DNA of 64,000 nt from Ornithinimicrobium cerasi (GTDB taxonomy: Bacteria; Actinomycetota; Actinomycetes; Actinomycetales; Dermatophilaceae): positions 62,001 through 126,000 of the forward strand of contig NZ_QZMN01000011.1 in assembly GCF_003702705.1 (NCBI RefSeq), read 5' to 3'. Shown here piece after piece: positions 1 through 64,000 of this stretch. The notes beneath the pieces were generated by a model that was not told the origin of the DNA, did no database searches, and saw only the letters and a list, made by a program, of their open reading frames with translations. The first letter of the stretch is position 1. The number at the start of each line of letters is the position of its first letter. The translations under genes were made by a program, and so were the position numbers.

Positions 1-237
1 TGCCAGGCGCTGCTGGAGGCGATGGGGGAGCCGCTGCTCACGAGCACCCTCCTGCTGCCCGGCGACGAGGAGCCGCTGAGCTTCGGCTGGGAGGTCAAGG
101 AGCGGCTGGACCACGTCGTCGACGTGGTCGTCGACGGTGACCAGTCCGGTCAGGAGCCGACCACGGTCGTGGACCTGTCCGAGGGGTACGCCGAGGTCGT
201 CCGGGTCGGTTCGGGCGACCCGGCGCCGTTCCTCTGA
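1..237 (+). CDS. YciO/YrdC/Sua5-type L-threonylcarbamoyladenylate synthase family protein (3' end only)
   Basis: Only the last 78 codons are in the window; the reading frame is open from base 1. The visible part resembles the C-terminal end of the YciO branch of the YrdC/Sua5 family: a TSTLLLPGDEEPL segment followed by EPTTVVDLS and a tail VGSGDPAPF. YrdC/Sua5 enzymes make threonylcarbamoyl-AMP for the t6A modification of tRNA; whether YciO-type members do so in vivo is less certain. The next gene converges on it from the other strand 24 bp away. Confidence 0.8.
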   Translation, partial: CQALLEAMGEPLLTSTLLLPGDEEPLSFGWEVKERLDHVVDVVVDGDQSGQEPTTVVDLSEGYAEVVRVGSGDPAPFL

Positions 238-261
238 GGGCAGGCCGGGTCGCGACGGGTC

Positions 262-615
262 TCAGCCCCGGGGCTCCGCCTCCGCGGTCCACTCCAGCTC
301 GACGTGGTCGACGCCGAAGTCAGTGACGGCCTGCTCGGTGATGACCTGCTCGATGTGCTCGCGGCGCTCCACGGTCGGGGCCTTGATGTGGAAGCGCAGC
401 CCCTCCTCGACCCCCTCACCCGCATTCACCCGGATCCGGACCGACCCGCCCTCACGGAACGGGATCGTGTAGCCGTCCTCCCAGCGCAGCGAGCCTCGCT
501 GCAGCTTGGACTCCTTGATGAAGTGCTCGAGGCGCTCCTGGGGCCGGTCCATGGGCAGGAACGTCGTGCTGCGCTCGCTGGGCAGGTCGGGCACGGCGTC
601 GAACGTGTTGGGCAT
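262..615 (-). CDS. hypothetical protein, 117 aa
   Basis: I do not recognise this protein. It is a small soluble protein with no signal peptide or membrane segment, rich in charged residues, with a central WEDGYTIPFREGG stretch and an acidic C-terminal half. The start is ATG at 613-615, preceded by an AAGGTGG-like ribosome site. It lies between the YciO-type gene (convergent) and rlmC (same strand, 84 bp downstream of rlmC). Codon use matches its neighbours, so I consider it a real gene. Confidence 0.6.
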   Translation of the reverse strand: MPNTFDAVPDLPSERSTTFLPMDRPQERLEHFIKESKLQRGSLRWEDGYTIPFREGGSVRIRVNAGEGVEEGLRFHIKAPTVERREHIEQVITEQAVTDFGVDHVELEWTAEAEPRG

Positions 616-699
616 CTGCGGACCACCTTGTCGTCGTCAGGACGAGGACGCTCGTCCACAGCCATTCAAGCAGGGCCGTCCCCCGGTCCCGGGCGCGGG

Positions 700-1818
700 T
701 CAGACCCGACGCAGCCGGACCATCACCTCGCAGTGGTCCGTCTGCGGGAACATGTCGAAGAGGCGCGCCCGCTCGACGCGCAGCGAGGGCATCCGCCGCA
801 GGTCGGCGGCGAGCGAGGCCGGGGAGCAGCTGGAGTAGACCAGGTGCTCGACGGCGCTCGCCTCGAGCCGGTCCGCGAGGGGCCCGACGCCCCGTCGGGG
901 CGGGTTGACCACGACCAGGTCGGGAGCGGGCCGGTCACGCAGGTATGCCGTCGCGTCGCCGACCTCGAACGTCGCCGCCGCGCCCAGCTCCCGGGCGGAG
1001 GTCCTCGCGCTGAGCACCGCCTCGGGGGACACCTCGATCCCCACCACCTGCCGCCCGGGCCCCGCGAGGTGCAGGGCGAACCCGCCCACGCCGCAGTAGA
1101 GGTCGAGGACGGTGGACGGTCGGATCTCCTCCGCCCAGTCGCGGGCCTGCCGGTAGAGGGCGGCGGCCACCGCGGTGCTGGTCTGGAAGAAGCTGCGGGT
1201 GCGCAGGTGCAGGCGGATGCCGTTGACGCGCATGGGCAGCGTGTCGGCCTCGGTGAGCACGATCTCCTCGGGTCCCTCGAGCACCGCCTTGTGCTCCGGC
1301 TGCACGTTGACGCTGACGACCCGGGTGCCGGGCACGGCGGCGTGCAGCGCGGGCACGAGCTCGCGGACCCGCGGGAGCTGGCCGGGGGAGCGCAGGACGA
1401 AGCGCGCCATCAGCTCGGCGTCCGGGGACCAGGTGAGGAGGACGTGCTTGAGCTCACCCTGCCGGGCGGGCACGTCGTAGGGGGTCAGGCCGCAGGCTGC
1501 GACCAGGCCGGCGACGACGGGCACCGCCTGCGCCAGCCCGGGCTCGTGCAGGCCGCAGTGCCGAAGGTCCACCCCCCGGCCCAGCGGGTCCAGGATCCCC
1601 AGCGTCGGCGCGCCCCGCCGTCCTCCGACCGCGAGCTTGGCCCTGTTGCGGAAGCCGGACTCGGCGTTCGCCTGCGGCGGCAGCCAGGCCGAGGGCGGGA
1701 CGGCGGGGCCGAGCAGGGCGCGGACCCGGGCACTCTTCGCGGCGAGCTGAGCGGCATACCCGGTCCCCATGAGGGTGCAGGAGCGGCACGCCCCGGCGTC
1801 GAAGTAGTCGCACTGCAC
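700..1818 (-). CDS. rlmC: 23S rRNA (uracil-5-)-methyltransferase, RlmC/RumB type
   Basis: SAM-dependent, Fe-S-containing RNA methyltransferase of 372 aa, the usual length of RlmC, which makes m5U747 in E. coli 23S rRNA. The four putative cluster cysteines are C3, C11, C14 and C88. The SAM-binding motif DLYCGVGGFALHLA is near residues 239-252, the NPPRRG motif near 305-310, and the catalytic cysteine is C331 in VYSSC. The start is GTG; a TAGGCT box ends 6 nt before it (1825-1830 on the minus strand), so the mRNA is probably leaderless. The target position in this organism is inferred from the family. Confidence 0.85.
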   Translation of the reverse strand: MQCDYFDAGACRSCTLMGTGYAAQLAAKSARVRALLGPAVPPSAWLPPQANAESGFRNRAKLAVGGRRGAPTLGILDPLGRGVDLRHCGLHEPGLAQAVPVVAGLVAACGLTPYDVPARQGELKHVLLTWSPDAELMARFVLRSPGQLPRVRELVPALHAAVPGTRVVSVNVQPEHKAVLEGPEEIVLTEADTLPMRVNGIRLHLRTRSFFQTSTAVAAALYRQARDWAEEIRPSTVLDLYCGVGGFALHLAGPGRQVVGIEVSPEAVLSARTSARELGAAATFEVGDATAYLRDRPAPDLVVVNPPRRGVGPLADRLEASAVEHLVYSSCSPASLAADLRRMPSLRVERARLFDMFPQTDHCEVMVRLRRV

Positions 1819-1836
1819 GGGGAGAGCCTAGGCCGG

Positions 1837-2343
1837 TCAGGGACGACCGTCCGTCCGCATCGAGTCCAGGGACCAGCGACCTGCCCCCGTGAAGGTGAGC
1901 GGGAGGGTGAGACCGACGAGCAGCAGGGCGTTCTCGCCCGTGAGCCCGCCGGTGGGGGTGAGGAGGGTGTAGTCGAACCGGGTCACCACCGCCAGCGCCC
2001 AGATGCCCGCCATCAGCGCGGCGGCGAGGAAGGCGGCCGGTCGCGTGAACAGACCAACGGCGAGCAGGACGGGCAGTCCCACCTGTCCGAGGGCCACCAG
2101 CCAGGCGACCAGCTCCGGGGCGACCGCCCCCACGACGTTGTCCGCCACGCTCCGGGTGAACGCGGACATGTCGAGGAGCTTGTGCACCCCGTGCGGGACG
2201 AGCAGCAGCGTGGCCAGGCGGAGCACGAGCAGGCCGAAGTCGAGCCCGCGGCTGTGTGCCTCGGGGCGGTCCAGACGCTCGTCCTCGTCCCAGTCGTACA
2301 TCTCCCGGTGGTAGTCCTCCGGGTGCGGTGGCTGACCGCTCAT
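1837..2343 (-). CDS. DoxX family membrane protein
   Basis: A 168-aa protein with an acidic, hydrophilic N-terminus (about 40 residues rich in D, E and R) followed by four hydrophobic segments, the DoxX-like four-helix membrane fold. The helices start with LLVLRLATLLLVPHGVHKL, which resembles the conserved first helix of DoxX proteins. Some DoxX family proteins act in quinone-linked redox or thiol defence; no specific role can be given here. Its ATG overlaps the TGA of the upstream HIT gene in the four bases ATGA, so the two are translationally coupled. Confidence 0.75.
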   Translation of the reverse strand: MSGQPPHPEDYHREMYDWDEDERLDRPEAHSRGLDFGLLVLRLATLLLVPHGVHKLLDMSAFTRSVADNVVGAVAPELVAWLVALGQVGLPVLLAVGLFTRPAAFLAAALMAGIWALAVVTRFDYTLLTPTGGLTGENALLLVGLTLPLTFTGAGRWSLDSMRTDGRP

Positions 2344-2744
2344 CCGGCCACCGGGCCCAGCGCGGCGCGCAGCGCCTCGGCGTCGGCCGCCAGCTCCTCG
2401 GGGGAGCGTCGTGAGCGGGCCGCGAGGTCGAAGTCCCCGGGCCCCCGGGCGGCGAAGACGTGGACGTGGGCGTGCGGCACCTCGAACCCCTGGACGATGA
2501 GGCCGACCCGCTCGCCGCCGAAGGCCTCCAGCTGGGCGCGCCCGAGACGGGCGGCCACGTCGAGCAGGTGGGACACCGTGGCGGTGTCCAGGTCGATCCA
2601 GTGGTCGACCTCCGCACGGGGGACGACGAGGGCGTGGCCCGGCGTCAGGGGCTCCAGGTCGAGGAACGCGGCGCAGACGTCGTCGGACCAGACGACCTGC
2701 CCGGGGATCTGCCCGTCGATGATCTTGCTGAAGAGGGTCGCCAT
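2340..2744 (-). CDS. HIT family protein (histidine triad hydrolase)
   Basis: A 134-aa soluble protein of the histidine triad superfamily, nucleotide hydrolases or transferases that use HxHxHxx. The motif HAHVHV is at residues 91-96, and the N-terminal SKIIDGQIP segment is typical of HINT-like proteins. The start is ATG; a TACCCT box lies 7 nt upstream (2752-2757, minus strand), which suggests leaderless transcription. It is first in a two-gene operon with the DoxX gene. The substrate is not predictable beyond AMP-linked compounds. Confidence 0.85.
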   Translation of the reverse strand: MATLFSKIIDGQIPGQVVWSDDVCAAFLDLEPLTPGHALVVPRAEVDHWIDLDTATVSHLLDVAARLGRAQLEAFGGERVGLIVQGFEVPHAHVHVFAARGPGDFDLAARSRRSPEELAADAEALRAALGPVAG

Positions 2745-2780
2745 ACCGGACAGGGTAGGTGGCGGGGGAGCGGACGCGGT

Positions 2781-2813
2781 GCGGCCCCGCCGGCCGGGTG
2801 CCGACGGGGCCGC
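2781..2813 (-). terminator. putative hairpin terminator after the secreted-protein gene
   Basis: Inverted repeat GCGGCCCCG (2781-2789) and CGGGGCCGC (2805-2813) with a 15-nt loop, located 26 bp past the stop codon of the minus-strand gene at 2839. There is no T run, as is usual in GC-rich actinobacteria. Confidence 0.45.
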
Positions 2814-2838
2814 GTCCGTGACGCACGGTGGAGACGCG

Positions 2839-3267
2839 TCAGAGGCCGCAGTCGACGGTGCTGGCGGCGGCGATGTAGGTCTCGATCATCTGGAACGGCA
2901 GTCCTGAGCCGGCCTCGAAGTACTCCAGACCCTTGCCGTTCGCACCGTTCGGGTTCATCCGACCCTCGCCCTTGGGGTCGCCGATCGTCATCTTGCCGAA
3001 GATCTTGATGCCCACGGGCAGCTCGGCGTCCCGGAGCGCCGCGTAGCCGGCGTCGCGCGCCTCGTCGCAGTCCGTGGTGAAACCGCCGATGTCGGCGGCC
3101 CCGAGCTCGGCGGTCGCCACGAACCAGTTGGGCGAGCTCGGACCGTTCAGGCTGTACATCGGCACGAAGCAGTGGTGGGCCAGCGCGGGGCCGGCACCGA
3201 GGGCGACGGCGGCGACGGCGGCCGTCCCGGCGACGAGGCCGCGACGGACGAGCGTGGAGCGGGACAT
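2839..3267 (-). CDS. secreted protein of unknown function, 142 aa
   Basis: The first 30 residues form a classical signal peptide: arginine-containing n-region, alanine/valine-rich core and a likely cleavage after GAGPALA, leaving a mature protein that starts HHCF. The mature part of about 113 residues has three cysteines, asparagine-rich and glycine-rich stretches and no recognised domain. I chose the ATG at 3265-3267 because a strong GGAGGAA ribosome site lies just upstream; an in-frame start 20 codons earlier would bury this site. The function is unknown; the export prediction is firm. Confidence 0.75.
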   Translation of the reverse strand: MSRSTLVRRGLVAGTAAVAAVALGAGPALAHHCFVPMYSLNGPSSPNWFVATAELGAADIGGFTTDCDEARDAGYAALRDAELPVGIKIFGKMTIGDPKGEGRMNPNGANGKGLEYFEAGSGLPFQMIETYIAAASTVDCGL

Positions 3268-3423
3268 GGGTTCCTCCTGCGTGAAGTGTCGGGGCCCGGG
3301 CGGGCATCCCTGCGTACAGACACTCAACCGTCTGCGCAGATACCTGTCGTCACCTCGCGAGGCTTCCGCGTCATCCTCGAGGATGATCGTGGCCCACCTC
3401 CGGGCCCGGTGACGGGTGGGACC

Positions 3424-5001
3424 ATGTGTCCCATGCTCGACGTGCTGGCGGCCACGCCCCTGCTGACGATCATGGTCGTCCTCGCGCTCGGCACGGTCGT
3501 GGGGATGATCCCCTTCGGCCCGGTGCGTTTCGGGCCCGCCGGCGCGCTCTTCGTCGGCCTCGGGGTCGGCGCGCTCGACCCGAGGCTGGGGGAGGGGCTC
3601 GGCCTGGTGCAGACGCTGGGGCTGGGGCTGTTCGTCTACACCGTCGGGATCGCCGCGGGGAGCGGGTTCTTCCGCGACCTGCGTCGGCAGCTACCGCTCA
3701 TGGTCGGGGCGGTCGCCGTGCTCGGCCTGCTCGCCGCGCTGACGCGGGGGCTGGCGGGGGTCCTCGGGCTCACGCCCGAGCTGGCGTCCGGCGCGTTCGC
3801 CGGCGCGCTCACCTCGACGCCCGCGCTCGCCGCGGCGGTGTCGCGTGCCGGCAACCAGGAGCCCGCCGTCGGCTACGCCATCTCCTACCCTGTCGGCGTC
3901 GTCGTGACCATCCTCGTGGTGGCGGTCGTGCTCGGCCGGTCCTGGCCGGCCCCGCGCGACAGGCCGCCGGCTGCTGGGGTGGGTCTCGTGGACATCAGCG
4001 TCGAGGTCCTCCGCCCGGGGCCGCTCGCCGACGTGCCCGGGTTCCGGGACGGGACCGTGCGCTTCTCCTACCTGCGTCGGGACGGCCGTACCCGCGTGGC
4101 GGGCGAGGACGAGCAGCTGCGGCTGGGGGACCGGGTCGTCGTCATCGGGCCGAGGGAGCCGGTGCGGGTCGCGACGGAACACCTGGGCCGACGGGTCGAC
4201 CAGCACCTGGCGCACGACCGCAGCGAGGTCGACTACCGCCGCTTCGTCGTCTCCAGCCGCGACGTGGCCGGTCGGACGGTGGGGGAGCTCGACCTCCCGG
4301 GCCGGTTCCAGGGCGTCGTCACCCGCGTGCGCCGCGGGGACCTCGACCTGCTGGCGCACGAGGACCTGCCGCTCGAGCTCGGTGACCGGGTCCGCGTCGT
4401 CGTCCCCCGCGGCCGGATGGGAGAGGTCTCGGCGTTCCTCGGCGACTCCGAGCGGCGGATCAGCGAGGTCGACGCGTTCTCGCTCGCGGTCGGCCTGGCG
4501 CTCGGGCTGCTCCTCGGACTGGTGACCGTCCCGCTTCCGGGCGGACTCACCCTCGCGCTGGGCTCGGCGGCCGGACCGCTGGTCGTCGGTATGGTGCTGG
4601 GCCGGCTCGAGCGCACCGGCCCGCTGGTCTGGGGGCTGCCGGGGCCCGCCAACCTGACCATCCGGCAGCTGGGGCTGCTGCTCTTCCTCGGGGCGACCGG
4701 GCTGACGGCTGGCCAGGCCTTCGCGTCGTCGGTGTTCTCGCTCGTGGGCCTGCGGACGGCTGTGCTCGCCGCGGTGGTCGTCGGCGTGGGGGCGGTGCTG
4801 CTCGTCGGGGTCGGCCGGGTGGTGGGCATCAGCCCCGCCAGGACCGCAGGGGGCCTGTCGGGGTTCGTGGGGCAGCCCGCGATCCTCGCCTTCGCGAACG
4901 GTCGGGTGGTGGACGAACGGCTGGACGCCGGCTATGCCGCGCTCTTCGCCCTGGGCATCATCGTCAAGATCGTCGCGGTCCAGGTGATCGGCTCACCGTA
5001 G
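3424..5001 (+). CDS. AAE (aspartate-alanine exchanger)-type membrane transporter with two TrkA_C domains
   Basis: A protein of about 525 aa built as in the YidE/YbjL/AspT family: a first block of hydrophobic helices, a central cytoplasmic region with two RCK_C/TrkA_C-like domains (about residues 190-350, each with an LGDRVVVI-like strand), then a second block of helices including the repeat of the antiporter signature (GLSGFVGQPAILAF). Known members exchange amino acids or dicarboxylates; the substrate here is not known. I start at the ATG at 3424; another in-frame ATG is 3 codons downstream. It stands alone between two minus-strand genes. Confidence 0.8.
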   Translation: MCPMLDVLAATPLLTIMVVLALGTVVGMIPFGPVRFGPAGALFVGLGVGALDPRLGEGLGLVQTLGLGLFVYTVGIAAGSGFFRDLRRQLPLMVGAVAVLGLLAALTRGLAGVLGLTPELASGAFAGALTSTPALAAAVSRAGNQEPAVGYAISYPVGVVVTILVVAVVLGRSWPAPRDRPPAAGVGLVDISVEVLRPGPLADVPGFRDGTVRFSYLRRDGRTRVAGEDEQLRLGDRVVVIGPREPVRVATEHLGRRVDQHLAHDRSEVDYRRFVVSSRDVAGRTVGELDLPGRFQGVVTRVRRGDLDLLAHEDLPLELGDRVRVVVPRGRMGEVSAFLGDSERRISEVDAFSLAVGLALGLLLGLVTVPLPGGLTLALGSAAGPLVVGMVLGRLERTGPLVWGLPGPANLTIRQLGLLLFLGATGLTAGQAFASSVFSLVGLRTAVLAAVVVGVGAVLLVGVGRVVGISPARTAGGLSGFVGQPAILAFANGRVVDERLDAGYAALFALGIIVKIVAVQVIGSP

Positions 5002-5037
5002 GCGTGGCGCGCTGCGCGGCGGGCCGACCCCGGTCTC

Positions 5038-5424
5038 TCAGTCGGCGGCGTCGAGGAGCGCCTGACAGGCGTCCGCGCAGGCCGTGCAGTCCCGGGCGCA
5101 CATCTGGCAGTGGTCGTGGTCGTGCTGCTCGCACTCGGCGGCGCACTCCCGGCACACGGCGATGCAGGCCTCGACGATCGCGCGCCACGAGTCCCCGTTG
5201 GGACCGGGCCGGGACAGGACCTCGGCGGTCGTGCGGCAGATGGCGGCGCACTGGGTGTCGAGGTCGATGCAGCGGACCATGTGCTCGACGTGCTCGCCGT
5301 GCAGGCAGGCGTCGGCGCAGGTGGCGCAGGTGGAGGCGCAGCGGCTGGCCGCGTCGATGGCGGCACGGAGCTGGGGGAGGTCGAAGGTGTCCTTGTCCGG
5401 GTGGGTGCTGAGGATGTCGTCCAT
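5038..5424 (-). CDS. cysteine-rich four-helix-bundle copper-binding protein (Csp/DUF326-like)
   Basis: A 128-aa cytoplasmic protein with 16 cysteines spaced along predicted helices in CxxxC and CxxC patterns (CASTCATCADAC near the N-terminus, CARDCTACADAC near the C-terminus) plus a His/Asp-rich HDHDHC turn. This is the layout of Csp copper-storage proteins, whose bundle core binds many Cu(I) ions. No signal peptide is visible, so a cytosolic Csp3-like role is likely. I place the start at the ATG at 5422-5424, just before the sequence typical of the family; an upstream in-frame ATG would add an arginine-rich extension unlike it. Confidence 0.8.
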   Translation of the reverse strand: MDDILSTHPDKDTFDLPQLRAAIDAASRCASTCATCADACLHGEHVEHMVRCIDLDTQCAAICRTTAEVLSRPGPNGDSWRAIVEACIAVCRECAAECEQHDHDHCQMCARDCTACADACQALLDAAD

Positions 5425-5786
5425 GTCCCCGACCGTAGGGCTGCAGCGACCGGGCCGCATCCCGGGCGTGGGTCGGCGCGGTCGGTCGTTCCACCTGACC
5501 ATCATGGCTATCGAGCACCGCGCGGACGCCGACCGACGATAGGCCCGAGACCTGCACGGGATACTTGCTCAAGGGGGGCGCTCGTCCAGGGTGGCGCCGT
5601 CCCGAGATCAGACGATACTTTACATAATGTGACTTATCGGCGTTGTGTCGACTGCCCGGGCGCCGCCTGTCTAGGACGTGCCGTAGACGCGTGGGGCTGT
5701 CCACACCCCCGGCGCGCGCGGGGCGACCGTCCACAGATGCGCGGGGGAACAGCCCGAAGCGCTCGTCACCCCGGCAGGCTTCGACG
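5425..5786. other. 362-bp intergenic region without a gene, containing the dif candidate
   Basis: There is no convincing coding frame between the divergent copper-protein gene and the SSB-like gene. The middle (about 5600-5645) is much more AT-rich than the rest of the window and holds the dif-like site described separately. The remainder presumably carries the promoters of the two flanking genes. Confidence 0.6.
5617..5644 (-). other. dif: dif chromosome dimer resolution site (XerC/XerD site)
   Basis: Read on the minus strand, the 28 bp consist of an 11-bp arm AACGCCGATAA, a 6-bp centre GTCACA and an 11-bp arm TTATGTAAAGT. The published actinobacterial dif consensus has CCGATAA in the XerC-side arm and ACATTATGT followed by AAGT on the XerD side; these elements match here, with mismatches confined to the outer XerC end, the centre and one XerD base. 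The 11-6-11 geometry is that of E. coli dif. Its location in a long gene-free stretch fits. If right, it marks the terminus region. Confidence 0.8.
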
Positions 5787-6152
5787 ATGGCGAAGAGAAC
5801 GGCGGCACCGGCCAACGAGGTGCACCTGGTGGGGCGGGTCAGCGGGGAACCGTCGTGCCGGGAGCTGCCCAGCGGTGACGAGCTGGTCCAGCTGCGGCTC
5901 GTCGTGCCACGCCCCCCGCGCAGGGGCGACTCGGGGCGGACGCAGGTCGACACCCTGGACGTGGCCTGCTGGTCCGCCCGGACCCGCAGGACCGCCGTGG
6001 GCCTGGCACCGGGGCAGGGGGTCGAGGTGACCGGTGCGCTGCGACGGCGGTTCTTCGCGGCCCAGGGTGCCCGGGCGTCCCGCTACGAGGTGGAGGCGAC
6101 GCTGCTCCGGCGGGTCGAGCTGGAGGGCCCTGGCCAGCCGCCCCCGCCGTGA
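5787..6152 (+). CDS. single-stranded DNA-binding protein (SSB/OB-fold)
   Basis: A 121-aa protein with one OB-fold: the start NEVHLVGRVSGEP, a strand LVQLRLVVPR, then DVACWSARTRRTA and GQGVEVTGALRRRFF match the order of conserved SSB strands. It lacks the long acidic tail of housekeeping SSB, ending GPGQPPPP, so it is probably an accessory SSB paralogue. I use the ATG at 5787 because the preceding in-frame codons are arginine-rich and unlike the family. It faces away from the dif candidate and the copper-protein gene. Confidence 0.75.
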   Translation: MAKRTAAPANEVHLVGRVSGEPSCRELPSGDELVQLRLVVPRPPRRGDSGRTQVDTLDVACWSARTRRTAVGLAPGQGVEVTGALRRRFFAAQGARASRYEVEATLLRRVELEGPGQPPPP

Positions 6153-6169
6153 GTCCTGTGCTGCGGCCC

Positions 6170-7234
6170 TCACAGCACCTGCCGGACGACGGGCACCCGG
6201 CGCAGCACCAGCACCAGCGCCGTGGTCACCACGCTGACCACCGCGAAGCGGACGAGCAGCACCGGCCACGTCGACACCGGTTCCCCCAGCCACCCGGTGT
6301 CGATGCCGACCAGCAGCACGAGGTAGTGCATGGCGAAGATCCCCATGCTGGCTCCCGCCACCGCATCCACGGCGCGGAGCAGACTCGGACGGGTGAGCGC
6401 CCGCAGGGCCCCGTCCGGCCGCAGGAGCGTCTGGGCGAGCAGCAGCACCAGCACCGACAGCACCGCGACCGTGAGGCTGTAGTAGTGCGCGCCGGACCAC
6501 TGCTCCAGCCAGCCGGGCGCGTCCTCGTTGCGCCACTGCCACGTCAGCAGCGCCGACAGACCGACCGCGAGCCCCAGCGCGGGGACGACCGACCGGCGGG
6601 GAAGGGTCACGCCGCGCAGCGCCCACCCCATGAGGTACGCGCCGAGGTAGGGAAGCCACCACGACCACGCGGCGTGGCTCAGACCGACCCGTGCCCCGTC
6701 GGACCCCAGCGGCCACGTCGACAGCACCGGCACGGCATACGCGGCGAGGGCGGCCACCACCCACTCCCGGCGGCCAGACCGCGCGACCCACGGCACGAGC
6801 AACGGCGTCAGCAGCGACAGCCCCAGCACGATCCAGAAGAAGTACAGGTGCGGGGCCACCTGCCCCTGCACGACCCGGGCGAGGACGGGCCCCAGGCCCT
6901 GCCACCAGCCCTCGCGCGTCAGCGACAGGTAGGCCACGTAGACGACGTGCCAGACGACCAGTCCGGGCACGAGGCGCCAGGCACGGCGGCGCAGGTAGGC
7001 GCCGCTCCCCCGGTACCGCTCAGGGTCGAGCGACAGCGCGCCCGAGAGCATCACGAAGACCGGCACCGCCCACAGGAACGGCAGGTCCAGCGCCCTGGCC
7101 ACCCAGCCGTCCACGGTCGTCGTCGAGCCCGGGCCGGACGCGGTGGCACCCACCGTGTGGATCATCACCACGCCGAGCACCGCGACCACCCTCAGCCAGC
7201 TCACCCACGCGAGCGGTCCGGGAGGTGCGGTCAT
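6170..7234 (-). CDS. acyltransferase 3 family membrane protein
   Basis: A 354-aa integral membrane protein with about ten hydrophobic segments. The N-terminal segment WVSWLRVVAVLGVVMIHTVG carries the conserved arginine and the histidine expected in helix one of the acyltransferase-3 family (OafA/NolL type), which O-acylates sugars or other surface molecules. There is no SGNH domain at the C-terminus. The gene is divergent from the mutarotase gene at 7273 and convergent with the SSB-like gene (17-bp gap). The acceptor substrate is unknown. Confidence 0.8.
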   Translation of the reverse strand: MTAPPGPLAWVSWLRVVAVLGVVMIHTVGATASGPGSTTTVDGWVARALDLPFLWAVPVFVMLSGALSLDPERYRGSGAYLRRRAWRLVPGLVVWHVVYVAYLSLTREGWWQGLGPVLARVVQGQVAPHLYFFWIVLGLSLLTPLLVPWVARSGRREWVVAALAAYAVPVLSTWPLGSDGARVGLSHAAWSWWLPYLGAYLMGWALRGVTLPRRSVVPALGLAVGLSALLTWQWRNEDAPGWLEQWSGAHYYSLTVAVLSVLVLLLAQTLLRPDGALRALTRPSLLRAVDAVAGASMGIFAMHYLVLLVGIDTGWLGEPVSTWPVLLVRFAVVSVVTTALVLVLRRVPVVRQVL

Positions 7235-7272
7235 GGGCGCAACTGTCGCACGCGGGCCCTAGCCTGGAGGGC

Positions 7273-8142
7273 ATGACCACGCTGACGCCCCGCGTCCACG
7301 ACGTCGACGGTTCCCGCCTTGTCGCCTACGACCTGGGCGCCACCCTCGCCACCTGGGAGCTGGACGGCGAGCCGGTCGTCTGGCTCAGCGAGCGCGCGGT
7401 GCTCGACGGGTCGGCGCCGCTGCGAGGGGGGATCCCGATCTGCTTCCCGTGGTTCGCGGCCGGCCCGGACGGGCAGCTCTCCCCCTCCCACGGGCTCGTC
7501 CGCACGGCCACCTGGCGGCCCGCCGAGCCCGTGGCCGAGGAGGTCTGGGCCTGGGAGCTGGCATCGGCGGACGTCGCCGGCTCCCCCGGCGCGGAGCACC
7601 TGCCGGGCCCGTTCTCGCTCCGGTATGCCGTGAGCCTGCGCCCCGGCGCGGAGGGACCGGCGCGTGAGCTGCAGGTCGCCCTCGACGTCACCGACCCGGC
7701 CGGCACGGGCCTGCGGGCGGAGGTGGCGCTGCACACCTACCTGGCCGTCGACGACGCGACCGCCACCCGTGTCCTGGGCCTGGACGGGGTCGAGTACCTC
7801 GACAAGGTCGACGGCGTCCGGCATCCCCAGCGGGGCCCGGTCACCCTCACCGGGGAGACCGACCGGGTCTACGACTCCGGCGCCGAGGCCGGGATCGTCG
7901 TGGACGACGGCGTCCGGCAGCTCCACCTGCGGCCCAGGGGCGCCACCCAGACGGTGGTCTGGAACCCGGGGGCGGACCGGTGCGCCGAGGTGGCCGACCT
8001 GGCCGACGACGCCTGGCGGACGTTCGTCTGCGTGGAGACGGCCGCCACCGGGCACCGGTCGCTCGTCGTCCCCCCCGGTGGGACGGCCACGGTCTCCTGC
8101 ACGTTCACGGTGCGCCCGGGTGCCTCCGACGTGACACCCTGA
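7273..8142 (+). CDS. D-hexose-6-phosphate mutarotase / aldose 1-epimerase family
   Basis: A 289-aa protein of the galactose mutarotase-like fold, YeaD branch. The N-terminal signature PLRGGIPICFPWFA and the following HGLVRTATW (with the family histidine), a second histidine in LHTYLAV, and the glutamate in CVETAAT are all present. Members interconvert alpha and beta anomers of hexose phosphates. The start is ATG; a TAGCCT box (7260-7265) is 7 nt before it, suggesting a leaderless mRNA. The next gene starts 8 nt after the stop, so the two are probably co-transcribed, although the functional link is unclear. Confidence 0.85.
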   Translation: MTTLTPRVHDVDGSRLVAYDLGATLATWELDGEPVVWLSERAVLDGSAPLRGGIPICFPWFAAGPDGQLSPSHGLVRTATWRPAEPVAEEVWAWELASADVAGSPGAEHLPGPFSLRYAVSLRPGAEGPARELQVALDVTDPAGTGLRAEVALHTYLAVDDATATRVLGLDGVEYLDKVDGVRHPQRGPVTLTGETDRVYDSGAEAGIVVDDGVRQLHLRPRGATQTVVWNPGADRCAEVADLADDAWRTFVCVETAATGHRSLVVPPGGTATVSCTFTVRPGASDVTP

Positions 8143-8149
8143 GGTGGAC

Positions 8150-9661
8150 ATGGACGACACCCAGCAGGACACCCAGGCCCAGGACGGGCGGACCGCCCCT
8201 CCCCCTCCCCCACCCACCCCCGGCGGCGTGGAGGTGGTCACGCCGCCGATCGAGGTGGAGGGACCACGCGCCCACCCGACGGGCGACGGCGAGGGCGTCG
8301 ACCGCGGTATGCTCATCCTCGACGGCCTGCGGGGTGCGGCCGCCTGGTCCTGGCGCTTCCTGCTGGTCGCGGCCGCGCTCTACGTGCTGTTCCTCATCAT
8401 CGGCGAGATCTGGGTCGGGGTGCTGCCGATCATCCTCGCGGTGCTCATCTCCACGGTGCTCTGGCCGGTGGTCCGGTGGCTGCGCGCCCGGCGCTGGCCG
8501 TCGGGTCTTGCCGCCGGGAGCGTCCTGGTGGTCGCCGTCGCCGCCTTCTCCGGCGTGGTGGCGGCCCTCGCGCCGTCGGTGGTGAACCAGGGGGGGGTCA
8601 TCGTCGGGCAGGCCGGCCAGGGCATCACGGTGCTGCGCGAGTGGGTGGCCGGACCCCCGTTCAACCTCCAGGGCGAGCAGGTCGACGCCTACCTGGACCA
8701 GGCCACCGCCTGGGTGCAGGAGCAGTCGAGCCGGATCGCGCAGAGCGTGCTGACCGGCGTGACCGCGGTCGGCTCGGTGCTGGTCACCCTCGTCATGACC
8801 CTCGTCCTGTGCTTCTTCATCCTCAAGGACGGCAACCGTTTCGGGCCGTGGATCCGTCGCACGTTCGGCCCGACGGCCGGGATGCACCTCACCGAGGCGC
8901 TGGCCCGGGTCTGGCGCACCGTCGGCGGCTTCATCAAGGCGCAGGCCGCGGTGTCGTTCGTCGACGCCGTCCTCATCGGCCTGGGGCTGCTCTTCCTCGG
9001 CGTGCCGATGGCGTTCGTCCTCGCCATCATCACGTTCTTCGCCGGCTTCATCCCCATCGTCGGCGCGGTGCTGGCGGGGGCGCTCGCCGTCCTGGTGGCC
9101 CTGGTGTCCAACGGCTTCACCACCGCCGTCTGGGTGCTGGTCATCGTGCTGGCCGTCCAGCAGATCGAGGGCAACGTCCTCTCCCCCATGCTGCAGAGCC
9201 GGGCCATGGACCTGCACCCGGCGCTCGTCATCCTCGTCGTCGCCGCCGGCGGCACGATCTGGGGCATCATCGGCGCGTTCCTCGCCGTGCCGGTGACCGC
9301 CGCCGTCGTCACGGTGGTCCGCTACGTCAGCGAGCACCTCGACCTCCGCACCGGGGAGAAACGCGCGGAGGACGTCAGCACCCTCACCCCCGAGGGTGCC
9401 CGGGCAGCGGCGCTGGCCGAGGGCGCCGCGCCGCTGTTCAGGATGCGGGCGCGCCAGGCCTACGAGCACGCCGAGGACGAGCGGGGAAGGGCGCGGATGG
9501 CGATGGTGGGGCGGACCTCGGACCTCGCGCAGTCGCTCCGGGACCGGTTCCTCGGCCCGCGTCTGCGCCGCGGCGAGGGTCCCGAGGACGGGGCAGGGTC
9601 CTCCGCGCCCGGCCGGACCGCCCCGGACGTCGACCCGGCGGACGGCCCGGGGAGGACCTGA
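8150..9661 (+). CDS. AI-2E family transporter
   Basis: A 503-aa membrane protein of the AI-2E/PerM family. There is a proline-rich hydrophilic N-terminus of about 60 residues, then about eight hydrophobic segments with the family landmarks FILKDGNRFG, FAGFIPIVGAVLAG and QQIEGNVLSPMLQ, and a long charged C-terminal tail of about 110 residues. The family name comes from autoinducer-2 export in E. coli, but many members have other roles, including ion or small-solute efflux. I chose the ATG at 8150, with GAGGTGG as ribosome site; a GTG two codons upstream is the alternative. Confidence 0.85.
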   Translation: MDDTQQDTQAQDGRTAPPPPPPTPGGVEVVTPPIEVEGPRAHPTGDGEGVDRGMLILDGLRGAAAWSWRFLLVAAALYVLFLIIGEIWVGVLPIILAVLISTVLWPVVRWLRARRWPSGLAAGSVLVVAVAAFSGVVAALAPSVVNQGGVIVGQAGQGITVLREWVAGPPFNLQGEQVDAYLDQATAWVQEQSSRIAQSVLTGVTAVGSVLVTLVMTLVLCFFILKDGNRFGPWIRRTFGPTAGMHLTEALARVWRTVGGFIKAQAAVSFVDAVLIGLGLLFLGVPMAFVLAIITFFAGFIPIVGAVLAGALAVLVALVSNGFTTAVWVLVIVLAVQQIEGNVLSPMLQSRAMDLHPALVILVVAAGGTIWGIIGAFLAVPVTAAVVTVVRYVSEHLDLRTGEKRAEDVSTLTPEGARAAALAEGAAPLFRMRARQAYEHAEDERGRARMAMVGRTSDLAQSLRDRFLGPRLRRGEGPEDGAGSSAPGRTAPDVDPADGPGRT

Positions 9662-9673
9662 CCGCAGCCCCCG

Positions 9674-9718
9674 CACGAGAGCAGGCCCGCAGGAGATCTC
9701 CTGCGGGCCTGTCTCGTG
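9674..9718. terminator. long bidirectional hairpin terminator
   Basis: An inner perfect inverted repeat of 15 bp per arm (CAGGCCCGCAGGAGA, 9682-9696, and its complement 9697-9711) is extended by a second 7-bp perfect pair (CACGAGA and TCTCGTG) after a single bulged G. It sits between the convergent AI-2E transporter and csbD-like genes. Confidence 0.8.
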
Positions 9719-9730
9719 GTGCGTCGCGCG

Positions 9731-9916
9731 TCAGCGGTCGGTGGCGTCCTTCCAAGCGTCCTTCGCCTTCTCGCCCGTCTGCTTGACGTCCGCGCTGAAC
9801 TGGTCCGCCTGGCCCTCGGCCTGCAGACGCTCGTTGTCGGTGGCGTCGCCGGCCGCCTCCTTGGCCTTGCCCTTGGCGTCCTCGGCGGCGTTCGAGATCT
9901 TGTCACCCAGACCCAT
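9731..9916 (-). CDS. CsbD family stress-response protein
   Basis: A 61-aa, very hydrophilic, alanine/lysine/aspartate-rich protein: MGLGDKISNAAEDAKGKAKE, then GDATDNERLQAEG and a lysine-rich C-terminus. This is the compact CsbD fold; in Bacillus the gene is under general stress control (SigB). The biochemical function of the family is not known. The ribosome site GAGGAGGA lies before the ATG at 9914-9916. It converges with the AI-2E gene across the hairpin at 9674-9718. Confidence 0.85.
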   Translation of the reverse strand: MGLGDKISNAAEDAKGKAKEAAGDATDNERLQAEGQADQFSADVKQTGEKAKDAWKDATDR

Positions 9917-10016
9917 GTGTCGTCCTCCTCGTTGTCGGGGATGTGATGCTCCACCCTCCGCCGAGATGGGTCGTGCCGCAACTCGAAGAGCCGTGGGGCT
10001 GTGGGACAGTCCTCCC

Positions 10017-11408
10017 ATGACTTCCGCGTCGAGCGTCGTCCGCGCCGATCCTCAGGTCGAGCGCACCCGCGCGCACCAGCGCGCCTGGGGCTGGTACGAC
10101 TGGGCCAACTCGGCCTACGTGACGACCACCGGCACCGTCCTCATCAGCCCCTACCTCACCGCGCTGGCCCGGGAGGACGCCTGCCCCGGACTGGCCTCGG
10201 GCGCGGTGTGCGCGGAGGACCTCAGCATCCTCGGGGTCCCGATCGCGGTGGGTTCCCTCGCCCCCTACACGATCACCTTCGCCACGATCGTCTCCGCCCT
10301 GGTCCTGATCTTCGTCGGAGCCGTCGCGGACCGGCACCCCCGGCCGACCTGGCTGCTGGGGGGCCTGGCCTGGGCGGGGGCCACGGCGGCGTCGCTGATG
10401 TTCTTCCTGCAGGGCTCCAACTGGCAGCTCGGCGTCGCCCTCGTGGTCATCGCCAACCTGTGCTTCGGGGCCTCGACCGTCGTCTACGACGCCCTGCTGA
10501 ACCGCGTCGCGCACCCGGACGACCGCGACAAGGTCTCGTCCCGGGCGTGGGCCCTGGGCTACCTCGGCGGTGGTCTCCTGCTCGTCATCAACCTCGGGGT
10601 GATGCAGCTGTACGAGAACCTGGGGATCTCCTACGAGATGGCCATCCGGCTCTCGCTGCTCTCCGCCGGCCTGTGGTGGGCCGGCTTCACGCTCATCCCG
10701 GTCCTGGGGCTGCGGCGCATCCGCGGCACCACCGCCGTCCCGGTCGCCCGCAGCGCCGGGATCGTCGGCGGGACCCTGGCCCAGCTCGGGGACACCTTCC
10801 GCGAGGTGCGCAACTACCCGCAGACCCTGATGTTCCTGCTGGCCTACCTCTTCTTCAACGACGGCATCCAGACCGTGATCTCCTCGGCCAGCCTCTACGG
10901 CATCGAGGCGCTGGGTTTCGAGACCAGCCAGATGATCATCACCATCCTCGTGGTCCAGTTCGTCGCGTTCGGCGGCGCGCTGCTGTTCGGGGCGATCGCG
11001 GGGCGGGTCGGCGCCAAGCGCACGGTGCTCGGCGGCATCGTCATGTGGACGCTCGTGGTGACGTTCGCCTACTTCGTCCCGCGCGGGGCCTTCACCACCT
11101 GGCTGGTGTGCGCGGTCCTCATCGGGACCGTGATGGGCGGGACCCAGGCGCTCTCCCGCTCGCTCTACTCCCAGCTGGTCCCCCAGGGGCGGGAGTCGGA
11201 GTTCTTCAGCTTCTACCAGGCGATGGAGCGAGGCACGAGCTGGTTCGGCACCCTGGCCTTCGGGCTGATGTTCCAGCTGACCGGTTCCTACCGACCGGCG
11301 ATCCTCATCACGATCGTCTTCTTCGTCATCGGCGGGCTGATCCTGCTCCGGGTGCGGGTGCGGGAGGGCATCGCCGCGGCGGGCAACGAGCAGCCCCGGA
11401 TCGTCTGA
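10017..11408 (+). CDS. MFS transporter, UMF1/Atg22-like family
   Basis: A 463-aa membrane protein with about twelve hydrophobic segments. The start WGWYDWANSAYVTTTGTVL is the hallmark of the UMF1 (Atg22-like) branch of the major facilitator superfamily, as is GGTQALSRSLYSQLVPQGRE in the second half. Yeast Atg22 exports amino acids from the vacuole; bacterial substrates are unknown. The gene is monocistronic, with a strong hairpin just after the stop. Confidence 0.85.
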   Translation: MTSASSVVRADPQVERTRAHQRAWGWYDWANSAYVTTTGTVLISPYLTALAREDACPGLASGAVCAEDLSILGVPIAVGSLAPYTITFATIVSALVLIFVGAVADRHPRPTWLLGGLAWAGATAASLMFFLQGSNWQLGVALVVIANLCFGASTVVYDALLNRVAHPDDRDKVSSRAWALGYLGGGLLLVINLGVMQLYENLGISYEMAIRLSLLSAGLWWAGFTLIPVLGLRRIRGTTAVPVARSAGIVGGTLAQLGDTFREVRNYPQTLMFLLAYLFFNDGIQTVISSASLYGIEALGFETSQMIITILVVQFVAFGGALLFGAIAGRVGAKRTVLGGIVMWTLVVTFAYFVPRGAFTTWLVCAVLIGTVMGGTQALSRSLYSQLVPQGRESEFFSFYQAMERGTSWFGTLAFGLMFQLTGSYRPAILITIVFFVIGGLILLRVRVREGIAAAGNEQPRIV

Positions 11409-11421
11409 GGCCGCGGACGCC

Positions 11422-11453
11422 GACGGCCCCGGACCGCAGGGTCCGGGGCCGTC
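11422..11453 (+). terminator. hairpin terminator after the UMF1 transporter gene
   Basis: Perfect 14-bp inverted repeat GACGGCCCCGGACC / GGTCCGGGGCCGTC with the loop GCAG, 13 bp past the stop. It can also serve rbpA, which converges on it. Confidence 0.8.
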
Positions 11454-11480
11454 AGGGTGCAGCAGATGTATGCCGTCAGC

Positions 11481-11837
11481 TCAGGCGGAGCGCCTGCGCG
11501 GCTTCTCGCCGCGGCTGGTCCGCAGCAGCTCGAGACGCTCCTCCAGGAGCTCCTCGAGCTCGGGGATCGACCGGCGCTCCAGCAGCATGTCCCAGTGGGT
11601 GCGCTGGTGCTTGGTGGGCTTCAGCTCGGGCTCGGGACCGTCGACCAGCTTCGCGTCCAGACCGCAACGGCACTCCCACAGCGGGGGTACCTCGGCCTCC
11701 ACAGAGAAGGGCAGCTCGCTGACGTGCCCGTCGGCGCAGACGTAGCGGGTGATGTTGCGCTCGCTGAACGTCACACCCTCGTCGCTCTCGAAGGACAGCC
11801 AGCTCAGGTTGGTGCCGCGCAGTGACCTTTCAGCCAT
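11481..11837 (-). CDS. rbpA: RNA polymerase-binding protein RbpA
   Basis: A 118-aa actinobacterial transcription factor that binds RNA polymerase and the principal sigma factor and stabilises the open complex. The sequence has the RbpA core (YVCADGH ... WECRCG, a zinc-ribbon-like Cys/His set near residues 35-60), the basic linker, and the C-terminal sigma-interaction helix with RRSIPELEELLEERLELLR. The ATG at 11835-11837 is preceded by GGGGAG. As in Streptomyces, where rbpA was found as a SigR target, a SigR-like promoter lies upstream (11907-11933). Confidence 0.95.
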   Translation of the reverse strand: MAERSLRGTNLSWLSFESDEGVTFSERNITRYVCADGHVSELPFSVEAEVPPLWECRCGLDAKLVDGPEPELKPTKHQRTHWDMLLERRSIPELEELLEERLELLRTSRGEKPRRRSA

Positions 11838-11906
11838 GGGTACTCCCCTCGTGTCGAAGACACGGTGAATGTGTTCGGTCGTCTGGATGACGTGACTTCT
11901 GGTGAC

Positions 11907-11933
11907 AACGTGCACCACGGTCACGGTGTTCCC
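11907..11933 (-). promoter_or_regulatory. SigR/SigH-type (thiol-oxidative stress) promoter of rbpA
   Basis: On the minus strand, GGGAAC (11928-11933) is followed by an 18-nt spacer and GTT (11907-11909). The SigR/SigH consensus in Streptomyces and mycobacteria is GGGAAT/C, 18-19 nt, GTT. It would give a 5' leader of roughly 60 nt before the rbpA ATG. rbpA is a known member of this regulon in Streptomyces coelicolor. Confidence 0.7.
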
Positions 11934-12084
11934 GCCGCAGCTACGCACCGGTGACCGGCGCCTGACATCAGCGCGAACGGTCGCAGCACAGTGGGTGACA
12001 TTTCATGGTAGCGGCCCCTGCGGGGCACCGCCAGTCGGCGCTACCGGCCGGTCATCTCCGCCGGTCAGGAGGGTCCGGGCCGGT

Positions 12085-12630
12085 CTACGGCTCGAGGGTT
12101 CGGGCCGTCCCCGGGCCGGCCGTCCCGGGCGGAGGGGTCTCGGAGACCACCTCGCCCTCGATCACCTGACCTCGTCCGGGCGGGCCCGCGGAGGGTGGAC
12201 GCCGCCCGGGCGTGCTGCCGCCGCCAACCCCGAGAACGCGGGCCGCCACCACGGTCTGCAGCAGCCGCCGGGCGGTGGGCCGGGTGAAGGGCAGGACCAG
12301 GAGCAGGCCGACGATGTCCGTCAGGAACCCCGGCAGGATGAGCAGGAACCCGCCGACCATGACGAGGATCGCGTCCGTCGCCTCGTCCGTGGGCATCCGC
12401 CCCGACTCCAGGGCCCGCTGCAGCGACCGGTAGGTCCGACCAGTCTCCCGGCGGGCCAGCCAGGCACCGGCCAGGGCCATGGCGAGCAGCAGGACCAGCG
12501 TCCAACCCACGCCGATGCTCCGACCGACCGCGACCAGCGCGACGATCTCCAGGATCGGCAGCAGCACGAGCGCGAGCAGCAGCCAGCGCAGCGGGTGGCG
12601 TCGGCGTCGGGTGGTGGTGCCAGCGGTCAC
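12085..12630 (-). CDS. FxsA family membrane protein
   Basis: A 181-aa protein with two pairs of hydrophobic segments: LLLALVLLPILEIVALVAVG, then GWTLVLLLAMALAGAWLARR, and further on MVGGFLLILPGFLTDIVGLL. This order, and especially the GGFLLILPGFLTDIVG stretch, is the FxsA signature (in E. coli a suppressor of F exclusion of phage T7). The C-terminal 50 residues are proline/glycine-rich. The GTG start overlaps the TGA of ppm1 in GTGA, so it is the last gene of the lnt-ppm1-fxsA operon. Its cellular role is unknown. Confidence 0.85.
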   Translation of the reverse strand: MTAGTTTRRRRHPLRWLLLALVLLPILEIVALVAVGRSIGVGWTLVLLLAMALAGAWLARRETGRTYRSLQRALESGRMPTDEATDAILVMVGGFLLILPGFLTDIVGLLLVLPFTRPTARRLLQTVVAARVLGVGGGSTPGRRPPSAGPPGRGQVIEGEVVSETPPPGTAGPGTARTLEP

Positions 12631-13427
12631 GGGGTCTCCTCCAGGTGGTGCCACCGTGGGAAACGTCGCAGCGACGCCAGGCGTTCCCTCGCCTGGCGAC
12701 CGCGCCGCTGCAGGCCCCACACACCCACGCGCACCGCCGCCTCGCGCACGATGGCGTCGCTCATCTTCGAGGTCCCCACCTCACGCTCGACGAAGGCCAC
12801 CGGCACCTCGACGACGGTCAGACCGCGGTCCAGGGCGCGGAGGGTGAGGTCCACCTGGAAGCAGTACCCCTGGGAGGCGACCTCGTGCGTGTCCATGCCC
12901 GCCAGAGCCTCCAGCCGGTAGACCCGGAACCCGGCCGTCGCGTCCCGGACCGGGATGCCCAGGGTGTAGCGGGCGTAGGTGTTGGCCCCCACGGACAGGG
13001 CCCGCCGGTGAGCGGGCCAGTTGTGCACCGACCCCCCGGGGACCCAGCGGGACCCGATGACGACATCGGCACGCTCCGCCGCGGCCAGCAGGTCCGGCAG
13101 CTGCTCCGGCTGGTGCGAGCCGTCCGCGTCGATCTGCACCACGGCGTCGTACCCGCGCTCCCACGCCCACCGGAAACCGGCCAGGTAGGCCGGCCCCAGT
13201 CCCTCCTTGCCGGGACGGTGCAGCACCGTCACCTGCGGGTCCTGGGCCGCGAGGCGGTCCGCGAGCGCGCCGGTGCCGTCGGGGCTGGCGTCGTCGAGCA
13301 CGAGCACGTCCGCCGTCGGCACCGCGGCCCGGAGCCGGCGCACGATCATCTCGAGGTTGCCCACCTCGTTGTAGGTGGGCACGCAGACGCAGATCCGCTC
13401 GAGAGCGGCACGGGCGGGCGGAGTCAC
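12627..13427 (-). CDS. ppm1: polyprenol monophosphomannose synthase (Ppm1/Dpm1-like GT2 glycosyltransferase)
   Basis: A 266-aa GT-A fold glycosyltransferase that transfers mannose from GDP-mannose to polyprenol phosphate, feeding mannosylation of lipoglycans and exported proteins. Seen here: VCVPTYNEVGNLE at the N-terminus, DDASPDGTG, the metal site QIDADGSHQPEQL near residues 97-108, and ATAGFRVYR. There are no C-terminal membrane helices, as in the catalytic domain of mycobacterial Ppm1. It overlaps lnt upstream and fxsA downstream by 4 bp each. In M. tuberculosis the Lnt and Ppm1 activities are fused in one protein; here they are separate, coupled genes. Confidence 0.85.
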   Translation of the reverse strand: MTPPARAALERICVCVPTYNEVGNLEMIVRRLRAAVPTADVLVLDDASPDGTGALADRLAAQDPQVTVLHRPGKEGLGPAYLAGFRWAWERGYDAVVQIDADGSHQPEQLPDLLAAAERADVVIGSRWVPGGSVHNWPAHRRALSVGANTYARYTLGIPVRDATAGFRVYRLEALAGMDTHEVASQGYCFQVDLTLRALDRGLTVVEVPVAFVEREVGTSKMSDAIVREAAVRVGVWGLQRRGRQARERLASLRRFPRWHHLEETP

Positions 13428-14968
13428 CGGGAGAGCCTAACGGGGGCGACGGTGACCTTCCGCCGTCCCAGGAGCTGCATCACGAGGGCCGCGACGACCG
13501 CTGCCGCGGCCAGGGGCGCGACCCAGGGAGACAGCACCACGGCGGGGGTCGTGGCGCTCCGCAGCGGCAGCGCACCTTCCAGGAGGTCCTGGGTGAACAG
13601 GTCCGTGCCCTCGTGCACCACCCCGTCGGGCGTGATGAGGCCGGATATCCCCACGTTGCTGACGTGCACGACGGAGCGGCCGTGCTCGACGGCCCGGACG
13701 CGGGAGGCGGCGATGTGCTGGGCGGCCTGATCCCCCTCCCCGAACCACGCGTTGCTCGTCGGCACGACCAGCAGCTCGGCGCCCTCGAGGACGGCGTCGC
13801 GCATCGCGGGGTCGACGACGACCTCGAAGCAGATGCCCAGCCCGAGCCGCACCGTGCGTCCGTCGCGCAGCGGCACGTCCACGACCCCCACCTCGGTGCC
13901 GGGGACGAAGTCGGTGATCCGGTCCACCCACGGGCTGAGGTGGCGCATCAGCGGGCGCAGCGGCATGAACTCCCCGAAGGGGGCGAGGTAGACCTTCGTG
14001 TAGACCTCGTCCAGCCCCTCCCCCGGCAGGTAGCTGAGCACGAGGTTGTGCGGCGCCTCGCCCCCGCGCCGCGACACCGCACCCAGGACCACCGGCGCGT
14101 CGACCGCGTCGACGGCCCCGGTGATGCGCTCCGTCGCCGCGGGGCTCCCGTCGGGGCGCAGCGGGTCGAGGTCACTGGCCCCCTCGGGCCACAGCACGAC
14201 GTCGGGGTATGGCGAGCTGCCGGCGGCCACCTCCGTCGCCAGGTCCCGGGTCATGGTGGTGTAGCGCTCGAGCATCGTCCCGGGCTCGGCGGTGAGGGTC
14301 CGGGTGAAGTCCTCGGGGATGTCGCCCTGCACGGCGGCGACCTGCAGCGGGTCGCCGTCGACCGGGCGGGGCACGAGGAGCGGGGCGAGGACCAGCGCCG
14401 CGGCCGCCGCGAGGGCGCCCAGGCCCCGCCGCAGGTCGGCCCGCCCCGGGTCCAGGAGCCGTTGCGCCCCCACCGCCAGCAGGCCGCCGCCCAGCGCGAC
14501 GAGGAGGCCCAGACCGGGCACGCCGACGAGGCTGACCGCGCCGAGCAGCGGGGAGTCCGCCTGGCTGAAGCCGAGCCGTCCCCAGGGGAACCCGCCGAAC
14601 GGGGTCACGGCACGGGCCTGCTCCATGAGGACCCACGCGGCGGCACCCAGGAGGGGTCGGACCGATCCCCCGCGCTGCAGGAGGGCGAGCAGGCCCCCGA
14701 GCGCAGCGGGGTAGAGGGCCGAGGCAACGCTCATCGCGAGCCAGGGCAGCGGACCGGCGTAGGTCCCGGCCCAGGTGAACATCGGGGTGTACCAGGCCAG
14801 CCCCAGCAGGAAGCCGGCGAGCAGGCCCGCGCGCACGGACGCCCCGGCCGTGGCCAGCGCCAGCGCGCCGCAGCCGACGAGGGCGAGCGGCCACGCGTCA
14901 TACCCCGGGAAGGCGAGGAGGAGGGCGACACCGCCGCAGAGCGCGAGCAGCAGACGGTGGGGCAGCAC
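13424..14968 (-). CDS. lnt: apolipoprotein N-acyltransferase
   Basis: A protein of about 514 aa. Roughly six hydrophobic segments in the first 200 residues are followed by a periplasmic nitrilase-like domain and a last membrane segment. The catalytic triad is visible: glutamate in VVLWPEGASD, lysine in EVYTKVYLAPFGEFMP and cysteine in GICFEVV. Lnt adds the third acyl chain to bacterial lipoproteins. I chose the GTG at 14966-14968 because TACCCT (14975-14980) lies 6 nt before it, a leaderless pattern; a GTG at 15016 would add 16 residues. It is the first gene of lnt-ppm1-fxsA. Confidence 0.85.
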   Translation of the reverse strand: MLPHRLLLALCGGVALLLAFPGYDAWPLALVGCGALALATAGASVRAGLLAGFLLGLAWYTPMFTWAGTYAGPLPWLAMSVASALYPAALGGLLALLQRGGSVRPLLGAAAWVLMEQARAVTPFGGFPWGRLGFSQADSPLLGAVSLVGVPGLGLLVALGGGLLAVGAQRLLDPGRADLRRGLGALAAAAALVLAPLLVPRPVDGDPLQVAAVQGDIPEDFTRTLTAEPGTMLERYTTMTRDLATEVAAGSSPYPDVVLWPEGASDLDPLRPDGSPAATERITGAVDAVDAPVVLGAVSRRGGEAPHNLVLSYLPGEGLDEVYTKVYLAPFGEFMPLRPLMRHLSPWVDRITDFVPGTEVGVVDVPLRDGRTVRLGLGICFEVVVDPAMRDAVLEGAELLVVPTSNAWFGEGDQAAQHIAASRVRAVEHGRSVVHVSNVGISGLITPDGVVHEGTDLFTQDLLEGALPLRSATTPAVVLSPWVAPLAAAAVVAALVMQLLGRRKVTVAPVRLSR

Positions 14969-15234
14969 GGTGCCAGGGTACGTCGCCCGGCTGCGGGCAC
15001 GGCCGGGCCCCGCCACCTTTGGGGCCGGACCTGGGACGACTGGTCGTCGCCACAGTTCCGTTGTCTACTCGGTGAGCGGGGCCCTGGCTACCCCCTTGGG
15101 ACACGGTCTGCATCCGGGGACCACACGAACCTAGGGAGTCCGACCCGCACCTGTCAACATCACCCTGACCAGCAGCGATGGACAACTGCGCAGGTCAGGA
15201 CGGGTGAACTTCCGACGACGATCTGAGGTCGGCC

Positions 15235-15258
15235 CGGCGTGTCCGCGCCGACACGCCG
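15235..15258 (-). terminator. hairpin terminator after kal
   Basis: Perfect 9-bp inverted repeat CGGCGTGTC / GACACGCCG with a 6-nt loop, 4 bp beyond the kal stop codon on the minus strand. It ends the kdd-kamD-kamE-kal operon. The rest of the 15.0-15.26 kb gap holds no gene that I can support. Confidence 0.65.
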
Positions 15259-15262
15259 AGGG

Positions 15263-15697
15263 TCACCCGGCCGGGGGGACGACGACCGTGCCGCGGGCCG
15301 TGGTGGCGAGGAGAGGGGGGTCCAGGACCTCGGCGGCGGAGATGCCGCGCGACGTGTCGCCCCGGGCGACGACCCGCACCGAGAAGTCCATCTCGCGGCT
15401 GCGGGAGCCCACCCGCACCAGCGTCGCGCTCACCTCCAGGCAGTCACCGGCCCGGACGGGGGCGAGGAACTGCACGTCGCTGTAGGAGGCGAACAGGCCC
15501 TCGTCGCCGTCGGTGCGGATGCACAGCTCGGTGGCGACGTCCCCGAAGAGCGCCAGGCTGTAGGCCCCGTCCACCAGGTCGCCGGCGTAGTGGGCGTGGG
15601 AGTAGGGCACGTACCGGGCGTGGGTGACGGCCATGCCCACGGTGGCCGGACGGGTCGCCGGGGACGCAGGGGTGTGTGCGGGGACGGGCTCGGTCAT
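15263..15697 (-). CDS. kal: 3-aminobutyryl-CoA ammonia lyase (Kal)
   Basis: A 144-aa single hotdog-fold protein. The family enzyme eliminates ammonia from L-3-aminobutyryl-CoA to give crotonyl-CoA, the last dedicated step of lysine fermentation. The N-terminal part reads VTHARYVPYSHAHYAGDLVDG, resembling clostridial Kal, and the position right after kamE supports the call. Its ATG overlaps the kamE TGA by 4 bp. A hotdog protein alone would be ambiguous, so the operon context is the main evidence. Confidence 0.8.
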   Translation of the reverse strand: MTEPVPAHTPASPATRPATVGMAVTHARYVPYSHAHYAGDLVDGAYSLALFGDVATELCIRTDGDEGLFASYSDVQFLAPVRAGDCLEVSATLVRVGSRSREMDFSVRVVARGDTSRGISAAEVLDPPLLATTARGTVVVPPAG

Positions 15698-16521
15698 GCG
15701 CTCTTCCTCTCCGGTCGGGGCGGGCGGGCACGGGCAGGGGCACTGTCCGCGGGTCCGCAGAGGGCGTGCACGAGGTAGGACGCGACCTCGCCGGGCGTGG
15801 TGCCCTTGCCGAAGACGCGGTCGACCCCGAGGTCGCCGGCCGAGCCCTCCTCGAAGCGGGGACCGCCTGCGATGAGCAGCGGCACCCGGCCCGCGGGGTA
15901 GGCCTCCCGGAAGGCTGCCGACATCTGGGTCGTGTTGGCGATGTGGGCGTCGCGCTGGGTGACCACCTGCGAGACCAGGACGGCGTCCGCACGGTGCGCC
16001 CGCGCCTCCTCCACGAGCTCAGGCACCAGCACCTGGGCACCGAGGTTGACGACGGTGATCTCGGAGTAGTACTCCAGGCCCTTCTCCCCCGCGAACCCCT
16101 TGATGTTGAGGATGGCGTCGATGCCGACGGTGTGCGCGTCGGTGCCGATGCACGCGCCGACGACGACGAGCGGGCGCCGCAGCGTCCTCTTGATCGTGGC
16201 GTTGACGTCCTTGGCCGGGAGCAGCGGGAAGTCGCGCTCGACCACCTCGACCTTGTCCAGCTCGACCAGGTGGGTGACGCTGCCGTAGACGACGAAGAAG
16301 GTGTGGTCGGGTCCCATCGCCTTGGCGTGGACGAGCAGCGCGGGTGCCAGACCCATCTTGGCGGCCAGCTGCAGGGCGGCACCCTCGGCACGCTTGTCGT
16401 GGCGCACCGGGAGGGTGAAGGAGACCTGCACCATCCCGTCGCCGGTCATGTCGCCGTAGGGACGGACCACGCCGGTCCGGGCGGGGGCCTCCCCCGACCC
16501 CGGGGTATGCCGTTCGCTCAC
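15694..16521 (-). CDS. kamE: beta-lysine/D-lysine 5,6-aminomutase, beta subunit (KamE)
   Basis: A 275-aa adenosylcobalamin- and PLP-binding subunit. The B12 base-off motif is at D128-A-H130-T-V-G133. K141 in ILNIKGFAG is exactly 11 residues after the histidine, matching H133/K144 of the Clostridium sticklandii enzyme, where the lysine holds PLP. The N-terminal dimerisation region (YGDMTGDGMVQVSFTLP) precedes the Rossmann domain. With KamD it moves the terminal amino group from C6 to C5 of beta-lysine. It overlaps kamD and kal by 4 bp each. Confidence 0.93.
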   Translation of the reverse strand: MSERHTPGSGEAPARTGVVRPYGDMTGDGMVQVSFTLPVRHDKRAEGAALQLAAKMGLAPALLVHAKAMGPDHTFFVVYGSVTHLVELDKVEVVERDFPLLPAKDVNATIKRTLRRPLVVVGACIGTDAHTVGIDAILNIKGFAGEKGLEYYSEITVVNLGAQVLVPELVEEARAHRADAVLVSQVVTQRDAHIANTTQMSAAFREAYPAGRVPLLIAGGPRFEEGSAGDLGVDRVFGKGTTPGEVASYLVHALCGPADSAPARARPPRPERKSA

Positions 16522-18137
16522 GTCGCGCCCTCCTCGAGCAGGGTGATGGCCGGGTTGTCGTAGTCCTCGGCCCGGCGGGCGACCCCGTCCAGGCCCTTGC
16601 CCCGGTCCGCGGGCCGCTTCATCAGTCCGAAGGTCCCGTCGGCGATCGCCTCGAGCAGCGGCACGCCGGTGGCGCCCGAGTCCTCGTCCGTGATCCTCTC
16701 GAGGAGGTCCACGGCCTCCGAGAGCACCTGCCGGGCCCGGGTCTGGATGAACCCGTCCCGCGGGGGGTGGAAGTCCTCGGTGAGGCCGCCCGCGGCGCGC
16801 TGGACGTAGCGCACGTTCTGCAGGGCCAGGTCGCGGTCGGAGAGGAACGGCGTGACGACGGCCTCGGTCATCATGCCGACGAGGAGGATCGACTGACCGG
16901 TCATGGCGCCGACGAGGTTGAAGAACCCGTCGAGGAGGTAGCCGCGGAAGATGTCACCGGTCATGTGCTTGGTCGGCGGCATCCACTTCAGCGGCGCGTC
17001 GGGGAACAGCTGGCGCGCCAGCAGGGCGTGCGCCAGCTCGAGCCGGAACGAGTCCTCGAGGTCGGGGTTGATCTCGAAAGCGTGGCCGAGCCCGAGCTGC
17101 CAGTCCGCCAGGCCCGCCTCCCGGCCGAAGAACTCGTTCATCAGCTGGCTCACCGTCACCGTGTGGGCCGCCTCCACCGCGTCGGCGGTGGTGAGGTAGT
17201 TGTCCTCGCCGGTGTTGATGATGATTCCCGCCCGCGCGTGGACCTGCCGGGAGAAGCGCTGGTCGACGAAGGTCCGGATCGGGTTGATGTCGCGGAAGAG
17301 GATGCCGTACATCGAGTCGTTGAGCATCATGTCGAGCCGCTCGAGGCCCGCCAGCGTCGCGATCTCCGGCATGCACAGGCCGGAGGCGTAGTTGGTGAGC
17401 CGGACGTAGCGCCCGAGCTCCTTGCTCACGTCGTCCAGCGCCGCGCGCATCAGCCGGAAGTTCTCCTGGGTGGCGTAGGTGCCGGCGAAGCCCTCGCGGG
17501 TGGCGCCCTCGGGCACGTAGTCCAGCAGCGACTGCCCGGTCGAGCGGATCACCGCGATGACGTCGGCGCCCTCGCGGGCCGCCGCCTGCGCCTGCGGGAT
17601 GTCCTCGTGGATGTCGCCGGTGGCGACGATGAGGTAGATCCACGGGCGTCGCTGCGGGTCGCCGTGCCGGGCGATCAACCGGTCCCGCGCCGCCCGCTGC
17701 CGGTCGATCCGCCGCAGGCCCGGTCGCACCGCGGCGCGCGCGGCCCGGCGGGCGCCGGTGGCCTCGCCCCGCCCCTGCGGCAGGCGGAAGGTGACCCCCC
17801 CTGCCGACGCCTTCTGCGCCAGCGTGAGCAGGTCCGGGGCCTCGTCGCGACGCAGGGCGTCCCAGACGGGCGTCGTGACGCCGTGCTCGAGACCGACCTG
17901 GGCGCGGACCGCGTCGACGAGGTGGTTGACCCACGGCACCCGCTCGTGGTCGGCGCCCGCCAGACCGGCCAGGCGCAGCGTCGCCCGCTCGACGGACACC
18001 GTGGTGTGGCTGCGCGCCAGCTCGACGACCGGCTGGCCGAGCCGCTCGGCGAGCCGGCGTGCCCGGCGCACGACCTCCTCGTCCAGCTCGAGCCGCGGCG
18101 GCGGTGCCGGTCGGGCGGCGGTGCTCGTGACTCTCAC
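16518..18137 (-). CDS. kamD: beta-lysine/D-lysine 5,6-aminomutase, alpha subunit (KamD)
   Basis: A 539-aa TIM-barrel subunit of the B12-dependent aminomutase, the expected size (about 515-540). Landmarks are IYLIVATGDIHEDIPQAQAA, RSTGQSLLDYVPEGAT, TYATQENFRLMR, LNDSMYGILFRDIN and KWMPPTKHMTGDIFRG. It binds substrate and the adenosyl radical at the barrel while KamE carries both cofactors. The gene overlaps kdd upstream and kamE downstream by 4 bp each, so the two subunits should be made in fixed ratio. Confidence 0.93.
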   Translation of the reverse strand: MRVTSTAARPAPPPRLELDEEVVRRARRLAERLGQPVVELARSHTTVSVERATLRLAGLAGADHERVPWVNHLVDAVRAQVGLEHGVTTPVWDALRRDEAPDLLTLAQKASAGGVTFRLPQGRGEATGARRAARAAVRPGLRRIDRQRAARDRLIARHGDPQRRPWIYLIVATGDIHEDIPQAQAAAREGADVIAVIRSTGQSLLDYVPEGATREGFAGTYATQENFRLMRAALDDVSKELGRYVRLTNYASGLCMPEIATLAGLERLDMMLNDSMYGILFRDINPIRTFVDQRFSRQVHARAGIIINTGEDNYLTTADAVEAAHTVTVSQLMNEFFGREAGLADWQLGLGHAFEINPDLEDSFRLELAHALLARQLFPDAPLKWMPPTKHMTGDIFRGYLLDGFFNLVGAMTGQSILLVGMMTEAVVTPFLSDRDLALQNVRYVQRAAGGLTEDFHPPRDGFIQTRARQVLSEAVDLLERITDEDSGATGVPLLEAIADGTFGLMKRPADRGKGLDGVARRAEDYDNPAITLLEEGAT

Positions 18138-19249
18138 ACCGCACCTCCGTCGGCGACGCTCCCGTGACCACGCTCCGCGGCCAGCCGCTGCTCGAACAGG
18201 TCCCGCACCGCGGGGTCGCCGCGCAGCAGCTCCAGCGCGTAGTCGGCGTGCCCGGGCGTGTAGCCGTTGCCCACCAGCATCGTCACGTCGGCGGCCAGCC
18301 CCTCGGCGCCGAGCGCGGCGGCGGCGAAGCTGGTGGCCATCGAGAAGTAGACGACGGTCCCGCCCTGCGCGGTGATCATCAGCGCCGGCTGCTCGCAGCC
18401 CGGGACGTCGACGCAGACGACCGTGACATCCACCGGCCCCCCGGCCTCGCGCACCGCGGACTCCAGCGCCAGCGGTGCCCGCGCGTCCGCCACGACCACC
18501 TCGTCAGCCAGCCCGGACCCGCGCAGCAGCGCGGCCTCGCGCTCGACCGGCACGACGGCGACCCGGCGACCCGCCCCGGCCTGACGGGCGGCGGCCAGCG
18601 ACAGCGAGCCCGACTTGCCCGCGCCGCCCAGGACGGCGACCGACGGGGAGAGCCCGCGCTCGACATACCCGGAGACGACCCGGCGCACGAGGGCGGGGGC
18701 GCCGCAGACGTCCATGACCATGAGGGAGAGCTCGGGGTCGAGGTCCGTCGGCAGGACGGCGGCGACCGAGCGCCCGAAGAGGATGGCGTGCCCGCTCGCC
18801 GGCACGCGCTCGGACAGACCGTCCCAGCGCTCGAGGTGGTCGTGCACGGCGAGCGGGGTCAGCGAGAGCGAGACGAGGGTCGCGACGCGGTCCCCGACGC
18901 GCAGCCCCAGCGGGCTCTGCGGTCCCACCTCCGCGACGGTGCCGATGAGCATGCCTCCGGACCCGGTGACAGGGTTCTGCATCTTGCCCCGGTCCTCGAT
19001 GATCTCCAGCACCTCCGAGCGCACCGAGTGGCCGTGGACGTGACCGGTGGGGCCGGTGTGCTTCTCCCGGAGCTGGCGGTAGGACGCGGCGTCGAGGTTG
19101 AGGATCTCGACGTCGATCCGCACCTCGTCGGGGGCGAGCACCGGCGAGACGTCGAGCCGACGGGCGGACTGCGGCAGCGTGACCGCCTCCCCCGACGGCT
19201 CGAGCACCCGGTGCACCCCGAACGGCGAGTGGGTCGTCATACCCGTCAT
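18134..19249 (-). CDS. kdd: L-erythro-3,5-diaminohexanoate dehydrogenase (Kdd)
   Basis: A protein of about 371 aa with an MDR-like N-terminal half (NLDAASYRQLREKHTG, GMLIGTVAEVGP) and a nucleotide-binding Rossmann motif AVLGGAGKSGSLSLAAAR in the middle. Kdd oxidises 3,5-diaminohexanoate to 5-amino-3-oxohexanoate with NAD(P). It heads the minus-strand operon followed by kamD, kamE and kal. I use the first ATG (19247-19249), with GAGAGGA upstream; a second in-frame ATG is 3 codons later. The assignment rests on family-like sequence and on the kam context. Confidence 0.85.
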   Translation of the reverse strand: MTGMTTHSPFGVHRVLEPSGEAVTLPQSARRLDVSPVLAPDEVRIDVEILNLDAASYRQLREKHTGPTGHVHGHSVRSEVLEIIEDRGKMQNPVTGSGGMLIGTVAEVGPQSPLGLRVGDRVATLVSLSLTPLAVHDHLERWDGLSERVPASGHAILFGRSVAAVLPTDLDPELSLMVMDVCGAPALVRRVVSGYVERGLSPSVAVLGGAGKSGSLSLAAARQAGAGRRVAVVPVEREAALLRGSGLADEVVVADARAPLALESAVREAGGPVDVTVVCVDVPGCEQPALMITAQGGTVVYFSMATSFAAAALGAEGLAADVTMLVGNGYTPGHADYALELLRGDPAVRDLFEQRLAAERGHGSVADGGAV

Positions 19250-19279
19250 CTGTCCTCTCTGAACGGCATTTCGCAAGAC

Positions 19280-19313
19280 ATCTTCCCGCGGTTCTTCCGT
19301 TTCGCAGGAAGAT
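19280..19313. promoter_or_regulatory. candidate operator between the divergent kdd and kamA transcripts
   Basis: Inverted repeat ATCTTCCCGCG (19280-19290) and CGCAGGAAGAT (19303-19313), one mismatch in 11, spacer 12 bp, in a locally AT-richer 82-bp intergenic region. The right arm lies where the kamA -35/-10 spacer should be (TATCAT at 19319-19324 is the likely -10, 7 nt before the second kamA ATG), so a bound protein could control both operons. No regulator gene is adjacent; the nearest is an Lrp-type gene at 21634. Confidence 0.5.
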
Positions 19314-19331
19314 ATCCGTATCATGCCACGC

Positions 19332-20792
19332 ATGAGCGCCCTGATCGAGCAGCCCTACGCCTACACGCGCCACGAGCTGGTGGAACCGGACTGGACCCGG
19401 TTCCCCGGGTGGAAGGACATCACCGCAGAGCAGTGGGCCGACGTGCAGTGGCAGCGGGTCAGCTGCGTGAAGAACGTCCGCCAGCTGCGCACCGTCATGG
19501 GCGACCTGCTCACCGACGACTTCTACGCCGACCTCGAGCGCGACCAGGCCGAGCGGGCGACCATGTCGATGCTGGTGCCGCCGCAGATGCTCAACACCAT
19601 GGTCAGCGAGGTGACCTGGGCGGACGGGCGGATGCCGGCGGCCGGCGAGGAGTTCACCCGGGCCTTCTACGCCGACGCGGTGCGTCACTACATGCTGCCG
19701 GTCTTCTCCGACCGTCGCACCGACTGGCCCTCCCACCCCTACGCCAGCCGCGACTCGCTGCACGAGCACGACATGTGGGCGACCGAGGGGCTGACGCACC
19801 GCTACCCCACCAAGGTGCTGGCGGAGATGCTGCCCACCTGCCCGCAGTACTGCGGCCACTGCACCCGGATGGACCTCGTGGGCAACTCCACGCCCCAGGT
19901 CACCAAGCTCAAGCTCGCCGGCAAGCCGGTCGACCGGCACACCGCGATGCTCGACTACCTGCGCGCCACCCCGGGCGTGCGCGACGTCGTCGTCTCCGGC
20001 GGCGACGTAGCGAACATGCCGTGGAAGAACCTCGAGGCGTGGCTGGACCAGCTGCTGGACATCGAGTCGATCCGTGACGTGCGGCTCGCCACCAAGGCGC
20101 TGATGGGTATGCCGCAGCACTGGCTCGCCCCGGACGTGGTCGAGGGCGTCGCCCGGGTGGCGCGCAAGGCGCGCGAGCGGGGCGTGGGGCTGGCGATGCA
20201 CACGCACGTCAACGCGGCGCAGTCGGTCACCCCGCTGGTCGCCCAGGCCTCGCGGGCGATGCTCGAGGCGGGGCTGCGGGACGTGCGCAACCAGGGCGTC
20301 CTCATGCGTGGCGTCAACGACGACGCGCACCAGCTGCTCGACCTGTGCTTCGCCCTCGCCGACGAGGCGATGATCACGCCGTACTACTTCTACATGTGCG
20401 ACATGATCCCGTTCGCCGAGCACTGGCGGGTCTCGCTGTCGGATGCCCAGCACCTGCAGCACTCGCTCCTGGGCTACCTGCCGGGCTTCGCCACGCCGCG
20501 GATCGTCTGCGACGTGCCGTTCGTCGGCAAGCGGTGGGTGCACCAGGTCGACACCTACGACACCGAGCGCGGGATCTCCTACTGGCGCAAGAACTACCTC
20601 ACCGCGATCGAGGGTGACGACGTCGACGTGACCAGCGCCGAGTACGTCTACTACGACCCGATCGACACCCTGCCCCCCACCGGGCAGGAGTGGTGGCGCC
20701 AGCACACGGCCGAGCACCACGACGGCGCGGAGCAGGCGGCCTACGAGCACGCCCGCGCCTCCCACCAGGCGTCGGTGGACCAGCTCGCCTGA
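19332..20792 (+). CDS. kamA: lysine 2,3-aminomutase (KamA), divergent form
   Basis: A radical-SAM, PLP enzyme that converts L-lysine to L-beta-lysine. From the ATG at 19332 (486 aa) the Fe-S cysteines are C170, C174 and C177 in CPQYCGHC, followed by TR. Other landmarks are VVVSGGD, HTHVN and NQGVLMRGVND; D357 in FYMCDM and D394 in IVCDVP match the lysine-binding aspartates. K400 in PFVGK should hold PLP, but the usual GGGGK loop is altered. It is longer than clostridial KamA (about 416 aa), with an insertion near residues 125-155. The ATG at 19332 fits a leaderless TATCAT box; another ATG is 9 nt upstream. Confidence 0.88.
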   Translation: MSALIEQPYAYTRHELVEPDWTRFPGWKDITAEQWADVQWQRVSCVKNVRQLRTVMGDLLTDDFYADLERDQAERATMSMLVPPQMLNTMVSEVTWADGRMPAAGEEFTRAFYADAVRHYMLPVFSDRRTDWPSHPYASRDSLHEHDMWATEGLTHRYPTKVLAEMLPTCPQYCGHCTRMDLVGNSTPQVTKLKLAGKPVDRHTAMLDYLRATPGVRDVVVSGGDVANMPWKNLEAWLDQLLDIESIRDVRLATKALMGMPQHWLAPDVVEGVARVARKARERGVGLAMHTHVNAAQSVTPLVAQASRAMLEAGLRDVRNQGVLMRGVNDDAHQLLDLCFALADEAMITPYYFYMCDMIPFAEHWRVSLSDAQHLQHSLLGYLPGFATPRIVCDVPFVGKRWVHQVDTYDTERGISYWRKNYLTAIEGDDVDVTSAEYVYYDPIDTLPPTGQEWWRQHTAEHHDGAEQAAYEHARASHQASVDQLA

Positions 20793-20946
20793 GGCCTCCC
20801 CTGGCCCACACCGCAGCCCCCTCTTCATCCCGCACACCTGATCCTGCCCCTCCCCCTCCCCCACAGCCCCCTCCCCGCAACTCACAGGCGTCGACCCTGC
20901 CTCGGGCCGGATGCATCCCCCGGTCAGTGATGGCCGACGCCTGCGA

Positions 20947-21018
20947 GTTGGCGGGTGGGGCCTCGTTGGCGGGTTGGGCCTCATCGGGCGGGTGGGTCTC
21001 GTCGGCGGGTGGGGTCTA
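20947..21018 (+). repeat. four tandem copies of an 18-bp G-rich unit
   Basis: Units at 20947, 20965, 20983 and 21001 follow GTTGGCGGGTGGGGCCTC with a few changes per copy. The array runs directly into the TAGCAT box (21017-21022) of the ybaK-like gene. A C-rich stretch precedes it, and the sequences AACTCACAGGCGTCG (about 20879) and CGACGCCTGCGAGTT (about 20935) form an imperfect inverted repeat bordering its left side. The rest of the 238-bp gap after kamA carries no gene. Confidence 0.7.
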
Positions 21019-21030
21019 GCATCCTTGACC

Positions 21031-21525
21031 GTGGCCAAGAAGCAGAGGTCCTCGGGCGGCACGCCGGCCACCGTGACGCTCGACCGCGCCGGCGTCCCGT
21101 ACGAGGTCCGTGCCTACTCCCACGACCCCGCGGCGTCGTCGTACGGGCTCGAGGCTGCCGAGGCGCTCGGCGTGGAACCCGCCCGTGTCTTCAAGACCCT
21201 CCTCGTGGACACCGACCGGGGTCTGGGCGTCGGCATCGTGCCCGTGGACGCGCTGCTGGACCTCAAGGCGGTCGCGGCCGCGCTGGGCACCAAGAAGGCC
21301 ACCATGGCCGACCCCGTGGCGGCCGAGCGGACGACCGGCTACGTCGTCGGAGGGATCAGCCCCGTGGGTCAGAAGAAGGCGCTGCCCACGGTCCTCGACG
21401 TCTCCGCGGAGCAGTTCCCGACGATCCTGGTCAGCGGCGGCAAGCGCGGGCTGGACCTCGAGCTCTCCCCCGCCGACCTGCTCACGGTCACCCACGGTCG
21501 CACGGCGGCCATCGCCCGCCGGTAG
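21031..21525 (+). CDS. ybaK: Cys-tRNA(Pro)/Cys-tRNA(Cys) deacylase, YbaK/EbsC type
   Basis: A 164-aa single-domain editing protein of the YbaK/ProX superfamily that hydrolyses mischarged Cys-tRNA(Pro). The family pattern is clear: YEVRAYSHDP, EAAEALGVEPARVFKTLLV, the catalytic-lysine region LGTKKATMADP, GYVVGGISPVGQKKALPT and SGGKRGLDLELSP. The GTG start at 21031 has a TAGCAT box 8 nt upstream, so translation is probably leaderless. It converges with the Lrp-type gene across a large hairpin. Confidence 0.9.
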   Translation: MAKKQRSSGGTPATVTLDRAGVPYEVRAYSHDPAASSYGLEAAEALGVEPARVFKTLLVDTDRGLGVGIVPVDALLDLKAVAAALGTKKATMADPVAAERTTGYVVGGISPVGQKKALPTVLDVSAEQFPTILVSGGKRGLDLELSPADLLTVTHGRTAAIARR

Positions 21526-21545
21526 TGACGAGGGAGGTCACCCAC

Positions 21546-21617
21546 GGGTGCGGTCAGGTTCGTGGGACCTTCATCACCCTGCAGCGTGATGGAGGTCCGG
21601 CTGGCGTGACCGCACCC
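21546..21617. terminator. nested stem-loop between ybaK and the Lrp-type gene
   Basis: Outer perfect 11-bp arms GGGTGCGGTCA (21546-21556) and TGACCGCACCC (21607-21617) enclose inner 13-bp arms (21565-21577 and 21586-21598, one mismatch) with an 8-nt loop. The position between two convergent stop codons fits a bidirectional terminator. Confidence 0.6.
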
Positions 21618-21633
21618 GACTCGGGATGGCTGC

Positions 21634-22095
21634 TCAGATGATGAAGTCGGCCTCGGGGAGGCGGCCGAGCCGGTCCTCCCAGGGCGTGGACAGCACGATC
21701 GTCGTGTTGGTGGACACCGACGCCTGCTGGCGGATGCGTGCGAAGAGCTCCTCGAGGTCCTGCGGGCGGGCCACGCGCAGGAGCAGGACGTAGTTCTCGT
21801 CGCCGGCGACCGACCAGCACGCCACGATCTCCTCGATCCCGTGCAGCCGTTCCGGCACGTCGTCCTCGGCCGCGGGGTCGAAGGGCTTGACCGACATCAG
21901 CGCGGTGAGGGGCAGCCCGACCTTCGGGTAGTCCACGACCGCCCGATAGCCGGTGATGATGCCCCGCTCCTCGAGCCGCTTGACCCGCTGGTGCACCGCC
22001 GAGGTGGAGAGCCCGACCTGCCGCCCGAGGTCGGCGAAGGAGATGCGCCCGTCGGCGGCCAGGACCTGGACGATGTGGCGGTCGAGGGGCTCCAT
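21634..22095 (-). CDS. Lrp/AsnC family transcriptional regulator
   Basis: A 153-aa protein: an N-terminal helix-turn-helix (ADGRISFADLGRQVGLSTSAVHQRVKRLE, about residues 14-42) and a C-terminal RAM ligand-binding domain (VACWSVAGDENYVLLLRVA, STNTTIVLSTPWE). Members sense amino acids and regulate their metabolism. The start is ATG, with TACGCT (22102-22107) 6 nt upstream, so it is probably leaderless. It lies 0.8 kb from kamA and is the only regulator near the lysine cluster, so control of kam genes is possible but not shown. Confidence 0.9.
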   Translation of the reverse strand: MEPLDRHIVQVLAADGRISFADLGRQVGLSTSAVHQRVKRLEERGIITGYRAVVDYPKVGLPLTALMSVKPFDPAAEDDVPERLHGIEEIVACWSVAGDENYVLLLRVARPQDLEELFARIRQQASVSTNTTIVLSTPWEDRLGRLPEADFII

Positions 22096-22115
22096 GGGCC
22101 CAGCGTAGCCGCGGG

Positions 22116-22496
22116 TCAGCGCAGGTCGGGGGCGGTGCGCGCGGTCCTGCGCGAGGCGAGGAGCACGGCATACCCGCCGGCGGTGGCGAGCAGCGAGGGC
22201 AGGAACCAGACCGGCAGCGGCGCGGGGGCGCGCAGCACGGCATACCCCAGGACCAGGAGCGACAGCGCACCGATGACCAGACGTCGCCGCCCGGCGAGCG
22301 CCACCGCGAGGGAGGCGAGCACCACCACGGTCGGCAGCCCCAGCAGGAGCACGGCGTCGAGGTCGACCCCCGACGGGCGCTCGAGCGGGTTCTCCCCCTC
22401 GGCGGTGGACCACAGCGGTCCGAGCAGCAGGACCACGGCCGTCGCCAGGGTGAGCAGCACGGCGAGCCAGGGGAGCCGGTCGGCCGTCGCACGCAC
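22116..22496 (-). CDS. hypothetical membrane protein, four hydrophobic segments
   Basis: About 126 aa with four predicted membrane segments (LPWLAVLLTLATAVVLLLG, AVLLLGLPTVVVLASLAVAL, LVIGALSLLVLGYAVL, PSLLATAGGYAVLLA) and a short loop with NPLERPSGVDLD between the first two. No family recognised. I favour the GTG at 22494-22496, because the TAGCGT box (22504-22509) is 7 nt upstream; the GTG three codons earlier overlaps that box. It is divergent from the exonuclease gene. Confidence 0.65.
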   Translation of the reverse strand: MRATADRLPWLAVLLTLATAVVLLLGPLWSTAEGENPLERPSGVDLDAVLLLGLPTVVVLASLAVALAGRRRLVIGALSLLVLGYAVLRAPAPLPVWFLPSLLATAGGYAVLLASRRTARTAPDLR

Positions 22497-22531
22497 CCGC
22501 CTCACGCTAGCAGGGCCTACCCTGGGGCCCC

Positions 22532-23485
22532 ATGAGCGTCGAGACCGCGCAGCCGCGCCCGCACCTCCTCCTCCTCGACACCGCGAGTCTCTACTTCCGG
22601 GCGTTCTTCGGGGTCAAGGACCTGCGCGAGGCCCCGGACGGGACGCCGACCAACGCCACCCGCGGTCTGCTCGACATGGTCGCCACCCTCGTCACCCGGT
22701 TCCGTCCCACCCACCTCGTGGCCTGCTGGGACGACGACTGGAGGCCCGAGTTCCGGGTGCGCGCGATCCCCACGTACAAGGCGCACCGGCTCGCGGACGG
22801 CGCGGTCGACGAGGAGCAGGTGCCTGACGAGCTGGCGGCCCAGGTCCCGGTCCTGCGCCGGGCGCTCGAGGCGTTCGGGATCCCGGTGCTGGGCTCGCCC
22901 GGCTACGAGGCCGACGACGTCATCGGCACCCTGACCGCGCGGCACAAGGACCGGATGGCCGTGTCGATCGTCACCGGCGACCGCGACCTGTTCCAGCTCG
23001 TCGACGACGCCGCGGGGGTGACGGTGGTCTACACCGCGCGCGCCGGGGTGCGCGACGCCGAGGAGATCCGCGAGGCGGACCTGCAGGCGAGGTATGGCGT
23101 GGCCACCGGGGCGCAGTACGCGGACATGGCGATGCTGCGGGGGGACACCAGCGACGGGTTGCCGGGCGTGAAGGGGATCGGGGACAAGACGGCCGCCCAG
23201 CTCATCGCGACGTACGGCTCGCTGGAGGGGCTGCGCCGGGCTGTCGCGGACGGCGACCCGGAGCTCAAGGGGGCGCGCCGGGCCAACCTGCTCGCGGCGT
23301 CGGACTACCTGGACGTCGCGCCGCTCGTGGTGACCGTGGCCCCGGACGCCCCCCTGCCGGACATGCCGCTGACCGTCCCGCGCGAGCTGGCCGACCCGGG
23401 GACGCTGCAGCAGCTGGTGGAGGCCTACGACCTCGGCAGCCCGGTGGGGCGGCTGATGAAGGCGCTGGACCTGCGCCCGGGGTGA
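22532..23485 (+). CDS. 5'-3' exonuclease (FEN/PolA N-terminal domain-like)
   Basis: A 317-aa stand-alone homologue of the 5' nuclease domain of DNA polymerase I. Metal-binding acidic motifs are present: LLLLDTASLYFRAF, CWDDDWRPEFR, GYEADDVIGT and TGDRDLFQL, followed by the helix-hairpin-helix region SDGLPGVKGIGDKTA. It probably acts in flap or primer removal and repair; polA itself is not in the window. The start is ATG, with TACCCT (22518-22523) 8 nt upstream. Confidence 0.9.
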   Translation: MSVETAQPRPHLLLLDTASLYFRAFFGVKDLREAPDGTPTNATRGLLDMVATLVTRFRPTHLVACWDDDWRPEFRVRAIPTYKAHRLADGAVDEEQVPDELAAQVPVLRRALEAFGIPVLGSPGYEADDVIGTLTARHKDRMAVSIVTGDRDLFQLVDDAAGVTVVYTARAGVRDAEEIREADLQARYGVATGAQYADMAMLRGDTSDGLPGVKGIGDKTAAQLIATYGSLEGLRRAVADGDPELKGARRANLLAASDYLDVAPLVVTVAPDAPLPDMPLTVPRELADPGTLQQLVEAYDLGSPVGRLMKALDLRPG

Positions 23486-23516
23486 CGGCCCCGCCGCAGT
23501 TCCCGATGGGCAGTCC

Positions 23517-23939
23517 CTAGGGGTCGGTCGGCTCCGGCATCGGGTGTCGGTAGGTCCACGAGGTGAGGGCGGTGCCGAGCATGGCCAGCAGGACGCCCAC
23601 GAAGATGTGCAGCGCCCGGTCGCCCGACTCCCCCAGCCAGTACTGCAGCGAGACGAGGACCGCGACGGCGACGGCGAGACCCAGGTTGACGGGTCCGGCC
23701 GAGCGCCGCAGGGCCAGGTAGACGACGGCGGTTCCCACGGCGACGACGAGCGTGACCCACGCGCCCAGCTGGTGGTGGCGGAAGAAGCGGTCCTCCCCGC
23801 CGAGGAAGGCCGAGGCCCAGCCCGCCTGCGCGATGAGGCAGCTGAGCAGGAGCGTGGCCGCGCTGCGCAGGACGACCAGGTGCGGGTGCGGCATCGACGG
23901 CAGGGAGCGCACCCGGGCGCGCGGCGACGGACCGGACAT
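23517..23939 (-). CDS. small membrane protein, four hydrophobic segments
   Basis: A 140-aa protein with four hydrophobic helices (LRSAATLLLSCLIAQAGWAS, WVTLVVAVGTAVVYLAL, NLGLAVAVAVLVSLQYWLG, LHIFVGVLLAMLGTALTSW) and a histidine pair in FFRHHQLGAW. The layout resembles small actinobacterial four-helix membrane proteins with paired histidines, but I cannot assign a family. Start ATG at 23937-23939; a methionine 15 codons in is the alternative. It converges with the exonuclease gene. Confidence 0.65.
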   Translation of the reverse strand: MSGPSPRARVRSLPSMPHPHLVVLRSAATLLLSCLIAQAGWASAFLGGEDRFFRHHQLGAWVTLVVAVGTAVVYLALRRSAGPVNLGLAVAVAVLVSLQYWLGESGDRALHIFVGVLLAMLGTALTSWTYRHPMPEPTDP

Positions 23940-23950
23940 GGTCGAGGCGC

Positions 23951-24490
23951 TCAGCGCCGGCGCGGCGGCTCGTTCGGCGGCCACTCGCCGTCGTCCGAGC
24001 CGTCGTCCCGGGAGTAGAGGAGCTCCTGCAGCCGCACGTGGACCCGCTCGACGTCGGGGACGTCGTGCAGGACCATCCCGCCCTTCTCGGTCGCGTCGGA
24101 GACGACGAGCGTGCCGCAGCCGAGGACGCGGTCCAGCAGCCCCTTCTCCAGGCCGATGTCGTTGATCCGGTGCAGCGGGATGTCGCGTCCGCCGCGGCTC
24201 AGGATGCCGAACCGGTGGCTGATCCGGCGGGTGGTGACCGTGTAGCTCTCGCTGCGCCACCGCAGCACCGGCAGCCCGACGAGCCAGAGCGCGAGGAGCA
24301 GCGCCACCCCGCCGGCGACCCACATCGCCACCGGGTAGACGTCGCTCCCGCGCAGGAACCACCACAGCGCGACCAGGGCACCGGCGAGGAGGACGGCCCA
24401 CAGGACCGCGACGACCAACGCCTTCCAGTGCGTCCGCAGCCGCAGGACGATCTCCTCGCCCTCGGTCAGCTGGTCAGCGCGCAGCCCCAT
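23951..24490 (-). CDS. PH domain-containing membrane protein (bPH2/YdbS-like)
   Basis: A 179-aa protein with two central membrane segments (ALVVAVLWAVLLAGALVALWW, VAGGVALLLALWLVGLPVL) followed by a bacterial PH-like domain. The hallmark stretch is ESYTVTTRRISHRFGILSRGGRDIPLHRINDIGLEKG, which matches the YdbS/bPH2 pattern of membrane-anchored PH domains of unknown role. The C-terminus is acidic then arginine-rich. Its ATG follows the thiolase stop by 1 bp, so the two form an operon. Confidence 0.85.
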   Translation of the reverse strand: MGLRADQLTEGEEIVLRLRTHWKALVVAVLWAVLLAGALVALWWFLRGSDVYPVAMWVAGGVALLLALWLVGLPVLRWRSESYTVTTRRISHRFGILSRGGRDIPLHRINDIGLEKGLLDRVLGCGTLVVSDATEKGGMVLHDVPDVERVHVRLQELLYSRDDGSDDGEWPPNEPPRRR

Positions 24491-24491
24491 C

Positions 24492-25697
24492 TCAGACCAC
24501 CCTCTCGAAGACGGCGGCCAGCCCCTGGCCCCCGCCGATGCACATGGTCTCCAGGGCGTAGCGGCCCTCGCGGCGGTGCAGCTCGGAGGCGAGGGTGGCC
24601 AGGATCCGGGCCCCGGTGGCACCGACCGGATGCCCCAGAGAGATGCCGGAGCCGTTGGGGTTGAGCCGGTCCCAGGAGGAGGGGTCGCTCATCCCCCACT
24701 CGGTGAGCACGGCCAGCGCCTGGGCCGCGAAGGCCTCGTTGAGCTCGATGAGGTCGAGGTCGTCCATCGTGAGCCCCGCCCTCTCGAGGGCGGCGGCGGA
24801 GGCCGGCACCGGACCGATGCCCATCGTCTCCGGTGCGACGCCCGCGACGGCCCACGACCTCAGCGCGAGCACCGGGGTCAGGCCCTTCGCCTCGGCGTGC
24901 TCACGGGTGGTGACGACGCACAGGGCGGCCGCGTCGTTCTGGCCGCTGGCGTTGCCGGCGGTGACGGTGGCCGCGGGGTCCTGGCGGGACATGATCGGGC
25001 GGAGGCCGGCGAGGACCTCGGTGGTGGTGTCGGGGCGGATGTGCTCGTCGGTGTCGACGACGACCGTGCCCCTGCGGGAGGTGACCTCGACGGGCACCAG
25101 CTCCTCGGCATACCGACCCTCGGCCTGGGCGGCGGCCGCCATCCGGTGCGAGCGGGCGGCGAGCTCGTCCTGGGCCTCACGGGAGATGCCGTAGTCGCGG
25201 CGCAGGTTCTCCGCGGTCTCGATCATGCCCCCGGGTATGGGGTGCCTGTCGCCACCCGCGGTGGAGCGGGCGCGGCCGAGCCGGTCGGCGAGCTGGACGT
25301 CCGCGCGGACGCCCAGACGCAGCAGGGCGTAGTGCTCGACCTGGCTCATCGACTCCGCTCCCCCGGCGACGACCAGCCGGGCCCCGCCGGTGGCCACCGC
25401 CGAGGCGGCCGTGAGGACGGCCTGCAGGCCGGAGCCGCAGCGACGGTCCAGCTGCATGCCGGGCGCCCGGTCCAGGCCGGTGTTGAGCGCGAGGATCCGT
25501 CCGAGCGCGGGGATCTCGCCGGAGGGGTTGGCGTTGCCGACGACGACGTCATCGACGTCGCCGTCCTGCAGCCCCGTCCGCTCCAGCAGGGCGGTGAGCA
25601 GCTGGGTGCCGAGGTCGGCCGCGGTGAGGCTGGCCAGGCTCCCCAGGAAGCCGCCGACGGGGGTGCGCAGGGGCGAGCAGATGACGATGTCGGACAT
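24492..25697 (-). CDS. acetyl-CoA C-acyltransferase (thiolase)
   Basis: A 401-aa thiolase of normal length. The nucleophile is C87 in RRCGSGLQAV; the histidine is in the conserved NPNGSGISLGHPVGATG, and the second cysteine is in ETMCIGGGQG. Thiolases cleave 3-ketoacyl-CoA or join two acetyl-CoA. It could process acetoacetyl-CoA or crotonyl-CoA-derived intermediates from the lysine cluster 4 kb away, but that is inference. Start ATG with TAGGGT (25704-25709) 6 nt upstream. It is followed by the PH-domain gene. Confidence 0.9.
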   Translation of the reverse strand: MSDIVICSPLRTPVGGFLGSLASLTAADLGTQLLTALLERTGLQDGDVDDVVVGNANPSGEIPALGRILALNTGLDRAPGMQLDRRCGSGLQAVLTAASAVATGGARLVVAGGAESMSQVEHYALLRLGVRADVQLADRLGRARSTAGGDRHPIPGGMIETAENLRRDYGISREAQDELAARSHRMAAAAQAEGRYAEELVPVEVTSRRGTVVVDTDEHIRPDTTTEVLAGLRPIMSRQDPAATVTAGNASGQNDAAALCVVTTREHAEAKGLTPVLALRSWAVAGVAPETMGIGPVPASAAALERAGLTMDDLDLIELNEAFAAQALAVLTEWGMSDPSSWDRLNPNGSGISLGHPVGATGARILATLASELHRREGRYALETMCIGGGQGLAAVFERVV

Positions 25698-25715
25698 GGC
25701 CCAACCCTAGTGGCG

Positions 25716-28622
25716 TCAGTCGAGGCGGTCGGCGGCGACGACGCCGCGCAGCATCGCGTCGCTGGCTCGTCGGGCGGCGCGGGCGACCTCCGGCTCGGCG
25801 GCCTGGGCGACCTGACCGAGCAGGTCGACGACCTGCTTGCAGCGGCGCACGAAGTCGCCGGCCGACATGCCGCCGTCGCGCAGCACCTCGTCGAGGCCGC
25901 GACCCGACGCCCAGCGGTGCACCATCCAGGCGATCCCCGGGTCGGGCTCCCGGTCACCCTCCAGCCGGTGCTCGCTCTTGAGGCTGAGCACCTCCCGCCA
26001 GATCGCGCCCATCTCCCCCAGCGCCTCCTCGACCTCGACGGTGGGCATCCGGGCGTCGAGCACCTCGTCCCCGCGCGCCTCGTGGATCAGCGAGGAGACC
26101 ACCGCGGCCAGGTCGGCGGGCGTCAGCCGCCGCCAGGTGCCCCGCCGCAGCGACTCCGCGACGACGAGGTCGAGCTCGGTGTAGATCCGCCGCAGCCGCT
26201 GGCCCTCCGGCGTCACCTGCTGCCCGTCGGGCGTGAGGTAGCCCAGCCCCGCCAGCAGGTCGCAGATCCGCTCGAACGTGCGCGCCACCGTGTGCGTGCG
26301 CTCGGCCACCCGCCGCTGGAGGTCGTCGGTCTCGCGCCGCAGCTGCCACCACCGCGCGGCCCACCGCGCGTGGTCCTCGCGCTCCGGGCAGCCGTGGCAC
26401 GGGTGGGCCCTCAGCTGCGCGCGCAGCTCGTCCACCCGGGCCTCACCCCGGTGCGGGTATGCCGTGCCGCTCTCCTCGTCCGCACCCCCACCACGGCCCG
26501 GTCCCGGCCGCGGCTCACGGACGGTGTCGCGCAGCGCCGAGGCCAGGTCCTTGCGGGCGCGGGGGCTGCGGGAGTTGAAGCCCGTCGGGACGCGCAGGGT
26601 GCCGATCACCTCGGGCACGTCCTTGAAGCCGGCCACCGTGAGCCGCTGGACGCTGCCGTTGGAGGTGAGGACGGTCGGCTCCGGGGCGGCGGAGGCGCGC
26701 TTGGTCCCCCGGATCACGACGCCCATCGTGCCCTTGCGGCCCCCGTCGAGCTGGATGACCTGGCCCGGCGCCAGCTCCTCGAGCGAGCGGGCGATGTCCG
26801 AGCGGCGCTCGTGCTGGCGCTGCCGGGCCAGCTTCTTCTCCAGCTCGCCCAGCTCGTGCCGCATCCGGCCGTACTCGCGGAAGTCACCCCGGTCGCAGCG
26901 CATCGCCTCGGCGTAGCCCTCGAGCGCGGTCTCGTTCTCCCGGACCCGGGTGGTCAGCCCCACCACCGACCGGTCGGCCTGGAACTGCGCGAACGAGGAC
27001 TGGAGCAGCTCGTGCGCCCGGTCCCGGCCGTACTGCGCCACGAGGTTGACCGCCATGTTGGAGCTGGGGCGGAAGGAGCTGCGCAGCGGGTAGGTCCGGG
27101 TGGAGGCCAGGCCGGCGACGTCGACCGGGTCGACCCCGCGGCGCCACAGCACCACCCCGTGACCCTCGACGTCGATGCCGCGCCGCCCGGCCCGGCCGGT
27201 GAGCTGGGTGTACTCCGCCGGGGTGACCGGCGCGTGCGTCTCCCCGTTGAACTTGACCAGCTTCTCCAGCACCACCGTGCGGGCCGGCATGTTGATCCCC
27301 AGCGCCAGCGTCTCGGTGGCGAAGACCGCCCGCAGCCGCCCGTGCGTGAACAGCTCCTCGACGATCTCCCGGAACAGCGGCAGCATCCCGGCGTGGTGCG
27401 CCGCGTAGCCGCGCGCGAGGCCCTCGACGAAGTCGTGGTAGCCGAGCACGCCCAGGTCGGCGGGGTCGACCTCGGCCACCCGTTGCTGCACCAGGTCGCG
27501 CACCCGGCGCCCGTCCTCCTCGGGCACCAGGCGTGCCCCCCGCCCCAGCAGCTGGGCGACGGCGGCGTCGCACCCGGCGCGGCTGAAGATGAAGGTGATC
27601 GCCGGCAGCAGCCCCTCGCGGTCGAGCCGGTCGATGACCTGCGCCCGGCTCGCGACGCCACCGGGCAGCGCACCGCGCTCGAGGACCGGGACGGCGTCGT
27701 CATACCTGCGCCTGGAGTCGGACCGGCCGCGCTCCCCGCCGCCGCGTCCGCGCCCCCCGTCGCGCCCACGGCCGCGACCGTCCCGTCCGCCCCCGCGCGG
27801 CTCCCCCCGCCGACCCCGGGGACCGCCCGCGTCCTCCCGGGACCATCCGCTGGAGGCTGACCGCTCCGCCTGCGAGATCCGTTGCAGGAGCTCAGGATTG
27901 ACCCGGGTGCTGCCCGGGCCCGCACCCTCGGTGACGAAGAGGTCCAGCATCTGGGTGCCCACCATCATGTGCTGCCACAGCGGCACGGGTCGGTGCTCGG
28001 ACACGATGACACGTAACGACTCAGGGTTCCCGCCTCCGCGAACCGCCCTGAGCCAGTCACCGAACTCCTCGGCGTTGCTCACCGTCGCCGACAGGGAGAC
28101 CACCTGCACCGACGGCGGGAGGTGGATGATGACCTCCTCCCAGACCGCGCCGCGCCAGCGGTCCGCGAGGTAGTGCACCTCGTCCATGACGACGAAGCCG
28201 AGGCCGGTGAGCGTGGGCGAGGAGCTGTACATCATGTTGCGCAGCACCTCGGTCGTCATCACCACCACCGGCGCCTCGCCGTTGACCGAGGAGTCACCGG
28301 TGAGCAGACCCACGTTGGCGCTGCCGTGCCGCTCGACGAGGTCGTGGTACTTCTGGTTCGACAGCGCCTTGATCGGGGTCGTGTAGAACGCCTTGCGGCC
28401 GGTCTCCAGCGCCAGCGCGACGGCGAACTCCCCCACCACGGTCTTGCCCGCACCTGTCGGGGCCGCCACGAGCACGCCGGCCCCGTCCTGGACCGCCTGG
28501 ATCGCCTCCAGCTGGAAAGGATCGAGCTCGAAGCCGAGGCTCTGCGTGAAACGTCCGGCGGGCGTCGCGGCCCGGGCCGCCCGCTCCCGGGCGCGGGCGT
28601 ACTGCTCGGCAGGGCTGGACAT
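25716..28622 (-). CDS. helY: DEAD/DEAH-box RNA helicase, Ski2/Mtr4-like (HelY)
   Basis: A 968-aa superfamily 2 helicase. Walker A APTGAGKT is near residues 54-61, DEVH near 147-150, SAT near 178-180, and the second RecA domain carries TLALGINMPARTVVLE and QLTGRAGRRG. The C-terminal part is the DSHCT domain of Mtr4/Ski2 proteins. A low-complexity insert of RGG and RGRG repeats (about residues 267-306) sits between the helicase lobes, a likely RNA-binding tail. The gene follows tatC and the lipid kinase, the conserved actinobacterial order. Start ATG, with TAGCCT 6 nt upstream. Confidence 0.93.
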   Translation of the reverse strand: MSSPAEQYARARERAARAATPAGRFTQSLGFELDPFQLEAIQAVQDGAGVLVAAPTGAGKTVVGEFAVALALETGRKAFYTTPIKALSNQKYHDLVERHGSANVGLLTGDSSVNGEAPVVVMTTEVLRNMMYSSSPTLTGLGFVVMDEVHYLADRWRGAVWEEVIIHLPPSVQVVSLSATVSNAEEFGDWLRAVRGGGNPESLRVIVSEHRPVPLWQHMMVGTQMLDLFVTEGAGPGSTRVNPELLQRISQAERSASSGWSREDAGGPRGRRGEPRGGGRDGRGRGRDGGRGRGGGERGRSDSRRRYDDAVPVLERGALPGGVASRAQVIDRLDREGLLPAITFIFSRAGCDAAVAQLLGRGARLVPEEDGRRVRDLVQQRVAEVDPADLGVLGYHDFVEGLARGYAAHHAGMLPLFREIVEELFTHGRLRAVFATETLALGINMPARTVVLEKLVKFNGETHAPVTPAEYTQLTGRAGRRGIDVEGHGVVLWRRGVDPVDVAGLASTRTYPLRSSFRPSSNMAVNLVAQYGRDRAHELLQSSFAQFQADRSVVGLTTRVRENETALEGYAEAMRCDRGDFREYGRMRHELGELEKKLARQRQHERRSDIARSLEELAPGQVIQLDGGRKGTMGVVIRGTKRASAAPEPTVLTSNGSVQRLTVAGFKDVPEVIGTLRVPTGFNSRSPRARKDLASALRDTVREPRPGPGRGGGADEESGTAYPHRGEARVDELRAQLRAHPCHGCPEREDHARWAARWWQLRRETDDLQRRVAERTHTVARTFERICDLLAGLGYLTPDGQQVTPEGQRLRRIYTELDLVVAESLRRGTWRRLTPADLAAVVSSLIHEARGDEVLDARMPTVEVEEALGEMGAIWREVLSLKSEHRLEGDREPDPGIAWMVHRWASGRGLDEVLRDGGMSAGDFVRRCKQVVDLLGQVAQAAEPEVARAARRASDAMLRGVVAADRLD

Positions 28623-28631
28623 GTCCTCAGG

Positions 28632-29537
28632 CTATGCCAGCGCGGGCACGATCATCTGCAGGTTCGCGCTCGCGACCTGCACGGTGAGGGGCAGCGGGGC
28701 CAGCGCCTCGCCGTCCCCGTGGGCGAGGACGTCGGCGGGTCCCTCCACCCGCACCCGGGTGGCGCGCCGCACCTCGACCTCCGGCATCGCGGTATGCCGT
28801 CCCGCCCGGACCGCGCGGAGCAGGACGAGGGCGCGGGCCGGGGTGAGCGGGCGGACGACGACCAGGTCGAGCAGGCCGTCGCCGGGGTCCGCCCCCGGGG
28901 CGAGGTGCAGCCCGCCGCCGAGGTAGGGCATGTTCGCCGGCACCACGACGAGGGCGTCCAGCTCCTCGGTCGTCACCCGCCCGTCGGGCAAGGTCGTCGT
29001 CAGCGCGTAGCGCAGCGGCGGCGTCCACCGCAGCCGGGCGATCTCCACGAGCGCGGCCACCGTGTAGGACCACGACCCGAGCCGGCGGGGCAGCAGGGTC
29101 GCGCGGTGGGCGATGCGGGCGTCGAGGCCGGCGTTGACCGAGCCGAGGACGTGCCGGTCCAGCTCGACGACGTGCAGGGTGTCGACCGTGCGCCTGCCGT
29201 CCTGCAGCAGCGCCGCCAGGGCGGCCGGGCCCGACCCGATCCCCAGCGATCGCGCGTTGTCGTTGCCGGTGCCGGCGGGCAGGATCCCGACCGCCGTGCC
29301 GGTGCCGGCGCACAGGTCGGTCGCCAGGCTCACCACCCCGTCCCCGCCGGCGACCGCCAGCACGTCGACGCCGTCGGCCACCGCGGCGGCGCACCGGTCC
29401 CTCGCCTCCGCCAGCGAGGACGCCGCGACCTCGACCACGTCGTGCCCGGCCGACCTCAGCGCTCCCACCGCCTGCGCCCCGAGCAGCGCGGCGCCCCCGC
29501 GCCCGGACCGCCGCCCGTGCGCGACGGCATACCTCAT
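28632..29537 (-). CDS. diacylglycerol kinase family lipid kinase
   Basis: A 301-aa protein of the DAGK catalytic family (DgkB/LCB5 type). The glycine-rich nucleotide site is AVAGGDGVVSLATDL, followed by VGILPAGTGNDNAR, and the C-terminal part has PYLGGGLHLAPGADPGDGLLDL with the metal-associated acidic residues. It phosphorylates diacylglycerol or a related lipid. The ATG overlaps the tatC stop in ATGA, so it is translationally coupled to tatC and upstream of helY. Confidence 0.9.
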   Translation of the reverse strand: MRYAVAHGRRSGRGGAALLGAQAVGALRSAGHDVVEVAASSLAEARDRCAAAVADGVDVLAVAGGDGVVSLATDLCAGTGTAVGILPAGTGNDNARSLGIGSGPAALAALLQDGRRTVDTLHVVELDRHVLGSVNAGLDARIAHRATLLPRRLGSWSYTVAALVEIARLRWTPPLRYALTTTLPDGRVTTEELDALVVVPANMPYLGGGLHLAPGADPGDGLLDLVVVRPLTPARALVLLRAVRAGRHTAMPEVEVRRATRVRVEGPADVLAHGDGEALAPLPLTVQVASANLQMIVPALA

Positions 29538-30346
29538 GGCCGGGGCGTCGGCTGGTCCGGGGCGAGACCGGCGTAGCGGCCCGGGTTCTTCCTCTCCCTG
29601 CGGCGCTCGAGCAGGAAGGCGACACCGACCGCGCACCAGAAGAGGAAGAAGACGGGGGCCGCCATCGCCAGCATCGTCCAGGCCGACGGGTCCGGGGTCA
29701 TGAACGCGGAGAAGACGAGGATGGCGAAGAGCGTGACCCGCCAGCTGCGCCTCATGTTGCGCGCCGAGAGGATCCCCACCTGGTTCAGCGCCACCAGCAC
29801 GACCGGCAGGAGGAAGGCCAGCCCGAAGGCGAGCATGAAGTAGAGCCACAGGGACAGGAACTCCTGCGCCCCCGGCAGGTTGGCGGCGCCCTCGGGCGTG
29901 AATCCGAGCAGGATCGCGACGAGGCGGGGGAAGGTGAACGCGGCCATCGCCGCGCCGGCGAAGAACAGCGGGATGCTGATGAAGAAGTAGACCAGCGCGA
30001 TCTTCTTCTCCCGCTGGTGCAGCCCGGGGAGCAGGAAGGCCCACACCTGCCAGATCCACACCGGGCTGGCCAGCACGATGCCGCTGAAGACCGCGACCCT
30101 CAGCTGCATCGCGAACGGCTCGGTGATGTTCTGGAAGCGCAGCATCACCTCGTCGTCCCCCCGCTCGCGGGCGACCCGGGCGATCGGCCCGTTGACGAAG
30201 GCGAAGATCTCGTCGTACCAGTACCAGCCGACCACGGCCAGGGCGGCGATGGCGATGCAGGAGATCAGCAGCCGGTTGCGCAGCTCCTTGAAGTGCTGCC
30301 CGAGCGACATCCTGCCCTCGGGGTCCCTCGTCGTGGCGCGCGCCAT
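29534..30346 (-). CDS. tatC: Sec-independent protein translocase subunit TatC
   Basis: A 270-aa six-helix membrane protein that recognises twin-arginine signal peptides. It has the N-terminal SLGQHFKELRNRLL motif with the conserved glutamate, the ITEPFAMQLRVAVFSG stretch after the first periplasmic loop, FFISIPLFFAGAAMAAF and a last-helix region with SAFMTPDPSAWTMLAMAAP. GGGGAGGAC precedes the ATG. It lies just downstream of tatA. Confidence 0.97.
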   Translation of the reverse strand: MARATTRDPEGRMSLGQHFKELRNRLLISCIAIAALAVVGWYWYDEIFAFVNGPIARVARERGDDEVMLRFQNITEPFAMQLRVAVFSGIVLASPVWIWQVWAFLLPGLHQREKKIALVYFFISIPLFFAGAAMAAFTFPRLVAILLGFTPEGAANLPGAQEFLSLWLYFMLAFGLAFLLPVVLVALNQVGILSARNMRRSWRVTLFAILVFSAFMTPDPSAWTMLAMAAPVFFLFWCAVGVAFLLERRRERKNPGRYAGLAPDQPTPRP

Positions 30347-30386
30347 GTCCTCCCCTGCCGGATGCTGCCGGTGTGCCGCGGCCGGG

Positions 30387-30674
30387 TCAGGCGCGCGGGT
30401 CGCCGTCGTCGGGGCGTCCCTCGAGCCGGCGGTACTCCTCGGCCGCGGTGTCCCGGTAGGTGTCGTCCGTGCGCTCGCCGGCGCCCGGCAGCGGTGGCTC
30501 CCCAGGTGCGCGGTCCTTGCGCGCGGCGTTCTCGTCCTTCATCTGGTCGACCTCGGTCTTGAAGACGCGCATCGACTCGCCCAGGCTCCGGGCGGCGTTG
30601 GGCAGGTTCTTCCAGCCGAAGAGCAGGATGAAGGCGACGATCAGCACGATCACGTGCCAGGCCTGGAGGCGCAT
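30387..30674 (-). CDS. tatA: Sec-independent protein translocase subunit TatA
   Basis: A 95-aa protein with one N-terminal membrane helix (WHVIVLIVAFILLFG), the hinge FGWKNLPNAARSLGESMRVFK that defines TatA, an amphipathic helix, and a charged unstructured tail. Together with TatC it forms the minimal Tat translocon used by actinobacteria. AAGGA lies 7-8 nt before the ATG. It lies between pafC and tatC, the conserved order in actinobacteria. Confidence 0.95.
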   Translation of the reverse strand: MRLQAWHVIVLIVAFILLFGWKNLPNAARSLGESMRVFKTEVDQMKDENAARKDRAPGEPPLPGAGERTDDTYRDTAAEEYRRLEGRPDDGDPRA

Positions 30675-30726
30675 GGGGTGTCCTTAGTCTCGCAAGTCGT
30701 CGGCGTGCGCTCCACGCGCGCCGACG

Positions 30727-31707
30727 TCAGTCTAGGCCGTCCGCCTGGGTGTGCCCCTCCACCGCCCCGACCGCTCCGCGCGCGACCGCCCCCACGAGCT
30801 CCGCGGGGGCGAGCACCCGCACCTGGCCGGCCGCCCGCCAGACCAGGCGCTGCAGCCACCGGGGGTCGGCGACGCGCAGCACCACCTCGAGGCTGCCGTC
30901 CTCGCGCCGGTCCACCCGTTCGACGGGGAAGGTCTCGGCGACCCACGCCGCGGAGGGTTCGAGGTGCAGGGTGACCTCCAGGTCCTCCGGCGCCGCCCGG
31001 TAGACACCGGCACCGAGCTCGCGCGGCGGCAGGTCGGCCGGCGGCGTGCCGTCCTCCTCGAGGACGGTGAGCTCCTCGATGCGGTCGAGCCGGAAGAGCC
31101 GGACGCCGACGGCGCGGTGGCACCACGCTTCGAGGTACCAGCGGCCGTCCACGCCGACCACCCGGATCGGGTCGACGTCGCGCTCGGTGGTCTCGTCGCG
31201 GCTGGCGACGGTGTAGCGCAGGTGCAGCCGACGCTGGCGCACGAGACCGTCGCGGAGGCGGGCGGACAGCTCGGGGTCCAGCGGCTGCTCGAGGTCGACG
31301 GTGACGGAGGCCGCGGTCGCGGCCGCGTCGCCCGCGGCGGCCTCGAGCTTGGCCAGGGCTCGGTCGATCGCGTCGTGCTCGGTCAGCCCGGGCGTGTCCC
31401 GCAGGGCGCGGAGAGCGACGATGAGCGCCAGGGCCTCGTCGCGACCCAGCCGCAGCGGCCGGGCGATGGTGTCGGCGTTGGAGACGTAGACCCGCCCGTC
31501 CTCCCACTGCGCGTCGATGAGGTCGTCGGGGTAGTGGCCCGGCAGCCCGCAGACGAACAGCAGCTCGAGGTCGTCCACGACCTGGGCCTCGCTCACCCCC
31601 AGCTCGCGCGCGGCGCTGGCGAGGTCGACGCCCTGCCGGTTGAGCAGCCAGGGCACCATCGTCAGGAGCCGGCCCAGCCTGGAGGTCGCGCTCTCGTAGG
31701 TCGCCAT
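30727..31707 (-). CDS. pafC: WYL-domain transcriptional regulator PafC
   Basis: A 326-aa protein: an N-terminal winged helix (SRLGRLLTMVPWLLNRQGVDLASAARELGVSE), a central WYL domain with DGRWYLEAWCHRAVGVRLFRLDRI, and a C-terminal WCX domain. PafB and PafC form the mycobacterial activator of the RecA-independent DNA-damage response and are found next to pafA; they are not needed for pupylation itself. The ATG overlaps the pafB stop by one base (TGATG), so the pair is coupled. Confidence 0.9.
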   Translation of the reverse strand: MATYESATSRLGRLLTMVPWLLNRQGVDLASAARELGVSEAQVVDDLELLFVCGLPGHYPDDLIDAQWEDGRVYVSNADTIARPLRLGRDEALALIVALRALRDTPGLTEHDAIDRALAKLEAAAGDAAATAASVTVDLEQPLDPELSARLRDGLVRQRRLHLRYTVASRDETTERDVDPIRVVGVDGRWYLEAWCHRAVGVRLFRLDRIEELTVLEEDGTPPADLPPRELGAGVYRAAPEDLEVTLHLEPSAAWVAETFPVERVDRREDGSLEVVLRVADPRWLQRLVWRAAGQVRVLAPAELVGAVARGAVGAVEGHTQADGLD

Positions 31708-32723
31708 CAGACCTCCCCACCGTGCGCGCGGGCGACCGCCGTCAGCGCCACGACCACGGCGTCCCTGACCTCCGGCGGGGAGGCGACCCGCACGTCGGGA
31801 CCGGCTGCGCACACCTCCTGGACGAGCGCGCCGACGTTGGTCACCCTCAGGTCGAGGCTGTCCCAGCCAGCCTCCCCGTCGCCCGGCTCGACCGTGCCGC
31901 GGCGGCGCAGCGAGGAGGCGGCACCGTCGCGCACCAGGAGGCGCACCGTCGTCCTCGCGCCCGCGTCCTCGCCGTAGGTGCGCCGGATCATCGCGGTGGC
32001 GTCGTGCTCCTCGGGAACCCGGAAGGCTCCGGGACGCCCGACGCCGCGGGGGGTGCCGACCACGCGGTCGAGGCGGAACACGCGGGGGGCGTCGCGGTCG
32101 AGGTCGTGCGCCGTGAGGTACCAGCGCCCGTGCCAGCTGGTCAGCCCCCAGGGCTCGACGCGCCGCGACGTCACCCCCGCTCCCCCACCACCCCGGTAGT
32201 CGAAGGTCAGCCGGGTGCGCGACAGGACCGCGTCGCGCACCGGCTCGAAGGCGGGCTCGCGGGTGTGCAGCAACGGCTCGATGCCCGAGACGGAGGCCTC
32301 GTCCCGGACGAGCCCCGCGGCGTCGAGCTTGCGCAGGGCCTGCGCGGCCGGGCCGGCGAGGCTGGCCTGGCTCCACGCCCGGGCGGCGAGCCCGACGACG
32401 GCCAGCTCGTCCGGGTCGAGGTCGACCTGCGGGAGGGCGTACTCGCGCTCGTCGATCCGGTAGCCGACCTCGTCGTCGAAGAACGGGTCCACGGCCTCCG
32501 CGCGCAGCGGGATGCCGAGGGCGCGCAGCTCGTCCTTGTCACGCTCGAACATGCGCTCGAAGGCCTCGTCGGTGCCGTCCTGGTAGTCCGGCACCGCCTC
32601 CCGGATGCGCGCCCGGCTCAGCGGCTGCCGGGTCGCGAGCAGCGCGATGACGAGGTTGAGCAGGCGCTCGGTCTTGGCGGCCGCGGGGGTCGGGCCGCTC
32701 GTCCTGGCCTTCGGGCTGGGCAT
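31707..32723 (-). CDS. pafB: WYL-domain transcriptional regulator PafB
   Basis: A 338-aa partner of PafC with the same three-part layout: N-terminal winged helix (KTERLLNLVIALLATRQPLSRARIREAVP), WYL domain with SWHGRWYLTAHDLDRDAPRVFRLDRV, and WCX domain. It heads the operon pafB-pafC-tatA-tatC-lipid kinase. The start is ATG; TAGCCT (32731-32736, minus strand) lies 7 nt upstream. A divergent gene begins 109 bp away, so the two promoters are close to each other. Confidence 0.9.
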   Translation of the reverse strand: MPSPKARTSGPTPAAAKTERLLNLVIALLATRQPLSRARIREAVPDYQDGTDEAFERMFERDKDELRALGIPLRAEAVDPFFDDEVGYRIDEREYALPQVDLDPDELAVVGLAARAWSQASLAGPAAQALRKLDAAGLVRDEASVSGIEPLLHTREPAFEPVRDAVLSRTRLTFDYRGGGGAGVTSRRVEPWGLTSWHGRWYLTAHDLDRDAPRVFRLDRVVGTPRGVGRPGAFRVPEEHDATAMIRRTYGEDAGARTTVRLLVRDGAASSLRRRGTVEPGDGEAGWDSLDLRVTNVGALVQEVCAAGPDVRVASPPEVRDAVVVALTAVARAHGGEV

Positions 32724-32832
32724 GGGCACGAGGCTACTAGACACCTGTGCGACCGACGGGTCGCCCGTGCCGCTCCGACGGGTGGCCGCTGCCACACCGA
32801 CGGGTCCGGGCGGCCGGCACTAGGCTCCCTGG

Positions 32833-33939
32833 GTGATCACCTGGCGTGAGGGAACCGTCCGCGGGCGGGTCGGCGGATGGGCCGGGGTCCTCGAGCTCGA
32901 GGTCGACACCGCGGAGGGCACCGTGCGGTCCCTCGCCTACCCCGACGTCGTGGGGGCGCCGGAACCCGGTGACCGTGTCCTCCTCAACGTCACCGCCCTC
33001 GAGCGCGGGCTCGGCACCGGGGGGTATGCCGTGGTCGTCGCCGTCCCCGACCGGCCCGACCTGTGGCCCACCGTCGACCGCGCCGCGCCCGGCCACCTCG
33101 TCAAGGCCCGCTACACCCCGATGCAGACGACGGTCCTGGGTGTCGACGACCCCGAGGGCGAGCACCACGCGCTCCTCGTCGACGCCGACGACCTCGACGG
33201 TCTGCCCGTGGTGGCCGCCGACCTGCACTCAGCCCTGCCCGCCGTCGTCGCCGGCGTCCGCGCACAGCGGGCCGACCTGCGCATCGCCTACGTCATGACC
33301 GACGGTGGCGCCCTTCCCGCCGCGTTCTCCCGCACCTGCGCCGAGCTGCGCGCGGCGGGCTGGCTCACCTCCGTCATCACCGCCGTGCAGGCCTACGGGG
33401 GCGACCTGGAGGCGGTGACCGTCCACAGCGCCCTGCTCGCGGCCCGGCACGTCGTGGGCGCGGACCTCGCCGTGGTGGTCCAGGGTCCGGGCAACCTCGG
33501 CACCGGCACGCGATGGGGCTTCTCGGGTGTCTCCGCAGGAGAGGCGCTCAACGCCGCCGCCGTGCTGGGCGGCCGCCCCGTCGCCTCGCTCCGGGTCTCC
33601 GAGGCCGACCCGCGCCCGCGCCACCGCGGCCTCTCGCACCACAGCTCGACGGCCTACGGCCGCGTCCTCGCGCACCCGGCCGAGGTCCCGGTGCCGGCCG
33701 GCAGGACCGGGCGGCCCACCACGGACTCCTGCCTGCAGGACGTCCGGGAGCAGGTCGCCCGGCTCGCCGACCGCGCCCCGCACCTGCGTCCGGTCGACGT
33801 GCCGGTGGACCAGCTCATGGACGTGCTGGCGGACGTCCCGACGCGGCTGCGCACCATGGGTCGTGGTCTCGAGGAGGACGCGGCCTCGTTCCTGGCGGCC
33901 GCCGTCGCGGGCGTCCTCGCCGCCCGGCCCACCGCCTAG
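32833..33939 (+). CDS. DUF3866 family protein
   Basis: A 368-aa actinobacterial protein of unknown function, conserved beside the pafBC/tat cluster. Visible features are the N-terminal beta-rich domain (GTVRGRVGGWAGVLELEVD), VKARYTPMQT, LRIAYVMTDGGALP, GTGTRWGFSGVSAGEALN and the histidine-rich RPRHRGLSHHSSTAYG. The last resembles a metal or phosphate site, but no activity is established. GTG start with TAGGCT (32821-32826) 6 nt upstream. Its TAG stop forms the first half of the glutaminase -10 box. Confidence 0.85.
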   Translation: MITWREGTVRGRVGGWAGVLELEVDTAEGTVRSLAYPDVVGAPEPGDRVLLNVTALERGLGTGGYAVVVAVPDRPDLWPTVDRAAPGHLVKARYTPMQTTVLGVDDPEGEHHALLVDADDLDGLPVVAADLHSALPAVVAGVRAQRADLRIAYVMTDGGALPAAFSRTCAELRAAGWLTSVITAVQAYGGDLEAVTVHSALLAARHVVGADLAVVVQGPGNLGTGTRWGFSGVSAGEALNAAAVLGGRPVASLRVSEADPRPRHRGLSHHSSTAYGRVLAHPAEVPVPAGRTGRPTTDSCLQDVREQVARLADRAPHLRPVDVPVDQLMDVLADVPTRLRTMGRGLEEDAASFLAAAVAGVLAARPTA

Positions 33940-33948
33940 GGTGGGCGC

Positions 33949-34887
33949 ATGCGCGACGGCGGCCTGACGGCATACCTGGAGGAGCTGCTGGAGCGGGTGC
34001 GGGGGGAGGACTCGGGCGAGCCGCACGAGCTGCCCGTCCTCGCGGAGGCGGACCCGGAGCGGATGGCGGTGGCCGTCGTCGACGTCGACGGGACGGTGTG
34101 GGCGGCCGGTGACGCGGAGCACCGGGTCCCGATCCAGTCGATGAGCAAGGCGGTGGTCTACGGCGTCGCGATCGACAGCTCGGGCATGGACGAGGTGCTC
34201 CGCCACATCGACGTCGAGCCCTCCGGTGACGCGTTCAACCGGATCAGCCTCGACGACGGCTCGAACCGGCCGGCCAACCCGATGATCAACGCCGGCGCGC
34301 TGACCGCGCACTCCCTCGTCGCCGGGCGCGACGCGGCCCACCGGCTCGAGCGCATCCGGGAGGTGCTCTCGGCGATGGCCGGGCGCGAGCTGGAGATCGA
34401 CGAGGAGTGCTACCGCCAGGAGATCGCCGACGCCCACCGCAACCTCGGCATCGCCCACCTCGTCAAGGCGCTGTCCGAGCTGCCCGACGAGCCGCACGAC
34501 GTCGTGGACGGCTACACCCGGCAGTGCGCCCTCTCCGTGAGCGTCGTCGAGCTGGCCCGGATCGCCGCGACGCTGGCCAACGACGGCGTCCTGCCGGGGA
34601 CCGAGGACCGGGTGCTGAGCGCGAGAGCGACCCGGCACGTGCTCTCGGTGATGCTGACCTGCGGCATGTACGACTCCGCCGGCGACTGGGTCTCCTCCGT
34701 CGGCATCCCGGCCAAGAGCGGCATCAGCGGCGGGATCCTGGGTGCCGTCCCCGGGCGGGGCGGCATCGCGACCTACTCACCCCGCCTCGACGGACACGGC
34801 AACTCCTCGCGCGGCATCCTCGCCTTCGAGCACATGTCGCGCGACCTCGACCTCCACGCGCTGCGCCCCCGTCACCGGGACCGGTGA
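33949..34887 (+). CDS. glsA: glutaminase (glutaminase A, serine beta-lactamase-like fold)
   Basis: A 312-aa enzyme that hydrolyses L-glutamine to glutamate and ammonia. The SxxK catalytic pair is S64 and K67 in PIQSMSKAVVYG, and other family motifs are RPANPMINAGAL, GIAHLVKALS and VGIPAKSGISGGI. It is of standard length (about 305-310). ATG start; TAGGGT (33937-33942), which includes the stop codon of the preceding gene, is 6 nt upstream. The 3' end overlaps a perfect palindromic terminator. Confidence 0.95.
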   Translation: MRDGGLTAYLEELLERVRGEDSGEPHELPVLAEADPERMAVAVVDVDGTVWAAGDAEHRVPIQSMSKAVVYGVAIDSSGMDEVLRHIDVEPSGDAFNRISLDDGSNRPANPMINAGALTAHSLVAGRDAAHRLERIREVLSAMAGRELEIDEECYRQEIADAHRNLGIAHLVKALSELPDEPHDVVDGYTRQCALSVSVVELARIAATLANDGVLPGTEDRVLSARATRHVLSVMLTCGMYDSAGDWVSSVGIPAKSGISGGILGAVPGRGGIATYSPRLDGHGNSSRGILAFEHMSRDLDLHALRPRHRDR

Positions 34888-34898
34888 CGGGGGCGCAG
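34861..34898. terminator. 18-bp perfect palindrome, bidirectional terminator
   Basis: Arms 34861-34878 and 34881-34898 are fully complementary (CTGCGCCCCCGTCACCGG and its reverse complement) with only GA between. The stem contains the last codons and the stop of glsA and lies 18 bp from the FKBP stop on the other strand. Confidence 0.85.
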
Positions 34899-34915
34899 CG
34901 GGAGGCGGGCGCGGG

Positions 34916-35314
34916 TCAGCGCACGTCGACGAGGTCCACGACGAAGATCAGCGTCTCGCCACCCTTGATGGCGCCACCGGCGCCCCGGTCGCCGTAGCCC
35001 AGGTGCGGCGGGATGACGATCCTTCGGCGGCCGCCGACCTTCATCCCGAGCAGCCCCTGGTCCCAGCCCTGGATGACCTGGCCGACGCCGACCGTGAAGG
35101 TCAGCGGCTCGCCGCGGTTCCAGGAGGCGTCGAACTCCTCGCCGGTCGACCAGGCGACACCGACGTAGTGGGCCGAGATGGTCGCTCCGGCGGTGGCCTC
35201 GGCACCCTTGCCGACCTCGACGTCCTCGGTCACCAGCTCGCTGGGCGGGCTGTCACCGGGGAAGTCGATCTCCGGCTTGGCCTTCCTGACCTCGCCGAAC
35301 GGGGACTCGCTCAT
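34916..35314 (-). CDS. FKBP-type peptidyl-prolyl isomerase
   Basis: A 132-aa cytoplasmic single-domain FKBP. The active-site and fold motifs are all present: VSAHYVG-like strand ISAHYVGVAW, FDASWNRGEPLTFTVGVGQVIQGWDQGLLGMKVGGRRRIVIPPHLGYG (read in parts), and a final FVVDLVDV strand. AAGGAG lies before the ATG. It follows a second, exported FKBP gene on the same strand (44-bp gap), so the pair is likely co-transcribed. Confidence 0.93.
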   Translation of the reverse strand: MSESPFGEVRKAKPEIDFPGDSPPSELVTEDVEVGKGAEATAGATISAHYVGVAWSTGEEFDASWNRGEPLTFTVGVGQVIQGWDQGLLGMKVGGRRRIVIPPHLGYGDRGAGGAIKGGETLIFVVDLVDVR

Positions 35315-35358
35315 GTCTCTCCTTGGGTATGTCGTGGGGCTGGCTCGGGCGGGCGCGC

Positions 35359-36390
35359 TCAGTAGGCGCCGAGGATGTCGACGACGAAGACGAGGGTCTC
35401 GCCGGCGAGCTCGTGGGCCGGCGGGGCGGTCGCGCCGTCGGTGTCCGCCGGGGCCTCGCCGTAGGCCTGGGCGGCGGGGATGACGAGAAGGACGCGCGAG
35501 CCGACGGTCTGACCGACCAGGCCCTCGTCCCAGCCGGGGATGACCCGGCCGACACCGATGGGGAACTCCGCCGGCTCGCCGCGGTCGTAGGAGTTGTCGA
35601 AGCCCTCGCCGTCGGAGAACTTCACGCCGGTGTAGTGGACCTTGACGGTCTGGCCGGCCTGCACCTCGGCGCCCTCGCCCCTGACCAGCACCTGGCTGAC
35701 CAGCTCGGTCGGCTCCTCGGTGCCGTCGGGGACGGTGATCTGGGCCGCGGACGCGCCGTCGGCCTCCACCTCGGGCAGACCCTCCTCCGGCTCCACGGCC
35801 TCGCCGGTCGCGGAGGTGAGCGGCTCCCTGCTGGAGACGACCTCCATGTAGAAGACCAGGGTGTCGTCGGCCCCGACGCCCAGCTGCGGGTTGCCCGCGG
35901 CGCCGAAGGCGTCGGCGGCCGGGATCGCGAGCAGCAGGGTGTCGCCGGCGCTGCGGCCGGGCAGGGTCTCGAGGAAGGCCGGGAAGAGGTTCTCGTTGCT
36001 GAGGTCGAGCGTCACGGTCTCGTCGGCCTCGTAGGTCGACAGCAGCTGCTCACCGGTGGTGCCGTTGACGGCGAGGTATCGGGCCTGCACCTCGTGCCCC
36101 TGCGCCACCTCGTCACCGTCGCCCGCGGCGACGTCCTGGCTCTGGGTCTCCGACACCCGGAAGGGCAGGTCGCCCTCGGCGAAGGGCTCGTCGTTCCAGG
36201 TGATCTGGGGCGCGTCCCCCTCGGTGTCCACCGCCAGCTCGGCGAGGTCTCCGTCGGCGACGGCCGAGGTCACGGCGGCGTCGTCGCTCTGCGAGGCGGC
36301 GTCCCCGTCACCGCCCTCGGTGGCGCAGCCGGCGAGGAGGAGCAGCGGGGCGGCGGCCAGGGCGGCCAGCCAGGGTCGGGGTGAGCGCAC
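35359..36390 (-). CDS. FKBP-type peptidyl-prolyl isomerase lipoprotein, two FKBP-like domains
   Basis: A 343-aa exported lipoprotein: signal peptide with lipobox LLLAGC (cysteine near residue 22), an acidic linker, a degenerate FKBP-like domain (about residues 85-205; EVQARYLAV, VGADDTLVFYMEVV) and a canonical one (about 225-343; VKVHYTGVKF, FPIGVGRVIPGWDEGLVGQ, VLLVIPAAQAYG). It should assist folding on the outer face of the membrane. GTG start with AAAGGA upstream. A neighbouring lnt and lipoprotein pathway is present in the window. Confidence 0.88.
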   Translation of the reverse strand: MRSPRPWLAALAAAPLLLLAGCATEGGDGDAASQSDDAAVTSAVADGDLAELAVDTEGDAPQITWNDEPFAEGDLPFRVSETQSQDVAAGDGDEVAQGHEVQARYLAVNGTTGEQLLSTYEADETVTLDLSNENLFPAFLETLPGRSAGDTLLLAIPAADAFGAAGNPQLGVGADDTLVFYMEVVSSREPLTSATGEAVEPEEGLPEVEADGASAAQITVPDGTEEPTELVSQVLVRGEGAEVQAGQTVKVHYTGVKFSDGEGFDNSYDRGEPAEFPIGVGRVIPGWDEGLVGQTVGSRVLLVIPAAQAYGEAPADTDGATAPPAHELAGETLVFVVDILGAY

Positions 36391-36432
36391 GCGCGCATCC
36401 TTTGCTAGACGGTGGAGGACAACCTGCTCAGC

Positions 36433-37839
36433 CTAACCAACGGAACCTGGGCGTTCGGTGTGAGGCGCTGACCCGGCGCGGATCGAGGCGATCAGCTCCT
36501 CGACCCGGGCGTCCACGCTGACGAAGGGGTCCTTGCACACGACGGTGCGGCTGGCGGCGTCGTTGAGCTTGAGGTGCACCCAGTCGCAGGTGAAGTCGCG
36601 CCGGTGCTCCTGGGCGGCGCGGACGAAGTCGCCCCGCAGGCGGGCCCGGGTCTGCGGCGGCTCGTGCATGGCCCGGGCGACGCGGGCGTCGTCGACGAGG
36701 GTGCGTGCCCGACCGGCCCGCTGCAGGATCGGCACCAGGCCACGGCGCGGGTGGACGTCGTGCCAGGCGAGGTCGAGCTGCTGCAGACGCTCGTCGTGCG
36801 GTGCCAGACCGTGCCGGTCGGCGTAGGAGTCGAGCAGCGACTTCTTCATCACCCACTCGACCTCGGTGTCGACGAGCGCGAGGTTGTCCGTGTCGATGGC
36901 GTGCAGGGTGCGGTCCCACAGCTCCAGGACCTGGTCGTAGGGGGCGGTGTCCGCGATGCCCGCGCCGGCGGCATACCTGCTCGCGAGCTCGAGCAGCTCG
37001 CGCTGCATGTCGAGGGCGGTGATCGTGCCGCCGCGCTGGCGGGCCAGCGGGCGGCGGCCGGTCGGGTCGCGGCTGACGTCGCGGATCGCCTGGACGGGGT
37101 TGGCGAGGGCGAGGTCGGGCACGATGGTCCCGGCCTCGAGCATCCGCAGGACGAGGTCGGTGGTGCCGATCCGCAGCAGGGTCGTCGTCTGGCTCATCGT
37201 CGAGTCCCCGACGATGACGTGCAGGCGCCGGTAGCGCTCGGGGTCGGCGTGCGGCTCGTCGCGGGTGTTGATGATGGGCCGTGAGCGGGTGGTGGCCGAG
37301 GACAGGCCCTCCCACATGTGGTCGGCACGCTGGGAGACGAGGTAGGTGGCACGCTCCCCCACGACGTGCAGCCGTCCCGCTCCGCTGACGAGCTGCCGGG
37401 TGACGAGGAAGGGGACGAGGGTGTCCGTCACCCGCTCGAGGCGCCCGTCGCGGCGGATGAGGTAGTTCTCGTGCGAGCCGTAGGAGTTGCCCCGCGAGTC
37501 GACGTTGTTCTTCAGCACGTAGATGGTGGCGTCCATCCCCTCCTCGGCGAGGCGCTGCTCGGCGTCGTCGGCGAGGTCCTGGACGATGAGCTCGCCCGCC
37601 TTGTCGTGGGCGAGGACGTCGAGGAGGTCGACGCACTCGGCCGTGGCGTACTCCGGGTGCGAGCCGACGTCGAGGTAGAGCCGCGAGCCGTTGGACAGGA
37701 AGACGTTGCTCGACCGGCCCCACGCGACGACCTTGCGGAAGAGGTAGCGGGCCACCTCCTCCGGTGCCAGCCGCGGGCCCTCCCGGAAGGTCGCGTTGAC
37801 CCCGAACTCGGTCTCGATCCCGATGATCCGCCGGTCCAC
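36433..37839 (-). CDS. pafA: Pup--protein ligase PafA
   Basis: About 468 aa. PafA joins the C-terminal glutamate of Pup to lysines of target proteins using ATP. Motifs: GIETEFGV near residues 6-13, SNGSRLYLDVGSHPEYATAE, KNNVDSRGNSYGSHENYL, SRPIINTRDEPHAD, YRRLHVIVGDSTMSQTT and RDFTCDWVHLKLND. Homologues begin (M)xRRIxGIETE, so I start at the GTG at 37837-37839; a GTG 18 codons earlier (37893) would overlap pup by 11 bp. It follows pup directly: the prcB and prcA genes usually found between them are absent. Confidence 0.95.
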   Translation of the reverse strand: MDRRIIGIETEFGVNATFREGPRLAPEEVARYLFRKVVAWGRSSNVFLSNGSRLYLDVGSHPEYATAECVDLLDVLAHDKAGELIVQDLADDAEQRLAEEGMDATIYVLKNNVDSRGNSYGSHENYLIRRDGRLERVTDTLVPFLVTRQLVSGAGRLHVVGERATYLVSQRADHMWEGLSSATTRSRPIINTRDEPHADPERYRRLHVIVGDSTMSQTTTLLRIGTTDLVLRMLEAGTIVPDLALANPVQAIRDVSRDPTGRRPLARQRGGTITALDMQRELLELASRYAAGAGIADTAPYDQVLELWDRTLHAIDTDNLALVDTEVEWVMKKSLLDSYADRHGLAPHDERLQQLDLAWHDVHPRRGLVPILQRAGRARTLVDDARVARAMHEPPQTRARLRGDFVRAAQEHRRDFTCDWVHLKLNDAASRTVVCKDPFVSVDARVEELIASIRAGSAPHTERPGSVG

Positions 37840-37882
37840 CGCGCTCACCGCGGTCCGGGACGGCGGGCCCCCGGGCACCGGC

Positions 37883-38083
37883 TCACTGCCCACCCTTCTG
37901 CACGAAGTTGTGCACGAACTCCTGGGCGTTGGTCTCCAGCACCCCGTCGATCTCGTCGAGGAGGCTGTCCAGGGCGGCGTCGCGCTCGGCGTGCTGCGCC
38001 TGGGGAGCCGCCGGCGGCACCGCCGGCTCGGGCTCGGGGGCGGCGTCGTCGCGCCGTGAGGTGAACTTCTGCTGCTCGGACAT
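37883..38083 (-). CDS. pup: prokaryotic ubiquitin-like protein Pup
   Basis: A 66-aa, disordered, acidic protein with no hydrophobic core. The C-terminal half LLDEIDGVLETNAQEFVHNFVQKGGQ (in the last 26 residues) is the Mpa- and ligase-binding segment, and it ends GGQ, so Dop must deamidate the final glutamine before ligation. GAGAGGAG precedes the ATG. It sits 13 bp after dop and just ahead of pafA on the same strand. Confidence 0.97.
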   Translation of the reverse strand: MSEQQKFTSRRDDAAPEPEPAVPPAAPQAQHAERDAALDSLLDEIDGVLETNAQEFVHNFVQKGGQ

Positions 38084-38096
38084 GGGGATGCTCCTC

Positions 38097-39638
38097 TCAG
38101 ACGTCCTCGCTCACCAGCTCGGTGAGCAAGGAGGCGGTGCGGGTATGCCGGTCGAGCAGGGCCGCGGTCTGCTCACGCGTGGCGGAGGTCGGCTCGGGCA
38201 GCTGGACCCGGCGCACGCGACCACGCTCGTCGAGCAGGACGACCGAGTCCCACGAGGCGGCGCGGACGTCCGTGCCGAAACGACGCACGACCTCGCCGCG
38301 GAACCAGGCGCGGGTGTCCGCCGGCGGCTCGGCGACCGCGGCGGCGATCGCCGCGTCGTCGACCAGACGCTCCAGCTGGCCCGCGGCGCGCAGCCGCAGC
38401 GCCAGCCCCCGTGCGGGGTCCAGGTCGTGCCACTGGATGTCCATCGCCTGCACCCGCGGGTCGTCCCACGCGGCGCCGGCCCGGTCGCGGAACCTCTCGA
38501 GGAGCGAGAGCTTGGCCACCCACTCGACCTGGGCGGCGCAGGAGGCGGGGTCGACGCGCAGGGCGTCGAGGACCGTGCGCCACCGCCCCAGGACGAGGCG
38601 GGTCTCCTCGTCGAGGACCCACCCCTCGTGACCACCGACGGCGGCCTCCTCGACCGCCTCGAGGTGGGCCTCGAGCAGGTCGAGCCCGGTCAGGTGCCGT
38701 CCGTCGAGGGTCTCGACCGTCGCGCGCAGGGTCGGGTCGTGGGAGATGACCTGCGCCGCCGCCACCGGGGCGCGCAGCGTGACGTCGGGGACCGCCCCGG
38801 GGTCTGTCTCCAGGAGACGGAGGACGGCGCTGAGCGAGCCGACGGCGAGGAGGGTCGTCACGTCGGCCATCGTGGCGTCGCCCACGATGACGTGCAGCCG
38901 GCGCCACAGGTGCGGGGTCGCGTGCGGCTCGTCCCGGGTGTTGATGATCGGGCGGCGCAGCGTGGTCTCCAGCCCCACCTCGGCCTCGAGGTAGTCGGCG
39001 CGCTGGCTCAGCTGGAAGCCGGGTCGCTCGCTCGTCTGCCCCAGCCCCACCCGGCCGGCGCCGGCGATGACGGGTCGGGCCACGAGGAAGGGGATCAGGT
39101 CGCGGGCGATCCGTTCGAACGGCACGGTGCGCGGGACGAGGTAGTTCTCGTGGGTCCCGTAGGAGGCGCCCTTGCCGTCGACGTTGTTCTTGTAGAGCCG
39201 CACCTGCTGCCCGCGCCCGGCCAGCGTCCGCGCCGCGGCGAGCGCCACCTGCTCGCCGGCGCGGTCGTAGCGCACCGCCTCGGTGGGCGAGGTGACCTCG
39301 GGTGAGGAGTACTCGGGGTGGGCGTGGTCGACGTAGAACCGCGCGCCGTTGGCCAGCACGGTGTTGGCGATCGTCGGGTCCTCGACGTCGGTGAGCTGGG
39401 AGCGGTCGGCGAGCGCGCGGGCCATCTCGTAGCCGCGGGCGTCCCGCAGCGGCGTCTCGTCGGCGTAGTCCCAGCCGGAGCCGGTGGGCAGGGCGGCGCC
39501 CGCGTGCGCGCCCGCGGCGTAGGCCTGCACGACCTGGCCCGAGAGGAGCATGGGGGTGAGGGGCCGTCCCTGGGCGTCGACCTGGTCGCTGGTGATCCCC
39601 AGCTCGGTCTCGATCCCCATCACGCGACGGACGGTCAT
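38097..39638 (-). CDS. dop: Pup deamidase/depupylase Dop
   Basis: A 513-aa homologue of PafA. It deamidates the GGQ end of Pup and also removes Pup from substrates. It has MGIETELGI at the N-terminus, the extra Dop loop after it (about residues 38-80, GSGWDYADETPLRD), FYVDHAHPEYSSPEVTSP, YKNNVDGKGASYGTHENYL and RPIINTRDEPHA. Start ATG; TAGGGT (39645-39650, minus strand) lies 6 nt upstream and contains the tetR stop codon. In most actinobacteria mpa is immediately upstream; here it is 4 kb away. Confidence 0.95.
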   Translation of the reverse strand: MTVRRVMGIETELGITSDQVDAQGRPLTPMLLSGQVVQAYAAGAHAGAALPTGSGWDYADETPLRDARGYEMARALADRSQLTDVEDPTIANTVLANGARFYVDHAHPEYSSPEVTSPTEAVRYDRAGEQVALAAARTLAGRGQQVRLYKNNVDGKGASYGTHENYLVPRTVPFERIARDLIPFLVARPVIAGAGRVGLGQTSERPGFQLSQRADYLEAEVGLETTLRRPIINTRDEPHATPHLWRRLHVIVGDATMADVTTLLAVGSLSAVLRLLETDPGAVPDVTLRAPVAAAQVISHDPTLRATVETLDGRHLTGLDLLEAHLEAVEEAAVGGHEGWVLDEETRLVLGRWRTVLDALRVDPASCAAQVEWVAKLSLLERFRDRAGAAWDDPRVQAMDIQWHDLDPARGLALRLRAAGQLERLVDDAAIAAAVAEPPADTRAWFRGEVVRRFGTDVRAASWDSVVLLDERGRVRRVQLPEPTSATREQTAALLDRHTRTASLLTELVSEDV

Positions 39639-39647
39639 GGGGCCACC

Positions 39648-40238
39648 CTACGGTCCCTTCCCGACGGCGGTCCCGCCGTCCGCCCCGGTCGCCCGGGGCA
39701 CGTCCAGACGGTCGAGGACGGCCTGGACGAGGGCGCCGTACTCGCGGACCACGGCGTCCTCGAGCCCCTCGTCGTCGGCACCCTCGAGGAGGCCGAAGGT
39801 GCGCACGCCGGCCGCCAGGCCGATCATCAGGCAGGCCAGCTGCTCGACGTGCCGCCGGTCCTCACCCTCGGACGGGAAGCGGCCGAGGAAGCGCTGCCGG
39901 AAGTCGGCGAGCGCGGTCTCCCGGTCCGGCGCCTGCGGGAAGAGGTAGAGGGCGCGCAGCCACGGCTCGGCGGCCTCCTCGTCGCGGCGGGTCAGCATCC
40001 GGCGGACCAGGAGCTCACCCATGCCCTCCAGCGGGGTGTCGGGGAGCAGCGGCGCGGGCTCGGCGGGCCGGGCGAGGGCGTGCAGCTGCTCCTTGGAGCC
40101 GGCGATCTTCATCACCATCGCCGGTGAGACCCCCGCGACCCCCGCCACCTCACGGATGGTGACCGACGCATACCCCCTCTCGCCGAAGAGCCGACGTGCC
40201 GAGCGCAGCACCCGTTCGCGGGTCTCGGTGGCGCTCAC
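39648..40238 (-). CDS. TetR family transcriptional regulator
   Basis: A 196-aa protein with an N-terminal TetR helix-turn-helix (TRERVLRSARRLFGERGYASVTIREVAGVAGVSPAMV, first 45 residues) and a variable ligand domain. The start is GTG, overlapping the TGA of the MFS gene in GTGA, so it is co-translated with the transporter and probably represses it. Its TAG stop codon is part of the dop -10 box, so the pair abuts the pup operon with no spare sequence. Confidence 0.88.
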   Translation of the reverse strand: MSATETRERVLRSARRLFGERGYASVTIREVAGVAGVSPAMVMKIAGSKEQLHALARPAEPAPLLPDTPLEGMGELLVRRMLTRRDEEAAEPWLRALYLFPQAPDRETALADFRQRFLGRFPSEGEDRRHVEQLACLMIGLAAGVRTFGLLEGADDEGLEDAVVREYGALVQAVLDRLDVPRATGADGGTAVGKGP

Positions 40239-42274
40239 GGCTCGCGCACCGCCACCGGGGTGAGGTCCGCGCGCTCCGCCGGGCGGGGGACCCCGGTGAT
40301 CAGGTCCACGTCCAGGCTGGCCGACGTGCTGTGCACGGTGAGCGCGCGGGAGCGGGTCCGGCCGGTCCCGTGGTCGACGGCGGTGAGGACGTAGCGGCCC
40401 GGAGGTGGCAGACCCAGCTCGTAGTAGCCGTCGGGGTCGGCTGTCGTCGTCCCCGCGTACTCGCCCGAGTGTCGGATGAGCGAGAGCATCACCCCGCCCA
40501 GCGGGCGGCCGGCGTCGGTGACGTGGCCGCTGAGGAGCAGTCGTCGGGTCATCGTGACGTCCTCGGCCTCCCCCGCGTCGAGGTCCACCAGCTCCGACTG
40601 CGGCGCCCAGCCCTCGGCGGAGACGACGAGCAGGTAGCTGCCTCCCTCCGGCAGGGCGAGGACGTAGCGGCCGTCGTTGTCGGTGCGGCCCCAGTCGACG
40701 TGCCGACCGTCGGGGTGGAGCACGGTGGCGACGGCCTGGCGCAGCGGCCTCCCGGCCGGGCCGACCACCCGGCCCCGCACGAGCACCTCGGGCCGTTCCC
40801 CGTCGGCCTTGACGTGCACCCGCTCACCCGTCGGGACGGCGCCGGCCGGTTCCAGGCTCTCGTCGAGCCGCACCGGTCGGCGGATGAACGCGGCGATGAG
40901 GGCGCCACCGAGCGCGGCTGCGGTCCCCGCCCAGAACACCAGCTGGTATGCCGCGAACGTCGGCGCCATCTCCCCGCTGCTCGTCCGGATCATCGAGGCG
41001 GCGAAGACCGCCGCCACGAGCGCCGACGCGGACGAGGTGCCGATGGAGCGCAGCAGGGTGTTGAGGCCGTTGGCCGAGGCCGTCTCGGTGATCGGCACGG
41101 CGCGCATGATGAGGGTCGGCATGGCCGCGAAGGCCAGGGCGGTGCCGAGGGAGGCGATGCCCGAGGTGACCATCACCTCCACCACCGAGCCGTGCAGCAG
41201 CGCGCGTGTGACGAAGCCGACCGCCATGGCGAGCGCCCCGCCGATGAGCACCGCGCGCGGCCCGTAGCGCCGGATGAGGCCCGCCGACAGGGGCGACATC
41301 GCGACCATGAGGATCCCCGCCGGGAGCAGCGCGAGTCCCGTGGCCACGACCGAGAGGTCGAACCCGTAGCCGGTCTCCAGGGGCATCTGGACCTGCTGGG
41401 CCGAGGTGAGGAAGTTGGCGAACATCGCGAACCCGACCAGCACGGACGCCGCGTTCGTCAGCAGCACGGTGCGCCGCATCGAGGTGCGGATGTCGACGAG
41501 CGGCTGCCCGGTCCGCAGCTCCCAGGGCACCCAGGCCGCCAGCACCAGGCCGGCGGTGACGAGAAGGGTGAGCGTGAGCGGGGAGCTCCAGCCCCACGAT
41601 CCGGCCTTGCTCACCGCCAGGAGGAAGCAGGTCAGCGCGACCGAGAGGAGCACCGCGCCGAGGAAGTCGAACCGCCCCCGGGTGCGGACGGTCGACTCGG
41701 GCACCACCCGGTGCACGGCGACGAGCATGACGACCGCGAACCCGCCGGAGACGTAGAAGAGTGCGTGCCAGTCGAGGCTCTGGTAGATCACGCCCGCCAG
41801 CGGCATACCCACCGCGCCCCCGATGCCGAGCGTCGCGGACATCAGCGCGACGCCGGAGCCGACCTTGTCGGCGGGCAGGTGGTCGCGCATGATGCTGATG
41901 CCGACGGGCACGAGACAGGCGCCCAGGCCCGCGAGACCGCGGCCGAGGATGACCATCCCGAGGCTGGTGGACAGCGCGCCGATGAGCGACCCGACGATGA
42001 CCGCCCACATGCAGACGAGCATCATCAGGCGCTTGCCGAACATGTCCGCGAGCCGCGACACGATCGGAGTGCCGACGGCGGCCGTCAGGAGGGTGATGGT
42101 CACCAGCCAGGAGGCGTTGTCGCTGGTGGTCCCCAGGATCTCGGGGAAGTCGGGGAGCAGCGGCAGGACGAGCGTCTGCTGCAGCGAGACCAGGGTCCCG
42201 CACAGGCCGAGGACGGCGATGATCGCGCCGGTGGACGGGCCGGGACGGGCCGTCTCGGCCTCCAGTGAACGCAT
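40235..42274 (-). CDS. DHA2-like 14-TM MFS drug transporter with C-terminal carboxypeptidase-regulatory-like domains
   Basis: About 679 aa. Residues 1-500 form a 14-helix major facilitator of the drug:H+ antiporter-2 type (NASWLVTITLLTAAVGTPIVSRLADMFGKR read in parts, GRGLAGLGACLVPVGISI, motif with RRYGPRAVL). The last 170 residues are soluble and contain two beta-sandwich CarboxypepD_reg/CNA-B-like repeats (LVRGRVVGPAGRPLRQAVA ... GRYVLALPEGG, and LLSGHVTDAGRPLGGV ... GYYELGLPPPG). The fusion is unusual for an exporter. I use the ATG at 42272-42274, with TAGACT 7 nt upstream; a GTG 2 codons earlier is the alternative. Confidence 0.88.
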   Translation of the reverse strand: MRSLEAETARPGPSTGAIIAVLGLCGTLVSLQQTLVLPLLPDFPEILGTTSDNASWLVTITLLTAAVGTPIVSRLADMFGKRLMMLVCMWAVIVGSLIGALSTSLGMVILGRGLAGLGACLVPVGISIMRDHLPADKVGSGVALMSATLGIGGAVGMPLAGVIYQSLDWHALFYVSGGFAVVMLVAVHRVVPESTVRTRGRFDFLGAVLLSVALTCFLLAVSKAGSWGWSSPLTLTLLVTAGLVLAAWVPWELRTGQPLVDIRTSMRRTVLLTNAASVLVGFAMFANFLTSAQQVQMPLETGYGFDLSVVATGLALLPAGILMVAMSPLSAGLIRRYGPRAVLIGGALAMAVGFVTRALLHGSVVEVMVTSGIASLGTALAFAAMPTLIMRAVPITETASANGLNTLLRSIGTSSASALVAAVFAASMIRTSSGEMAPTFAAYQLVFWAGTAAALGGALIAAFIRRPVRLDESLEPAGAVPTGERVHVKADGERPEVLVRGRVVGPAGRPLRQAVATVLHPDGRHVDWGRTDNDGRYVLALPEGGSYLLVVSAEGWAPQSELVDLDAGEAEDVTMTRRLLLSGHVTDAGRPLGGVMLSLIRHSGEYAGTTTADPDGYYELGLPPPGRYVLTAVDHGTGRTRSRALTVHSTSASLDVDLITGVPRPAERADLTPVAVREP

Positions 42275-42339
42275 GTTCACCAGTCTACGTGCCCGCCGCA
42301 GGTCGACCGACCGTCATCTCGTGCGCCGCCCTCCCCTGT

Positions 42340-42459
42340 GCACCGGCCACTCACCTGCGTGACGCCTGCCCGTCGGTCCGCCGATCGCCGCGCACCGGCC
42401 ACTCACCTGCGTGACCCACGCCCGTCGGTCCGCCGATCGCCGCGCACCGGCCACTCACC
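42340..42459 (+). repeat. 52-bp tandem repeat array, left of the nuclease gene
   Basis: Two full units (42340-42391, 42392-42443) and a 16-bp partial third (from 42444). Each begins GCACCGGCCACTCAC and continues with TGCGTGAC, then CCGTCGGTCCGCCGATCGCC; the two full units differ in only a few bases. The array lies between divergent genes and is matched by an inverted array at 43448-43610. Confidence 0.9.
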
Positions 42460-42528
42460 GGGGGGCGCCGAGACCTGCCTGTGGACAAGCGCCAACGCGA
42501 CCACCGCGGTCGCGGCACGCTTGCGCGG

Positions 42529-43443
42529 GTGACCTTCGATCCTCGTCAGCCGTTCCTGCTCGGGTCCGCGACCCGGGCCGGGCTGCCACGGCGTGCCGTG
42601 AAGTCCTCGACGTACCGGCGGGTGCTGCCCGGCGTCTACGTCGATGCCCGGGTGAAGGTCGACGGACGGGTCGAGGCGCTGGCCGCCCTGCTGCTCGCGG
42701 GTGCGGACGCATTCATCTCGCACCACCAGGCGGCCAGGCTCTACGGGGCTGTCGTCCCGGACACGGTGGTCATGCACGCGAGCATCCCCGGGAACCGCCA
42801 CCGCTCGCGACGACCCGAGCTGACGGTGCACCGGTCGGCGCGGGTGCCGACGCGGTTTCGCGGTGTGCCGGTGACGACGCCCGAGGACACGTTCCTCGAC
42901 CTGGCCGGCCACCTGACCCTGGTGGACCTGGTCGTGCTGGGCGACTCGCTCGTCCGCCGGGGGCGCACCACCCCGGACCGGCTGGTGGCCGCAACCGAGT
43001 CTGCCGGCCCACGACTCCGCCGTGCGACGCTCCGCGCCGCCCGGCTGGTGAGGCACGGCGTGGACTCCGCGATGGAGACGCGCTCCCGGTTGCTCGTCGT
43101 GCTGGCCGGCCTGCCGGAGCCGGAGGTCAACGTGTGCTTCTGGTCCCCCGACGGCCAGCTGCGGCGTCGGCTCGACCTGGCCTACCGGGCGGTGCGGCTG
43201 GCCCTCGAGTACGACGGTCGGCAGCACGCCCTTTCCCGGGCGCAGTGGGAGTCCGACGTCGCGCGCAGGGAGGAGTTCGACGCGGAGGACTGGCGCATCA
43301 TGGTGCTCCTGGCCAAGGACATCTACCGCACCCCGGCCCGCACCCTCGACCGGCTGGTCGCCGCGATGCGCAAGGCCGGGATGGAGGTCCCGCCGCTGTC
43401 CGACGAGTGGCGTAGGCACTTCCCCGGCCATGCAGCGGCGTGA
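42529..43443 (+). CDS. Vsr/DUF559-like endonuclease with N-terminal AbiEi-like domain
   Basis: About 304 aa. The N-terminal part (GLPRRAVKSSTYRRVLPGVYVD, HHQAARLYGA, PVTTPEDTFLDLA) is like the AbiEi-type antitoxin domain found in many actinobacterial proteins. The C-terminal part (RLALEYDGRQH, then a spaced D and RR, and WRIMVLLAKDIYRTP) has the Vsr/DUF559 nuclease pattern with E-x-D and Q-x-H. The start is uncertain: I use the GTG at 42529, where the conserved FDPRQPFL begins; a GTG at 42481 is possible. It is flanked on both sides by inverted 52-bp repeat arrays, in the space between mpa and dop. Confidence 0.75.
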   Translation: MTFDPRQPFLLGSATRAGLPRRAVKSSTYRRVLPGVYVDARVKVDGRVEALAALLLAGADAFISHHQAARLYGAVVPDTVVMHASIPGNRHRSRRPELTVHRSARVPTRFRGVPVTTPEDTFLDLAGHLTLVDLVVLGDSLVRRGRTTPDRLVAATESAGPRLRRATLRAARLVRHGVDSAMETRSRLLVVLAGLPEPEVNVCFWSPDGQLRRRLDLAYRAVRLALEYDGRQHALSRAQWESDVARREEFDAEDWRIMVLLAKDIYRTPARTLDRLVAAMRKAGMEVPPLSDEWRRHFPGHAAA

Positions 43444-43447
43444 CCCC

Positions 43448-43610
43448 TGCACGCGAGACCGGTCCGCGGGGCGCAGGGACCACCCACGTGAGTGCCCGGT
43501 GCACGCCATACCGACCAGGCCCGCACCCCGGCCACCCACGTGAGTGGCCGGTGCACGCCATACCGACCTGACCCGCACCCAGGCCACCCACGTGAGTGGC
43601 TCCTGCACGC
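43448..43610 (-). repeat. 52-bp tandem repeat array, right of the nuclease gene, inverted
   Basis: Units start at 43480, 43532 and 43584 (the last incomplete), preceded by a truncated one from 43448. Read on the minus strand each carries GCACCGGCCACTCAC followed by GTGGGTGGCC, the same 15-base start as the left array, and the period is again 52 bp. The core GGCCACTCACGTG with GGTGGCC is nearly palindromic. The array starts 5 bp after the nuclease stop and ends 5 bp before the mpa stop. Confidence 0.9.
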
Positions 43611-43614
43611 ACCG

Positions 43615-45303
43615 TCAGAGGAAGGGGCCGTGCGCCCCCTGCTCGACCGAGCGACCCGGGTGGGTCCCCGTGCTGTCGCCGACCAGGGTGCGGATGTAGA
43701 CGATCCGCTCACCCTTCTTGCCGGACACCCTCGCCCAGTCGTCGGGGTTGGTGGTGTTGGGCAGGTCCTCGTTCTCCCGGAACTCGTCGAGGTAGGCCTG
43801 GTCGAGGTGCCGCTGGCGCAGTCCCTCGTCGCCGCTGAGGAGCAGGTCCTTGATGGCGAGCTTCTTGGCCCGGTCCACGATGTTGCGCACCATCGCCCCG
43901 GACGCGAAGTCCTTGAAGTACAGGACCTCCCTGTCCCCGCCGGCGTAGGTCACCTCGAGGAACGCGTTCTCCGGCGACACGGCATACATCCCCCCGACGG
44001 TGACGTCGATGAACGCCGCGACCGTGGTTGTGCGGTCGCCCCCGTGGGCTGCGACCTCGTCCGGGTGCAGCGGCACGTCGGTGGTCAGGTACTTCGCGAA
44101 GATGTCCCGCGCACCTGCGGCGTCGGGCCGCTCGATCTTGATCTTCACGTCGAGCCGGCCGGGGCGCAGGATCGCCGGGTCGATCATGTCCTCACGGTTG
44201 GAGGCACCGATGACGATGACGTTGTCGAGACGCTCGACGCCGTCGATCTCGGCCAGCAGCTGCGGCACGATCGTCGTCTCGACGTCGGAGGACACCCCGG
44301 ACCCGCGGGTGCGGAAGAGCGACTCCATCTCGTCGAAGAAGACGACGACGGGGCGGCCGTCCGCCGACTTCTCCCGCGCGCGCTGGAAGATCAGCCGGAT
44401 GTGCCGCTCGGTCTCGCCGACGTACTTGTTGAGCAGCTCCGGGCCCTTGATGTTGAGGAAGTACGACGCCGTGCTCTCCTCGGCCGGCGCGCCCCTCAGC
44501 AGGGCCGTCTGCCGTGCGAGGGAGGCAGCGACCGCCTTGGCGATGAGCGTCTTGCCGCACCCGGGCGGCCCGTAGAGCAGCACCCCCTTCGGCGGGCGCA
44601 GCTGGTGCGCGGCGTAGAGGTCCTGGTGCAGGAACGGGAGCTCGACGGCGTCGCGGATCTGCTCGATCTGCCCGGTCAGCCCGCCGATGTCGTCGTAGGA
44701 GATGTCCGGCACCTCCTCCAGCACCAGCTCCATCACCTCCGGCCGCGGCACCCGCTCGGTGACGAAGCCGGTCCGGGGGTCCATCAGGAGGGCGTCGCCC
44801 AGGCGCACCGGTTCCTCCGCGAGGGAACCCGCCCGACGACACACCCGCTCGTCCTCACCGCGGACGATGACGACGACCCGGTCCTCGCCCAGCAGCTCCT
44901 TGCAGGTGACGACCTCCCCGGACCGTTCGTACCCCGCCACCGCCACGACCGCCTGGGCCTCGTTGAGGAGCACCTCGCGCCCCGGTCGCAGCTCGTCGGT
45001 CGACAGCTCGGAGGAGACCCCGGTGCGCACCCGACGGCCTGCCACCGACACGTCCACGGTGCCGTCCCCCACGAGTCCGAGCACCAGGCCGAACGTCAGG
45101 GGCGGCGAGGCCAGGGCGTCGAGGTCCTCGCGCAGCCCGGAGATCTGGGTGCGCGCGGCCCGCAGGGTGTCCGCGAGCTGGTCGTTGCGCGCCGTCAGCT
45201 CTCCCAGCCGCGCGGTCATCGTCCGCACCTGCTGCTCGAGATTGCGCTCGCGGAACGACGGGCCCCCCGGGCCGGGGGTGCGGTCGGACGTCGGCTGGGT
45301 CAA
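43615..45303 (-). CDS. mpa: proteasome-associated AAA ATPase Mpa/ARC
   Basis: About 562 aa. Coiled coil that binds Pup (residues 16-65), two OB folds (about 70-190), then the AAA module with Walker A GPPGCGKT at 245-252, Walker [12 protein letters not shown], and a C-terminal helical part. Mpa unfolds pupylated proteins and feeds them to the 20S proteasome. The usual C-terminus GQYL, which opens the 20S gate, is GPFL here. I infer a TTG start (45301-45303), because AGGAGG lies 4 nt upstream and the coiled coil follows. The gene ends beside the repeat array at 43610; prcA and prcB are not in the window. Confidence 0.9.
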
Positions 45304-45340
45304 CGGACCTCCTGGAGGTGGTCGGGCTAGATTCCACAGT

Positions 45341-45829
45341 ATGAGACGCCGCCTCCCCCCGCGCGGACCGGGTCGCCGGGCGCGTGCCGCACCCGCCGGC
45401 CTCACCCTCGTCCTCCTGCTCACCGGGTGCGGCGAGTCGGTCGACGAGGGGTCAGCCCCCACGTCCGCCGCGCCCCCGTCCGTCACCCCCGGCGGGTCGG
45501 CGACGACAAGCCCCCCGACGAGCACAGGAGCAGGGATGACCGAGCACGGCGCCGGAGACGTCCTCACCCCCGCGGACACGGGCTCGACGCTGCGCCTGTC
45601 CCCCGGTGAGGAGGCGACCCTGCGGCTCGAACCACCGCTGCAGGAGGTCGCCCCGACCGCGGCCGACCCCGGGGTGGTGGAGCTCGTGCCGGTGGACCAC
45701 CTCGTCGACCCCGGGTATGCCGAGTACCAGCTCCTCGCGCACGCGGCGGGCACGACGACGGTCACGGTCGCCGGGACGGACGACCACCCCGAGGACATGG
45801 TCCTCGAGGTGGTCGTCGACGGCGGCTGA
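45341..45829 (+). CDS. lipoprotein of unknown function, 162 aa
   Basis: A signal peptide with an arginine-rich start and lipobox LLLTGC (cysteine near residue 29), a Ser/Thr/Pro-rich linker of about 40 residues, then a 90-residue beta-rich domain ([37 protein letters not shown]). The pattern is loosely like Ig-like or chagasin-type inhibitor domains, but I cannot assign it. The ATG has TAGATT (45328-45333) 7 nt upstream. It converges with a secreted metalloprotease gene 40 bp away; a protease-inhibitor pairing is only a guess. Confidence 0.7.
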
Positions 45830-45830
45830 C

Positions 45831-45859
45831 GCTCCGGCGGGCGGTTCACCCGCCGGAGC
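45831..45859. terminator. bidirectional hairpin terminator
   Basis: Perfect 11-bp arms GCTCCGGCGGG (45831-45841) and CCCGCCGGAGC (45849-45859) with a 7-nt loop, between the convergent lipoprotein and metalloprotease genes. Confidence 0.85.
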
Positions 45860-45868
45860 GCCGGTGGC

Positions 45869-48658
45869 TCACTCCTCGAACCTGAAGTCCGCGCGGTGCT
45901 GGGTGCCGTCGTCCAGCGTGATGATCAGCTGGCGGCAGGTGCCGCCCCACGCCTCATCCGTCTTCCAGTTGTACTGGTAGCGCTCCTGCCGGGCGTTGTA
46001 GGTCAACGCCCGCTGGCCGGTGGTCTCGGTCGGCACGCTGACCGCGAACTGCAGCGGCTCGCGGGTCTCGCAGCTGATCTGCTGGCTCATCGGCGAGTGC
46101 GCGTCGCGAAGCACGTCGAGCCCGAGGTCGCCGCCCAGGTTGAACTGGACAGGTGCGGCGTCACCCGCGTCCACCACGTTGAGCGCGTCGTTCGAGTACT
46201 TCGCCCCGACGAGACCGGCACCCGGCGCGTCGCAGGTAGGAGGCACGTCGAAGGCCTCGGTGTTGTCGTCGCGGTTGGTCGTGCCCTGCACCGCGCTGTA
46301 GCCCAGGCCACGACGGGCGAAGGTCGACCAGATCACGCAGCTGTCCGTCCCGCCGAGCGCGGCGTCGGCGGCCAGGATGCCGTTGCGGCCGGCCACGAAG
46401 CCCGGCCCGCAGCCCTGGAGCTTCAGACCGTCCATGACGTACTGCATGGCCCGGGTGTTGCCGGCCTCGTCCCACTCCGCGTAGAGGTCGTCGGTGAAGC
46501 CGTGGCGGTCCATGAGGTTCCAGTTGAGGTCCCACAGCACCGAGGCCCACGCGTGGCCGATCCCGTGCGGCGCCGCCAGGGAGCCGCCGGTGATCCAGCT
46601 GTTGCTCTTGATCCGGTCGTAGGTGAACGGCTGGATCGCCATGTTGCGCGAGTACGGCGCCGGCCGGATGCCGGCCCCGCCGCGGTCCGGCTGGAAGAGG
46701 GCGTAGGGGCCCATGCCGCGGGCCTGCTCCGGGTCGTCCAGCGCCGGGTCGAGCAGCATCGTGATCGCGAGGTAGTCGCTCCAGCCCTCGCCCATCTGCT
46801 CGTTCCCGCTCAGGCAGTTGATGTTGAGGCCGCCCGTCAGGCGGTTGGAGACGCCGTGGCCGTACTCGTGGATGATGATGCCGTTCTCGAGGTCCCCGTC
46901 GCGGATACCGGGGTGCGAGGACATCTTGTGCACCGACGCCGAGGTGGCGCCGGCGGACACCTGGGCGCGGATGGCCTCGCCGTCGGCGGTGCTGACCGAG
47001 ATGGCCGGTATGCCGACCGCCGGGTCCATGCTGCCGGACAGGATCGGTGCGGCCTGGGTGGCGTCGTTGTGGCTGATCACCACCGCGACAGCACCGCCGG
47101 CCTCCGCGTTGCTGACCTGGGTGTGCGGCGAGCACGCGGTGGTCCTCGCGGTGATCACGATGGCACCCGGCGCCGCGAACGGCACGCAGGCGTCGTCGAC
47201 GACGACCGCCACCCCGGGGAAGCCCGCGTTGGTCGGGGCCGGGGTGAAGCGGGCGTAGTTGGCGCCGTAGGTGACGGCGTCGGAGCCCGTGCCCAGGGTC
47301 AGCCCGCTCTGCGGGCCGAACTGGTTCCCGGGCCACAGGTACATCTGCATCCGGGGGCGACCACCGTCGGCGGCCGGGGTGGAGAAGTTGGCGTTGTTGG
47401 TGCCACCGCCGTCTGCCGCCTCCGCACGGACGTCGTCGCCGCCCGTGCCCTTAGTGGTGTAGTTCTTGACCTGGAAGTTGCCGGATGCCTCGTCGAAGCC
47501 GTAGCGGTAGAGCACGTCGTGGATGACGTTGTTCGCGTAGAAGAGGTTCGTGACCGCTGCTGCCCGGTAGGTCTGGGCGTGCTCGCTCAGGTCCATCGGG
47601 AAGTCGAAGTCCAGCCCCGCGCCGCCGTCCGGCTCGCTGCCCGGGTCAGGGACGTTGTTGGCGTCCTGGTCGGTGTAGGCGTGCACGTTGTTGCCGCGCG
47701 TGGTGGTGTGCTCCGGGCCGGGCTCCCCGTCGGTGTCGTGCCAGCCGAAGGGCGAGGCGACCTGGTCGGCGGGCTGCGTCACCAGCTCGCGGTCGCCGTC
47801 GTTCGGGCTCTCCTTGGGGAACGCCAGGACGCGGTAGCTCGATCCGTCCGCGACCGGGACGGGGGACCCCGGCAGCGCGCCGGTGGCCGCCGCCGCGGGT
47901 GCGCCCGCAAACTGCTGGGGCGAGCGTGCCAGGCCGGTGAGGTGGCCCTCGCCGTGATGGTCGGTCCAGTCCTCGGTGGTGAGGGTCTCACCGGTCTGGG
48001 CGTCGACCATGACCTGCCAGAGGTGGTCGGACCCGGCCTCGTCGATCACCAGCTCCCAGGCCAGTCGGAGCCCGTCGTCGGTCATCTGCCAGACGAGCCG
48101 GGCCGGTATCTCCTCGTCGGCGATCCCAGCGGCGGAGACCGTCGTCTCCTGCTCGGCACCGGTGGCCTTCTCCAGCACCTGGGGTCGCTCAGCCTCCAGG
48201 TCCAGGTCGGAGGCGGCGCTCGACACGGCCTCGGCCGCGTCCAGGGACGCCTTACCGGTCGCCTCGCGCAGGTTGGGCACGAGCGACTCGGCCACGTGCA
48301 GGACGACGCCGTCCTTCGTCACGCTGACCGTGGCCACCCCGCCGTAGACCTGGCGGCCCGCATAGTGCTGGACGAGGTTGACGTAGGTCACGCCGTTGTG
48401 GTCGGACGTGTGCTGGGACAGCACCTGCAGGTCCGCGAGGTCCGCCGCCGAGACGCCGTACTCGGAGGCCTTGAGCCGGAGCACGTCGCGGGCGATGTCC
48501 TCGGCCGCGGCCGAGCTCGGCTCGGTGAGGAAGAAGGCGGTGCCCGCGGCGGGTGCCGCCGCGGGTTCCTCGGGGACGGCGACCGCACCACCGGGGATCA
48601 TCAGCGTGAGGGAGAGGGGGATGCCGAGGCCGGCGGCCAGCAGCGGGGTAGAACGCAT
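45869..48658 (-). CDS. secreted M36 (fungalysin) zinc metalloprotease
   Basis: A 929-aa exported protease. Signal peptide (first ~28 residues), FTP-type propeptide (to about 250), then the M36 catalytic domain with the zinc site H597-E-Y-G-H601 and the third ligand in GEGWSDY; a PA domain ([21 protein letters not shown]) is inserted before the zinc site. The C-terminal 100 residues ([32 protein letters not shown]) match a small domain common on actinobacterial exported enzymes. AAAGGAG precedes the ATG. It sits between trmI and mpa, which are usually adjacent. Confidence 0.93.
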
Positions 48659-48714
48659 CGGAGCTCCTTTGCCCGTCGAAAAAGACGGACGCGCCGCACC
48701 CCCTCGATCTCGTG

Positions 48715-48736
48715 GTCCGACCCTGGTGGGTCGGAC
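48715..48736 (-). terminator. hairpin in the trmI-metalloprotease intergenic region
   Basis: Perfect 9-bp arms GTCCGACCC / GGGTCGGAC with a 4-nt loop, about 90 bp past the trmI stop. It may end trmI or lie in the 5' leader of the metalloprotease transcript. A smaller 7-bp hairpin (ATCTCCT/AGGAGAT) lies at 48812-48826. The remainder of this 170-bp gap is promoter sequence. Confidence 0.5.
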
Positions 48737-48828
48737 CGAGTGCGACGCCTCCGTCCGGTGAGATCAACCTACGTCCGACCCCGGTCAAGGGGGGGTCAGC
48801 GCACGGTCAGGATCTCCTCAGGAGATGG

Positions 48829-49935
48829 TCAAGGAATCCCCTCGTCGCCCGCGGCTCCCGGGGCCTCGGTCTCCTGGGCGTCGGTGGTCGCCCGGGCGTC
48901 GGCGGTCGCTCCCGGGTCCTCGGTCGCCCGGGCGTCGGCGGTCGCCCGGGCGTCACGGGCGGTGCGCCGCACCCGCTTGGCCGACACCGCCCGCTCGCCG
49001 AGCTCCTCGGCGCTCCACTCCCCCTCGTCGTGAGGGACGTAGTCCTCCCCGTAGGCGCCCTTGGCCGGTCGCCGCTTGAGCAGCGGCGCGGCGGTGCCGG
49101 GGGCCAGGCTCCGCACCGTGAGGAGGAACCCGGTGTGACCGTGCATGCGGTGCTGAGGTCGCACGGCCAGTCCCTCGAGGTGCCAGCCCCGCACCAGCGA
49201 CTCCCACGCCTGCGGCTCGGTCCAGCCGCCGTGGGTGCGTGCGGTCTCGGCCACCCGCGAGAGCTGGGTCGCGGTGGCGACGTAGCAGATCAGCACCCCG
49301 CCGGGGGCGAGGGCCTCGTGCACGACGTCGAGGCACTCCCAGGGCGCCAGCATGTCGAGCACGACCCGGTCCACCGACCCGGGCGCGACGCTGCCGGGCA
49401 GCGCCTCGACGAGGTCGCCCACGGTCACGGACCAGGCCGGGTGGTCGCGGCCGAAGAAGGCGCGGGCGTTGGCCCGGGCGATCTCGGCGAAGTCCTCGCG
49501 ACGCTCGAAGCTGAGGAGGCGGCCGGAGTCCCCCACCGCACGGAGCAGGGACAGCGAGAGCGCCCCCGATCCGACGCCCGCCTCGACGACCGTCGCACCG
49601 GGGTAGATGTCCGCGTAGGTGACGATCTGACCGGCGTCCTTGGGGTAGACCACCTGCGCGCCGCGCGGCATCGAGAGCACGTAGTCGGAGAGCAGCGGCC
49701 GCAGGGCGAGGTAGTCCGCCCCGGAGCTGTGCCGCACGACGCTCCCGTCGGGTGCGCCGATGAGGTCGTCGTGACGGACGTGGCCGCGGTGGGTGTGGAA
49801 GGTGGCGCCCGGCTCCAGGGTGATGGTGTGCAGCCGGCCCTTCGGGTCGGTGAGCTGCACCCGGTCCCCGGCACGGAAGGGACCGCGCCGCAGGTCGGCG
49901 CCGGTCGCGGGGTGGGCGTCGTCGGGGTCGGTCAC
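48829..49935 (-). CDS. trmI: tRNA (adenine(58)-N(1))-methyltransferase TrmI
   Basis: A 368-aa protein, with an N-terminal beta-rich domain and a Rossmann methyltransferase domain: VYPKDAGQIVTYADIYPGATVVEAGVGSG (in parts; SAM site EAGVGSG at 118-124), VVLDMLAPWE and a C-terminal part typical of bacterial TrmI. It makes m1A58 in tRNA. The last 45 residues are a low-complexity tail of repeated ATADARAT and ATEDPG units not found in the core. GTG start, with TAGGAT (49942-49947) 6 nt upstream. TrmI is commonly the gene before mpa in actinobacteria. Confidence 0.9.
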   Translation of the reverse strand: MTDPDDAHPATGADLRRGPFRAGDRVQLTDPKGRLHTITLEPGATFHTHRGHVRHDDLIGAPDGSVVRHSSGADYLALRPLLSDYVLSMPRGAQVVYPKDAGQIVTYADIYPGATVVEAGVGSGALSLSLLRAVGDSGRLLSFERREDFAEIARANARAFFGRDHPAWSVTVGDLVEALPGSVAPGSVDRVVLDMLAPWECLDVVHEALAPGGVLICYVATATQLSRVAETARTHGGWTEPQAWESLVRGWHLEGLAVRPQHRMHGHTGFLLTVRSLAPGTAAPLLKRRPAKGAYGEDYVPHDEGEWSAEELGERAVSAKRVRRTARDARATADARATEDPGATADARATTDAQETEAPGAAGDEGIP

Positions 49936-49944
49936 CGGGTCATC

Positions 49945-51075
49945 CTACGAGGGCGTGGGTCGGACCCGTCTGGCCGCCACGTCGTCCACCAGCACCACCC
50001 CCCAGGGCCTGCCGTCGTGACCGACCAGGCCGACCACGCCGGATCCGCTCGCACGCATCACCTCCACCGCCCGGTCCAGCGGGTCCTCCGCGGAGAGGGT
50101 CACCGTCCAGCCGACCGGGAGGCGGACGGTGAGCGCCGCGACGGTGGCACCGCTTCTGGCCTGCCCGTCCAGTCCCTGCAGCGTGCCGGGGTCGACCAGC
50201 CCGACGGGCGCACCGGTGTCGTCGACGACCACCCACAGGGGTCGCGCGTCCCAGTCCACCTCCCCCACTGCCGTGTCGAGGGGCACCACCCCGACCGGCC
50301 GCGCGACGTCGCCCACCCGTCGGCGGGAGACCACCAGCCCCGAACGCCCCAGGCGGACCGCGGCCGACGCCCCCTGCCAGAGGAAGAGGGCGATGACACC
50401 CACCCACAGCACGCGGGTCAGTCCCAGGCTGCGGCCCTCCAGCAGGGGTGGCACGAGAGCCCAGAGGACGAGGAGCACGACCACGAGCCGGCCGAACCAG
50501 CCCGCCACCAGCGTGCCGAGGTGCCGGTTCCCGGTGAGCCGCCACACCAGGGCCTCCAGGAGGAACCCCCCGTCCAGCGGTAGCCCGGGGATGATGTTGA
50601 AGACGGCGACGAACGCGTTGGCCGCGGTGAAGGCGTAGGCGAGCAGCCACGGCACGCCGCCCTCGGCCAGCGCCCCCGTCAGGCCCCAGCCGAGCAGGGC
50701 GAGCACACCGTTGGACAGGGGCCCCACGACGGCGACGGCGGCGCTGCGTCCAGGCGTGCCTCCGGTGCCGTCGTGCGCGGTGTGCCCGCCCCAGAAGTCG
50801 GCGACCACCCGGGAGACCCGGAACCCGACGCGCTGCGCGACCAGGGCGTGCGCGGCCTCGTGCACCAGGACGGAGATGAGCAGGAGCCCCGCGAAGGCGA
50901 GGGCGACCACATACGCCCCCCAGCCCAGCTGCGGGACCACCCGCGCGACGGTCGGCCCGAAGAGGGCAGCCACGAGGAGGGCCACCAGCACCCAGCTGCG
51001 CCCGAGGTAGACCGGGACGCCGGACAGGGTCCCGATCCGCCAGCCGTGGCCGCCGGCCGTGGGGGGTGTGCTCAT
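49945..51075 (-). CDS. site-2 protease family (M50) intramembrane metalloprotease with CBS domains
   Basis: A 376-aa membrane protein. The zinc motif H72-E-A-A-H76 lies in a hydrophobic helix (LLLISVLVHEAAHALVA) and the second catalytic motif is in FNIIPGLPLDGGFLLEALVWR. The C-terminal 130 residues hold a CBS-type pair (WVVVDDTGAPVGLVD, GVVGLVGHDGRPWGVV). S2P enzymes cut membrane-bound regulators; target unknown. Start ATG, with TAGGTT 6 nt upstream. It precedes trmI on the same strand (9-bp gap). Confidence 0.9.
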   Translation of the reverse strand: MSTPPTAGGHGWRIGTLSGVPVYLGRSWVLVALLVAALFGPTVARVVPQLGWGAYVVALAFAGLLLISVLVHEAAHALVAQRVGFRVSRVVADFWGGHTAHDGTGGTPGRSAAVAVVGPLSNGVLALLGWGLTGALAEGGVPWLLAYAFTAANAFVAVFNIIPGLPLDGGFLLEALVWRLTGNRHLGTLVAGWFGRLVVVLLVLWALVPPLLEGRSLGLTRVLWVGVIALFLWQGASAAVRLGRSGLVVSRRRVGDVARPVGVVPLDTAVGEVDWDARPLWVVVDDTGAPVGLVDPGTLQGLDGQARSGATVAALTVRLPVGWTVTLSAEDPLDRAVEVMRASGSGVVGLVGHDGRPWGVVLVDDVAARRVRPTPS

Positions 51076-51154
51076 GCGCCCAACCTAGGCGATGGTCCTG
51101 ACGACCCCCGATCCCGGCGAGGCCTGTCGGGGGTGCTGCGTACAGTGGCGCACC

Positions 51155-52009
51155 ATGCAGCCCGCCCTCTCACCGTCGCGGGCGGCCGACTTCATGCAGT
51201 GCCCGATGCTCTACCGCTTCCGGGTCGTGGACCGGCTGCCCGAGGAGCCGAGCGCACCCGCCGCCCGGGGCACCCTCGTCCACGCCGTCCTCGAACGCCT
51301 CTTCGACCTGCCCTCCCCCGAGCGCACCCTCGACGCGGCCGCGCAGCTGGTGCCCGGGGAGTGGGCGCGCATGCTCGAGGCGGAGCCGGAGCTGGCGAGC
51401 CTCGTCGCGGCGGCGGAGGGAACCCCCTCCCCCGAGGTCTGGTATGCCGAGGCCGTCACCCTGCTGGAGCGGTGGTTCGGTCTGGAGGACCCGACGACCC
51501 TGGAGCCGGCCGAGCGCGAGCTGTACGTCGAGGCGCGGGTCGGCGAGCTGGTCATCCGCGGCGTCGTGGACCGGCTCGACGAGGCTCCGGACGGCCGCCT
51601 GCGGGTGGTCGACTACAAGACAGGTCGCGCCCCGTCGGAGCTGTTCGAGGGGCGCGCCCTGTTCCAGCTGAAGTTCTACGCGCTGGCCCTGTGGCGGGCT
51701 CGCGGCGTGCTGCCCTCCCGGCTCCAGCTGGTCTACCTCCGCGACGGCCAGGTGCTCTGGATCGACCCGACGGAGCGTGACCTGGAGGCCACCGAGCGCA
51801 AGATCCAGGCGCTGTGGGAGGCCATCGAGCTCGCGGCCCACTCGGGCGACTGGCGGCCCAGTCGCGGGCGGGCGTGCAGCTGGTGCTCGTTCCGGGCCGT
51901 CTGCCCGGCCTGGGGCGGCACCCCGCCGGAGCTGCCTGACGACGCGGCGCGGCGCGCCATCGACCCACGGGCGGCGAGCCGGACCGACCCGGTGGTCGAC
52001 AGCGACTGA
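51155..52009 (+). CDS. RecB-like PD-(D/E)XK nuclease with predicted Fe-S cluster
   Basis: A 284-aa stand-alone nuclease. The catalytic region is GVVDRLDE followed by LRVVDYKTGRAP (the D and ExK-like part), then a helix with QLKFYALAL. Four cysteines, C16 in FMQCPMLY near the N-terminus and C241, C244, C250 in CSWCSFRAVC near the C-terminus, match the Fe-S cluster spacing seen in AddB and Cas4 nucleases. There is no Cas gene nearby. The ATG has TACAGT (51141-51146) 8 nt upstream. It is divergent from the S2P gene, a conserved neighbour in actinobacteria. Confidence 0.88.
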   Translation: MQPALSPSRAADFMQCPMLYRFRVVDRLPEEPSAPAARGTLVHAVLERLFDLPSPERTLDAAAQLVPGEWARMLEAEPELASLVAAAEGTPSPEVWYAEAVTLLERWFGLEDPTTLEPAERELYVEARVGELVIRGVVDRLDEAPDGRLRVVDYKTGRAPSELFEGRALFQLKFYALALWRARGVLPSRLQLVYLRDGQVLWIDPTERDLEATERKIQALWEAIELAAHSGDWRPSRGRACSWCSFRAVCPAWGGTPPELPDDAARRAIDPRAASRTDPVVDSD

Positions 52010-52024
52010 TTCCGGACCGTTGCC

Positions 52025-52717
52025 TCAGGTCATCCGTGCGGCGCCGGTGGCGAGCATCCAGAGGTCGGCGGCACGCACGCTCTCGAGCCCGTCCACGAGG
52101 ACCAGGCCCTCGCGCTCGGGGATCCGCACCAGGTGCGGGACACCGATCGTCGGGACCCCTGCGGCCACGGCCGAGCCGGCGCCCGTCGGTGAGTCCTCGA
52201 CGGCGACGCAGCAGGCCGGGTCCACCCCCAGCCGGGCAGCCGCCGTCAGGTAGGGCTCGGGGTGCGGCTTGCCGTGGGTGACCATGTCACCGGTGACGAC
52301 GGCGGCGAAGGTGCCGGCCGGCAGCGCCTCCACGAGCACCTGTGCGAGCACGTCGTAGGACATGGTGACGAGGGCGCACGGGACCTCGAGCGCGACGAGC
52401 TCGTCGAGCAGCGAACGGGCCCCGGGCCGCCACGGCACCTCGGCCCGCATGCGCCTGCCCACCTCGCCCTGGATGAGGTCGACCACCTCCTGAGGGGTGC
52501 CGCGCACCGGGCTCTGCTCGAGGATGATCTCGGCCGAGCGCAGCAGCGGGTTGCCCACCAGCTGCAGCGCCTGCTCGTGGGTCCACGTCCCGCCGGCAGC
52601 CTCGACGACGTCGCGCTCCGCGGCCATCCAGTAGGGCTCGGTGTCCACGATCGTGCCGTCCATGTCCCAGAGCACGGCGGCCGGGAGGGCGCGCTCGGCG
52701 CGGGGAAGCAGGTGCAC
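52025..52717 (-). CDS. HAD superfamily hydrolase (phosphatase, beta-phosphoglucomutase-like)
   Basis: A 230-aa protein with the HAD motifs WDMDGTIVDTE (nucleophile D18, acid/base D20), ALVTMS, GKPHPEPYL and VEDSPTGAGSAVAAG, and the helical cap of subfamily I between the first two. It should dephosphorylate a small sugar or nucleotide phosphate. The GTG start has TAGCAT (52724-52729) 6 nt upstream. It converges with the RecB-like gene and is divergent from the PAC2 gene. Confidence 0.9.
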   Translation of the reverse strand: MHLLPRAERALPAAVLWDMDGTIVDTEPYWMAAERDVVEAAGGTWTHEQALQLVGNPLLRSAEIILEQSPVRGTPQEVVDLIQGEVGRRMRAEVPWRPGARSLLDELVALEVPCALVTMSYDVLAQVLVEALPAGTFAAVVTGDMVTHGKPHPEPYLTAAARLGVDPACCVAVEDSPTGAGSAVAAGVPTIGVPHLVRIPEREGLVLVDGLESVRAADLWMLATGAARMT

Positions 52718-52792
52718 GTCCCCATGCTAGGTCGCGACGTAGGGTGAGCGGAGACGGCCACGGCCGGCAGACACCCGACACCAGGAGGTCCC

Positions 52793-53650
52793 ATGCTGGA
52801 GTTCGCCGACGTCCCCGAGCTGCGCGACCCCGTCGTCGTCGCCGCCTTCGAGGGCTGGAACGACGCCGGTGAGTCCGCCTCGGCCGTGGTCGAGCACCTG
52901 CGCGCGGTCTGGGGCGCCGAGCTCGTGGCCTCGCTGGACCCCGAGGACTACTACGACCTGCAGGTGAACCGCCCCACGATCGTCACGGTCGGCGGCGAAC
53001 GGACCCTCCGCTGGCCCTCGACCCGCCTCTACGTCGTGCGCGACTCCCCGCTGGGCCGGGACCTGATCCTCGTCCAGGGCATCGAGCCCTCGGTCCGCTG
53101 GCGCGCGTTCACCGCGGAGATCCTCGACTTCTGCCTGGACCAGGGCGCCACGCTCATGGTGACCCTCGGCGGTCTGCTGGCGGACGTGCCGCACACCCGC
53201 CCGATCCCGGTGAGCATGACGACCGAGGACCAGGCGCTGCGCGAGCAGGGCATCGCGGAGCGGAGCACCTACGAGGGTCCCACCGGGATCGTCGGCGTCC
53301 TCAGCGAGCTGGCCCATCGCCGCGAGCTGCCCACCGTCTCCGCCTGGGCGGCCGTCCCGCACTATGCCGGCGGGCCGCCGTCGCCGAAGGCCACCCTGGC
53401 TCTCCTCAGCGCCCTGGAGGAGCTCCTGGGGTGCGTCATCGACGACGACGAGGTCGCGGAGGCGGCGCGTGCCTGGGAGCGCGGGGTGGACGAGCTCGCG
53501 GCCTCCGACGAGGAGGTCGCCGAGTACGTCGCCTCGCTCGAGGACGCCCAGGACACCGCCGAGCTCCCGGAGGCCTCCGGTGACGCGATCGCCCGAGAGT
53601 TCGAGCGCTACCTGCGCAAGCGCGGCGAGGACGGGTCGCCCCGGGGCTGA
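52793..53650 (+). CDS. PAC2 family protein
   Basis: A 285-aa protein of the PAC2 family, related by fold to eukaryotic proteasome assembly chaperone 2 (motifs VVVAAFEGWNDAG, LYVVRDSPLGRDLILVQGIEPS, VTLGGLLADVPHTRP, YEGPTGIVG). The function in bacteria is unknown. AGGAGG is 4 nt before the ATG, and a TAGGGT box lies about 50 nt upstream, so this transcript has a short leader. PAC2 genes commonly sit beside mshC in actinobacteria, as here. A proteasome role is not established. Confidence 0.88.
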   Translation: MLEFADVPELRDPVVVAAFEGWNDAGESASAVVEHLRAVWGAELVASLDPEDYYDLQVNRPTIVTVGGERTLRWPSTRLYVVRDSPLGRDLILVQGIEPSVRWRAFTAEILDFCLDQGATLMVTLGGLLADVPHTRPIPVSMTTEDQALREQGIAERSTYEGPTGIVGVLSELAHRRELPTVSAWAAVPHYAGGPPSPKATLALLSALEELLGCVIDDDEVAEAARAWERGVDELAASDEEVAEYVASLEDAQDTAELPEASGDAIAREFERYLRKRGEDGSPRG

Positions 53651-53702
53651 GGCCGCCCGGCCGCCAGCGCGGGCCCCGTCCCGAGACCCTGCACGGCGTC
53701 GC

Positions 53703-54980
53703 TCAGGGGAGCAGGGCGAGCCCCAGCAGCGCGTCGACGGCGTCCGGCACGAGCCGGGACGCACCACCCGGCCCCGCACGGCTGACGCCGCCGGCCCAGA
53801 CGTCCACCGCACGCAGCGCCCCGGGGGCGTCGAGGTCGTCGGCCAGCCGCTCCCGCAGCGTCCGGACGGTCCGCTCGTCAAGCTCCGTGGGCACCCCGTC
53901 GGGGTCGACGCCCGCGGCCGCCGCGCGCCAGGCCGCCCAGCGGGGGGCGGCGAGCGCCAGGTCCGCGTCGTTCCACGTCCACTCCGTGCCGTAGTGGTGG
54001 GCCAGCAGCGCCAGCCGGACCACCATGGGGTCGACCCCGTCGGCGCGCAGCCGGCTGACGAGCACGAGGTTGCCCTTCGACTTGCTCATCTTCTCGCCGT
54101 CCAGGCCGACCATGGCCTGGTGGACGTAGACCTGCGCGAACTTGGTCCCCTCGAGTGCGGTCGCCTGCACCGCGCTCATCTCGTGGTGCGGGAAGATGAG
54201 GTCGCTCCCCCCGCCCTGGACGTCGAAGGGGGCGCCGAGGTGACGCAGCGCGATGGTGGAGCACTCGATGTGCCACCCGGGCCGGCCGCTGCCGAGCCTC
54301 TCCCCCGGCCAGGCCGGCTCGCCGTCGCGGGCGGCGCGCCACAGCAGCGGGTCGAGCCGGTCGCGTTTGCCGGCCCGGTCGGGGTCACCGCCCCGTTCCC
54401 CGAAGACCTCGAGCATCTCCTCGTGGCTCCAGCCCGAGACGGAGCCGAAGCTCGGCTGGCGGCCCAGGTCGAGATAGACGTCGTGCGCCTCCTCCTCGAC
54501 CGCACCCTCCTCCCGCGTCACCGGGATCCGGTAGGCCGCACCGCTCTCCAGCAGCCGCGTGGTGGCGTCGACGTCGTCGGGGATGCCCTCCACCGCACCG
54601 ACGTAGTGCGCCGGCGCGAGGACGCGCAGCGCCTCCATGTCCTCCCGGAACAGGTCGATCTCCCGGGCGGCGAGGTCCTCCCAGCGCACGCCGTCGCGCT
54701 CCGCCCGCTCCAGGAGGGGCTCGTCGACGTCGGTGACGTTCTGGACGTAGCGGACGTCGAGGCCGGCGTCCAGCCACACCCGCTGCACGAGGTCGAAGGT
54801 GAGATAGGTGGCCGCGTGCCCGAGGTGGGTGGCGTCATAGGGGGTGATGCCGCAGACGTAGAGCCGAGCCGTGCCCTCGGGAGCCACGGTGACCCGCCGT
54901 CGGGAGGCGGTGTCGTGCACGGTGAGGGGTCCTCCTGACCCTGGCAGCGCGGGCACGGACGGGGAGGACCAGGACTTCAC
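53703..54980 (-). CDS. mshC: L-cysteine:1D-myo-inositol 2-amino-2-deoxy-alpha-D-glucopyranoside ligase MshC
   Basis: A 425-aa enzyme that ligates cysteine to glucosaminyl-inositol in mycothiol synthesis, an actinobacterial marker. It is cysteinyl-tRNA synthetase-like: C43 and T46 in YVCGITPYD with HLGH at 52-55, [33 protein letters not shown] and the KMSKSKGN loop. GTG start, with TAGGCT (54988-54993, minus strand) 7 nt upstream. It faces the PAC2 gene convergently. Confidence 0.95.
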
Positions 54981-55028
54981 GGGGGCGAGCCTAACCCGCG
55001 ACGAGGGCAGGTCAGCAGTCCGGGCGAC

Positions 55029-55835
55029 TCACCACAACGGCCAGGGCAGGGGGTAGCGCCCCTCCGGCGGCACCGGCAGGCGCGGGTCGACGAGCAACTC
55101 CTCCAGGCGCACCCGGAGGGAGACGAGCTCGGCGGCGGACAGCAGCCCGTCGAGGCCGCTGTCACCGGAGCCCAGGCCCTCCAGGACCCGCCGGACCCGC
55201 TCGAGCTCCACCTCTCCCAGGTCCTCACCGGCCCATCCCCACAGCACGGTCCGCAGCTTGGGCACCGCGTTGAAGGACAGACCGTGGTCGAAGCCCCACA
55301 GCCGCTCACCGACGAGCCCGACGTGGGCCGCCTTGCGGTCGGCGTTGTCGAGCACCACGTCCAGGACCGCCAGGGAGCGCAGGCGCGGGTGGTCGGCGTG
55401 CACCACCACGAGCGGCCGTCCCTCCTCGTCCTGCGCCGCCACCACGGGCAGCCACCCGTCGGTCGCGACCTGCTCGGGCGTGACGACGTCGACGAGCCCG
55501 CCGGCTGGGACCCCGTCCTCCTCGGTCTCCATCCACAGCTGCACCGACCCCGGACCCAGCGGTCCGTCGCGCAGCACCGTGGCAGGGACCAGGCCCCAGC
55601 CCCCGAGCTCGCTCACGAGGTATGCCGCGACCTCCCGGGCGGCCAGCGTGCCGGGCGGGAAGTCGGCGAGGGGTCGTTCGCCCCGGACCGGCTTGTACAC
55701 GGCACGGCCGGCCGGTGACCCGTCCGGCTCGACGAGGTCGACGAGCAGGGTCACGTTCGACGCCTCGCGGAGCAGGCCGACGGGCTCGAGCGTGGCCCGG
55801 TGCAGGAGCCTCTCGCCGGGCGGGCCGTCAGTCAT
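55029..55835 (-). CDS. SCO1664 family protein (phosphatidylinositol-kinase-like fold)
   Basis: A 268-aa protein with a PI3/4-kinase-like fold: RAVYKPVRGERPLADFPPGTL (lysine of the nucleotide site), VVLDNADRKAAHVG and WGFDHGLSFN. Members are found in a conserved actinobacterial group with DUF3090, a histidine phosphatase and an LLM oxidoreductase, all present here on the same strand in tight spacing. The substrate is unknown. ATG start at 55835, 8 bp after the DUF3090 stop. Confidence 0.85.
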   Translation of the reverse strand: MTDGPPGERLLHRATLEPVGLLREASNVTLLVDLVEPDGSPAGRAVYKPVRGERPLADFPPGTLAAREVAAYLVSELGGWGLVPATVLRDGPLGPGSVQLWMETEEDGVPAGGLVDVVTPEQVATDGWLPVVAAQDEEGRPLVVVHADHPRLRSLAVLDVVLDNADRKAAHVGLVGERLWGFDHGLSFNAVPKLRTVLWGWAGEDLGEVELERVRRVLEGLGSGDSGLDGLLSAAELVSLRVRLEELLVDPRLPVPPEGRYPLPWPLW

Positions 55836-55843
55836 CGGGCAGG

Positions 55844-56404
55844 TCAGCGGCGGTAGCCGTTGGCGCGCGGGCAGATGTGCCCCGCCGGGTCGAGGGGCTG
55901 GCCGCAGAACGGGCAGGATGGCCGACCGCCCTCGATCGACGCGGTGCACCGCTGCGCGAACGCCCGCGCCCTCGCGGGCTCCAGGACGATGCTGACGGCC
56001 TGCGGCGGCCGACCGGTCCACGGGTAGTCGGCGGTCGGGTCGAGCTCCAGGATGTCCTCGACGTCCGGCCGGTCGAAGGCCTCGACGACCACCCGCCCGC
56101 GCTCGGACTCCCAGGCCACCGAGAGCCGCTGCACCCGGAAGTCGTCGTCGAAGGGCGCGTCCAGCGGTGCCTTGTCGACATACGGCGCCGCCGCCTCCTC
56201 CGAGCCCGCCTCCGCAGCCACCTCGGCCACGAGCTCGACGAGGGAGAGGCCGAGCAGGCGCACCTGCTCCTTCTCCAGGCTGACGGTCGTCCGCCGGGTG
56301 CCGTCGCTGACCTGCAGGAAGAAGGTGCGCTGGCCGGGCGGTCCCACGGAGCCGGCCACGCAGCGCTCCGGCGGGTCGTACACGGTGACGGCAGGGTCCG
56401 ACAT
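55844..56404 (-). CDS. DUF3090 family protein
   Basis: A 186-aa actinobacterial protein of unknown function. The N-terminal half has RCVAGSVGPPGQRTFFLQ and VSLEKEQVRLL; the C-terminus carries CPFCGQPLDPAGHICPR, a zinc-ribbon-like set of cysteines and a histidine. ATG start, with TAGGCT 7 nt upstream. It is co-directional with SCO1664 and the phosphatase. Confidence 0.88.
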   Translation of the reverse strand: MSDPAVTVYDPPERCVAGSVGPPGQRTFFLQVSDGTRRTTVSLEKEQVRLLGLSLVELVAEVAAEAGSEEAAAPYVDKAPLDAPFDDDFRVQRLSVAWESERGRVVVEAFDRPDVEDILELDPTADYPWTGRPPQAVSIVLEPARARAFAQRCTASIEGGRPSCPFCGQPLDPAGHICPRANGYRR

Positions 56405-56414
56405 GGTGCTCAGC

Positions 56415-57158
56415 CTACGTCCGGGCCGGGCCCGTCCCCGCGCCCCCACCGACCACCGCGTCGCCGCCGTCCGTGGGCGCAGCCGCGAGCCGTGCGGTCA
56501 GCCCGCCCAGGTCGACGGGGTCGCTGCCCGTGTCGTTGAGGCGCAGCACGAAAGACCGGGTGCTGGTGAGGTGCACGACGCTCACCGACGCCGGGTCGAC
56601 GACGAGCCGCTGGAACTCGTCGAGCGGCATGGCGAGCGAGGCCGCCAGCACCGCCTTGATGACGTCGCCGTGGCTGACGGCCGCCCAGACGGCCGCCGGC
56701 CCGTGCTCGGCCTCCAACCGGGCGTCCCACCCATGCACAGCCTCGAGCGCCCGCTGCTGCATCTGGGCGATGGACTCGTGCTCGTGGTCGGCGTGCGGGG
56801 GGAAGGTCACCCGCGAGGGACGGTCCTGCACGTCGCGCCACAACGGGTCCTTCGCCAGCTCGCTGAGCGGGCGTCCGGTCCACGCGCCGTAGCGGGCCTC
56901 ACCCAGCCGCTCGTCCGTCTCGGTGCGCGGACGAGCACCCTCGGGTATGCCGCCGGTCAGCCCGGCGGCGGTCTCCAGGCAGCGCTGGAGGGGGCTGGTG
57001 ACCACCGCCACCAGGCCGGCGCCGGCGAGCCGGTCGCCGAGCCCGCGGGCCTGTGCGGCGCCGGTGTCGTCCAGGCCCACGCCGGGGGTCCAGCCGGCGA
57101 GGAGGCCGGAGGTGTTGGCGCTGGTGCGCCCGTGCCGCACCAGCACGCAGAGCGCCAT
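56415..57158 (-). CDS. histidine phosphatase family protein (MSMEG_4193-like)
   Basis: A 247-aa phosphoglycerate-mutase-like phosphatase. The catalytic RHG is in LVRHGRTSANTSG, the second arginine in TSPLQRCLETA, the acid in GEARYGAWTGRPL and the second histidine in AVSHGDVIKAV. It belongs to the group of four genes with SCO1664, DUF3090 and the LLM oxidoreductase. The ATG overlaps the oxidoreductase stop by one base. Confidence 0.9.
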   Translation of the reverse strand: MALCVLVRHGRTSANTSGLLAGWTPGVGLDDTGAAQARGLGDRLAGAGLVAVVTSPLQRCLETAAGLTGGIPEGARPRTETDERLGEARYGAWTGRPLSELAKDPLWRDVQDRPSRVTFPPHADHEHESIAQMQQRALEAVHGWDARLEAEHGPAAVWAAVSHGDVIKAVLAASLAMPLDEFQRLVVDPASVSVVHLTSTRSFVLRLNDTGSDPVDLGGLTARLAAAPTDGGDAVVGGGAGTGPART

Positions 57159-58207
57159 CAGGCTCCGTCGTCGGCCAGGCGCGCGTGGGCCTGGACGGCG
57201 ACCTCGAGCGCCTCCATGCGGGCCTCCCGGTCCCGGCCCCACGGGGCCACGGTCAGCGTGGTCAGCCCCGCGTCGCGGTAGCGGCGCATGCGCTCGGTGA
57301 CGCGGTCCACGTCCCCCAGCAGGGACGTGTCGTCGATGAGCTGCGGTGGCAGCGCAGCGGCGGCCTCGGCCCACCGCCGGTCGAGGTAGAGGTCCTGGAC
57401 GAGCGTCGCCTCCTTCTCGTACCCCATGCGGCAGGCGAGCTGGTTGTAGAAGTTCTGCTCCCTGCTGCCCATCCCGCCGACGTAGAGGGCCGGGTAGGGG
57501 CTGACGGTGCGGGCGCAGGCCTCCAGGTCGTCGCCGGTGGCCATCGCCACCGTGGCGGTGGTGTCGAAGGCGGGGGGCGGCGTGCTGCGGCGGGCCATCC
57601 CGGCCTCCAGCTGCGCGCGCTGCTCGGGGAAGTAGTCGGGGGCCACGAAGACACCCAGCCAGCCGTCGGCGATCTCTCCCGCGAGCTCGAGGTTCTTCGG
57701 CCCGACCGCGGCGAGGTAGAGCGGGATCGGCCGGCGGTGCGTGTGGGTCAGCCGCAGCGGCTTGCCCGGCCCGTCCGGCAGGGGCAGGGTGAAGTGCTGC
57801 CCCTGGTAGGTCACCGGCTCGTGGGCCAGCGCCATCCGCACGATGTCGACGTACTCACGGGTGCGTGCGAGCGGCCGGGCGAACCGGACCCCGTGCCAGC
57901 CCTCGGACACCTGCGGCCCGCTGACCCCCAGACCCAGCCGAAACCTGCCGCCGGAGAGGCTGTCGAGGCTGACCGCCGCCATCGCGGTGGCGGCAGGCGT
58001 GCGGGCGGGGATCTGCAGGACCCCGGCCCCGAGGCCGATGCGTTCGGTGCGCGCTCCGATCCACGCCAGGACGCTGACGGCGTCCGGGCCGTAGGCCTCG
58101 GCCGCCCACACCACGTCCACGCCGAGCTCGTCGGCGCGCTGGACGAGGGCGAGGTTCTCCTCGTCGCGCCCCTGTCCGAAGAACCCGCAGCTCAGCCCGA
58201 GCCGCAC
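57158..58207 (-). CDS. LLM class (F420-dependent) oxidoreductase
   Basis: A 349-aa TIM-barrel protein of the luciferase-like family, with LGLSCGFFGQGRDEENLALVQRADELGVD (read in parts), VWAAEAYGPDA, GLGAGVLQIPARTPAATAMAAVSLD and GRFRLGLGVSGPQV. Actinobacterial members often use coenzyme F420; cofactor choice is not provable here. GTG start. It follows the acidic protein gene and is coupled to the phosphatase gene. Confidence 0.9.
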   Translation of the reverse strand: MRLGLSCGFFGQGRDEENLALVQRADELGVDVVWAAEAYGPDAVSVLAWIGARTERIGLGAGVLQIPARTPAATAMAAVSLDSLSGGRFRLGLGVSGPQVSEGWHGVRFARPLARTREYVDIVRMALAHEPVTYQGQHFTLPLPDGPGKPLRLTHTHRRPIPLYLAAVGPKNLELAGEIADGWLGVFVAPDYFPEQRAQLEAGMARRSTPPPAFDTTATVAMATGDDLEACARTVSPYPALYVGGMGSREQNFYNQLACRMGYEKEATLVQDLYLDRRWAEAAAALPPQLIDDTSLLGDVDRVTERMRRYRDAGLTTLTVAPWGRDREARMEALEVAVQAHARLADDGA

Positions 58208-58210
58208 CGC

Positions 58211-58552
58211 TCAGCCCCGGGGCCGGTCGTCGACGTCGAACTCCTCGTCGTCCAGACCGACGTAGGAGTCATCCTCGTCGTCGAGATCTCCGTCCTCGCC
58301 GTCGTCGTCCTCGCCGTCGTCGTCGTCCTCGTCGAGGTCGTCCTCGAGCTCCTCGTCGAAGACCTCGAGCGGGGTCACCTCGCCGTAGGCGTCCATGAGG
58401 GCGTCGTCGTAGGCCGTGAAGGCCTCGGCGATGCGCTCGTAGGCCTCCACGACAGCCGGGTCGTCGTCACCGCGCTTGACGGCCGCGGTCTCCAGGTGGC
58501 GCTCCAGCGCGGCGACGAGCGAGGACAGGGCGGCACGCGGATCGGCGGTCAT
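58211..58552 (-). CDS. acidic low-complexity protein, 113 aa
   Basis: The N-terminal 65 residues look like two helices (ALSSLVAALERHLETAAVKRG, VVEAYERIAEAFTAYDDAL) and the C-terminal 45 are almost pure D/E with G, encoded by runs of GAC and GAG triplets. I do not recognise a family, though similar acidic proteins occur at this position in relatives. ATG start with TACGGT 6 nt upstream. Its stop lies 3 bp from the LLM gene start. Confidence 0.75.
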   Translation of the reverse strand: MTADPRAALSSLVAALERHLETAAVKRGDDDPAVVEAYERIAEAFTAYDDALMDAYGEVTPLEVFDEELEDDLDEDDDDGEDDDGEDGDLDDEDDSYVGLDDEEFDVDDRPRG

Positions 58553-58634
58553 GGTGCGACCGTAGCGCGAATCGACGCCGTCCGTCGGGGATATCCGTGC
58601 GCGCCGCGGGGCCGGTCCTATGCTGTCGGTCACC

Positions 58635-58820
58635 ATGGTCGAGTACGAGTTCCGGGAGCTCACCTTCCACCGCGCCAGCGACCGGTCGACGGTGCGCAGG
58701 GCCCTCACCGAGCATGCCGAGTACGGCAGCTGGGAGCTCGTGCGAGTGCGGCTCTTCTGGGGCGGGGTGCGCAAGGTCGTGCTGCGCCGCAAGATCATCC
58801 GTGTGCAGCGGACCGCCTGA
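58635..58820 (+). CDS. DUF5703 family protein
   Basis: A 61-aa, positively charged protein: VEYEFRELTFHRASDRSTVRRALTEHAEYGSWELVRV (in parts) and VLRRKIIRVQR. This matches the small DUF5703 family of actinobacteria; function unknown. I use the ATG at 58635, where the family sequence begins; an ATG at 58620 is also in frame. It is divergent from the acidic protein gene and convergent with the M20 peptidase gene. Confidence 0.82.
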   Translation: MVEYEFRELTFHRASDRSTVRRALTEHAEYGSWELVRVRLFWGGVRKVVLRRKIIRVQRTA

Positions 58821-58837
58821 CGCGAACGGTCCTGACG

Positions 58838-60181
58838 TCAGCAGTTCGCGACGAGCTGGCCCAGGACCCTCGTCCCGAAGCGGACCGAGTCCACGGGCAC
58901 CCGCTCGTCCACCCCGTGGAACATCCCCACGAAGTCGAGGTCGTCCGGCAGCCTCAGCGGCGCGAAACCGTAGCCGGTGATGCCCAGGCGGGACAGGTGC
59001 TTGTTGTCCGTCCCCCCGGAGAGGCAGTAAGGCAGGACGTGCGCCCCGGGGTCCTCCTTGAGCAGGGCGCGGCGCATGGAGTCCACGAGCTCCCCCGAGG
59101 ACGGGGCCTCCAGGGCGACGTCCTTGTGCACGATCTCCACCTCGACGTGCTCCCCGGCCAGCTCACCGATGAGGGCCAGCAGCTCCTCCTCGTGGCCGGG
59201 GAGGAAGCGGCAGTCCAGCGACGCGGACGCCGTCTGCGGGATGACGTTGTGCTTGTAGCCGGAGGCCAGCATGGTGAAGTTCGCCGTGTCACGCAGCGTT
59301 CCCTCGACGAACCGTCGGGCCCCGCCGAGGCGCACGAGGAGGTCCTCGACACTGTCCTCGGACCAGGTCGTGCCGACGATCTGCGCGACGCCGTCGAAGA
59401 GCTCCCGGACCGAGGCGATGTAGGTCCGGGGCCACGGGTGGGCATCGATCCGCGCGATGGCCTCGGCCAGCCGGACGACGGCGTTCTCCGGGTTGGGAAC
59501 CGAGCCGTGGCCGGCCCGCCCGCGCGCGTGCAGGCGCAGCCAGGCGATGCCCTTCTCCGCGGTCTGCAGGAGGTAGGCGCGGGTCGGAGCCCCCGTTGCC
59601 GCGTCCGGCAGGGTCACCGAGAAGCCACCTACCTCCGAGATCGCCTCGGTGCATCCCTCGAACCACCCGGGGTGCTGGGTGACGACGTGGCCGGCGCCCT
59701 TGACCCCGCCCGCCTCCTCGTCCGCGAAGAACGCCCAGACGATGTCTCGCGGTGGCTTCTCCCCCGACCGCGCCAGCTGCCGCAGGGTGGCGAGGAGCAT
59801 GGCGTCCATGTCCTTCATGTCCACGGCCCCCCGGCCCCAGATCATGCCGTCCTTCTCCTCCGCGGCGAACGGGTCGACCGACCAGTCCTCCGCCTGGGCC
59901 GGCACGACGTCCAGGTGGCCGTGCAGCACCAGGCCGCCGCGGGAGCTGTCACGCCCCTCCGTCCGCACCACCACGCTGGCCCTCCCGGGCTCGGACTCGG
60001 TCAGCTGGGGATCGAGGCCCACCTCCTGCAGCAGGCCCACCACGTACTCCGCCGCCGCCCGTTCCCCGGGGCCGCTGCCGTCGCCGTAGTTGCTCGTGTC
60101 GATCTGGATGAGCTCGCGGCAGATGCGCACCGCCTCGTCCTCGGCGGTGGTGGTCAGCGGGACGGGGCCGGTGTCGGTCAT
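58838..60181 (-). CDS. M20/M25/M40 family metallopeptidase
   Basis: A 447-aa dinuclear zinc hydrolase (dipeptidase/carboxypeptidase type). The metal-binding residues are in VLHGHLDVVPA, IWGRGAVDMKDM, FFADEEAGG and a C-terminal GTDNKHL, and the dimerisation domain is inserted after ISEVGGF. Substrate unknown; some members cleave dipeptides or N-acyl amino acids. ATG start, with TACTGT (60189-60194) 7 nt upstream. Confidence 0.92.
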   Translation of the reverse strand: MTDTGPVPLTTTAEDEAVRICRELIQIDTSNYGDGSGPGERAAAEYVVGLLQEVGLDPQLTESEPGRASVVVRTEGRDSSRGGLVLHGHLDVVPAQAEDWSVDPFAAEEKDGMIWGRGAVDMKDMDAMLLATLRQLARSGEKPPRDIVWAFFADEEAGGVKGAGHVVTQHPGWFEGCTEAISEVGGFSVTLPDAATGAPTRAYLLQTAEKGIAWLRLHARGRAGHGSVPNPENAVVRLAEAIARIDAHPWPRTYIASVRELFDGVAQIVGTTWSEDSVEDLLVRLGGARRFVEGTLRDTANFTMLASGYKHNVIPQTASASLDCRFLPGHEEELLALIGELAGEHVEVEIVHKDVALEAPSSGELVDSMRRALLKEDPGAHVLPYCLSGGTDNKHLSRLGITGYGFAPLRLPDDLDFVGMFHGVDERVPVDSVRFGTRVLGQLVANC

Positions 60182-60220
60182 GCGCCCCACAGTAGGGGGC
60201 ACGACCCCGGGCGCGACGAA

Positions 60221-60248
60221 GGGCCCGCCCTCGGGAGAGGACGGGCCC
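60221..60248 (-). terminator. hairpin terminator after the heme peroxidase gene
   Basis: 12-bp arms GGGCCCGCCCTC (60221-60232) and GAGGACGGGCCC (60237-60248) with one mismatch and a GGGA loop, 11 bp past the peroxidase stop. Confidence 0.65.
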
Positions 60249-60259
60249 CACGTCATACC

Positions 60260-63200
60260 TCAGCCGCCTGGCAGCACCTCCGAGGTACTGCCCTGGAGCA
60301 CGCCCTCGTCGTCGACGTAGGTCGCCACGACACGCAGGTCACCCTGCGTCCCCTCAGGCACGGGGATCGTCTGCTCCAGCCCTGCGGACTCGAGCTCGGC
60401 GCCGGTGACCGGGACCCAGGTCCCGCTCTCGTCGAGCTCCTGCAGGGTGAACTGCGTCTCGCCCGCTGCGCCGTCGACGTCCAGACCGGCCTGCACCTCG
60501 TCACCCGACACGGTGGCGGTCAGCGGGGCTGCCGCACCGCACGCGGCACCCGTGGCGAGCACCACACAGCCGTCGGCGAAGTCGACCTGCTCGATGGCGT
60601 GGAGGATGTCCTCGCCCTCGTCCGAGGTCAGACGGTAGTAGCCGTCACCGAGGTCCTCGATGGTCACGTCCGCCTGGTTCGCCAGGTACTCGGCCGTGTC
60701 GACGGCACCGCCGGCACCCGGGTCGACCGCGATCTCGCGCACGATCTCGAAGTCACCGGGGTTCATCGTCCCGGCGAAGATCGCTGCCCGCACCTGGGTC
60801 GCCGAGTTGTAGCGGGCACCCGTGGGCACGTGGAGCAGCTGCACCCGCAGGTAAGCGTCGCCGTCGATGAAGTCGTCCCCATCACGACCCTCGATCAGGT
60901 CGCTTCCGGAACCACCCATCAGCAGGTTGCCGTCGACCGGGTCGCCGGCCGCGTTCCCGCTCATGAACCGTGCCGCGTAGTCGTCGTGGCCCGCCGGCTG
61001 CAGGAGCTCCCGCAGTCCGTCGACCAGGTCCAGGCCCTCCTCGGTCAGCCAGTTGACCTCGGTGCCCGTGAAGGCGTCCGGGACGAAGCCGAGACCGCGG
61101 AGCACGTCGTTGCCGCTGCCGCCGGAGAGAGACTCCGTCTGCAGGTAGCGATCGCGGATCGCGGTGACGTCCGGGGGCTGCAGGTTGAAGTTCATGTCTG
61201 CATCGACCCCGGCGGTCGTCCCGTAGAACGTGACGTGGTCGAACCCGAACATCCCGTGGAAGCGGTCCGTGCCGCCGGGGCCGCCGACGAGGATGTCGTC
61301 GCCGCCCTCGGCGTCCATGTCGTCCGAGCCGGCACCGCCGATGAGGACGTCGTCACCGCCGATCGTGTCGTTCTGGAACTGCTGCGAGTTGTCACCGATC
61401 AGCAGGTCGGACGCCGCGAGGCCCTCCAGCCAGTCGTCCCCCTCGTTGCCGAACGGGGTCTCGCGACCCGGTCCGCCGACGAAGATGTCGTTGCCGGTGC
61501 CGAGGAAGCCGGTCGCCCCGTCGGAGTTGTCGAGCGGCTTGCTGACGAAGTCGTTGCCCGCTCCGGCGAGGAGCAGGTCGATCCCCGGCCCTCCGTCGAT
61601 CGCGTCGTTGCCGTCACCGCCCTTGATGTTGTCGTCGCCGAAGGTGTCGGTGAGGATGTCGTCACCGGGCCCACCGAGGATGGAGTCGTTGCCCGACCCG
61701 CCCTCGATGCGGTCGTTGCCTCCGTAGCCGAAGAGCGAGTCGTCACCCTGCCCACCCTGAATGCGGTCCGGGAGCGTCCGGTTGCCGTGGATGGCGATGT
61801 GCTCGTCGCCGTTCCAGCGCCAGGTCCCGTCGGGGAGCTGGGACAGCTGGGCAGGCAACGGGACAGGAAGGTTCTCCAGGTCGATGCTCGGGTCGGTGAT
61901 CGTGAAGATGGACGCCGGAAGCAGTGAGGCGTCCGTGTTCCGTTGGATCAGCGAGGAGAACGAGTTCGCCTCCAGTGCCGCGAAGAGCTGGTTGCCCTGG
62001 TTGCGGAACAGGTAGTAGAACCGGTCGCCGAACTGCAGGTCCTCCAGCTGGGTCTCGAAGACGTAGTTGAACGTCGCTCCGAGCATCCCGCCGAACGGGT
62101 CGAGGGCCTCGGCGAGTCCGCCGACCCAGAAGTCGACCTCCTCCAGACCGGTGACCGTCTGACCGTCAACGTTGGCCCATGCACCGGTGGACTGCAGGAA
62201 CGCGATCCGGTCAGCGGGCGCCTGCGGGGCCGGGAAGAGCGCCTCGACGGCCTGCTCGAGGCCCAGGGTCACAGCGACCTCGCCACCGAGGATGACGACC
62301 CGGCCCGGGTTCAGCCGCAGGATCTCCGCAGCCGTGGCTGCCGGAAGAGCGGTACCGGTGCCGGGCACCAGCAGGAGAGGCGACCCGGTGGGCGCAGCGG
62401 AGAGCGCGTCCGGATAGTCGAGGCCGGTTGCCAGGTAGACGGTTCCGCCGGAGTTGTCGGCGAAGGTGTCCTGGCTGATCGCCACCGAGGTGGCGTACCG
62501 GTTCGCTCCGGAGATGCGCTCGACGGTGCCGTAGGCTCCCAGCGCCGTGACCACGTCGTCGCTGACCGCGAGAGGACCACCGAGCACCTTGATGTCGGTG
62601 ACGTTCAGACGGTCCAGCTCGGCGGCGGTCACCGCCGGCAACCCCTGGTTGACCAGGAGCAGGGGCGAACCGTTGAAGGCGGCCGCTGCTCCGCCGGACA
62701 GGGCGTCCGGGAAGTTGAGCCCGGAGGCCACGTAGGCCGTGGCCGCCCCGCCCTCGAAGGCGCGCTGGCTGACCCGTACCGCGGTCTCGAACCGGTTGAC
62801 CCCGGAGACCCGGGTGACAGTGCCAGTCGTGGAGTAGGTGCCGAGCGAGTTCAGCACCTGCTCGGTCACCACGCTGGGTCCGCCCAGCACGACGATCTCC
62901 GAGGGCTGCAGCCTCTCCAGCTCAAGTGCGGTGGCCGCGGGGATCGCGTTGGTGTCCACGAGCAACAACGGGCCACCGTCAGCGGCGGCGGCCGGTCCAC
63001 CGGCGAGGGCGTCGGGGAAGTTGCGGCCGTTGGCCACGTAGACCACCGGCGCCGCGCCGGCGAAGGTCGCACGGCTCAGGGCAGCCGCCGTCGCGAAGCG
63101 GTTGGCTCCCGAGATCCGCTCCACGAGGTCCGTGGTGGAGGTGCCCAGGACGAGCGCCTCGGCCGCGGCGCGCTTGCCGACAAGGGTGTTCTCGGCGACG

Positions 63201-64000
63201 ACTGAGGGGTGCGAGCCGTAGGCGGCGATGAAGTTGATCAGGGACGCCTGGCTGTCACCCCGTCCGAAGTTGCTCCCGTTGCGCAGGGCGGAGCCGAAGT
63301 CCTGCCAGCTCGAGTACGGCTCGAGGTTGGGGTTGCCGGACTCCTCGTAGAAGACGCGGCGCGCCTCCTGCAGCGGAGGGACACCGACGTCGCGTCCCCG
63401 CATGATGTTGATCGACGCAAGGTCGAGCGGCAGCCCCAGCAGGCTGTTGCGCAGTGTGCTGGTGACCAGCTCGTCCGTCTGGTTGGCGGGCTGCTGGGTC
63501 GTGCCGTTGACGAGGGCGCCGGCAGCCTCCTCCGAGGTCAGCCGGTCGGCTGCCGCGCAGGTGTTGGCCGCCGTCGGCTCCACCCGGCAGTGGAAGGCGA
63601 CCGGGTTGAGGAAGCCGTCGAGCAGCGACGTCGAGGTGGTGCCGAATCCCTGCCGCTGGAGGTCCTGGTTGAGCATGGAGTGCCCGAAGCGGTAGACGAC
63701 ATGGGCGAACTCGGCCTTGATGGACGGGTCGATGGTCTCGTCGTAGCTGTTCTCGTTGAAGGTGATGACGTCGATCGCAGGCTGGATCGTGCGCGCGAAC
63801 TCCTCGAACACGAGGTGCTGGTACTGCATCTCGTTGGCGAACCGAGCAGCCTGGAAGACACGCTCGTTGAACGACCAGTCGTCCGCCTCGTCCTGGTTCT
63901 GGTAGGCGGCGAGCAGCTCCTCGTTGCCGGGCTCGTTGAGGACGGTGTTCACGTGGTCGACGAGCCGGTTGTGCTCTGCGTGGAAGACGTGGTGCACGGC
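60260..64000 (-). CDS. secreted heme peroxidase with inserted cell-wall-binding repeats and RTX repeats (5' end missing)
   Basis: The 3' 1246 codons of a gene that enters from beyond base 64000. Residue numbers below count from the GTG at 63997. Part of an animal-type heme peroxidase domain (residues 1-290) has HAEHNRL, the proximal-histidine segment VYRFGHSML (H106) and INIMRGRDVGVPPL. Three cell wall-binding type 2 repeats (about 291-590; RISGANRFATAAALS, FPDALAGG) interrupt it, then the peroxidase resumes (591-700; VDFWVGGLAE, FGGMLGATFN, GDRFYYL). RTX repeats GGxGxD follow (about 745-1050). It is secreted and cell-wall-bound by inference; the signal peptide lies outside. Confidence 0.9.
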   Translation of the reverse strand, partial: AVHHVFHAEHNRLVDHVNTVLNEPGNEELLAAYQNQDEADDWSFNERVFQAARFANEMQYQHLVFEEFARTIQPAIDVITFNENSYDETIDPSIKAEFAHVVYRFGHSMLNQDLQRQGFGTTSTSLLDGFLNPVAFHCRVEPTAANTCAAADRLTSEEAAGALVNGTTQQPANQTDELVTSTLRNSLLGLPLDLASINIMRGRDVGVPPLQEARRVFYEESGNPNLEPYSSWQDFGSALRNGSNFGRGDSQASLINFIAAYGSHPSVVAENTLVGKRAAAEALVLGTSTTDLVERISGANRFATAAALSRATFAGAAPVVYVANGRNFPDALAGGPAAAADGGPLLLVDTNAIPAATALELERLQPSEIVVLGGPSVVTEQVLNSLGTYSTTGTVTRVSGVNRFETAVRVSQRAFEGGAATAYVASGLNFPDALSGGAAAAFNGSPLLLVNQGLPAVTAAELDRLNVTDIKVLGGPLAVSDDVVTALGAYGTVERISGANRYATSVAISQDTFADNSGGTVYLATGLDYPDALSAAPTGSPLLLVPGTGTALPAATAAEILRLNPGRVVILGGEVAVTLGLEQAVEALFPAPQAPADRIAFLQSTGAWANVDGQTVTGLEEVDFWVGGLAEALDPFGGMLGATFNYVFETQLEDLQFGDRFYYLFRNQGNQLFAALEANSFSSLIQRNTDASLLPASIFTITDPSIDLENLPVPLPAQLSQLPDGTWRWNGDEHIAIHGNRTLPDRIQGGQGDDSLFGYGGNDRIEGGSGNDSILGGPGDDILTDTFGDDNIKGGDGNDAIDGGPGIDLLLAGAGNDFVSKPLDNSDGATGFLGTGNDIFVGGPGRETPFGNEGDDWLEGLAASDLLIGDNSQQFQNDTIGGDDVLIGGAGSDDMDAEGGDDILVGGPGGTDRFHGMFGFDHVTFYGTTAGVDADMNFNLQPPDVTAIRDRYLQTESLSGGSGNDVLRGLGFVPDAFTGTEVNWLTEEGLDLVDGLRELLQPAGHDDYAARFMSGNAAGDPVDGNLLMGGSGSDLIEGRDGDDFIDGDAYLRVQLLHVPTGARYNSATQVRAAIFAGTMNPGDFEIVREIAVDPGAGGAVDTAEYLANQADVTIEDLGDGYYRLTSDEGEDILHAIEQVDFADGCVVLATGAACGAAAPLTATVSGDEVQAGLDVDGAAGETQFTLQELDESGTWVPVTGAELESAGLEQTIPVPEGTQGDLRVVATYVDDEGVLQGSTSEVLPGG

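Follow-up and report, generated by a model that had tools for sequence, protein, structure and literature searches.

A nuclease gene in the window (the whole 64-kb stretch of DNA that was analysed) lies between two arrays of 52-bp repeats. Within the genus and in the wider actinobacterial family we observed an association of nuclease genes with flanking arrays, co-occurrence of nuclease and arrays in the same genomes, divergence of repeat and nuclease as a cognate pair, a recurring period and polymorphic array sites. The reading that we favour, with confidence that is about even, is a pairing similar to that of REP and RAYT, in which a nuclease that is not a transposase is matched with arrays of its own site that are helically phased. 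In REP/RAYT, the established example, one enzyme gene shapes a genome by way of short repeats between genes. In our proposal, a chromosomal single-gene nuclease would be paired with private intergenic arrays of 2 to ~12 units, mostly at 51–53 bp, and would bind as a dimer to the dyad-symmetric site of each unit, a dyad that is seen in the Ornithinimicrobium family. A period of approximately five B-DNA turns would align adjacent sites along one face of the helix, nicking or cutting at the site would promote copying, expansion and turnover of the array, and arrays would settle in intergenic gaps, between convergent gene pairs more often than expected. The nuclease, though not a transposase, would have the role for its arrays that RAYT has for REPs. 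Binding of the array sites by the nuclease itself is the simplest reading; this binding, cutting by the nuclease and the spreading of arrays by cutting are what we infer from the patterns below.

More broadly, we see an even chance that these loci represent an undescribed actinobacterial genome-shaping class, in which the nuclease maintains and spreads phased arrays, specificity has changed repeatedly with the five-turn spacing fixed, and the period is set by the protein–DNA complex. If this is true, a REP/RAYT-like lifestyle arose more than once, here with an unrelated nuclease and no detectable Y1 transposase. It would also give a testable function to a family for which AbiEi-like and DUF559-type domain names are all that is known, explain a class of actinobacterial intergenic repeats, and provide a natural series of presumptive DNA-binding nucleases with co-diverging, readable target sites.

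The nuclease gene and its flanking arrays

Both TRF and the positions of the repeat cores place a 52-bp array on each side of the nuclease ORF, neither array being assigned to a strand. The ORF (42481–43443, plus strand) encodes 320 aa from a GTG start that is uncertain, as the codon-usage caller prefers 42598 and most homologues align from about residue 8–23. The left array (42340–42459; 2.3 copies, 95% matches, score 219) and the right array (43480–43600; 2.3 copies, 94%, score 214) each have a TRF period of 52, as the preliminary description had claimed, and give the top two scores among the 32 TRF rows of the window, the next being 118. Matches to the 16-bp core CCACTCACGTGAGTGG lie at 42347–42362, 42399–42414 and 42451–42466 in the left array (3, 3 and 5 mismatches) and at 43480–43495, 43532–43547 and 43584–43599 in the right array (2, 1 and 1 mismatches). 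A candidate decayed fourth right unit, likewise unstranded, at 43428–43443 (7 mismatches in 16) keeps the register of the right array and overlaps the end of the ORF. The two to three left and three to four right units first proposed agree well with three cores per side and this possible fourth. The arrays had also been described as opposite in orientation, and their inverted similarity is real: 42389–42416 matches 43530–43557 at 86% over 28 positions, and GCACCGGCCACTCAC is found three times on the plus strand in the left array and, on the minus strand in the right array, once exactly and once with one mismatch. Since the units are dyad-symmetric, a direct alignment of the left and right arrays is possible as well.

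Gene neighbours were obtained from a codon-usage gene caller trained on the 64-kb window, and window gene names were assigned by reading of the proteins. The order is a dop-like gene (38097–39638), TetR (39648–40238), an MFS transporter gene (40235–42280, minus strand), the nuclease gene and the mpa/ARC proteasomal ATPase gene (43615–45219, minus strand), which is convergent with the nuclease gene and has an uncertain start, with an open frame to 45849. The original placement of the unit immediately between mpa and dop had to be corrected, as the MFS gene and mpa adjoin the nuclease gene, and TetR and the MFS gene separate it from the dop-like gene. Elsewhere in the window, approximately five copies of an 18-bp direct repeat occur at 48867–48954, within a called gene (48829–49935, minus strand).

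The nuclease has an AbiEi-like N-terminal part (about residues 38–181) and an MTES_1575/DUF559-type C-terminal part (about 230–295), and the C-terminal domain of the family scores with both PF18741 (MTES_1575) and PF04480 (DUF559). The window protein itself falls below the curated Pfam cut-offs (MTES_1575, 28.2 of 38.2 bits; DUF559, 15.4 of 20.6), and among 66 homologues Pfam matches at E ≤ 0.01 were found to MTES_1575 in 63 and to DUF559 in 36. Residues D155, S196, E199, R203, P212, G246, H249 and P285 are invariant in the 66 homologues and D232, E243, D245, D259 and R262 nearly so; conservation of E199, D232, E243, D245, G246, H249 and D259 is 95–100%. The conserved acidic residues appear to be of the catalytic, active-site type of a DUF559/MTES_1575 nuclease. 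A fold profile search returned a sole match, 3hrl 'Endonuclease-Like Protein' (E 0.025); the C-terminal domain is probably of PD-(D/E)XK type, and the N-terminus presumably binds DNA. A likeness to Vsr was proposed in the preliminary description. When four family members were searched against NCBIfam, one matched, by a stray repeat model. The dN/dS ratio among the five Ornithinimicrobium orthologues is 0.22–0.41, which indicates that the gene is under purifying selection. A phage or plasmid origin of the nuclease was considered and rejected: at E ≤ 1e-5, nothing matched among 50,697 phage records, and the 72,556 plasmid records gave a single match, weak and partial.

In PADLOC, the N-terminus of the window protein is AbiEi-like (best E 9.5e-13), a stretch that it shares with the AbiE type IV toxin–antitoxin system. 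Unlike AbiE, the AbiEi-like part is joined to a nuclease domain, and no AbiEii is adjacent in the window. The PADLOC score would fit an autoregulated gene of toxin–antitoxin or defence type, with the flanking arrays as operators of an AbiEi-like repressor–nuclease fusion and the dispersed arrays as its regulon. We consider this unlikely, since the neighbours are an MFS transporter gene and mpa, with no AbiEii-like partner, the dispersed arrays are found mostly at 3' ends, with 1 of 31 between divergent genes, and an array downstream of the gene would be hard to read as an operator.

Arrays, nuclease orthologues and empty sites in the genus

A search for the repeat in the window's own genome, referred to as G000 (other G numbers denote compared genomes), with a 16-mer at up to 3 mismatches gave 41 matches per strand versus 26 for a reversed control. 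Besides the window, G000 has 11 other array sites, on contigs C1, C2, C19, C32, C43 (three), C51, C66 and C72 (two), with 52-bp spacing and few exceptions (51, 53 and one of 40); these sites rule out that the repeats are confined to the window locus. Aligned in rows of 52, the unit is about GGTATGGCGTGCACGCG-CCACTCACGTGAGTGG-GTCGTGCACGC plus a variable spacer. The genus pattern CCACTCAN{30,60}CCACTCA was searched in 98 genomes, G000 included. Among the 32 genomes of the genus, arrays are abundant in exactly five (G000, G001, G017, G025 and G028), G005 has one two-unit array, and the remaining members, with at most 4 pattern matches, were judged to be without the unit. The spacing is exactly 52 bp in 95 of 103 matches from the five genomes (19/22, 13/14, 34/37, 7/7 and 22/23 in the order above; allowed range 37–67), as counted by hand from match rows in which a palindromic pair can count on both strands. 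As the reversed-pattern control was itself raised in array genomes, arrays were judged by sequence and spacing.

Across the 98 genomes, nuclease orthologues with 64–67% identity were found only in G001, G017, G025 and G028, the next best being at 57%. The genomes with a close orthologue and those with many arrays are therefore the same five of 32. All five orthologues stand at one locus, beside mpa, and have arrays on both sides in G000 (by TRF) and in G001 and G028 (by a core finder); in G017 and G025 one flank array was found by the pattern, and the other flank was read by eye. On a single-gene tree of mpa, the five carriers fall into three lineages (3 parsimony changes), and their sister genomes have neither the nuclease nor arrays, except for the single array of G005. 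This two-unit 52-bp array (G005:C70:19526–19584, L099) is found in a genome with no orthologous nuclease that is sister to G028 on the mpa tree, and is possibly a relic of a lost system.

The preliminary description had called for a comparison with empty sites in relatives, which revealed filled and empty states for the nuclease unit and for stand-alone arrays. The unit is present at 5 of the 30 mpa loci compared, G009 and G024 having been left out. In five genomes that do not carry it, the MFS gene adjoins mpa, with the MFS match ending 21, 70, 89, 99 and 99 bp from mpa in G004, G027, G011, G007 and G022, respectively; the remaining loci without the unit have other genes there, or an MFS gene farther off. 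Most array sites are without a nuclease. One such site separates a hydrolase gene from deoD; this gap measures 165 bp in G000 and 156 bp in G028, each with an array, and 5, 13, 15, 8 and 0 bp in G005, G011, G004, G002 and G025. Of the 11 stand-alone sites in G000, one is shared with the 9 of G028 and one with the 6 of G001, the G001 site L097 having been left out of this comparison. With one genome per species compared, and the species much diverged at the junctions, array sites are polymorphic among species; the nuclease unit, which occupies a single location in all five carriers, is at most a candidate for movement.

Repeat families beside homologous nucleases

Repeats flank nuclease homologues at many further loci, an outcome that the preliminary description had set as a check. 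Among 70 distinct homologue loci, TRF reported 28 rows of period 50–54, in 19 loci; 27 of these rows lie within 200 bp of the nuclease gene, and the remaining one continues an array. In the first set, a period of 51–53 was found in 27 of 42 rows up to 200 bp from the nuclease gene versus 1 of 16 farther away. A single-protein query of genome contigs gave 20 pattern stretches and zero relatives; an alignment query gave 344 relatives, of which the best 80 of 344 were used. Removal of 23 duplicates of earlier loci from the 80 named ones left a second set of 57, from Nocardioides, Terrabacter, Microlunatus, Intrasporangium, Flexivirga and other genera. A duplicate locus, L169, was dropped as well. 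In the second set a period of 50–52 was found in 19 of 24 near rows versus 1 of 9 far rows, the far one clustering with near rows. TRF rows can overlap in these counts, and other near-gene periods are 31–47 and 59–104.

Similarity between the two flanks exceeded 39 alignment units at 87 of 120 nuclease loci versus 1 of 205 control genes; the control genes were drawn from genus members only, the nuclease loci from more genera, and loci with less than 250 bp of flank (2 of 70 in the first set, 5 of 57 in the second) were left out. A nearby array (period ≥36) or similar flanks were present at 55 of 70 and 44 of 57 loci. At the thresholds used, 28 of 127 homologue loci have neither, including the C51 paralogue of G000 and the G025 orthologue, the latter because its units are few and diverged. 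The 87 loci with similar flanks are mostly inverted in 24 cases, mostly direct in 41 and both in 22. The locus had initially been likened to REP elements with their RAYT, with a Vsr/DUF559-type nuclease in its place; the dispersed repeats, flanked homologues and polymorphic sites bear this out, and the strictly inverted layout does not extend to the wider family. Repeats and nuclease genes might also gather in the same permissive gaps by chance or at a generic hotspot, and the same gaps do hold other repeat families in other species. Given the cognate pairing described below, the co-occurrence and the 1 of 205 control genes, we regard this as the most improbable of the explanations considered here.

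Clustering of units of period 49–54 from 35 loci gave 28 sequence-unrelated repeat families with a period of 50–53 (other periods occur). Paralogues in one genome can have different repeats, three in G035 and two in G058 at period 51–53. In 40 loci of eight genomes, picked by similarity to arrays of period 51–53, 41 of 42 TRF arrays include a row of that period. Joined into one query, 14 array slices taken from 11 genomes found between 5 and 97 matches in each home genome; two control genomes gave 3 each, all weak (best E 3.8e-4). Among the matches listed, a genome was hit almost only by its own slice, the repeats of G007 and G011 being related. Repeat copies away from the nuclease gene were found in 9 of these 11 further genomes (G007, G011, G035, G046, G047, G055, G058, G056 and G057); G005 and G054 had none clearly above control level. 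Counted by slice, at least 10 of 14 have such copies among the matches listed, and those of L155 (G035) and L160 (G058), which are the repeats of a second or third paralogue, had copies at the nuclease only among the matches listed.

Repeat similarity tracks nuclease identity: Mantel r is 0.31 over the full-length protein, and 0.34 and 0.24 when the N- and C-terminal parts, respectively, are taken separately (p 0.001 each). Most nuclease pairs with the highest scores, above ~60% identity, have repeats that are more similar than expected by chance, and most others are at chance; there are exceptions both ways, such as L156 and L237, which have similar repeats at 40% identity. Repeat and nuclease diverge as a cognate pair.

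Unit structure, array position and known systems

Alignment of 104 units from the Ornithinimicrobium family shows a conserved dyad, at positions ±2 to 7 and ±13 to 18 relative to its centre, and no covariation, paired complementarity being that expected from column composition. Since both arms are kept without compensatory change, the Ornithinimicrobium unit is probably a symmetric protein site rather than a hairpin. The near-palindromic core originally noted in the right array is borne out by the palindromic 16-bp CCACTCACGTGAGTGG and by this dyad. Strong palindromicity was rejected as a general feature of the units, with significant dyad symmetry (p < 0.05) in only 5 of 46 consensus units. 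Unusually strong folding of the right window array (z −7.5 on the minus strand, −4.1 on the plus strand) could be taken for an RNA-level role, the arrays acting as hairpin terminators or as guide-type RNAs of CRISPR or TIGR type and the link to the nuclease being secondary. This appears very improbable, since the left array folds no better than background (z −0.2 on plus, +0.8 on minus), the 104 units show zero covariation, and no Rfam family scored above threshold in 42200–43700, where there was one sub-threshold match. Such a role would further leave the DNA phasing unexplained, and spacers within an array are related, not unique. An RNA hairpin or terminator as the common principle was rejected for the lack of folding on the left, of covariation and of an Rfam family. 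Nor was a shared tag detected, as no 5- to 7-mer exceeded the shuffle maxima over 28 families; ACAAC, picked post hoc, was discarded because its presence in 7 of 28 representatives equals the best of 300 shuffles.

Unit identity is 0.71 within an array, 0.61 between arrays of one genome and 0.60 between genomes. Spacers are more alike within an array (0.51) than between arrays (0.38), and at two orthologous sites the arrays do not exceed background similarity. A recent burst of copies from one master was dismissed on the basis of the 0.61 versus 0.60 identity and of the orthologous arrays at background, findings that weigh against the favoured reading. From these alignments, spacers seem to turn over quickly, with motif and spacing persisting. 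A quick turnover in which no burst of identical copies is seen is compatible with array spreading and with a service to the host alike. As a turn of B-DNA is 10.4 bp, 51–53 bp is close to five turns, and since a period of ~52 bp recurs in unrelated repeats, it may reflect the geometry of a protein complex.

Arrays of the Ornithinimicrobium type lie between convergent genes in 19 of 31 cases (11 codirectional, 1 divergent), compared with 11 of 59 neighbour pairs in the window (38 codirectional, 10 divergent); L041 and L043 (G000) and L097 (G001) were missed by the core-finder threshold and are outside the 31. At the 40 loci of eight genomes, 17 arrays are convergent, 14 codirectional, 7 divergent and 4 at contig or stretch edges, against 27, 84 and 27 of 138 comparison pairs, and three G017 arrays are counted in both sets. 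No array was classed as inside a gene, and a few overlap gene ends, by up to 26 bp. It is possible, at somewhat lower probability than the reading that we favour, that these are host-functional binding arrays, on which the nuclease, perhaps in a catalytically quiet form, occupies phased intergenic sites, frequently where convergent genes end, as a boundary, road-block or topology-relief element kept by selection and not self-copying. The persistence of motif and 52-bp spacing with spacers near background, the convergent bias (19/31 vs 11/59 and 17/38 vs 27/138) with no array inside a gene, and the purifying selection on the nuclease gene would all suit such a role. However, array positions are mostly not shared among G000, G028 and G001, the hydrolase/deoD gap is reduced to 0–15 bp in five relatives, and the convergent bias could equally reflect avoidance of promoters.

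The pairing of a nuclease with arrays of its own site resembles REP/RAYT (REPIN) in that an enzyme gene has copies of a short intergenic repeat on its flanks and more of them elsewhere in its genome, and in that repeat and enzyme co-diverge. It differs in its nuclease, which is unrelated to the Y1/PF01797 transposase, in units that are tandem at 51–53 bp with flanking copies that are often direct, in having no covarying hairpin (in the Ornithinimicrobium family) and no conserved tag such as GTAG beside the palindrome (over 28 families), and in its occurrence in actinobacteria. RAYT-driven REPs were ruled out, as none of the 16 array genomes had a Y1_Tnp (PF01797) match at E ≤ 0.001, and 5 of 14 control genomes did. 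As both the enzyme test and, in one family, the hairpin test failed, we do not file the system under REP/RAYT. Mycobacterial MIRU and other intergenic tandem repeats are likewise short tandem units between the genes of an actinobacterium, a likeness of layout. To our knowledge, MIRU and other intergenic tandem repeats have no cognate enzyme gene. TIGR-Tas and CRISPR likewise have a nuclease beside a repeat array (PMC12045711); unlike these, the present arrays occur at scattered sites, flank the gene on either side and have no unique spacers. Among the Pfam matches of the 66 homologues there was no Nop, Cas, HNH or RuvC family. In the open-access literature, we found no published report of cognate repeat arrays for DUF559/MTES_1575-type nucleases, and none combining REP, actinobacteria and nuclease, the latter zero being lower than expected and weak evidence from open-access papers only. 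The literature cited for known systems further comprises PMC3733652, PMC2817692 and PMC3116915.

A distant member of the nuclease family is located in the pepN/malQ gap of G017, G004, G025 and G002 (hmmsearch E 4e-14 to 6e-21). L306 in G017 was the sole one of these loci inspected at the sequence level, the other three being L320, L316 and L323. At L306, a ~20-bp motif, CCGGACAGGCGCTCCTGCCA / TGGCAGTAACGCCTGTCCGG, is present in three copies per side of the nuclease homologue, inverted, so that the architecture may extend beyond the 52-bp type. In G006, G016 and G010 (L325, L328 and L329), the pepN/malQ gap, which is convergent, contains 32-bp tandem repeats, or about three helical turns. The hydrolase/deoD gap of G012, G031, G030, G029 and G018 (L291–L294 and L297) is filled by a single near-perfect palindrome of ~50 bp, TTCTGGACATAGGTTTCTGGG...CCCAGAAACCTATGTCCAGAA, where G000 has its 52-bp array. 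Repeats similar to GACCGGCCGCACGGTTTGCGT occur in both orientations in the deoD gap of G007 and G027 (L295 and L296), and the GACCGGCCGCACGGTTTGCGT motif forms an 8-copy array with 22-bp spacing at L133 (4503–4657), ~1.1 kb from another G007 nuclease. Single imperfect hairpins of ~50–60 bp were read by eye beside mpa in G005, G026 and G002 (L339, L350 and L351), genomes that have no nuclease at the mpa locus.
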